IMG/VR virus record: IMGVR_UViG_3300007960_000173
Location: 1 to 24,819 of that record
Source: a virus
Length of the DNA: 24,819 nucleotides
Strand: one strand, 5' to 3'
The position numbers and the translations under genes were made by a program. Under the pieces are notes generated by a model. The model worked only from the letters and a program-made list of their open reading frames with translations, had not been told where the DNA came from and searched no databases. The number at the start of each line of letters is the position of its first letter. Positions within the stretch are counted from its first letter, which is position 1. This document shows, one piece after another, positions 1 to 24,819 of this stretch.

Positions 1-64
1 AAACCAAATCACGGATAGTAATAAGCCCAGCATCAGTAGAAACAAGAGTATCACCATCCAAGCA
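1..64 (-). other. Intein N-terminus inserted in NrdJ (partial)
   Basis: Directly after NrdJ Cys317 the frame reads CLDGDTLVSTDAGLITIRDL. This matches intein block A: nucleophilic Cys1, Gly-Asp-Thr, then a Gly and a hydrophobic strand ending in Asp-Leu. The insertion point (Asn-Pro-Cys / intein) is the site used by the known NrdJ-1 type inteins, whose C-extein restarts at Ser-Glu-Ile. Only 21 residues are visible, so it cannot be decided whether the intein is mini, carries a homing endonuclease, or is split. Confidence 0.85.
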
Positions 65-1015
65 ACAAGGATTCGTTCCCCAGTCTTTATCATTGGAGAA
101 ATAAAATCCCGGCTCTCCACTACCTGATTCTTTTACTCGCTCCCAAAGATCTTGGAAGTATTCTTTAGTAATCCTATGACGAAGGAGCACAACTGAGTTG
201 TTTGCTCTACCTCTTTGTGGTGCTGTCTCCCACCAGTTCCCTGTCTTGGCTGAAATCATTTCTTGGTCGTCAGCAGAGAAAAGGGAAATAAGGGCAGCAC
301 GGCGGATACCACCAGCCAACACAGCATCGGCAATGTGGCAAATCATATCGTGAACTTCGATAGTGGTAAGCTTGTCGCCGTTTTCCTTGGCTTCAAACAT
401 ACCTTGCAGTTTCACAAGGCATTCTTTTAGTGGCTGTGGTCCGGGGGCTTTACCGCCAGAAGTAACAAGGCGAGCACCCTTTGGTCGAATGTCTGAGTAG
501 TCAAAGCGGAGCTTGGAACCGCCTTGGAAGTAAGAGCGAACCAAAGCCTTGACTGAATCTGCCCAGCCCTCGATAGAGTCATTCACTAAGAAGCGACGGG
601 TTCGCTTTGAGTTTGGCTTTTGGATTACTGGGAGTTTCTCTACATGGTGCTTCTGAACACTATAGCCTACACCAGTTCCGCCGAGAAGAAGAAACATAAT
701 CTCTCCGAATACTCGCCAGTCATCGATTGGTGCGAAGGCACAGTTGTAAATACGGTTTGGTGCTACTTCAATTGGTTTGCCACCAAACTGCATTGACCGC
801 ATAGAAGGAAGTACCTTCTTTTGGTACACCATTTCGTAAGCAGACTCAATCTCTTCTGCTAGTTGTGGAAACTTCTTCTGGTGCATTTCCTTGTTTCTAT
901 CGACAATCTCACTCCAAGTTTCTCTCCTCTCCACTTCAGGAAGATAGCGAGCATACTTCATGTGGACTGTGATGTCCGATAAAATGTCTCTTGCTACTTT
1001 ATGTTTATCTGTCAT
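1..1015 (-). CDS. nrdJ: Class II ribonucleoside-triphosphate reductase, N-terminal part, interrupted by an intein (partial)
   Basis: Adenosylcobalamin-dependent ribonucleotide reductase, which makes deoxynucleotides for phage DNA synthesis in the host cytoplasm. The 338 readable residues begin at an ATG with an AGAGG Shine-Dalgarno, 2 bases beyond the helicase stop, and run off the window. Family features seen are SMRSMQFGG (71-79), NCAF with Cys92 as the likely first redox cysteine, the LLLGGTGVGYSV core (109-120), the DYSDIRPKGARL stretch (172-183) and GTNPC (313-317). Cys317 in Asn-Pro-Cys corresponds to the thiyl-radical cysteine. The usual Glu does not follow; residues 318-338 instead start an intein (CLDGDTLVS). 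The pattern fits the monomeric RTPR/NrdJ type better than NrdA, which is inference because the B12 domain and C-terminus lie outside the window. Last gene of the visible replication string. Confidence 0.9.
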   Translation of the reverse strand, partial: MTDKHKVARDILSDITVHMKYARYLPEVERRETWSEIVDRNKEMHQKKFPQLAEEIESAYEMVYQKKVLPSMRSMQFGGKPIEVAPNRIYNCAFAPIDDWRVFGEIMFLLLGGTGVGYSVQKHHVEKLPVIQKPNSKRTRRFLVNDSIEGWADSVKALVRSYFQGGSKLRFDYSDIRPKGARLVTSGGKAPGPQPLKECLVKLQGMFEAKENGDKLTTIEVHDMICHIADAVLAGGIRRAALISLFSADDQEMISAKTGNWWETAPQRGRANNSVVLLRHRITKEYFQDLWERVKESGSGEPGFYFSNDKDWGTNPCCLDGDTLVSTDAGLITIRDLV

Positions 1016-1017
1016 TC

Positions 1018-2364
1018 TTATAACCTCTTATATTTTGATCTCAGTGATTCGCTCTGTGTTTTTACAGTCGGAGCAACTGTGTTGCCTGCAATCCCCATAG
1101 GCATTACTTTTATCTTTACATTTGAAGTATCCATTTTTATTGGGAACAGAATACCATCAGGACCATTTCTATTCTTGGCAACATACATATTCCCTTTGTT
1201 CATTGCCTTTTGTTCTTTAGTCCTAGAAATCGTAAAGATAAAGTCTGCGACGAAGCATTTATTATATGCTTCTGAAATGGAACTCATATCGATTACTTCG
1301 GCATTCAATCCACTTCTGTTTGTTTGAGAGGCAGTCCAGATAGGACACTCAAAGACCTGAGCTATGCCTCGGAGTTCTTCATAAATCGACTCCAGATCAT
1401 GTCTTTTCTCGCTGGTTCTCTTGGTTGTTACCGGTCTGAGAAGGTCAGCATAATCAACAATGATCATATCTATACTTATGCCTCTAGACTTAATTCTTTC
1501 CAAATGATTTTTGATTGTCGCCGTAGTTGCTGATTTTGTTGGATATTCTTTTATGATAACATTTCCATCAATATCCTTGATGTTTTCGTAGATCTGCTCT
1601 TTGAAGCTGAAGATGTCTCCAAGCTTCACTCCGGTGATACAACTATCATAGCGAGTTCCAATAACTGTATCAGACATTTCCAGACTGTAGTGAATGACTG
1701 TCTTGCCAAGCTTGACTGCTTGTGACCCAAGGTGGACCAGAGCCATAGACTTACCAGCACCAGTTGGGGCAATCACCACTCCCAACTCTCCGTTGCCAAG
1801 ACCGCCCTTACAAATGCCGTCAATCTCTTTCCAGCCAGTTGTGACTGGATCTCGTTGTTTGATTTTGAATCTCTCTTCGAAGTCTAGCTTGTAGTCGTAA
1901 CCAAAGTTCACATCGGTTCCCAGTTTCAAAGCATCATTGATAACACTACTAATCTCGTCGAAAGAAGAGTTGTTGAGCAGCTTTACTGATTTCATCATTG
2001 CTTCTTTTAGTTTCTGTTTCTTACAGAAATCTAGTGAAGTCTCTTTTACATAATCACAGTCCTCAATGATTGAAGTGTCTTTTAGAGTTTTTACCAAGTA
2101 TTCTTTGGCTTGCTCTCGTACAACTTCGTCTTCGACCTCACTACGAAGCAGAGTAGCCATAATCTTCAGCGAGGGATAAACCTCGTATTTCTCTTTATAT
2201 TCGTAAACACTCCTGACAATCGTCTGAAGATACTTGAACTCCAAGAAGTTGTAGTCAAGCACCTCTCCAATCTGGTCTGCGAACACTCTTTCTGTCAAGA
2301 TAAGATAAGTCAGTTTATCCTGAAATGTCTTACCAAATCTTGAGAAATCAGTTTTTTCCGTCAT
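1018..2364 (-). CDS. 41: Replicative DNA helicase, DnaB/gp41-like (SF4)
   Basis: Hexameric 5'-3' replicative helicase that unwinds DNA at the fork. Length is 448 aa against 475 in T4 gp41. The N-terminal about 160 residues are helical, as in the DnaB-type N-terminal domain. The RecA-like motor shows Walker A APTGAGKS (199-206), the family motif HYSLEMSD (225-232), Walker B IIVDYADLL (301-309), the WTASQTNR sensor (343-350) and the arginine-finger stretch AKNRNG (396-401). All catalytic motifs look intact. The ATG overlaps the stop of the upstream small membrane protein gene (ATGA) and has a GGAAGG Shine-Dalgarno. NrdJ follows after 2 bases, so helicase and reductase are almost certainly co-transcribed. 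No primase is visible in the window. Confidence 0.92.
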   Translation of the reverse strand: MTEKTDFSRFGKTFQDKLTYLILTERVFADQIGEVLDYNFLEFKYLQTIVRSVYEYKEKYEVYPSLKIMATLLRSEVEDEVVREQAKEYLVKTLKDTSIIEDCDYVKETSLDFCKKQKLKEAMMKSVKLLNNSSFDEISSVINDALKLGTDVNFGYDYKLDFEERFKIKQRDPVTTGWKEIDGICKGGLGNGELGVVIAPTGAGKSMALVHLGSQAVKLGKTVIHYSLEMSDTVIGTRYDSCITGVKLGDIFSFKEQIYENIKDIDGNVIIKEYPTKSATTATIKNHLERIKSRGISIDMIIVDYADLLRPVTTKRTSEKRHDLESIYEELRGIAQVFECPIWTASQTNRSGLNAEVIDMSSISEAYNKCFVADFIFTISRTKEQKAMNKGNMYVAKNRNGPDGILFPIKMDTSNVKIKVMPMGIAGNTVAPTVKTQSESLRSKYKRL

Positions 2365-2630
2365 TTTCCTTCCAATAGGTTGTATTCCCTAGCCCATGCT
2401 TGGACCTGCTCCAACGAGGGCTTTGTATCTGCTTTCTTTGTTCTAAACATCTGAATACAAGAAAGCAGGATACTAATTCCAATAAACGAAGCATACAACA
2501 TTAGCATCCATTTTGCAAGCACTAAATCAACAAAATACATAATAAATGTCATAAAGCCTGTTGCTTTACCTAAAACAAAAAAAGCTGACGAGGCTTTCGT
2601 CAGCGGTGATAAGTCGTCCCAAAAGTCCAA
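2361..2630 (-). CDS. Small membrane protein, TTG start
   Basis: I do not recognise a family for this 89-aa protein. It has two adjacent hydrophobic segments (about residues 16-37 and 40-60) and then a charged tail (RTKKADTKPSLEQVQAW), which suggests a small two-pass or hairpin inner-membrane protein. The TTG start is supported by a GGGGGA Shine-Dalgarno that overlaps the exonuclease stop. A shorter reading from ATG at 2552 (63 aa) has a poor ribosome site but would avoid a perfect terminator hairpin that lies in codons 9-18. Its 3' end overlaps the helicase start by 4 bases. No function can be assigned; the position between exonuclease and helicase does not by itself imply a replication role. 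Confidence 0.6.
   Translation of the reverse strand: MDFWDDLSPLTKASSAFFVLGKATGFMTFIMYFVDLVLAKWMLMLYASFIGISILLSCIQMFRTKKADTKPSLEQVQAWAREYNLLEGK
2577..2604 (-). terminator. Intrinsic terminator hairpin after the exonuclease gene
   Basis: On the minus strand an 8-bp perfect stem (GCTGACGA / TCGTCAGC) with a 5-base loop is followed by seven T and then GTTTTA. It starts about 30 bases after the exonuclease stop. It lies inside the TTG-initiated frame of the membrane protein, so it could end exonuclease transcripts or act as a translation-sensitive attenuator for helicase and nrdJ. Confidence 0.8.
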
Positions 2631-2634
2631 TGTG

Positions 2635-3603
2635 TTATCCCCCTTTGCTCTCTACGGATATCCTTTTGAATAAAGTAAATAAGTCGTTCCAGTCGTAAAC
2701 TCCAAAGCCATCCTCAATCATCATTGCTCTCACACCAGATTTGTTGAAGTTGAACTCTGGATTGTTTAGCATTCGCCTAATGTACTGAGCACTCTGGGCT
2801 GATATGTTTGGAACATACAACTGCATCATTTTGTAGTTCTTTTCGATTATGTCTCTTTTCTCGACAACATTCTTGAAGACCTTGAGTTTGCTATCGACAC
2901 CCTCGGCAAAGTCAACTAGCTCCTGTATGGTATACGATTTCTCCTCGGAAAGGAAAGGAAATCGCTTGGATACAGTCGCCAAACCTGCTCCACCAATGCC
3001 GGGAAGGTTATCACTCTTGTCCCCTGCTATTGCTCTCGCAAGTGCGAAGTTTGTTGGGTGGATCTCAAACTGGTCGAGGATCCTTTTCTTGTTTAGGATT
3101 TCCTTCTGGATTGGTCTATACAAGATAGTTGTATCGTCACATAACTGAATAAAGTCTTTGTCAGAACTTAGAATAATCTTGTGGTACTCGGACAAGGCTT
3201 GAGACTGGGAAGCCAAAGCAATAATGTCGTCGGCTTCCACATTCTCAACATAAGACTGGAGGATTGGCATTTCGTTTAGATATTCGATTAGCCGCTCCTG
3301 TTGCCAGTTCTTATTGTCCTCCTGCTCGCCAGCAGTCATGTTGTGTATGTCTCTGTTTAGTCGGACTGGTTTTCTTCCTGCCTTGTAGTTTTTGTCGATG
3401 CTCTTTCGTTTCTGTGAGCCACCGTCCCAAGCTACGAAGATTAGGTCTGGGTTGATTGTCCGACAGACAGCCTGTAGTGATTTGATAAAACCTTTTGTGC
3501 CGCCAATGGGCTGACCATTTGTAGACAGGCTGGGGTCTACAATATAGTTTCTCATGAAAAGGTTTAGTGCATCAATGAGAAGTGCTCTTTTCTTATTTGC
3601 CAT
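2635..3603 (-). CDS. rnh: 5'-3' exonuclease / RNase H (PIN-FEN family, T4 Rnh-like)
   Basis: Structure-specific 5' nuclease that removes RNA primers and flaps from Okazaki fragments. Its 322 aa compares with 305 in T4 RNase H. Metal-site motifs are all present: LLIDALNLF (8-16), AWDGG (58-62) with a basic RKSIDKNYKAGRK stretch after it, VEADDIIA (122-129), SSDKDFIQLCDD (145-156), and AGDKSDNLPGIGGAG (192-206), which also begins the helix-hairpin-helix DNA-binding element. The start ATG overlaps the end of the preceding acidic-protein gene by 11 bases, suggesting translational coupling because its own ribosome site is weak. T4 RNase H is likewise an RNase H/5' exonuclease that works with gp32-type SSB, which is also encoded here. 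Confidence 0.92.
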   Translation of the reverse strand: MANKKRALLIDALNLFMRNYIVDPSLSTNGQPIGGTKGFIKSLQAVCRTINPDLIFVAWDGGSQKRKSIDKNYKAGRKPVRLNRDIHNMTAGEQEDNKNWQQERLIEYLNEMPILQSYVENVEADDIIALASQSQALSEYHKIILSSDKDFIQLCDDTTILYRPIQKEILNKKRILDQFEIHPTNFALARAIAGDKSDNLPGIGGAGLATVSKRFPFLSEEKSYTIQELVDFAEGVDSKLKVFKNVVEKRDIIEKNYKMMQLYVPNISAQSAQYIRRMLNNPEFNFNKSGVRAMMIEDGFGVYDWNDLFTLFKRISVESKGG

Positions 3604-3778
3604 ACTCTAACTCGATTCCCAATTCTTTGAGGAGCTTGTCTAGTTCCTCATTTAATTTGTCTTCGTCGTCAGAGTCAGTGTAGTTGCCTTCTTCAAGAGC
3701 AGAAAGATAATAGAATGCTTCACGGATTAGTTCAGTTTTCTCTTCTAGGATCTCTCTTACTGCTTCCAAATCTTCCAT
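3593..3778 (-). CDS. Small acidic helical protein, unknown function
   Basis: I do not recognise this 61-aa protein. It is strongly acidic (a TDSDDEDKLNEELDKLL stretch plus many Glu in the first 20 residues) and its heptad-like Leu/Ile spacing suggests two amphipathic helices. It has a good AAGGAG Shine-Dalgarno at 9 bases and is the first gene after a promoter-like sequence at 3863-3891. It overlaps the exonuclease start by 11 bases, so the two are probably translationally coupled. Small acidic early phage proteins are often inhibitors or DNA mimics, but nothing here proves that. Confidence 0.7.
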   Translation of the reverse strand: MEDLEAVREILEEKTELIREAFYYLSALEEGNYTDSDDEDKLNEELDKLLKELGIELEYGK

Positions 3779-3862
3779 AGTCTTGGTCTCCTTTATTTTT
3801 GATAGACATAACTATGTTTGATTTTGGCTTTTTGCCTCTTTTTGTCTCTAACGATTTGGAAT

Positions 3863-3891
3863 ACTTTAACAGAGTGGTGGGGGGAAGTCAA
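3863..3891 (-). promoter_or_regulatory. Sigma70-like promoter for the acidic protein / exonuclease genes
   Basis: On the minus strand TTGACT is followed after exactly 17 bases by TAAAGT. It lies just past the lipoprotein stop and about 85 bases upstream of the 61-aa gene. The -35 region sits in a 15-base block (AAAAGTTCTTGACTT, 3885-3899) found identically at the ssb promoter. The 119-bp gap holds nothing else obvious. Confidence 0.6.
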
Positions 3892-3897
3892 GAACTT

Positions 3898-4239
3898 TTA
3901 GTGGTGGTGGTAATATTTTTTCTTGTGCTTTTTCTTTTTGTACTTCTTGGTTTTGATTTTACCTTTCACAACTTTCTTCTTGTAGTGCTTCTTGTAAATC
4001 TTGGTAAACCGCTTCTTCTTGTGCTCGTGATACTTGTCATAGTGGTAGTGGCTATGCACTGAACCACCATTGTGAGAATGCCTCAAGTGATCGATAACAA
4101 TAATATAATTGTAGGAGGGGTAGATAACATGATATTCCTCATAATACTCATAAGGATCGTAATGTTTTTTGGGGGAGTGGGCAAAGGCACATCCTGACAG
4201 GAGTGCGAGAAATAAAGATAGAGTGATGACTTTTTTCAT
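3898..4239 (-). CDS. His/Lys/Tyr-rich lipoprotein
   Basis: This 113-aa protein has a textbook lipoprotein signal: MKK, a hydrophobic core (VITLSLFLALL), then the lipobox LSGC with the lipidated Cys at residue 17. The mature part is highly biased. It first has a Tyr/His/Glu-rich segment (HYDPYEYYEEYHVIYPSYN), then a histidine cluster (HSHYHYDKYHEH), then a Lys/Tyr tail with many KK and KKK runs ending in HHH. I count 16 His after the lipobox. It should be anchored in a membrane with a basic, possibly metal-binding tail. The start has a GGAGGT Shine-Dalgarno 7 bases ahead, and the gene follows uvsX by about 45 bases. No family was recognised. Possible roles are surface modification, superinfection exclusion or metal binding; all are inference. 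Confidence 0.8.
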   Translation of the reverse strand: MKKVITLSLFLALLSGCAFAHSPKKHYDPYEYYEEYHVIYPSYNYIIVIDHLRHSHNGGSVHSHYHYDKYHEHKKKRFTKIYKKHYKKKVVKGKIKTKKYKKKKHKKKYYHHH

Positions 4240-4282
4240 GATTATAACCTCCGTTCCTTTTTTAGACGAAGGTCGTATTCAT

Positions 4283-5383
4283 TTATTCATCCTTTTCTTC
4301 ATAAAAGTCTTCTGCTTTGCCTAATCGTTGGTCGAACTTCTGAATGACTTCTTCGTCCATGATCTCATAAACTCGCTGCTTGAAAGCAGGGTCAGCCATC
4401 TTCTGTTCCCACTTGGAGGGTTGGAACTTTTCTACTTTGCCATCAGCCATTTCCATAGAGTACCAAGCACCAGCAGAACTCATATACTTTGAGCCTTTGA
4501 TTGCTTCGAATAAACTCTGGTCGTCCTGAACGCCAATGTCGTCAGTTCCCCACAAGATCTTGAAGTTGCATTGTCGACCTTGTGTCCCGAACCTACTCTT
4601 CTCCAACTTGACCTTGACCTCAGAGCCGATGCGGAATCCGCTTTCATCAGTGATGTAAGCAGCCTTAGCCTTGCGACCTGTCAGCCAGATACGAAGAGAG
4701 TAAGCATAAATCATAGCCTTACCGCCGGGAGTGACATATGGAGTAGTCAAAGCCTCGGCAGGGCGGCTGGTAATGTTACTCTTCAACTGGTTCAAAACCA
4801 AGAAGGTTGATTGGCTGTTGGCAATCGGCACAGTCAGCTTGGACATACCTTTAGCCAAGATCCTAGCCTTTACAGCCATAGAAGATTGGGGATTGAAATC
4901 TCCTTCCACATCGGAAATAGCAGGTGTAAGAGCCAGAGAGTCCCAAATAAAAAGCATACGATTTTCATTATTTGCCAACAAATCTTCGATAGTTTCAAGA
5001 ACAAATTCAACAGACTGAGCTTGAACATAAAGTAGAGTATCAACATCGCAACCAGCCCTTTCCAAGAAAGAAGGGTCGATAGCAGACTCTGAGTCGAAAT
5101 AGATAACATCGATTCCCTTCTTCTGAGCATTAGCCGCAACTTGAGCAGCCAAGAATGACTTACCTGTTGCTTCGAGACCTGCAATCTCCGTTACTTTACC
5201 GACTGGAATACCAGCCAGTTGTCCTTTACATATAATAGAGTCTAGCCATCTAGACCCTGTTGGAATCCAATCATTTACTTCTGTTGGATTCTCTTCGTTT
5301 AAGTTGTGTGCTACGGTCATACCTGCTCGCTTATTGATAAGCTTACGCATGTCAGCCATAGACAACTTGCCTGTTTTAGACAT
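4283..5383 (-). CDS. uvsX: RecA/UvsX-like recombinase
   Basis: ATP-dependent strand-exchange protein for recombination, repair and recombination-primed replication. Its 366 aa compares with 391 in T4 UvsX. The sequence shows an N-terminal helix region, PTGSRWLDSIICKG (41-54), Walker A GLEATGKS (69-76), IYFDSESAID (94-103) containing the likely catalytic Glu99, Walker B MLFIWDSLAL (143-152), a VLNQLKSN stretch (196-203) ending loop motif III, and PYVTPGGKAM (215-224). The C-terminus is acidic (EDFYEEKDE). The ATG has a strong AAGGAG site placed directly after the ssb terminator hairpin. The neighbouring SSB is its expected partner; a UvsY-type mediator was not seen. Confidence 0.92.
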   Translation of the reverse strand: MSKTGKLSMADMRKLINKRAGMTVAHNLNEENPTEVNDWIPTGSRWLDSIICKGQLAGIPVGKVTEIAGLEATGKSFLAAQVAANAQKKGIDVIYFDSESAIDPSFLERAGCDVDTLLYVQAQSVEFVLETIEDLLANNENRMLFIWDSLALTPAISDVEGDFNPQSSMAVKARILAKGMSKLTVPIANSQSTFLVLNQLKSNITSRPAEALTTPYVTPGGKAMIYAYSLRIWLTGRKAKAAYITDESGFRIGSEVKVKLEKSRFGTQGRQCNFKILWGTDDIGVQDDQSLFEAIKGSKYMSSAGAWYSMEMADGKVEKFQPSKWEQKMADPAFKQRVYEIMDEEVIQKFDQRLGKAEDFYEEKDE

Positions 5384-5396
5384 AATATCTCCTTAT

Positions 5397-5423
5397 AAAA
5401 AAGTAGGGGGGCTTGCGCCCCCC
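5397..5423 (-). terminator. Terminator between ssb and uvsX
   Basis: On the minus strand the stem GGGGGGC / GCCCCCC is closed by a GCAA tetraloop, with TAC and then six T following. It starts 5 bases after the ssb stop and its T-tract abuts the uvsX ribosome site (AAGGAG). It may reduce uvsX expression relative to the SSB, which is needed in larger amounts. Confidence 0.85.
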
Positions 5424-5428
5424 ATACA

Positions 5429-6181
5429 TCACATGCCCAGTTCTTTCAGAGCAGACTCAACGTCGTTGGAAGCCTCAATGGTGGGGGAGGCATACTTAGT
5501 TGTTTCGGAGGATTCAGTCTCCGCATCAACACCTTCGTTGAGGAACTCATCCAGAATGCCTTGTACATCCTGAGTAGACTTTCGCTCAAAAAGAGTGTCA
5601 AGGTCTGGTACGGAAGCTACAATCTCTTGACATGCTTCATCGCCGTCTTCGCACAATTGGGAGGATTTGCGTCGTGGCTGTACTTTCGTTTGTGGATAAA
5701 GCATACCCGGAGCTTTTCCGTAGGACAGAACAAGGTCTGTTCCGTCTTCAGGGTCGGTAATGTCGCCGTAGTCTGGGTTGAGAACCAGACTGAGGAGGGT
5801 TTCATACACGGTCTTACCATAACCCCAGACCTTTACACCCTCTGATTCTTCTCCACGAACCAGAACAGGTGAGAAGAAGCGCTGGCGAGCAAAGAGGCTT
5901 TTTGCCTGTTGTACACTCTCTGGAGAACCCTCGTTAAAGAGTTTCGTCGCAAAGTTACATACAGGGCAATCATCCCCAAAGTTGCGCTTCGGACAAAGGA
6001 AACCAGAACGGTTCCCAAGGTTGTAGTGAAAATGATGCTCCTTGAAGGGATCTTCATCAGGAGAAGGCAGAATACGAATTACATTCTCTCCTTCTTGAGG
6101 ACGCCAGAAGTCAGACTTCTTCTCTCCTTTCCCTTGAGCAGCAGCAAGTTTTTGTTTCATTTTATCAAGATTAATACCCAT
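5429..6181 (-). CDS. 32: Single-stranded DNA-binding protein, gp32-like
   Basis: Coats single-stranded DNA at the replication fork and during recombination. This 250-aa protein has the gp32 layout. The N-terminal basic region (KMKQKLAAAQGKGEKK) likely serves cooperativity. The core holds a zinc site: His49/50/52 followed by Cys63, Cys72 and Cys75 (LCPKRNFGDDCPVC), matching the His-Cys-Cys-Cys ligands of T4 gp32. The C-terminal tail is acidic and Ser/Thr-rich (from about residue 205), the part that in gp32 contacts partner proteins. T4 gp32 is 301 aa, so this is a compact version. The start has a GAAGGAG ribosome site. It sits next to uvsX and behind a strong promoter at 6210-6238. Confidence 0.92.
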   Translation of the reverse strand: MGINLDKMKQKLAAAQGKGEKKSDFWRPQEGENVIRILPSPDEDPFKEHHFHYNLGNRSGFLCPKRNFGDDCPVCNFATKLFNEGSPESVQQAKSLFARQRFFSPVLVRGEESEGVKVWGYGKTVYETLLSLVLNPDYGDITDPEDGTDLVLSYGKAPGMLYPQTKVQPRRKSSQLCEDGDEACQEIVASVPDLDTLFERKSTQDVQGILDEFLNEGVDAETESSETTKYASPTIEASNDVESALKELGM

Positions 6182-6209
6182 TTTCTCTCCTTCTAAAAGT
6201 TATAAACGA

Positions 6210-6238
6210 ACTATAAACAAAGTTAAAACAAAAGTCAA
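6210..6238 (-). promoter_or_regulatory. Sigma70-like promoter for ssb
   Basis: On the minus strand TTGACT is followed after 17 bases by TATAGT, about 30 bases before the ssb start. The -35 element overlaps the stop codon of the upstream gene. The block AAAAGTTCTTGACTT (6232-6246) is identical to that at 3885-3899, suggesting one regulatory class. Confidence 0.7.
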
Positions 6239-7074
6239 GAACTTTTTTCATTTTGTACGAAAGAAGTGCTCGCAATGAAATAAGCGTATTTATCAGCGTA
6301 TTGAGTGGAAAATACGCCGTAAGATACTTTTACGTCTTTTTCTTGTGGCGAATCTTTTACTTGCGTCATAATCTTATTCATCAAAGTCTTATCTGTTTTT
6401 AGTTCCTCTTCGGGAATGGCGTAATAATAACGCTTTTCCACAACATTGTCAAGAGAAAAAAACGGACTTTCTTCACCTGTTTCTGGATTTAGGATGCCGA
6501 AAGTTGAGATTCGGCAGATATCTTTGGGGTCAGACAAAGTTCCTACCACTGGCTTTGAATGGTTGAAAACATTTGTCATGTGTATGGTTGCTACGATAAC
6601 TTCATTTAAACTGTCGTAATAACCCATAATCGGTGCTCCACCCAAGATTTTATCTATCTGCTGGTTATCAACCGCATAGAACTGCTTAAAAACGCCAGAT
6701 CTAGCATATTGCTGCAACACTCCAAAAACAAGATTAGTTTGCAATCTTCTTGTCTCAGATAGAGTATCGACATCTGGGTGAATATATAAAACACTTATTG
6801 GACCTTTGCCATGGATTTGCTCTAAGACACGGAGGGCAGCACCAGAAATAATGCTAGCTCCCGATACAATAAACAGGATTTCACCTTCGACATCACGAAG
6901 ATGATTTCCAATCATGGGAAAGTTCTGCTCGTATTGTTCTGGGTGGTCGTACTTTGGCACACGAATAGTTGCGCCCTCTTCGTGGTCTATTGTGATTGCT
7001 TTGTATTGTGGGTGCTTTGAAAATGCTTTAGTCAACTTATAACCAACATTTCCTAGTCCAATTAGTATATCCAT
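6235..7074 (-). CDS. Divergent FtsZ/tubulin-like protein
   Basis: I read this 279-aa protein as a tubulin/FtsZ-fold relative. It starts with a beta-strand and glycine loop (ILIGLGNVGYKL, 3-14), then a second strand ending ITIDHEE (27-33). Residues 64-103 (GEILFIVSG, a short glycine loop, SGAALRVLEQI, PISVLYIHPDVD) resemble the FtsZ strand, T4-loop, helix, strand run. ETRRLQTNLVFGVLQQYARSG (107-127) and YAVDNQQIDKIL (133-144) match its RR...E...L / PND segment. YDSLNEVIVATIHM (153-166) resembles helix H7, and LSDPKD (180-185) keeps a T7-loop-like Asp-x-x-Asp. The GGGTGTG box is shortened and degenerate (SGASIISG, 71-78), so GTP binding is doubtful. The ATG overlaps the polymerase stop by 13 bases; a longer upstream reading lies wholly within the polymerase gene. 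A NAD-binding Rossmann protein is the alternative. Confidence 0.6.
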   Translation of the reverse strand: MDILIGLGNVGYKLTKAFSKHPQYKAITIDHEEGATIRVPKYDHPEQYEQNFPMIGNHLRDVEGEILFIVSGASIISGAALRVLEQIHGKGPISVLYIHPDVDTLSETRRLQTNLVFGVLQQYARSGVFKQFYAVDNQQIDKILGGAPIMGYYDSLNEVIVATIHMTNVFNHSKPVVGTLSDPKDICRISTFGILNPETGEESPFFSLDNVVEKRYYYAIPEEELKTDKTLMNKIMTQVKDSPQEKDVKVSYGVFSTQYADKYAYFIASTSFVQNEKSS

Positions 7075-8249
7075 AGTCTTTGCATTTTCCCATAGTTTCT
7101 GCCACCACAGGCATTTGTTCTGAATCTTCCAAAGGGCGTGTCTTGGAACTCCCAATAAATCATGTTGATAAAGTCACCGTCCTCTTCAGCATAGTCTATC
7201 ACAATACTGTCGTGAATGATAAATGCTATCTTTGACTTTTTTCCTTTTAGCATCTCGGACAAGATTATAGCCTTGTCTAAAATCAAATCACTACAAGTAC
7301 TTTGGAGTATGTAGTTGAGGGCATGATAGTGGTCGCTTGGGATTCTCCGATGATATGTAGTTTCTACGGTGTTGCCGTCCCAATAGCTCTTTACAATAGC
7401 TTCCCTATCATAGAGCTTGGCTAGCTGCTCATCTTCGGCATTTGGATTGTAAAGCCATGAAAAAATCCTCTTCTTTGCCTCATCTCTGGTTAGCTTACCA
7501 CCAAAGAGTTCATAAGAGTTGTACTCATGCATATCACCATGGGGCTGCTTCTGCCCTAGCAGACCAAGCATGACCCTGAGTTCAGCAGCATTGTAGTCTA
7601 GTTCGACTAGCCATTGGTTGTTTGGTTTGATAATCTTTCTGAACTTCTTATCCATGGTTAGGATTGGGAAGGAATTCTTTTCTGTTGTTAGTCTACCTGT
7701 CTTTGTGCCGAATACATTATACTTTATGTATGGCTCTGTTCTCATTATCTTTTTGTAGAAGTCTTTAGTTCGCTGGTCTGACAGTTCGTTGTTGAGAACA
7801 GACAAATCAATGTTTAGTTTCTGGTGCTTAAGGTCAGTGGTTATCTTAGTGATGTCGACCAAGTTTTGATAGTTATAAGGTCGCTCATATGTTTCAAGGA
7901 CATGTTGTGTGATCTTGTCTTTTATGGCACAGAATTCTTTTAAGAAGCCCTCGGGCACAAGATCAAAAAAGCAATGGTCGTTTAGAGATACCTTTGCTGT
8001 GATGAATGATTTGTAGAATGCTCCCATCTTTTTCCAGATGCGATCATAATCTTCTTTTAGTTCAGGGGGGCAGACTTCGCCTAGTGATTTTCCTTCGCAG
8101 TATATGTTGGCATAGTCCAACTCTAGTTCACGAAGAAAAGCGGCATACTTCCAAGTGGCTGTGCCGTCTTGGGGCAAGTCTTTGTAGATTTCGCCATCAA
8201 CATAAATGCCAACGCACTTTTCTTTTTCATCTAAGGTTTGGAATAACAA
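7062..8249 (-). CDS. Family A DNA polymerase, polymerase domain only
   Basis: Replicative or repair DNA polymerase with the Pol I palm and fingers. Motifs: GTKTGRLTT (181-189), motif A ELDYNAAELR (216-225, catalytic Asp218), motif B with Arg255, Lys259, Phe263 and Tyr267, the NYILQSTCSDLI stretch (312-323), and motif C IHDSIV (345-350, catalytic Asp347). The usual HDE is HDS here. Phe263 corresponds to E. coli Pol I position 762. At 395 aa it lacks the 3'-5' exonuclease domain: the first about 130 residues show no DxE, NxxxF/YxD or YxxxD motifs. The start is TTG, with AGAAGG 5 bases before it and no ATG for the next 74 codons. It follows the structural gene by 9 bases and overlaps the tubulin-like gene, so it may be transcribed with both. 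Confidence 0.88.
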   Translation of the reverse strand: MLFQTLDEKEKCVGIYVDGEIYKDLPQDGTATWKYAAFLRELELDYANIYCEGKSLGEVCPPELKEDYDRIWKKMGAFYKSFITAKVSLNDHCFFDLVPEGFLKEFCAIKDKITQHVLETYERPYNYQNLVDITKITTDLKHQKLNIDLSVLNNELSDQRTKDFYKKIMRTEPYIKYNVFGTKTGRLTTEKNSFPILTMDKKFRKIIKPNNQWLVELDYNAAELRVMLGLLGQKQPHGDMHEYNSYELFGGKLTRDEAKKRIFSWLYNPNAEDEQLAKLYDREAIVKSYWDGNTVETTYHRRIPSDHYHALNYILQSTCSDLILDKAIILSEMLKGKKSKIAFIIHDSIVIDYAEEDGDFINMIYWEFQDTPFGRFRTNACGGRNYGKMQRLWIY

Positions 8250-8258
8250 GGCGACCTT

Positions 8259-9737
8259 CTAGTAGTATTGCTTCAAATATTGTTGAATATAACTTAAAGA
8301 AGACTCTTTGTCAAGATTTAAATAAAGATTCTCTATTTTTGCGAGACTGTTCTTTACTTTCGCAGAGGATATGTTTTGCTTAAGTTCTCTTAAGCGAACT
8401 AAGAAATAAGTCTTGTACCAGAACAAGTCATCATACTGTTGATCAAAATCTTCTCTAGATATCTTGTTTCTGTAAACTTTGCTAACCTGAAGTGGGTCGT
8501 AGAAGAAGTTCGTGTTGTAAAAATCTTTTATGTCTTTTGATGTTTGACATGGCTTAGGTATCGAGACTTGAGGAAAATTAGTTGCAAACCTCTCATAAAA
8601 GTCGAACATCATGTTTTTCAGATTTTCAATATCCATGTCTTGGGTTCTATAATAATATTCATTATAGAAATCTTCATTGCTCCATGGAGTTGTATTTAAA
8701 ATCTGTAGCTGATGGATGTGTGGCTCAATACCAACGTTCGGATCATTTCCTTTTGGCGTTGCAGATGGAACTATTCTATAGTTTATGATCTGATGAGAAT
8801 GCTCTTTCGTTATGTTTTTTGGTGAGCCATGCGAATCTGTAAACCCATTTCCATTTTCATCAATAAAATATTTGTGTGCATGGGTCGAACCATCTTCCAA
8901 GTAAGGGACCGTTGTGTATTCAGTTAGCCCTTCTCTTGAAAGCCGATATAGACGAATGTAGTTTCCGATGTACTTCTTCATTCTCGGAGAGTTTATGTTG
9001 GCGACAAGTCTCCATGGTGCATGTTGATCAAGCATAAATCCAAAAGAAGCTGCTGCTGTTGCATATTCTTTGAAGTTCTTGTTGTTAACATACTTATCAA
9101 ACTTTTCATAATCACTATCATGATCTAAGTTTTCTAACTCAATGCACAATCCACTGAACATAGGATTGTAAAAAGAAGACTGAAGCATCCCTGTGTAGGT
9201 GACTGGAATGTCAAACTCTAGAAAGTTTAGGTAGAAGTTCATGAAGACATCCATGAAACTTTCGAAGTCTTTTACCATGGCTCTGGTTTGAATATCTAAA
9301 AATGTTTCATTGAAAGAATCATAAAGCCCTTCTTGGATTTGAGAGAATACTCCATCAGAATTTGTCCAAGCTTTTTTTGCAGACATGTCCATTTTAAGTC
9401 TGCCGCTGTCTTCCATCATTTTTATAATGCCTTTGGTTTTCATATAGAAAGACAATTCTTCATAAGCATCTGCAACAAAGTTTAAAGCAAACAGTGTCTC
9501 TTTGGTTCCAACCAACTGCTTGAAGTAAGCAGTGTCAGGTATCATGTATTCCTTATTCGAACTCATTGCGCCATATCTAGATTGCTGACTGTCTCTGAAG
9601 TTTATTGGTTTTGGAAACAGTGGATCTGTAGCTGTAGGATAGAAAACGTCATATCCTCTTCTTTGCCTGAAAAGATCTTTTGATGACAGCCCAGTGGACC
9701 CATATAAAGAAATGTCTTCGTATTTTTTAAAAGTCAC
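8259..9737 (-). CDS. Putative baseplate/tail structural protein with HxH motifs
   Basis: A 492-aa protein I cannot name. It is rich in Phe, Tyr, Asp and Asn. A notable segment (286-342) carries HAH (286-288), a DENGNGFTDSH loop, HSH (313-315) and HIH (340-342). Paired HxH motifs coordinate iron or zinc in several phage spikes and fibre tips, so a metal-bound element is plausible. The C-terminal 130 residues look helical. It directly follows the hub gene, whose last codons contain its GGAGGA ribosome site; the start is GTG, 6 bases after that site. Position at the end of the tail gene string suggests a baseplate wedge, hub-associated or fibre-attachment protein. Confidence 0.6.
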   Translation of the reverse strand: MTFKKYEDISLYGSTGLSSKDLFRQRRGYDVFYPTATDPLFPKPINFRDSQQSRYGAMSSNKEYMIPDTAYFKQLVGTKETLFALNFVADAYEELSFYMKTKGIIKMMEDSGRLKMDMSAKKAWTNSDGVFSQIQEGLYDSFNETFLDIQTRAMVKDFESFMDVFMNFYLNFLEFDIPVTYTGMLQSSFYNPMFSGLCIELENLDHDSDYEKFDKYVNNKNFKEYATAAASFGFMLDQHAPWRLVANINSPRMKKYIGNYIRLYRLSREGLTEYTTVPYLEDGSTHAHKYFIDENGNGFTDSHGSPKNITKEHSHQIINYRIVPSATPKGNDPNVGIEPHIHQLQILNTTPWSNEDFYNEYYYRTQDMDIENLKNMMFDFYERFATNFPQVSIPKPCQTSKDIKDFYNTNFFYDPLQVSKVYRNKISREDFDQQYDDLFWYKTYFLVRLRELKQNISSAKVKNSLAKIENLYLNLDKESSLSYIQQYLKQYY

Positions 9738-9741
9738 TTAG

Positions 9742-12711
9742 CTATCCTCCAGTTCCCTCGATGGATGGTGTGTCGTTTTGATTATTCAAGTCCCTTGTAG
9801 CCAAGGGCTTGGAATCTCCTTTGCCAATACCTCCAGTAGAGCTTTGCCACTTTGCTGTAATAGTGGTCGTCCAAAACTGTTTTTCGATTTTGTTTTCTAC
9901 ATTTGTAACTAGATAATAACCCTCAAGACCAAGGCTACTAACCAACTCTTCAGAGTCTGTATATCCAGTAATCTCTGGTAAGTTTACCGTTGAATAAATA
10001 TGCATTCCCGGATAAAATATAGCGTTTCCTACCATCTCTATTGTCAAGTCATATTGATTCCAAGCTTCTCTGTATTCTTCTCCCTTTTCCATTGCCCGTG
10101 CAGCCATCATTTCTGTTTGATAATTCTTTTTAACTTTCTGAAAAGAATAGCTTAGATCGATAGCGTCGTATGCACCACCTAGAAGAAACGAATAGATTCC
10201 TCTTTGGGCTCGCAAGTTTGTTATACTAACTCCCTTCGAAACATTCGAAGAGCCTACAGAAAAACCAACTTCATTAGTACCATACATGTAGAAATAGTTG
10301 TAAGGAGTAATCGTTTTTGCACTGTCAGACAAAACATCTACGGTTTCTATTTCAGAATATTTTTGAAGAAATCTCATGTTTTCTGGATTAGATAGGTTAA
10401 ATCTTGTGCCATATCTGTTGTCGCTTGGTCTTCCCAGATAAGCAGGATCTACTCCAAATGACAATGTTGGATCTGATTCTCCGACAAGGGGCAATGTGGT
10501 TATCTTTACTTGTACTGGGTCTTTATGGCTTTTGCCAAAGTTGTTTGTTCTTGAGTTAATTGCAGGGCTGATCAACTGCGTTGCCAAGTCTTGAAGAAAC
10601 TTGGTAACATCGTATTTGTTGATGTCTTTTTCTACAATATTCTTTTTGAAAAACCTCAAGAAATATTGCAAACTTATCGGGAAGTCAGCTAGATTAATAT
10701 TGACTTTTTTATTTGGATCGCTGCTTTGAGGATCTGGTGCAGTTATAGAGCCCAATATCAAACCTAACTTTGCTTCATTCATCTTTGCATACATCGTGCC
10801 ATTTGATTCATTAGCCAAAGCTGCGTCGATGATATCTCCAAGATATACATAATAAAACTTATAAGTATCTCCAACTTTTGATATGGGTCCTCCCCCGGCA
10901 AGCCTAGCATTGACGAAAGATCGCAACTCATCTTCTTCAGTAAAGCCATCGCCGATAGCCTTTTTTAGCTGTGCTACAGCTTTTGCAGCATCATTGGCTG
11001 TCACTTGTTGAATTATGTTTTCCGTTTTTTTAATGTTCTTTGAAGCGTTCTTTGCTGCTTTTGCCTTTGCTCCTTGCACTTCTGCTTGACTTTTCGCTAA
11101 TGAATCTTCAGTAGCAGCTTCCGGAGTTAGTACTGTTACTGATTGAGCAGCTAGTTCTGCTTCTTGTTGAATGAGTGCTTTTATTTCTTCAGTCGCTTCA
11201 TTAGAAAACAAAACTAGATCTTTTGTTTTCAACTCAGTTTCATACACTTTATTGCTTCTAAATATATTTTCTAGAATAATATTATATTTTGCTATTTTAT
11301 TTTGAAAGATTAATCTATCATTAATCTCTTGTATTTTTTTATCGTAATCGGCTTTAGCAGTTGAATACTTTGATTCAATGTCTGTAAGGGCTTCTTGGAT
11401 TGCTTCGATATTAGGAGCATTAGAATTATCTTCAAAAAGATCTTGCCTAACGCCTGCACCTGTATCATTTGCAAGAGCCACTAAAGCAGTTGAATAAGCA
11501 GCGTTTCCTTTATAAACTCTTTTTTTAAAATCCTCTAATTGCTTTCGCTTTGAAGGATCAACTCTAGAGTCAGCCATTGGAGTTGTGATGCCTTGTTTTT
11601 CTAAAGTTTGCGTTATTTGGTTATAACCCCTAGCAGCGGAGAGAGCAGCTTGAATCGCTGGCAGATTAGACTGGATTACTTCAAGATCTTGTTTTAAGCT
11701 GGTAGCTATGTTTCTGCCGCCTAAATCTTCCGATATTTGTTGACTTGACATGATCTTACCAGCAAATATATCGAAAGCAGCTTTCTTGCTGAAGTCTTCG
11801 ATAAAAGAAACGTAGTTTAAAGTCAAGAGCACAGAAGAATCATTTTCCTGAACTGATATATCATAGTCTACCAATTCAAGCTCAAGCAATATATTGTTTA
11901 TTTCCGATGAGACTTCTTTTAAATACTTGGTTGTTTCTGGATCATGATTGAGATCATTGTATTCATGATTGGATGTGTCATATCCAATCGCAAGCCTGAG
12001 TGAATATCCCTCGTATGCCTCTTGATTGGTTGTTCTTCCTTTCGAAAATGTGATTAGATTCTTGAGACTAAATCCGTTGGCGTGGGCGTAATCAAAAGCC
12101 AAAAGACTTTCTAAAGTAAACTGTATAGTTACATCTACCATTCTCGATGCAGCGAAAGGATTTTGATTTTTTAAAGTAAAGTCCAATCCAGTTAAGCCAT
12201 ACTTTAGCTTTTCATAGTTTGCGCCAGAGCCATCAAGCGCCCTCAGTAGCTCCTCTCTTCTTTCCGGACTGGCAGTTCTTAGCTCTTGTGCTCTTTCAAC
12301 TTGCTTGCTTGTGTTTTCGTTTATCTTCTTTTTGATATTGAAAAAGTTATCTAAAGGGACCGCTTCTGTTCTTAAGATTTGAGATTTGTCTAATGGATCT
12401 CTATACACTCTCTGCATTTTTATAACAGGAGTCATTTCTCCATCGAGCAATCTACCTTTTCTAATAAAAGTTATTTTGTCCAACCCTTTGGCTGCACGGA
12501 TCTCGGAAAGAACTAGGGGGGAATTGGGGTGTTCATATATTTTGAAGCCCTGAGCACTGTATCCATTTAGATTTTGGTCTCGCCCAAAGTAAGCATAACT
12601 ATGCAGATCACCATATAGGATATTTTGTTCTGCTTGGATAAAGTCAATCTTGTCTCTTTGATTGCCAGAAAGCTTGTCTTGAACAGCTTCAAGCGTTTTT
12701 GAATCACTCAT
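9742..12711 (-). CDS. Large baseplate hub protein (gpD/gp27-like)
   Basis: A 989-aa virion protein in the slot held by the hub in contractile tails: tape measure, tube initiator, LysM protein, then hub, as in P2 and PBSX. The C-terminal about 150 residues fit a hub beta-domain (AIFYPGMHIYSTVNLPEITGY, EGYYLVTNVENKI, QFWTTTITAKW). The N-terminal part (about 30-320) is mixed alpha/beta. Between them, about residues 325-600 form a long Ala/Glu/Lys/Gln-rich helical region with coiled-coil character that hub proteins usually lack. I see no lysozyme or peptidase motif. It starts at an ATG with TAGGA ahead, just after the LysM gene. The hub call rests on gene order and C-terminal pattern, not a confident homology match. 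Confidence 0.6.
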   Translation of the reverse strand: MSDSKTLEAVQDKLSGNQRDKIDFIQAEQNILYGDLHSYAYFGRDQNLNGYSAQGFKIYEHPNSPLVLSEIRAAKGLDKITFIRKGRLLDGEMTPVIKMQRVYRDPLDKSQILRTEAVPLDNFFNIKKKINENTSKQVERAQELRTASPERREELLRALDGSGANYEKLKYGLTGLDFTLKNQNPFAASRMVDVTIQFTLESLLAFDYAHANGFSLKNLITFSKGRTTNQEAYEGYSLRLAIGYDTSNHEYNDLNHDPETTKYLKEVSSEINNILLELELVDYDISVQENDSSVLLTLNYVSFIEDFSKKAAFDIFAGKIMSSQQISEDLGGRNIATSLKQDLEVIQSNLPAIQAALSAARGYNQITQTLEKQGITTPMADSRVDPSKRKQLEDFKKRVYKGNAAYSTALVALANDTGAGVRQDLFEDNSNAPNIEAIQEALTDIESKYSTAKADYDKKIQEINDRLIFQNKIAKYNIILENIFRSNKVYETELKTKDLVLFSNEATEEIKALIQQEAELAAQSVTVLTPEAATEDSLAKSQAEVQGAKAKAAKNASKNIKKTENIIQQVTANDAAKAVAQLKKAIGDGFTEEDELRSFVNARLAGGGPISKVGDTYKFYYVYLGDIIDAALANESNGTMYAKMNEAKLGLILGSITAPDPQSSDPNKKVNINLADFPISLQYFLRFFKKNIVEKDINKYDVTKFLQDLATQLISPAINSRTNNFGKSHKDPVQVKITTLPLVGESDPTLSFGVDPAYLGRPSDNRYGTRFNLSNPENMRFLQKYSEIETVDVLSDSAKTITPYNYFYMYGTNEVGFSVGSSNVSKGVSITNLRAQRGIYSFLLGGAYDAIDLSYSFQKVKKNYQTEMMAARAMEKGEEYREAWNQYDLTIEMVGNAIFYPGMHIYSTVNLPEITGYTDSEELVSSLGLEGYYLVTNVENKIEKQFWTTTITAKWQSSTGGIGKGDSKPLATRDLNNQNDTPSIEGTGG

Positions 12712-12712
12712 T

Positions 12713-13051
12713 TTAGTATCCTATCGCTGCTAAAACCTGCTCCAAACTTATTGGTACTCTGATAATGTCGCCATATTCTAGCAACTCTTCATTGGGCAAT
12801 TGATTATAAAAACCGATAACCCACCAATATGAAGGGTTTCCGTAATACTTGTGTGCTAACTTATAGAAGTGATCTCCCAAGGTCCAAACATGATTAACTG
12901 TTCTAATAGAAGCACGAACTTCCGGAGGAGGATAAAACAACTGCGGAGTTCTGTATTGATTGACCGAAGAGACACCTCTTCTTTTTAGAATAGCTCTGTA
13001 TCTATTTGATTGATTTTTAGCTACTGATCTATTTTTATATCTAGATGCCAT
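12713..13051 (-). CDS. LysM-domain tail/baseplate protein (gp53/gpX-like)
   Basis: A 112-aa protein with a basic N-terminus and a C-terminal LysM-like module. HVWTLGDHFYKLAHKYYGN (54-72), YWWVIGFYNQL (75-85) and the closing YGDIIRVP (94-101) show the LysM pattern of a helix pair between two short strands. In contractile tails such proteins (P2 gpX, PBSX XkdP, T4 gp53) sit in the baseplate near hub and inner wedge rather than acting on peptidoglycan. The start has GAGGAAA 6 bases ahead and lies immediately after the upstream stop. The tight spacing to the hub gene supports co-assembly. Confidence 0.75.
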   Translation of the reverse strand: MASRYKNRSVAKNQSNRYRAILKRRGVSSVNQYRTPQLFYPPPEVRASIRTVNHVWTLGDHFYKLAHKYYGNPSYWWVIGFYNQLPNEELLEYGDIIRVPISLEQVLAAIGY

Positions 13052-13855
13052 TTATTGTTTCCTCGCATGAGCCATGGCAGCCGCATCAGTTCCGGGTCTA
13101 AAAAGTGGACCTTGCTCTTGTTCTCTGAGTCTTTGCAGTTTCTCTAGCATTGCTGCTCTTTCAGCAGTATCGGCTGCTTCTGCCAGTGCCTGATTCTCAG
13201 GTTTTGATGCCCCTTGAGTTGAAAATGCTTTCTTTCCCCCGACTCCATACGGGAACGTTCTAAAGCTATCAACGGCATCCTCTTCTCCTGTTTGATTAGA
13301 GCCGTCCACATGACCTGTAATTATAGTGTGGTCTGGGAAGAATGTAAAGGAAACTTTTATATACTTTGGATAGATTTCTTCTTTTGAAATCTCGAACACT
13401 CCATCTTCCAAATCAAAATCTACACTAACATTTGACAAATATCCCGGAAGGTGCTGTTTGTTTGTCGAGTTCACGATCAAGTTCATCATCTTGATGGCAA
13501 CCTTTGGCAAACTAGTCAACTTGATTTCCGATCCAATATCTCCTGCTTTGGCTTCTGCACTATACGAAGGATAACAAAACTGTGCTAGTTTAGATAAGTT
13601 TTGCATATTTGATCTAGCAAAGTTTATATTTTCTGCTACCAGTTGTATGGTAACGCTCATAGATCTAGGTGTTCCCTCGTAAGGTCTGATTGGATCGGCA
13701 TTCCCATACGCTTGCTTTTCTCCGTAAGATACACCAAAAGAATCTTGAAAGCTAGAAACATAACCAGATCTAAACTCCAAAGAGTCCCCCGTTCCCTTAA
13801 GGTCAATAACGGATAGTATTCTTCCTCTAACATATGATGTAAATGCGTTATTCAT
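13052..13855 (-). CDS. Tail tube initiator / baseplate-tube junction protein (gp48/gp54-like)
   Basis: A 267-aa protein between the tape measure and LysM genes. The first about 170 residues are beta-rich, with FRSGYVSSFQDSFGVSYGEK, PRSMSVTIQLVAEN and YPKYIKVSFTFFPDHT, the pattern of tube-fold proteins that cap or start the tail tube (T4 gp48/gp54, P2 gpU position). The last about 75 residues turn into an Ala/Glu/Gln/Arg-rich helical tail. It starts 6 bases after the tape measure stop with only a weak ribosome site, so translation is likely coupled. Specific equivalence to gp48 or gp54 is inference from fold pattern and position. Confidence 0.6.
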   Translation of the reverse strand: MNNAFTSYVRGRILSVIDLKGTGDSLEFRSGYVSSFQDSFGVSYGEKQAYGNADPIRPYEGTPRSMSVTIQLVAENINFARSNMQNLSKLAQFCYPSYSAEAKAGDIGSEIKLTSLPKVAIKMMNLIVNSTNKQHLPGYLSNVSVDFDLEDGVFEISKEEIYPKYIKVSFTFFPDHTIITGHVDGSNQTGEEDAVDSFRTFPYGVGGKKAFSTQGASKPENQALAEAADTAERAAMLEKLQRLREQEQGPLFRPGTDAAAMAHARKQ

Positions 13856-13861
13856 CTATTC

Positions 13862-16540
13862 TTATCCCAGTTCTCTATTCATTGCTCTCACAACTTCTTT
13901 TTGAAACTGTCTTCCTCCAATGTTAAGACCAACCTCAATAGGTCTTTGGTCTGTTGGCTGCTCTGTATTACCTGCTATTTTTTCGAGGACTTGCACCATT
14001 CTTTCGAATGTTCCATCTGATTTTCTAGTATCCCTTAGAGCGTTTGCTGTCTCCTTTAATGTGGTCGCTAAGTTGCCAGATTCCTGTGCTCTTATGACAC
14101 TCATAGGCTGAACAAACTCTCCTCTAGGCGAGGGTCCTTCTCCTGCAATAAATGAGGAAGTAATATTGTCTCCACCTACCCTGAACGATTGTGGCGTAGT
14201 TGATGTTGCAGGCATTTGAATCCCTGTTTGACCTGTTAAGGAAGTTACAATATTGCCTGTAGACAACTCTGTCAATCCAATTTGACCAACCGGGGTTGTT
14301 TTTTGTGGCTTGGGTATAGCGGCTCCTGCTGCCGCAACACCGACTCCAAAGCCAGCCAAAGCGCCGATGGGACCTCCCGCTGCGAAACCTGCCAGAGCAC
14401 CTACGACTCCACCGAGTGTCATGCCAAATAATCTTGTTTCGTTGTTTGCTCCATTAATAAAATCGGATATCTCACCGAATAAAGAAAAGGCTCCATATAT
14501 GGCAGCACCGATTGCGATGATAGGGAACATTGATGTAGCAAGAGCCTTAAATGCTCCGCTTAGTGTCGTCACCGGGACTGTTGCGGCAGCAGATGCGGCT
14601 CCAGTTGAAGCTATCCCAGCAGAACCGGCTGCTCCTGATGGTGCTGCTGCTGCCATCGATGCGTTTAGACTGGTTTGTGCTGCGGTTTGCATAGGCACCA
14701 TTGACATAGTTTTTTGATCAAAAACATATTTTGCTTCTTGTGCTGCCACATTCCTTACAATCGAACTTGTATTAGCTTCAGTTGCCGCTGTGCTAGCCAC
14801 AGTCTGGGCTGTAGTAAAGCCCATGGCTGCACCTATGGCTTGAAGCCCTGATCCAGTAGTGGTGTAAAAAGCCTTTAACTTCATTAAGCCAGAGATTCCA
14901 GCAACAACTGCTGAAATGCCAGCGCCAACTGCTGCGAACTGCCCTGCAACACTGTTCATAAACTCTGAAAGTGGCGCAAAGAACGCAGCTAACTGTTCTA
15001 CTCCTGCACTTAATTTGTCAACCGCACTGCTAGCTTCTGACACCATGTTGGCAAACTGCTCTTCCTGAGACACCATCGCCTCTTGTGGAGACAGCGTTCC
15101 TTCCATCATGGCACGAAGATTTCCAATACTAATACCGAAACTGTCTGCAAGCATTTTTTGCTCGAAGAAGTTCATGTTTTCGAAAGACTTTCCGGCGGCA
15201 TCAAAGCCACTTCTTAACATTTCAAGTTGAGCAAATGGACCCTCGGCTGCTGCCATCACTAAATCAAAAGTATTGACAAAAGAACCACCCATCACAAGAT
15301 TAAAAGAAGCAACTTTATCTGCCGCTTGATCAAACGTATCCAAACCTTCAGAAAGACTGAAAAGGTTTTGTCCGAGTTCTCCAACTTCTAGACCCAAAGA
15401 TTTAGCTGTCTTTGCGGTTCTCATAAAGATTTCCGGAGCTTGTCGACCGAAAGCAGCGAGCTTAGGCTCCAGTGCAGTGAACTGTTGAGCCAGCACTTGT
15501 GGAGGGATTCCTGCCTGCCTTCCTTCTACTGCAAAGCGTTTAAGTGTAGACTCGGCTTCGGAGACTGCCATCCCCAATCCAGAAACAAGAAAATCAAAAC
15601 TATCACCTGTTGTTCTGGTATCTACTCCGAGTTTTTCTAGACCGGCGGCAGTTGCAGCCAATTGCACTCTAGTCTGAGGAGCTAATGTCGAGAACTTTGT
15701 GAAGTTGACAAAGAGGTCTTGAAATGCCTCAGATGCATCTTGTAAGCCAATGCCCAACTGTGATGCTTGCCTAAATGTTGCGACCATTTCATTGTTGAAA
15801 TCTCTAGAAGCACCTGTCGTTTTTACAAACGAAGTGGTCAACATATCCATCCTGACAGTTAGTTCTGTCGTATTTGAAATAAAGAACGAGAACAAGTTTC
15901 CAAAGTCTAACATCTCGCCGAGAGAAGACACAGCACCTTGTATTGCGGCGTCAAAACTTCCTGTTTCGCTCCTAGATCGTATTAAACTACCAACAATCCC
16001 TTGATCTAAGTCAGGTGTTAACTTAATCAGGCTACCCATAGATTCAACAAGACCGGCACCTGCTCTAACACCGTCGTTCATTGCGGCTGTAAGTCTTTGT
16101 TGTTCTTGTACATTTTCCCTGACTAGTTCGAGTCTTTGATTTAAAGCCTTAAGCTCTGCTCTAGCCTCATCAGTTCCCTCTGAAACAAGCCTTGTTCTTT
16201 CTTCTTGAAGTGATTTAATCTCATCTAAGAGCGCTATCTGATTGTTGTAGTTGTTTAGGGTGATTCTTCCAACCCTCTGAGCTTCAAAAAGTTGGTTCTT
16301 ATATGTATCAACCATCTGCGCTGATTTGTCAGAAGTGGCTGAGATAATCTCGTTTAACTCTTGTTGTAAACGCAGTTCTTCCTTGTACTGATTAGCTAAC
16401 TGTTCGGCTTGCGTAATGTGCTCTCCGTTAAGTCTGCTCACTTCAGCCTGAAGTTTCACCTGCTCTTTCAAAGATTCTCTTGCTTTATCAAGAAGCTGGT
16501 TGATTATCTCTTGCTGTTCTGGGGTTGTTTCATCTGCCAT
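13862..16540 (-). CDS. Tail tape measure protein
   Basis: An 892-aa tape measure protein that sets tail length, fills the tube lumen and is ejected with the DNA. The first about 165 residues are long charged helices (coiled coil, Gln/Glu/Lys/Leu-rich). The middle is helical with repeated Phe/Gly/Ala patterns. Hydrophobic Gly/Ala-rich stretches follow at about 545-570, 668-690 and 700-738; these could insert in the host membrane. The C-terminus carries an ordinary charged helix (RDTRKSDGTFERMVQVLEKIAG). It is the largest gene of its block apart from sheath and hub, and sits in the expected place before the tube initiator and hub. The ribosome site is weak, 10 bases after the preceding stop. 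No lysin domain was seen. Confidence 0.88.
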   Translation of the reverse strand: MADETTPEQQEIINQLLDKARESLKEQVKLQAEVSRLNGEHITQAEQLANQYKEELRLQQELNEIISATSDKSAQMVDTYKNQLFEAQRVGRITLNNYNNQIALLDEIKSLQEERTRLVSEGTDEARAELKALNQRLELVRENVQEQQRLTAAMNDGVRAGAGLVESMGSLIKLTPDLDQGIVGSLIRSRSETGSFDAAIQGAVSSLGEMLDFGNLFSFFISNTTELTVRMDMLTTSFVKTTGASRDFNNEMVATFRQASQLGIGLQDASEAFQDLFVNFTKFSTLAPQTRVQLAATAAGLEKLGVDTRTTGDSFDFLVSGLGMAVSEAESTLKRFAVEGRQAGIPPQVLAQQFTALEPKLAAFGRQAPEIFMRTAKTAKSLGLEVGELGQNLFSLSEGLDTFDQAADKVASFNLVMGGSFVNTFDLVMAAAEGPFAQLEMLRSGFDAAGKSFENMNFFEQKMLADSFGISIGNLRAMMEGTLSPQEAMVSQEEQFANMVSEASSAVDKLSAGVEQLAAFFAPLSEFMNSVAGQFAAVGAGISAVVAGISGLMKLKAFYTTTGSGLQAIGAAMGFTTAQTVASTAATEANTSSIVRNVAAQEAKYVFDQKTMSMVPMQTAAQTSLNASMAAAAPSGAAGSAGIASTGAASAAATVPVTTLSGAFKALATSMFPIIAIGAAIYGAFSLFGEISDFINGANNETRLFGMTLGGVVGALAGFAAGGPIGALAGFGVGVAAAGAAIPKPQKTTPVGQIGLTELSTGNIVTSLTGQTGIQMPATSTTPQSFRVGGDNITSSFIAGEGPSPRGEFVQPMSVIRAQESGNLATTLKETANALRDTRKSDGTFERMVQVLEKIAGNTEQPTDQRPIEVGLNIGGRQFQKEVVRAMNRELG

Positions 16541-16550
16541 ACACTAATCT

Positions 16551-16886
16551 CTATTTGAAGGGCCACTTCATGCCTGTCTCTTTTTCAAAGTTAGCAATTG
16601 CCCTTTCAAGCTTATGTCTATTGCCCAATGTTCTCGGGTCTGAAAGCCCATGTTTCTCAAAGCTTTTCAAGTATCTTCTTTCATTTCCCAATGCCCTAGC
16701 AAAGGAAGAGACCTGAGAGTTTGTCCCTCTTAGTCTAACTGGTATAAAGGCTTGTGGTCCGCCGAACATATACTTAAGAAGTAGCTCGATTTGTCCTGCC
16801 AATACCCTTAAAGACATTTCATCAAGCTGATTTGATGACAAGTCAATCTCAATGGGTGCCATTTTTTCTTCGTTTATGGTGCTCAT
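16551..16886 (-). CDS. Conserved myophage protein upstream of tape measure
   Basis: A 111-aa protein starting at the ATG with GGAGGA 8 bases ahead; a longer upstream reading would cross the terminator and is rejected. The C-terminal half (SSFARALGNERRYLKSFEKHG, DPRTLGNRHKLERAI, FEKETGMKWPFK) resembles a small conserved protein found near the tape measure gene in marine T4-like phages, as far as I recall. Its function is unknown; a tape measure chaperone or assembly role is inferred from position. It is the first gene after the terminator at 16923-16959 and follows two copies of the CTATTTAT-type motif. Confidence 0.7.
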   Translation of the reverse strand: MSTINEEKMAPIEIDLSSNQLDEMSLRVLAGQIELLLKYMFGGPQAFIPVRLRGTNSQVSSFARALGNERRYLKSFEKHGLSDPRTLGNRHKLERAIANFEKETGMKWPFK

Positions 16887-16902
16887 AGTGGCAATCCTCC
16901 AG

Positions 16903-16920
16903 TATAAATAGTTGTAAATA
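16903..16920 (-). promoter_or_regulatory. Double CTATTTAT-type motif (candidate late promoter or processing site)
   Basis: On the minus strand CTATTTAC (centred near 16917) and CTATTTATA (near 16906) sit between the terminator and the ribosome site of the 111-aa gene. Read on the plus strand, the second copy is TATAAATA, the T4 late-promoter consensus, but facing away from the gene. Similar motifs occur near 18007, 18677 and 21804. Confidence 0.4.
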
Positions 16921-16922
16921 GT

Positions 16923-16959
16923 AAAAAAAAAGACCAAAAACAGATCTTGTCCTTGGTCT
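16923..16959 (-). terminator. Terminator inside the late gene string
   Basis: On the minus strand AGACCAA and TTGGTCT form a 7-bp stem with a 15-base loop, followed by a run of T. It lies directly after the gp51-like gene and before the 111-aa and tape measure genes, so transcription is probably reset here. Confidence 0.7.
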
Positions 16960-16960
16960 A

Positions 16961-17191
16961 TTATCTAGATTTCCTTTTAGCTTTTTCTATCTCTTCTTTC
17001 TGTTGTTCGAAGTGCTGTTCCAATCTTGTCAAAAACCACCGTCTAATCATGATTGGCAAGTTATAAGCTTCGATAAAACTCCAGCCTCCGTGATGCTTCA
17101 GCAAAAACAGTTCTTCATAAACTGATTGAATGTATTGATCACTTAGGCCAAAAAAAGTCAGTGCTAAACGGTACCTCCATTTCTTGCTCAT
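16961..17191 (-). CDS. 51: Small baseplate-assembly protein, gp51-like
   Basis: A short protein (76 aa from ATG at 17191) overlapping the end of the gp26-like gene by 53 bases in the +1 frame. The core FLLKHHGGWSFIEAYNLPIMIRRWFLTRL followed by a Gln/Glu/Lys helix resembles the small proteins annotated as baseplate hub assembly catalyst gp51 in T4-like marine phages. The start is uncertain: the ATG has a poor ribosome site, and a good GGAGG occurs only downstream, about 12 bases before a CTG. A position between hub protein and tape measure also suits a tail assembly chaperone, which is the main alternative. Confidence 0.55.
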   Translation of the reverse strand: MSKKWRYRLALTFFGLSDQYIQSVYEELFLLKHHGGWSFIEAYNLPIMIRRWFLTRLEQHFEQQKEEIEKAKRKSR

Positions 17192-17993
17192 GGCTGCACT
17201 CTGGGCACTCGAAATGTTGGGCAAGGTCAACATTCGGGATAATCTCTTTGTAAGCTCCTCTAAGGTATCTTGAATCCAAAGCTGGCATTACATCGACAAA
17301 GTTTGAAATGTCTTTTCTGTCTTCGCTGCCATTAACAGAAACAATGTATTTTTTCATTTGATCTGTCAATCCAAGTTCAGGAAGTTTGTTTTTCTTTCTA
17401 ACTTTGTTTGTATTAGTGATTGCCTTTTCATCTCTTCCGGTAAAGGGTCGAACTTGAACTTCAACTCCAGAATTTGGAAGGGTTAAAAGGAAAGTTCCAT
17501 TAGATGTCTGCTCTGCCTCATAGAGACCTGCTTCTGCTTCAGTAACTCCAACCTCATCCAAATCAAAGGTATTTTCTGAAATAGAACCACATGCAGGGCA
17601 AAGAACCTTTGTATTATAGTCTGCACCATAACCAGTAATTCTGGCAGCGACCAAAAGCGCATTCTTGTCGCCGACAAGCAAATCATCAACATTGACATTC
17701 TTGTCTACCAATACACTTTGAAGAAGCCTATCTAATACAACCCCTTTTGTAATATAGGATTTGTTAACCAGAATATCTTCATCCTTAGCAGTCATGTGAC
17801 GAATCTCCAAAGACTCGACATTGTGCAGAGGAGAGCCCTCTGGATAAAACTGCCCCTTGGATGGTAAGTCAACAATCTCTGTTGCTACCACAAAGGACAT
17901 ACTTGGTTTTTCTTGGATTAGTTCTTGTGTGGGGGGCGATTCGTCAGGAGCCAATGGTCCACCGAATCTATTCTCATTATCTCTAATGCTCAT
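17139..17993 (-). CDS. 26: Baseplate hub subunit, gp26-like, with zinc ribbon
   Basis: A 284-aa T4 gp26-family protein. The family opening LPSKGQFYPEGSPL (43-56) is followed by IRHMTAKDEDIL (64-75) and LLVGDKNALLVAARITGYGADY (105-126). Two Cys pairs, LCPACG (131-136) and ECPECS (262-267), probably bind one zinc atom across the protein. In T4, gp26 is needed for hub assembly; T4 gp26 is 208 aa. It follows the tube gene after 60 bp. The ribosome site GAGAGG, 5 bases before ATG, partly lies in an inverted repeat (18002-18038) that could mask it. The end has a run of seven T where the gp51-like frame takes over. Confidence 0.75.
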   Translation of the reverse strand: MSIRDNENRFGGPLAPDESPPTQELIQEKPSMSFVVATEIVDLPSKGQFYPEGSPLHNVESLEIRHMTAKDEDILVNKSYITKGVVLDRLLQSVLVDKNVNVDDLLVGDKNALLVAARITGYGADYNTKVLCPACGSISENTFDLDEVGVTEAEAGLYEAEQTSNGTFLLTLPNSGVEVQVRPFTGRDEKAITNTNKVRKKNKLPELGLTDQMKKYIVSVNGSEDRKDISNFVDVMPALDSRYLRGAYKEIIPNVDLAQHFECPECSHEQEMEVPFSTDFFWPK

Positions 17994-18001
17994 TTAGACC
18001 T

Positions 18002-18038
18002 CTCTTTATAAATAAGTATACCACTTTTAAATAAAGAG
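18002..18038 (-). repeat. Imperfect inverted repeat before the gp26-like gene
   Basis: Two 16-base arms around a 5-base loop pair at 13 of 16 positions, with a perfect outer 8 bp (CTCTTTAT / ATAAAGAG). One arm contains TATAAATA on the plus strand (18007-18014) and reaches into the ribosome site of the gp26-like gene. It is AT-rich, so it could be a regulatory hairpin or a binding site for a dimeric protein. Confidence 0.5.
18007..18014. promoter_or_regulatory. TATAAATA / TATTTATA late-type motif
   Basis: Exact T4 late-promoter consensus TATAAATA on the plus strand; TATTTATA on the coding (minus) strand, 13 bases before the gp26-like ATG. It is one of the recurrent motifs of the late region; its direction and role are unresolved. 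Confidence 0.35.
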
Positions 18039-18053
18039 TTTAAATATTTTTTA

Positions 18054-18656
18054 TTATTGAAGGTCAGTAAGCTTAGACAAGCCAGAGCCGATTGGAGCAT
18101 TTGCTGCGTTAGGATATGACTGCTCTGTTCTTACCAGATATGTAGCAAAATCATAACGAAGTTCGACATCCATCATTACGAGAGAATCGTCACTGTAGTC
18201 GTAGTCTCCCATCGATACATTCTTCATCCAGCAGTTGTGCATCTTCCATGTATCAATAGGCTCTCCGTTGGCACCCAATGATGAAAGCTCGACAATTCCC
18301 ATTACAGAAGTTGCCTGTGCTTTCGACATTGTTCCATAACTAGCGCCAGCATTCGCTGCCAAGTTTGCTGGGATCTGATACCCAGCCGCACCTAAAATAC
18401 CCATCAAAAGACCAGTAGCATCTGGACCTACCGGATCTACAATAGAGAAGGAAACCGTTTGCCACTCTACACGACCGGGAAAGTAAAAGGTGTGGTTGAG
18501 GTATGAATGGGTAGCTTCTGTGATGTTGAAACTAGGTCTTGTTACCTTTGTTACGAGGTAACTCGCATTCGCTCCCGCATTAGGAAGAGTAAGCAAAAAT
18601 CTATACTTTCTTTTTGGTGAGGTTGTTGGGTCTGCCCAAAATTTCTTGTCTGCCAT
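18054..18656 (-). CDS. 19: Tail tube protein, gp19-like
   Basis: Forms the inner tube of the contractile tail; 200 aa against 163 in T4 gp19. Typical features are a start with few charges (KFWADPTTSPKRKYRFLL), VTRPSFNITEATHSYLNHTFYFPGRVEWQTVSFSIVD across the first half, and a conserved end WMKNVSMGDYDYSDDSLVMMDVELRYDFATY. An Ala/Gly-rich insertion (about 95-125) separates the two halves. The ribosome site AAAGGA is 11 bases before ATG. It sits directly after the sheath gene as in T4 (18, 19), and the tube is probably expressed at high level, which agrees with the separate motif-bearing leader upstream. Confidence 0.9.
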   Translation of the reverse strand: MADKKFWADPTTSPKRKYRFLLTLPNAGANASYLVTKVTRPSFNITEATHSYLNHTFYFPGRVEWQTVSFSIVDPVGPDATGLLMGILGAAGYQIPANLAANAGASYGTMSKAQATSVMGIVELSSLGANGEPIDTWKMHNCWMKNVSMGDYDYSDDSLVMMDVELRYDFATYLVRTEQSYPNAANAPIGSGLSKLTDLQ

Positions 18657-18676
18657 TGTATTAGGTTTCCTTTATT

Positions 18677-18684
18677 AATAAATA
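18677..18684. promoter_or_regulatory. AATAAATA / TATTTATT late-type motif before tube gene
   Basis: The minus strand reads CACTATTTATTA (18676-18687), identical over 12 bases to the copy at 21803-21814 before the sheath gene. It lies 19 bases before the tube ATG, close enough for a promoter with a very short leader. Confidence 0.45.
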
Positions 18685-18700
18685 GTGGTTATTTTATTTT

Positions 18701-21700
18701 TTAATCCTCAAATCCCGCACCGGAGTTAGTGATAACAAAGTCGATTGCGAAGAACTCAACAGCCTTAGTTGGCTTCAAGAAGATCTTTGCGTAGATAACG
18801 TTTCTATCAATAAGATCTGGCGTAGTTGTTGTTTCATCGAGGACAACTTTGAAAGCATCCAATCCGAAGTCGTTCTTAATGCCGAACAAGAAAGGATTAA
18901 CTTGGCTTGTAAATCTTGCCCAAGTTGCTGGCACGTTTGGCTCGAACAACAAGTTAGCTGCGATTCTAGAGATTTCTTTCTTCACGAAGATCATCAAACG
19001 TCTAACATTGATTCTATCCAAGGCAGAAGGTGTTACCTGAAGGGTCTTTTGACCGAAGATTACGATACCTTCATTTGGGAAAGAAGCGATTGGGTTGATG
19101 TTTGCATCGTAAAGCGAATCTCTTTCTTTCGAAGTCAACTTGCTTCTAACGTTTGTTACAGGGATACCTGCTGCACCTGCGGAGAGACCTCCACGGTTAA
19201 ATCCTGCTGGTGCAAACCATGGTGCTGCTTGGTTGTCGTTAAACGACATTGCACCGAAAGCTGCAACCGAAGGTGGTGCCCACAAGCTTGCGCCTGTGAT
19301 TGTATCGCTGATTCTAACCCATGGGTAGTAAGTTGCACCGTAGCTTGAGTTCAATGCTCTAGCAGTCATGTTGTCAACAACTTGTCTTACATGGTTAGTT
19401 GCAATTCTATTTTCTTCTGTTCGTGCGTCCGCAGAAGCAGGCGTGTATCCACCTTTAGGATCGATAATCGCCATAGCATCTCCACGTCCCTCGCAAGTAT
19501 TGATCATGTGAGTCGTGAGACCTTCGTTAACAATACCCGGAGCAGTTAAGAGATTACCTTCAACAAACTCAGGATCAGCAAACATATCGATTGCTTTTCT
19601 TACAGAGTATGCCATTGCGTATTCTGTTTCTGGAGCGTTGTCTGGGATTGCTGCATCAGTTCCATACTGCTGGAATGGTTCCTTTTCAAAGATGTTGAAA
19701 CCGTTGAACCCACCAAACATTGGAGCAGTAAACTGATCAAATCCTTTGTCCAAGATTGCCTTGTATGTTCCTGACATAGCAGTAGCAGAAGTTCCGAGTG
19801 CTCTTGAGCCTGACTGATAGAAGACAGATCCCAAAGCGGTTGCAGTTCCATCTGCATCAACAACGTCGTCCAATGAGAAGTACCAAGAAGTTTCTGTTTC
19901 AGAGTTGTCTGCCACAAAAGAGCTAGCTGCGCCTGCCAACGGGTAGACCACATCTTGCATCGACTGATCATACACAACCGAACTGCCAGTTCTAGTGAAT
20001 GTTGCACCGAAGTAAGCATCTTTCTGATTTGCCAACTCGCCTGTGCTTGCACTCAATCTCAATGGAACTTCCGGGAAGTTAATCGAAGCAGTAAGTGGCG
20101 CAGCCCAATCAGGTTCCACCATTGTTCTAACTCTATTGGCAGATCCAGTAAGTGATCCAAAGTTCATAGGATATGAAGAGCCGGAACCCAAAACAACTGG
20201 CGTTACTAAAGTCGTAGTGGTCTGATCGCTGAATCCTTCTTCTTGATTTGCAGAAGTAATTGTGAAGTCGCTATACTTGATTGGTCCTTCGTTACCAAAC
20301 GGTAACACCTCTGGGTTGACCTGACTTGCATCTACTGCTGGTGCCATTTCAACTCTAACGATATTTGAGAGGTTTTCGTAAGTTCCATACTCAACAACTC
20401 TTCTTTCTTGCTCATCCCACTGGTAGTATCTATCACCAATCTTTTTGGCAAGATAGTTAGGAGAACTTGGATCTAAGTTACAGTTGGAGTAGCGCTCAAC
20501 ATAAACTCTTGCGCCGTCATTATCTTTAATATCTCTGATAGAAACTGTGAAAGAACCGTAAGGATTGTTATCGTTTCTTGAGTATCTGATGTCTTCGATA
20601 GAAATCTTGTATCTTCTTTGCTCTTCTTCTCCAGTGCTGATTGTGTGAAACTTAAACAACCTATCAACAACTCCCTGACCAACCTCTGGGTTGTATTCTG
20701 GGACAAGTTGGTTCAAGTCACTGTCAGCATCTCCTGCTGTGTTTCTCAAATCTTGAGAGAAGAACCAGCCAGTCTGTGCAGCTTGAGTTGCGTACTTGAA
20801 TTTTCCACCATCATCTACATTTGTTTCACCACCAAGCTGCAAGATAACACCATAGCAGCTTGATCCTGTGATTGTGTCTACGACCGCTCTTTCATATGTT
20901 TGACCAAGGAAGTAGCTCTTTACAACATCTGAGTCTGTATCAACCAAGTTTGTATTAGTCTTTGTTGGATCAGTATTGAGGACTTTTCTAATGTAGTTGT
21001 TCGAAGATCTGCTAAAGTTGATTACAGTTTCTTCGATAACACCCTGTGGGTTAGCTGGATTAGTGGTTCCACCAGCAGCACCGTCTTGATTAATCAATCT
21101 CAACTTAAAGCTGTAGTTTGGCGCACCATCGAGTGATTCAACAAACACATTAGAACCTGTAGCAGTCGTACCGTTAACACTTAAATCTCCACCTCTGATA
21201 GTTCCGGAAAGGATCGGCGCACCATATCTGGAGTAAATAACAGCAGCCAAGGTTCCATCAACATCTTCGACAGTTCCGCCAGCGCCGAGGGTGCCTCCAG
21301 TAGAACCGGAGTTGATTAAGAACAAACCATAAGCACCGCCACCGGTTCCATCAGTACTTCCACCGCTGTTTCTGCTTGTATCGGCGGCTGTCCAACCTGC
21401 TTTTGCTGTAGTCTCATTTGCTGCTTGGCTTGATTGATCACCCAAAAGGCGAACAAAAGTTAGAGGAGAACTATTCTTTAACCATGCCTGCGCTGCATAT
21501 GCTGCAAAAGTCGGTGCCTTTGGGACGCCACTTCTCCATTGATCACTAGCTTCTTGTCCAGCAACTGGATCTCCAAAGATAGTAACAAATTCCGAAAATG
21601 ACTGAACAGTTGTTGGGATAAAGGCTGGTCCTCTTCTGGATCTACCGATAACAACAGGTCCAATAGCATCGCTTATTTGTGGTAACTGAGAGTTGTCAAT

Positions 21701-21751
21701 TTCCTCGATGAATACTCCCGGTGAGACAAACTTAAAATTTTTCGCTGACAT
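18701..21751 (-). CDS. 18: Tail sheath protein, gp18-like, very long
   Basis: Contractile sheath subunit. The N-terminus FVSPGVFIEEIDNS (8-21) and the IGPVVIGRSRRGPAF stretch are typical. The C-terminal domain has RINVRRLMIFVKKEISRIAANLLFEPN, TWARFTSQVNPFL and FFAIDFVITNSG, the conserved part that makes the inner sheath layer. At 1016 aa it is about 350 residues longer than T4 gp18 (659). The extra length lies between about 120 and 700 and contains Gly/Ser/Thr-rich beta segments, most likely surface domains. The ATG has AAAGGAG 9 bases ahead and follows an 86-bp gap with a late-type motif, consistent with high late expression. Confidence 0.9.
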   Translation of the reverse strand: MSAKNFKFVSPGVFIEEIDNSQLPQISDAIGPVVIGRSRRGPAFIPTTVQSFSEFVTIFGDPVAGQEASDQWRSGVPKAPTFAAYAAQAWLKNSSPLTFVRLLGDQSSQAANETTAKAGWTAADTSRNSGGSTDGTGGGAYGLFLINSGSTGGTLGAGGTVEDVDGTLAAVIYSRYGAPILSGTIRGGDLSVNGTTATGSNVFVESLDGAPNYSFKLRLINQDGAAGGTTNPANPQGVIEETVINFSRSSNNYIRKVLNTDPTKTNTNLVDTDSDVVKSYFLGQTYERAVVDTITGSSCYGVILQLGGETNVDDGGKFKYATQAAQTGWFFSQDLRNTAGDADSDLNQLVPEYNPEVGQGVVDRLFKFHTISTGEEEQRRYKISIEDIRYSRNDNNPYGSFTVSIRDIKDNDGARVYVERYSNCNLDPSSPNYLAKKIGDRYYQWDEQERRVVEYGTYENLSNIVRVEMAPAVDASQVNPEVLPFGNEGPIKYSDFTITSANQEEGFSDQTTTTLVTPVVLGSGSSYPMNFGSLTGSANRVRTMVEPDWAAPLTASINFPEVPLRLSASTGELANQKDAYFGATFTRTGSSVVYDQSMQDVVYPLAGAASSFVADNSETETSWYFSLDDVVDADGTATALGSVFYQSGSRALGTSATAMSGTYKAILDKGFDQFTAPMFGGFNGFNIFEKEPFQQYGTDAAIPDNAPETEYAMAYSVRKAIDMFADPEFVEGNLLTAPGIVNEGLTTHMINTCEGRGDAMAIIDPKGGYTPASADARTEENRIATNHVRQVVDNMTARALNSSYGATYYPWVRISDTITGASLWAPPSVAAFGAMSFNDNQAAPWFAPAGFNRGGLSAGAAGIPVTNVRSKLTSKERDSLYDANINPIASFPNEGIVIFGQKTLQVTPSALDRINVRRLMIFVKKEISRIAANLLFEPNVPATWARFTSQVNPFLFGIKNDFGLDAFKVVLDETTTTPDLIDRNVIYAKIFLKPTKAVEFFAIDFVITNSGAGFED

Positions 21752-21803
21752 TAGTGTGTTCTCCTTTCAAACGCCTGATATAAAATGACGATATTATTTC
21801 TTT

Positions 21804-21811
21804 AATAAATA
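21804..21811. promoter_or_regulatory. AATAAATA / TATTTATT late-type motif before sheath gene
   Basis: The minus strand reads CACTATTTATTA (21803-21814), the same 12 bases as before the tube gene, 51 bases ahead of the sheath ATG. The rest of the 86-bp gap is AT-rich with no clear terminator. Confidence 0.45.
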
Positions 21812-21837
21812 GTGCTTCGTTTTATGAAAGTCCTAAA

Positions 21838-22740
21838 TTATTCTCTATACTTGCCGTCCACTCCCTTATTTTTATAATTGTTATTCCCAGTGAGTTCATC
21901 TTCCAAGACAACACGTTCTCTCGGGATTCTAAATTCGACTGCGTTTTCTCTAACAGCAAAAGTAGGAGTAGGTTGATTTTTGTCTTCTCCAATTAAGTAT
22001 CCTAAAACTTCTATACTTACCTTTGTTTCGAATTTTCTTTCGTCATTGTCCATTGAGGAGATATTGTTATTCAAATCATAGGTGCCCTGAATAAATGCTT
22101 CGTATTTATGCCCCTCTCTTTCTACCAAGAAACTATTGATTGTTCCCGGTTTAGTTACGAAAGGCTGAAGCAGTTCATTCATTTGCTGCTGATATTCTGT
22201 TCTCAAGGTTAGTTCATAGTTCATTGATACATAAACTATTGGAGGGATAGAGATATATTCGTATACAACTTTTTTTGTTGCTTTTCTTGCAAACTTCGGT
22301 CCAACTCTATTGTTGTATTTTCTGCTGGCATCTGCATTTGCAAACTCTGATGTTTTCTTTTGGTTTATCCTTCTCGCAATAATAAGGTTACCGCCCTTTT
22401 CTTTTTGAGTTTGGATTGGAAACTGGTTTCCATAAAAGCCACCTCTTCTATTCAAGTCTTTGTTGACAGAAGTTCTTTCTATGGTTATCGCTGGCAAGAT
22501 GATTGTGCCTTCGTTGTCTCTGTATTCTGGATTGTTTTTGATCTGGAATGCTCTTTCGGCAGAAGCCCATATAACAGGGACCTTTTCCCAGCCGTCTTTA
22601 CCAGTTACTTGAAGATCTAGAAACCCATTGATGTAATCATATAGTGCATAGTCTACTGTCTCTATTGTAGATGGAGTAAACTCAAGGTCGTCATCATATA
22701 TGGTCTTATCTTCTTGTGGTATTCCTGTGTAGTTAGACAT
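21838..22740 (-). CDS. 15: Tail sheath stabiliser / tail completion protein, gp15-like
   Basis: Caps the finished tail and joins it to the neck. Its 300 aa compares with 272 in T4 gp15. The order of features agrees with gp15: KVPVIWASAERAFQIK (53-68), then TIILPAITIERTSV (79-92), then IPPIVYVSMNYELTLRTEYQQQMNELLQPFV, then a beta strand with FETKVSIEVLGYLIG. The region 95-165 is basic and glycine/asparagine-rich. The end is charged and probably flexible. A good AGAAGG site lies 7 bases before ATG, 11 bases after the gp14-like stop. Gene order 13, 14, 15, 18, 19 is the T4 order and supports the call. Confidence 0.8.
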   Translation of the reverse strand: MSNYTGIPQEDKTIYDDDLEFTPSTIETVDYALYDYINGFLDLQVTGKDGWEKVPVIWASAERAFQIKNNPEYRDNEGTIILPAITIERTSVNKDLNRRGGFYGNQFPIQTQKEKGGNLIIARRINQKKTSEFANADASRKYNNRVGPKFARKATKKVVYEYISIPPIVYVSMNYELTLRTEYQQQMNELLQPFVTKPGTINSFLVEREGHKYEAFIQGTYDLNNNISSMDNDERKFETKVSIEVLGYLIGEDKNQPTPTFAVRENAVEFRIPRERVVLEDELTGNNNYKNKGVDGKYRE

Positions 22741-22751
22741 ATGTTTACCTT

Positions 22752-23240
22752 CTAATATGCATCAAATGTGCCTTTTCTTGCTCTTACGCAGTTTGCCATG
22801 ATCTCATATTTATAATCTACTTGACCAAAAAGCTGCTTTGGCTCATTTAAATCTAAAATTTCATAATGGAACTTGCCATATAATACGAAATCGCCTTCTC
22901 TCACAAAGAGATTTTGATCTTCTGTTAATCTTCTCTTGTGAAAATAGATCTTGATTCTAGATCTCTTGTCAATTCCAAGATTAGTTGTCGTTGTTTCCTG
23001 TCCTTCCCAGCCAATCAAGGCGTAAACTCTAATAGGTGGCAAGAAAGTCTTACCAATACTCTCTCCGTAAAGAGGATGAAAGTTAGTTTTATCCATACTT
23101 ATGGGATAATAAAGGACAGTTTGACCTATGACCCTCTCTATGAGTTCGTCATTGATCTGCTTAACGAGATTGCGCTCTTTCTCCCCAGTAAATAACGGTG
23201 GAGGTGGAGCATCAGGTTGTGACCATTTGTTATCTGCCAT
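22752..23240 (-). CDS. 14: Neck protein, gp14-like
   Basis: Head-completion (neck) protein linking portal and tail. At 162 aa it is shorter than T4 gp14 (256), lacking much of the C-terminus. Matching stretches are YALIGWEGQETTTTNLGI, a strand pair SRIKIYFHKRRL, then VREGDFVLYGKFHYEILDLNEPKQLFGQVDYKYEIMANCV, which parallels the gp14 segment 'GDLIYFPMDNSLFEI...FYQLGQ'. A Pro-rich start (DAPPPPLF) is probably disordered. It lies between the gp13-like and gp15-like genes, 4 bases after the former. Confidence 0.75.
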   Translation of the reverse strand: MADNKWSQPDAPPPPLFTGEKERNLVKQINDELIERVIGQTVLYYPISMDKTNFHPLYGESIGKTFLPPIRVYALIGWEGQETTTTNLGIDKRSRIKIYFHKRRLTEDQNLFVREGDFVLYGKFHYEILDLNEPKQLFGQVDYKYEIMANCVRARKGTFDAY

Positions 23241-23244
23241 TTAT

Positions 23245-24546
23245 TTATCCTACAAATAATGAAGGTGGGATATTCTTCAATACATTTTGTGCTGAATCAC
23301 TGATATTACTATCTTTCTCAGCAAGTTTCTCATATGTAAGTTCATCAAGAACTGTTTTTAGTTCGTCTCTAAGAAGATTTTGTTGCTCTTTAGCTTCAGA
23401 AACAAGTGCTGGACCATTTAAAGTGACACTCTCATTAGGAATAGGGATCGTTGCAAACTTTGATCTGATCAATCCAAGCATTTCCTTACAGAGAGCAAGG
23501 GCAAATCTCCTAATCCACTGTTTACCAATTGAGTTAATCTTGTCATAAGGAATATTCTCAAATGGTAGCGTGTTCATGTTGTTGATTCCGCTTGCTCCGT
23601 TTTCCTTCCCTGCCTCTTCTGACCATGGATCTGTTTCTACTGTAAACTCAACCCAATATTTTTGTGGTCCACTAGTGTATGGCTTCGGGAAAAGTCTAAG
23701 ATTATTATCTTTAATCTCGTAAGAAAAGTGAGAAGTTCTAGTATAGATCGCATCCTCGAATGCCATAGCTTGAGCCTTGTTCTGCCAAGTTGGAATAATC
23801 TCAAACGTAGAGTCATCTGAAAATTGACCATAATAAGACAAGTTTCCTACAGTGTTCAAGCCACCGTAGTATCCAAAAAATCTCCACATTGCTTGCGGCG
23901 TCTTATAATATACTTTTCTTACTGTAACTCTCTTGTCTCCGTTGTCTCCAAGCTTTCCATAAAACGGACTATCAGTATCTGTTGTCGAAGTATTGCTAAT
24001 GATTTCTTGCAAATCATAATCTTGTTGACCCGTAACGACATCAACAGATGCTGAATAAATCGGCGTTGTGCCGCCGAGCCCTGCTTGAGTAGAGACAGCA
24101 TCCCCAACTCTTTGGGCATATTGGAAGTCGAACTTAGGATACTTCAAACTAACATTTGAGCCACTAAGTGTATCACCTCCGACCAATTCTCCATCCGAAT
24201 CAAAAGAGCCTGTGCCGGAGCCAAGAACACTTCCAAGAACGTTTTTTGCCTGATGGACATTAACAAGATATGAATACTCAAGACATGCCTCTTCATAAGC
24301 TGCATACACTTGGTATTCTGTGATCTCTATATCTAATACATCGCCTCCAAGTTTCTTATAGACATAAGTTACTTGATCTGCTGCACCTTCTTTAAATGCA
24401 TTGAGAGCCGCTTCAGAAGATGCGTGGTCAATGTATACTCCATATGGGAGCGGATTATCTGTGCTATTAACATTGTCAACATTTCCAGTTACAGGTAACC
24501 TAGAGACGCTTACAGTGCTTGATGGTGTTAAAGTTGGATAAGCCAT
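23245..24546 (-). CDS. 13: Neck protein, gp13-like
   Basis: Head-tail connector protein; 433 aa, longer than T4 gp13 (309). The N-terminal YKKLGGDVLDIEITEYQVYAAYEEACLEYSYLVN (63-96) is the connector helix region seen in gp13 relatives. The middle is beta-rich with KVYYKTPQAMWRFFGYYGG, a likely surface insertion. The C-terminus is helical (DKINSIGKQWIRRFALALCKEMLGLIRSKF), then an ALVSEAKEQQNLLRDELKTVLDEL coil. The ATG used has AAGGAG 9 bases ahead; another ATG 4 bases upstream is out of frame. It is the first gene after the capsid terminator. Confidence 0.75.
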   Translation of the reverse strand: MAYPTLTPSSTVSVSRLPVTGNVDNVNSTDNPLPYGVYIDHASSEAALNAFKEGAADQVTYVYKKLGGDVLDIEITEYQVYAAYEEACLEYSYLVNVHQAKNVLGSVLGSGTGSFDSDGELVGGDTLSGSNVSLKYPKFDFQYAQRVGDAVSTQAGLGGTTPIYSASVDVVTGQQDYDLQEIISNTSTTDTDSPFYGKLGDNGDKRVTVRKVYYKTPQAMWRFFGYYGGLNTVGNLSYYGQFSDDSTFEIIPTWQNKAQAMAFEDAIYTRTSHFSYEIKDNNLRLFPKPYTSGPQKYWVEFTVETDPWSEEAGKENGASGINNMNTLPFENIPYDKINSIGKQWIRRFALALCKEMLGLIRSKFATIPIPNESVTLNGPALVSEAKEQQNLLRDELKTVLDELTYEKLAEKDSNISDSAQNVLKNIPPSLFVG

Positions 24547-24611
24547 TCATTATATCTCCTTGACACAATCGTATCATAGTAATTAGTTGCTGCCCACACT
24601 TAAAGCAGCAT

Positions 24612-24647
24612 AAAACAAAAAAGCCCCGCCAAATGAATGACGAGGCT
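24612..24647 (-). terminator. Terminator after the major capsid gene
   Basis: On the minus strand AGCCTCGTC and GGCGGGGCT form a 9-bp stem (two G-U pairs) with an 8-base loop, followed by six T, G and four more T. It starts about 28 bases after the capsid stop and probably isolates the abundant capsid transcript. Confidence 0.85.
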
Positions 24648-24674
24648 CTGTGCGTTAGCTAAAATATAAACAGA

Positions 24675-24819
24675 TTATCCGTTCATATCTTCGCAGATAA
24701 CGAGACCGTACATATCAGGTCTAACCATCTTCTTAGCGTAACGGGTCATGACACCCTTACGAGGTACGAAGTCCGCGACACCGAAGATAGTTGGAGTTAC
24801 CTGAAGTGGTACATATGGT
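24675..24819 (-). CDS. 23: Major capsid protein, gp23-like, C-terminus (partial)
   Basis: The last 47 residues of a protein whose start lies beyond the window. It reads PYVPLQVTPTIFGVADFVPR then KGVMTRYAKKMVRPDMYGLV and ends EDMNG. The pattern of a Pro-Tyr-x-Pro-Leu opening, PTIFG, a Phe-x-Pro-Arg-x-Gly turn and a TRYAK helix is like the gp23 C-terminus, where 'F.PK.GF.TRYG' occurs near the end. Position directly before neck genes 13 and 14, and a strong terminator after it, fit a highly expressed capsid gene. Too short to say whether the fold carries extra domains. Confidence 0.75.
   Translation of the reverse strand, partial: PYVPLQVTPTIFGVADFVPRKGVMTRYAKKMVRPDMYGLVICEDMNG

What the first reader, a model, noticed from the sequence alone, without database searches (positions are those of the whole stretch)
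1..64. Intein starting exactly behind the radical cysteine of a phage class II ribonucleotide reductase
Seen: the reading frame passes from GTNPC straight into CLDGDTLVSTDAGLITIRDL, an intein block A, instead of the expected Cys-x-Glu. Known: NrdJ-1 type inteins, some of them naturally split, use this same insertion point. Inference: the enzyme is inactive until splicing, so activity of a nucleotide-supply enzyme depends on an invader at its catalytic loop. The remainder may be a mini-intein, hold a homing endonuclease, or be split into a second gene.
Basis: partly seen in the sequence, partly recalled or inferred. Interest (0 to 1): 0.75.

Follow-up and report, generated by a model that had tools for sequence, protein, structure and literature searches.

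The report
Split mobile intein in phage reductase
The window ends inside a self-splicing parasite sitting at the catalytic cysteine of a phage's DNA-building-block enzyme, and near-identical copies in related phages show that it splits the enzyme gene in two around a DNA-cutting gene that probably spreads it: a new member of a known kind of element, caught shortly after jumping between distantly related phages.

Summary
Confirmed. On the minus strand the nrdJ frame (1015..2) runs through WGTNPC into CLDGDTLVSTDAGLITIRDLV, and the record, an IMG/VR contig, ends there. The NPC cysteine aligns with the radical cysteine of two solved class II reductases (C408, C322). The 64 intein bases are 64/64 identical to relative L001, whose flanking nrdJ is only 85% identical. 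L001 shows the rest: the N-intein stops after 101 residues, a free-standing 284-residue endonuclease gene follows, then a second ORF with a 43-residue C-intein and HN|CEI C-extein. This is a "fractured gene" with a naturally split intein. All loci with the near-identical intein keep this layout, while 79 of the 80 nearest nrdJ relatives are empty (NPCCEI). Between L001 and L082 the block has dS 0.05-0.08 while the extein is saturated, so it moved recently. The same endonuclease family (restriction-type fold) recurs in about 50 distinct fractured phage reductase genes, including the natural locus of the laboratory intein NrdJ-1. Two insertion registers exist one codon apart; in the other, the radical cysteine itself is the splicing nucleophile. 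New member of a known kind.

The parts
2..1015 (-). N-terminal half of class II ribonucleotide reductase (NrdJ) fused to the start of an intein; open at the contig end
   Evidence: PF21995 B12-dependent RNR insertion domain E 3.4e-07; L001 homologue PHROG 367 ribonucleotide reductase E 3e-70
65..1015 (-). N-extein (317 residues) ending in WGTNPC
   Evidence: 94% aa identical to L001, 92-94% to the nearest empty alleles
65..67 (-). codon (TGT) of the radical cysteine, last residue of the N-extein
   Evidence: aligned with C408 of 1L1L and C322 of 1XJE
2..64 (-). first 21 residues of the split N-intein, CLDGDTLVSTDAGLITIRDLV (Cys1 codon 64-62, block A)
   Evidence: 64/64 bases identical to L001, where the N-intein ends in a stop after 101 residues and is followed by an endonuclease ORF and a separate C-intein/C-extein ORF

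Best explanation
The window holds the first 21 residues of a naturally split NrdJ-1-type intein inserted directly behind the radical cysteine of a phage class II reductase. The gene is most likely fractured: (i) nrdJ N-half plus a ~101-residue N-intein ending in a stop; (ii) a hairpin-controlled free-standing PD-(D/E)XK-type endonuclease gene; (iii) a 43-residue C-intein plus nrdJ C-half, translated from its own Shine-Dalgarno site inside the 3' end of the endonuclease gene. The two polypeptides trans-splice through Cys1, the block G His-Asn and Cys+1 into an unscarred NPCCEI reductase. The endonuclease cuts empty alleles at the near-invariant radical-cysteine codons, and repair copies the whole block across. 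Shown by sequence: the window stub and its junction, the full layout in relatives, selection on all parts, and recent transfer of the block. Inferred: the window's own continuation, splicing activity, cleavage activity and site, and inactivity of the unspliced halves.
For: Junction and stub. 64/64 identity of the stub to L001 against 85% in the flank. L001 layout: N-intein stop at 1922, endonuclease ORF 1962-2816, C-intein/C-extein ORF 2771-3817 with LLVHN|CEIALRP. All non-redundant loci with the >=95% identical intein (L001, L081-L087) are fractured. 79 of 80 nearest nrdJ are empty and read NPCCEI, exactly the predicted spliced product. Splicing residues Cys1, TPDH and final HN conserved. Mobility: L001/L082 exteins 70-74% nt with 4-fold sites 42%, against 96.6-98.7% in intein and endonuclease; dS 0.045 and 0.081 against 2.9 in the extein; identity steps up at the insertion point, with at most about 30 nt of raised identity outside it. 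Endonuclease: invariant E182, D213, E227, K229, model pLDDT 84.6, nuclease domain nearest TnsA Z 8.3, Bax1 6.2, Vsr and I-Bth0305I 4.8, dN/dS 0.13-0.30. Hairpin at the N-intein stop/endonuclease start with different sequence but the same place in 19 of 27 loci at p<=0.04. Strong Shine-Dalgarno (AAGGAG) before the C-intein ATG in the window's group.
Against: Only 21 intein residues lie in the window; its endonuclease and C-half are unseen. Cis mini-inteins and an endonuclease-less split form exist at the same site in more distant phages, so the window's copy need not be complete. No splicing or cleavage has been measured. L084's hairpin is broken.
Confidence: 0.9

Rival explanations
1. The window's copy is a contiguous cis-splicing mini-intein, not a split one; it only shares its first part with the fractured copies.
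For: Contiguous mini-inteins of about 140-150 residues do occur at this cysteine in other phage reductases: L198, L211, L214.
Against: Those are distant (register NP|C, other RNR types). All copies close to the window (64/64, 63/64, 62/64 bases) are fractured.
Confidence: 0.05
2. The intein is a domesticated regulator: splicing gates reductase activity in time or by redox state, and selection keeps it for that.
For: It splits the enzyme at the catalytic loop, so activity must wait for trans-splicing (structure-based inference). A hairpin and separate start sites would allow timing.
Against: 79 of 80 near relatives lack it. The block is far younger than its hosts and carries an endonuclease under purifying selection, as expected of a parasite. 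NrdJ-1 is reported as ultrafast (PMC13123727, PMC7090010), which leaves little delay to exploit.
Confidence: 0.04
3. Assembly chimera: the contig end joins the nrdJ of one phage to the intein of another population in the same metagenome.
For: The contig stops 64 bases into a stretch that is near-identical between distantly related phages, which is where assemblies break or cross over; L081 and L083 contigs also start within 250 bases of it.
Against: The same junction is seen in several independent metagenomes (L001, L082, L084, L086), and the stub is short enough for single reads to span the junction.
Confidence: 0.04
4. A dead remnant: an N-intein without partner, so that this phage has lost NrdJ.
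For: Remnants of the endonuclease exist in relatives (L210, L232).
Against: In every locus long enough to show it near the window's group, a C-intein/C-extein ORF follows. The N-extein ORF is intact and 92-95% identical to its nearest relatives.
Confidence: 0.02

Closest known systems
NrdJ-1 split intein (GOS metagenome; PDB 8UBS, 9OMB)
   Same: Same host gene family, same insertion point behind the radical Cys, split into ~105 + ~40 residues, homologous N-intein (E 3.7e-14); its natural locus, recovered here as L152 (104/104 identical), has the same endonuclease family between the halves.
   Different: N-inteins only about 40-45% identical; Cys at +1 (CEI) where NrdJ-1 has an obligate Ser (SEI); a different phage nrdJ lineage (NPCCEI against NPCSEI).
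Fractured genes (Dassa et al. 2009, Nucleic Acids Res 37:2560; paper not held here, known from memory and from citations in PMC3653736 and PMC7090010)
   Same: A conserved enzyme gene broken by a split intein with a free-standing endonuclease gene in between; PMC3653736 cites 7 nrdA and 2 nrdJ cases in ocean metagenomes.
   Different: The window itself shows only the start. The endonuclease of this family lacks the invariant His expected of the Vsr-related EDxHD family that I recall as that paper's new family; whether Dassa et al. had already listed this nuclease type could not be checked.
mobE in nrdA of Aeromonas phage Aeh1, and hairpin-controlled T4 homing endonucleases (PMC2988022)
   Same: A homing endonuclease splits a phage RNR gene; an RNA hairpin at the endonuclease's start sequesters its ribosome-binding site.
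   Different: Aeh1 NrdA works as two pieces without splicing and mobE is HNH; here a split intein rejoins the halves and the nuclease is of restriction-type fold.
Inteins in NrdA of Campylobacter phages (CP220 group, PMC3653736)
   Same: Match the query from TNPC into the N-intein at 38-40% identity in the class Ia enzyme.
   Different: Class I enzyme; described there as inteins of the nrdA gene, arrangement not examined here.

Membership tests
Intein (Hint, class 1) | Cys/Ser at intein position 1 directly after the host residue | tested here: met
   Cys1 at window 64-62
Intein (Hint, class 1) | Block B (TxxH), block G His-Asn, Cys/Ser/Thr at +1 | tested here: met
   In L001: TPDH, VHN, CEI; not readable in the window, which ends after block A. 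Pfam PF14890 Intein_splicing matched at E 3e-07 and 3e-08 but just under its cut-off
Intein (Hint, class 1) | Homologues without the insert read straight through, giving the spliced product | tested here: met
   79 of 80 nearest relatives read NPCCEI
Naturally split intein, NrdJ-1 type | N- and C-inteins in separate ORFs | tested here: met
   Met in L001 and all close relatives; not testable in the window itself
Naturally split intein, NrdJ-1 type | Trans-splicing activity | not testable with these tools
   Needs protein; NrdJ-1 itself splices in trans (PMC13123727)
Fractured gene | Free-standing endonuclease ORF between the split intein halves | tested here: met
   L001:1962-2816 and 51 non-redundant loci; not testable in the window itself
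Class II ribonucleotide reductase (NrdJ) | Radical Cys in the finger loop NPCxE and homology to B12-dependent enzymes | tested here: met
   Aligned to C408 of 1L1L and C322 of 1XJE; PF21995 above its cut-off
PD-(D/E)XK nuclease (L001 endonuclease) | Restriction-type fold with D...ExK catalytic residues | tested here: met
   Invariant P212-D213 and E227-x-K229 plus E182 in 42 sequences; predicted domain nearest TnsA Z 8.3 and other members of the fold. Foldseek alone gave nothing under E 0.001, so the fold call rests on motif and Z together
EDxHD / Vsr-like homing endonuclease | Conserved xHD catalytic pair | tested here: not met
   No invariant or nearly invariant His in 42 sequences; fold similarity to Vsr and I-Bth0305I is only Z 4.8
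Homing endonuclease | Site-specific cleavage of the empty allele | not testable with these tools
   Indirect only: block transfer with sharp borders

The most novel reading that the evidence does not exclude
One dedicated mobile family, a split intein plus a hairpin-controlled PD-(D/E)XK endonuclease, specialises on the radical-cysteine codon of phage reductases of several types. It has shifted by one codon more than once: where the residue after the radical cysteine is Cys or Ser it sits behind it (27 of 27 elements), otherwise it sits before it, so that the radical cysteine itself is the +1 splicing nucleophile (30 elements). Host catalysis and parasite chemistry then use the same thiol. The element passes through split+nuclease, split without nuclease and re-fused mini-intein states at this one site.
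Probability: 0.6. Interest if true: 0.6.

Novelty: new member of a known kind. Interest (0 to 1): 0.5.

Why it matters
The window's element belongs to the family that gave the widely used ultrafast split intein NrdJ-1, so relatives with Cys or Ser at +1 and either insertion register are ready-made variants to test. Near-identical inteins in hosts whose reductase genes are saturated with silent changes show natural, recent movement of a whole fractured block, which is direct evidence that the fractured layout is a working mobile element and not a relic. The states seen at one site (empty, fractured with nuclease, nuclease decayed, split without nuclease, continuous mini-intein) make the question of how split inteins arise testable with real sequences.

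Tried and rejected
Window megablast against cultured phages: no match. Endonuclease profile against bacterial and archaeal genomes: 20 pattern hits, none a relative. Endonuclease against cultured phages: only weak partial hits. Pfam for the endonuclease: only sub-threshold hits (DUF790/Bax1, Phage_endo_I); sequence profile against the PDB: best T7 endonuclease I at E 0.16. First model of the endonuclease with 10 sequences was poor (pLDDT 72) and was replaced by one with 42. Statistical test of register against the residue after the radical Cys on the tree: only 2-3 independent changes, too few for significance; the plain Fisher p 3e-13 ignores relatedness and is not used as proof. Rfam on L001: nothing, so no group I intron or known RNA family in the block. 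Sigma-70 promoters and terminators inside the block: none. Virus neighbours through the 989-aa structural protein: none. A late-promoter reading of the TATTTATA motif in the hairpin loop was considered, but it lies in the opposite orientation and was not pursued. The strict rule 'register follows the host residue' was rejected: three register-B elements have Cys or Ser available (L127, L205, L211); only the one-way rule (register A needs Cys or Ser) stands.

Full report
What is in the window. The window is a complete IMG/VR record of 24,819 bases. On the minus strand an ORF starts at 1015 and is still open at base 2. Its 338 residues are 317 residues of a class II ribonucleotide reductase ending in KDWGTNPC, followed by CLDGDTLVSTDAGLITIRDLV. 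The cysteine of NPC is codon 67-65 and intein Cys1 is codon 64-62. Upstream on the same strand lie a DnaB-type helicase, an exonuclease, a UvsX-like recombinase and an SSB, and further on tail sheath, tube and baseplate genes, so this is a contractile-tailed phage.

The insertion point. A full-length empty relative (L006) aligned with solved class II enzymes puts the NPC cysteine on C408 of the L. leichmannii enzyme (1L1L) and C322 of the T. maritima enzyme (1XJE); these are the radical cysteines by established knowledge. 79 of the 80 nearest viral relatives run through this point as NPCCEI. The one exception, L001, is the closest relative of all and carries the same insert.

The rest of the element, read in L001. 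The 64 intein bases of the window are 64/64 identical to L001, against 85.4% in the N-extein. In L001 the N-intein ends with a stop after 101 residues; a 284-residue ORF (1962-2816) follows; then a 348-residue ORF (2771-3817) starts with a 43-residue C-intein, ends it with LLVHN and continues as CEIALRPYQFCNL, the C-half of NrdJ. Joining NPC to CEI gives exactly the empty sequence. A search with the N-intein gave 22 further loci; those with at least 95% identical intein (L081-L087), and the 71-72% identical ones long enough to show it, have the same three-ORF layout. For the window itself this is an inference, though a strong one.

Relation to NrdJ-1. The nearest solved structure to the N-intein is NrdJ-1 (8UBS, E 3.7e-14). 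One of the loci found through the endonuclease, L152, has an N-intein identical to NrdJ-1 over 104 of 104 residues, followed by an endonuclease of the same family and the C-intein ending in HN|SEIVL. The window's element is thus a relative of NrdJ-1 at the same site, with Cys instead of Ser at +1.

The endonuclease. 42 diverse family members share invariant E182, P212-D213, E227 and K229, a PD-(D/E)XK pattern. A model of L001's protein (pLDDT 84.6) has a helical N-terminal part with a helix-turn-helix-like segment (82-117) and a C-terminal nuclease domain closest to TnsA (Z 8.3), then Bax1, VRR-NUC, Vsr and I-Bth0305I. There is no invariant His, so the EDxHD motif is not met. dN/dS of 0.13-0.30 says that it is maintained. 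Almost every family member found in viral contigs sits in the same place, between the halves of a fractured reductase at the NPC cysteine; the exceptions seen are L174 and L175, short ORFs without such neighbours. Hosts include class II (PHROG 367) and reductases matching a 'ribonucleoside-diphosphate reductase large subunit' family (PHROG 84).

Evidence of movement. L001 and L082 have N-exteins 69.9% identical with only 47 of 111 fourfold sites unchanged, while N-intein, endonuclease and C-intein are 98.7, 96.6 and 97.7% identical. dS is 0.045 and 0.081 in intein and endonuclease against about 2.9 in the extein. Identity rises at the insertion point, with at most about 30 bases of raised identity outside it. 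The window shows the same against L082: 70.5% in the extein, 98.4% in the stub. This pattern is what homing leaves; vertical descent cannot give it. It also offers a reason why the contig ends here: near-identical sequence in several phages breaks assemblies (inference).

Expression layout. The C-intein ATG of L001 has a strong Shine-Dalgarno site (AAGGAG) inside the last codons of the endonuclease gene; the endonuclease ATG has none that is obvious. Between the N-intein stop and the endonuclease start there is a stem that exceeds dinucleotide shuffles at p<=0.04 in 19 of 27 loci. Its sequence differs from group to group (TTTCGGGTTTTAG in L001, TTTTTTGGCGGGCACA in L112, TTTGCGGGCTCCAAT in L089) while the place and the pairing stay; L001 folds at z -3.05. 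[quoted passage not shown] I infer the same role here.

Two registers. Among 57 non-redundant elements, 27 sit behind the radical cysteine (NPC|C...HN|[C or S]E) and 30 sit before it (NP|C...HN|C x E). The first register occurs only where the next host residue is Cys or Ser; the second occurs with Gly, Ala, Val, Phe and, three times, Cys or Ser. Since splicing needs Cys, Ser or Thr at +1 (PMC13123727), an element behind the radical cysteine can live only in hosts with a nucleophile there, whereas one before it can use the invariant radical cysteine itself. On the endonuclease tree the register changed at least three times, two of them on well-supported branches. The window belongs to the first register.

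Other states at the same site. L198, L211 and L214 carry contiguous mini-inteins of about 140-150 residues, L177 a split intein whose halves are separated by only a short stretch without endonuclease, and L210 and L232 endonuclease remnants. Together with the empty alleles these are the stages expected of a homing cycle.

Verdict. The element is a new member of a known kind (fractured gene with a NrdJ-1-type split intein). The parts that may be new, the one-codon register rule and the dedicated nuclease family with its conserved hairpin, are properties of the family and not of the window alone. Dassa et al. 2009 was not available, so priority could not be checked.

Noticed in passing
L102:4495-8577 (IMGVR_UViG_3300045911_000113): nrdJ with three inteins: a mini-intein (YN|CLSADT...GN|CSFL), the fractured split intein at NP|C, and a third, split without endonuclease, at KPEG|C...HN|TTSL; the enzyme would be assembled from three polypeptides by two trans-splicing events and one cis-splicing event.
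   Followed up: partly
L133:3675-5345 and L166:1788-3620: The C-half ORF of a fractured nrdJ carries another insertion, RPYQFC|VS(S/P)(N/D)TPLITK..., that looks like a further intein a few residues downstream.
   Followed up: no
L198:5001, L211:5013, L214:3868: Contiguous mini-inteins at the same catalytic cysteine; in L198 a methionine stands where fractured relatives start their C-intein ORF, which suggests re-fusion after loss of the endonuclease.
   Followed up: partly
L177:705-2084: Split intein at the same site with only a short stretch and no endonuclease between its halves.
   Followed up: partly
L088:8203-8817: A second free-standing endonuclease-like ORF (HNH-like CALTGMEL...DRIDSGKPY) lies directly behind the C-half of the fractured nrdJ.
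   Followed up: no
window 7062-8249 (-): A short family A DNA polymerase ORF (395 aa), with its 5' exonuclease-like gene apart at 2635-3603; the following 306-aa ORF 6235-7155 overlaps it by about 90 bases when TTG starts are used and has no PHROG match.
   Followed up: no
window 9742-12711, 13862-16540, 8259-9737 (-): Three large structural-type proteins (989, 892 and 492 aa) have no PHROG match, and the window has no megablast match among 50,697 phage records: a poorly sampled contractile-tailed phage lineage.
   Followed up: partly
window 3898-4239 (-): A 113-aa ORF with a lipoprotein-like signal (LLSGCAFA) and a very His-, Lys- and Tyr-rich remainder; no PHROG match.
   Followed up: no

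Follow-up and report, generated by a model that had tools for sequence, protein, structure and literature searches.

The window analysed here is a 24,819-nt stretch of viral DNA (positions 1–24,819 of IMG/VR record IMGVR_UViG_3300007960_000173). Its minus strand carries a DNA replication cassette in which a gene for a 279-aa protein, here called TUB and assigned below to the tubulin/FtsZ superfamily, lies between those for a short family A DNA polymerase (polA) and a gp32-like single-strand DNA-binding protein:

1018–2364, minus strand: DnaB-type replicative helicase (Pfam DnaB_C, 3.2e-22; synteny)
2635–3603, minus strand: 5'-3' exonuclease (Pfam, 6.9e-27; synteny)
4283–5383, minus strand: UvsX/RecA-type recombinase (Pfam RecA, 9.7e-36; synteny)
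5429–6181, minus strand: gp32-like single-strand DNA-binding protein, downstream of TUB (Pfam gp32, 3.5e-15; PHROG, 1.8e-27)
6235–7074, minus strand: TUB, predicted tubulin/FtsZ-fold protein, ATG start, 279 aa plus stop (AlphaFold2, fold and profile matches, conservation)
7062–8249, minus strand: polA, short family A DNA polymerase of 395 aa, directly upstream of TUB (Pfam DNA_pol_A, 8.9e-12; PHROG, 2e-17)
8259–9737, minus strand: conserved 492-aa gene upstream of polA (synteny in most loci; no Pfam or PHROG match of weight)

TUB is a real gene under strong purifying selection. Its start ATG lines up with an ATG in the relatives, and comparison with the closest of these (L002) gave a dN of 0.026 and a dS of 0.42 (NG86/JC), a ratio of about 0.06. 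At distant loci TUB identity is about 40–47% and that of polA 42–50%, so TUB evolves like its neighbouring genes. The 492-aa gene is fast-evolving, with 26–38% identity where polA has 42–95%. The TUB frame is broken by a stop in two relatives (L012, 2537–3373; L078, 5986–6837), through assembly error or recoding. The polymerase itself is unusually short; it has polymerase-domain motifs and no recognised 3'-5' exonuclease domain, and its N-terminal 170 aa match nothing.

The gene order in nearly all loci is unknown gene - polA - TUB - gp32 - uvsX - (exonuclease - dnaB). Among 222 loci with both ends of the polA-TUB spacing visible, a gp32 gene lies downstream of TUB in every one. A scan based on the polymerase was used so that loci were not chosen by TUB; here TUB follows polA in 78 of 80 loci, which upholds the link with the polymerase drawn in the first-pass annotation. 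The remaining two are truncated contigs, one stopping at polA (L347) and the other in the first TUB codons (MDTVIGL), behind an inserted gene (L333), and no locus of the 80 with both polA and gp32 is without TUB. The same annotation had described TUB as fused to the polymerase and co-translated with it. In the window, however, each has its own ORF, and the 13 nt common to both are read in different frames. Over the 222 loci they overlap in 148 (by exactly 13 nt in 79), and lie within 20 nt of each other in three; in the other 71 the distance is larger, mostly around 300 nt. Coupling by overlap is thus common, yet these 71 loci with a gap mean that neither it nor co-translation is obligatory.

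In the twelve loci inspected among those spaced by about 300 nt, a weakly MazG-like gene of about 105 aa, not HTH-like on inspection, lies between polA and TUB (KLVRDxIP...EELADI; for example at about 4815–5020 in L283 and about 5690–5975 in L062). Further small genes occur elsewhere in the cassette. One at 3898–4239 (minus strand), between uvsX and the exonuclease gene, encodes a lipoprotein-like product whose lipobox reads LLSGC and whose body is rich in His, Lys and Tyr; this gene recurs in many related loci. An 89-aa protein with apparent transmembrane segments, encoded at 2361–2630 (minus strand) between exonuclease and helicase, is a possible membrane anchor of the replication machinery. 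No repeat array was found at window positions 3600–9800. A gp45 clamp was sought with PF02916, but even the positive control, phage HTVC008M, barely matched, so the result says nothing either way.

From this observed synteny we consider a replication-linked role of TUB likely. Synteny is an association with replication; contact with the polymerase is not implied. Such contact is central to one alternative, in which TUB is a non-polymerising replisome accessory that, as a monomer or dimer, touches the polymerase, gp32 or UvsX and possibly senses the nucleotide pool. Its constant neighbourhood and the weakly MazG-like gene between polA and TUB in many loci with the gap of about 300 nt speak for this reading, although neighbouring genes need not make contacting proteins. 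We return to it with the assembly interfaces.

A single-sequence scan of IMG/VR with the window protein returned 43 relatives, and profile scans with the family raised this to 243 and then to at least 590, a lower bound. Tail sheath, UvsX and gp32 mark the phages as T4-like; their longest contigs reach 147–191 kb. Ten longer contigs carry one TUB copy each by the family profile and no second, canonical tubulin (PF00091 found TUB's own T1 loop only; PF13809 found none). TUB is a core gene, present in one copy, of a large clade of uncultured T4-like phages. No relative was found in GTDB genome contigs, which therefore give no host link. Single-sequence searches of INPHARED phages, tblastn included, found no match and no annotated relative, and TUB is absent from the complete genomes of immuto, Mel-JY01, HTVC008M, LysYB1, phiKZ, JM-2012 and LR756508. 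Flavobacterium phage immuto and its relatives share the cassette order (polA - small gene(s) - ssDNA-binding protein - RecA - exonuclease - helicase), but TUB occurs in none of 80 loci with a related polymerase from that clade, where its position is filled by an unrelated gene of about 150 aa. The immuto genes between polA and ssb were also considered as a split tubulin; they are unrelated to TUB, and this was rejected.

Two features of individual genomes stand apart from the cassette. The window's tail sheath (18701–21751, minus strand; 1016 aa) has a large insertion relative to isolates, and only its last 300 or so aa match most T4-like sheaths. One phage of the clade, on the 172-kb contig of L163, encodes seven tRNAs and a one-piece tmRNA (L199, 14191–14526, minus strand; Rfam RF00023, 114 bits) with the ARAGORN tag ANNNNHFESVRLAA, which could point to its host.

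That TUB has a tubulin/FtsZ-like fold was proposed in the first-pass annotation from sequence patterns, and structure prediction with fold search now supports it. The AlphaFold2 model of the window protein, built with 20 family members as input, is confident (pLDDT 87.0, pTM 0.88), and that of a distant relative (L060, 41 sequences; pLDDT 93.8, pTM 0.91) gives the same answer. Both models predict a single chain with an N-terminal nucleotide-binding domain, a central helix H7 and a C-terminal alpha/beta domain. By DSSP, the window model runs b-a-b, short helices, b-a-b-a-b-a, a 23-residue helix (149–171), and four main strands with one helical segment. The order of segments said to parallel FtsZ holds in the window protein: GLGNVG (6–11), SGASIISG (71–78), PISVLYIHPD (92–101), VDNQQIDKIL (135–144) and the long helix 149–171. 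Helix and loop names used here follow DSSP order and sequence alignment without superposition, and the T4 register may shift by one or two residues.

In a Foldseek search of the PDB with the window model, the top 50 matches were all tubulin-superfamily chains (best E 1.0e-12, TMq 0.70, to FtsZ); no PhuZ chain is among the 50 structural matches listed, which does not count against kinship with PhuZ. VIA-align gave whole-length matches to CetZ 3zid (Z 24.2 over 257 residues, 3.0 Å), TubZ 2xka (Z 23.4), FtsZ 2r6r (Z 22.4) and tubulins (Z 21–22), with CetZ and TubZ tied within 1 Z and all 720 of 720 aligned chains at Z >= 8. In BFVD, only the first eight matches have E < 0.001, and most of these carry the annotation phage tubulin, FtsZ or PhuZ.

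Profile comparison points the same way. We ran hhalign with an alignment of 60 TUB members against FtsZ (seven sequences) and PhuZ (eight sequences); each E-value refers to one comparison. Against the joint FtsZ and PhuZ profile the probability was 95.3% (E 2.1e-8, score 65.9), and residues 3–165 aligned collinearly from T1 to mid-H7. The controls stay far below this score: in 150 trials no column shuffle of the joint alignment exceeded 25.4, and none of ten unrelated families taken from these phages exceeded 22.2. Against FtsZ alone the E-value was 4.5e-5 with a 31-member TUB alignment and 0.0063 with the 60-member one; against PhuZ alone it was 6.3e-4 and 1.2e-4, respectively. Adding more diverse members lowered the FtsZ-alone score from 43.1 to 28.4 and raised that to PhuZ, which stands at 39.1 and was reached by none of 150 shuffles. 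Since the score is strong with the joint profile only, we make no claim as to whether FtsZ or PhuZ is closer to TUB. Single-sequence comparisons returned little: a search of PDB sequences found nothing above noise, Pfam PF00091 stayed below cut-off, PHROGs gave no meaningful match, and NCBIfam ftsZ matched seven of 41 members weakly (best 0.0028, below cut-off).

The T1 loop contains a GxGxxG, and sub-threshold matches to Pfam TrkA_N (best 0.0015) would fit a NAD-binding Rossmann protein misread as a tubulin. That match spans residues 3–33 only and lies below cut-off, whereas the tubulin matches cover the whole length, including H7 and the C-terminal sheet present in the models, and the FtsZ profile alignment extends to residue 165. 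The whole-length structural match to tubulins led us to reject the TrkA_N/Rossmann identity, which we now find scarcely credible. The outcome named in the first-pass annotation as refuting its fold assignment, a match to a Rossmann or other fold with neither H7 nor a tubulin C-terminal domain, is not what the models gave. Judged by its predicted fold, we are nearly certain that TUB belongs to the tubulin/FtsZ superfamily.

The functional elements of TUB map to the following positions:

7039–7059, minus strand: T1 loop GLGNVGY, residues 6–12 (family GLGxAGC), aligned by hhalign with FtsZ GCGGGGSN
6841–6864, minus strand: T4 (GTP-box) loop SGASIISG, residues 71–78, aligned with FtsZ AGMGGGTGTG and PhuZ GGASGSTIG
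6664–6666, minus strand: N137 at T6 (VDN), invariant in 60 of 60 representatives, aligned with FtsZ IPN
6562–6630, minus strand: predicted central helix H7, residues 149–171, with Y153 and N157 at base-contact positions (DSSP of the model)
6511–6561, minus strand: T7/H8-equivalent stretch, residues 172–188, with no helix in both models and no conserved acid
6253–6510, minus strand: predicted reduced C-terminal domain, residues 189–274, with S7, S8, H10, S9 and S10 (DSSP, structural alignments)

The T1 residues G6, L7, G8 and G11 are present in all 58 ungapped representatives, and D30, at a T2-like position, is Asp in 56 of 60. In the T4 loop, most of the family has GGSGx[IV]SG or a near variant, resembling the GGSGSVIG of two PhuZ proteins (LucasX and Simmy50), and position 74 is Gly in 55 of 60 representatives and Ser in the window. 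By sequence comparison, SGASIISG is an eroded, lineage-specific version of the family loop within its own subclade. The signature [SAG]GGTG[SAT]G occurs in none of 162 members, so the GTP box is indeed non-canonical; since the PhuZ proteins compared here deviate as well, this signature does not define every accepted member of the superfamily. The earlier description of TUB as apparently lacking a normal GTP box is hence right about the signature and too strong with regard to nucleotide binding, given the PhuZ-like T4 loop and the conservation of N137 and N157 (each 60/60). Position 153 carries an aromatic residue or His in 58 of 60 representatives. In FtsZ and tubulin the positions aligned with N137, Y153 and N157 are established guanine contacts, a role that these residues would share in TUB. 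Because this pocket is conserved, TUB has quite probably retained guanine nucleotide binding. The FtsZ T3 glycine segment has no clear counterpart in TUB and T4 is short, which makes binding of a triphosphate less than certain.

The opposite face of the protein appears to be reduced. In FtsZ, tubulin and PhuZ, a conserved T7 acid and helix H8 complete catalysis and form part of the longitudinal interface. Neither model (window, L060) has an H8 between H7 and S7, and by DSSP and alignment H9, H11 and a tail are absent from TUB, the chain ending a few residues past S10. An Asp-x-x-Asp catalytic loop had been read from the window sequence. D182 and D185 are present there, yet in only 18 of 60 representatives do acidic residues occupy both sites; NxDxxD occurs in none of the 60, and the H8 that should follow the loop is missing from both models, so this part of the first-pass annotation is not supported. 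The best single acidic position in the loop is acidic in 43 of 60 representatives and Lys in the window; some acidic residue is found in the loop of 58 of 60. With H8, H9, H11 and a conserved T7 acid absent, canonical longitudinal assembly and hydrolysis by TUB are doubtful on these models; slow hydrolysis stays possible because of the acidic residues in the loop. TUB may assemble statically, or in some other way, or, with its canonical longitudinal interface weakened where T7 and H8 are lost, not at all. The GTPase-dead PhuZ mutant D190A forms GTP-dependent, non-dynamic filaments (PMC4244570).

These losses bear on three further readings. A dynamic filament of the PhuZ/TubZ kind could move or centre replicating phage DNA, with catalysis supplied by lineage-specific T7-loop acids. 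The predicted tubulin fold, the PhuZ-like T4 loop and the acidic residues in 58 of 60 loops are compatible with it, and phage tubulins of known function act in this way (PMC4244570). Yet no loop acid is invariant (best 43/60), H8 is missing, TUB is without the H11 or C-terminal tail through which PhuZ makes its filament contacts (PMC3678025), and no TubR-like partner or iterated repeats were found beside TUB; we regard a dynamic filament as improbable, though a rival to be taken seriously. The non-polymerising accessory introduced above gains from the models, in which the T7/H8 part of the longitudinal interface is missing, and from family-invariant residues off the nucleotide site (Q121, R125, S126, H165 and M166). 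All characterised members of the superfamily form filaments, however (PMC2875224), and we hold this alternative to be unlikely, if a serious competitor. Finally, TUB could be a decoy that caps or poisons host FtsZ or another host tubulin and blocks division during infection: with its nucleotide face kept and its T7/H8 face apparently gone, it could bind one end of a host filament. Such a role sits poorly with a core gene in a replication cassette rather than among variable host-takeover genes, and with the concentration of the most conserved residues in the nucleotide pocket; we consider it very unlikely.

Phage tubulins and divergent FtsZ-like families are already on record (PMC4244570, PMC3678025, PMC2875224). 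The TUB family itself is apparently undescribed: we found no description in the papers that could be searched, a scope outside which subscription papers and preprints lie. PhuZ and phiKZ TubZ are likewise phage-encoded, with a tubulin fold and a GGSG-type T4 loop as in TUB. PhuZ differs in size (about 315–327 aa versus 279 aa) and in its H11/acidic tail, H8 and conserved T7 Asp, all wanting in TUB, and it gave no tblastn match with TUB; it belongs to nucleus-forming (chimallin) jumbo phages, whereas TUB lies between polA and gp32 of T4-like phages. TubZ of Bacillus plasmids matches TUB structurally over its whole length (Z 23.4–23.8, two models) but has a canonical GTP box, a C-terminal helix and TubR/tubC partners, none of which was seen for TUB. 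CetZ 3zid is the best structural match and the FtsZ profile is collinear with TUB from T1 to H7; unlike CetZ and FtsZ, TUB has no GGGTGTG, NxDxxD, H8/H9 or FtsA/ZipA-type C-terminal tail, its T3 is unclear, and identity is 12–17%. Like TUB, FtsZl1 and FtsZl2 are divergent FtsZ-tubulin families recognised computationally, and in one of the two, recognisable parts of the filament interface are missing as well (PMC2875224). These are cellular proteins that keep GGGTG[ST]G and have added coiled-coil or alpha/beta regions (PMC2875224), whereas TUB is viral, is without the signature, keeps T6-H7 and has no added domain. We rate TUB as lying outside PhuZ, TubZ and FtsZ by their defining features and as a member of the superfamily by fold and profile.

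We propose that TUB would bind guanine nucleotide via T1, T6 and H7; that it would work with the phage replisome or phage DNA, since it is never separated from polA-gp32-UvsX; that it would form a slow or static oligomer or short filament, because the conserved T7 acid and H8 are missing; and that this assembly would act as a scaffold or anchor, keeping newly made phage genomes together with the machinery that replicates them inside the infected cell. Support decreases along these steps in the order given, and we put the full mechanism, in which phage replication would have a slow or static scaffold that binds nucleotide, at a probability of roughly 35%. The idea of a scaffold, already raised in the first-pass annotation, strikes us as reasonable. 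A bolder and quite tentative reading, which we would not call likely, is that TUB, handed down as a core gene of an abundant uncultured phage clade, traded GTP-driven dynamics for a permanent place, structural or regulatory, in a viral replisome; it would then be the first tubulin dedicated to DNA replication, as opposed to division, partition or positioning.

Most of what is known about phage tubulins comes from jumbo phages that form a nucleus and from partition modules. In the large clade described here, made up of T4-like phages of ordinary size, a tubulin family that is separate and reduced belongs to the core genes and is firmly embedded in the replication cassette, and its place between the polA and gp32 genes suggests that a cytoskeleton-like protein may be standard in how these viruses organise the copying of their DNA. 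If TUB assembles, phage replication would rely on tubulin scaffolds much more often than has been assumed; should it not assemble, TUB would be a naturally occurring tubulin whose interface has no catalytic half, and a means of asking what the fold does without dynamics.
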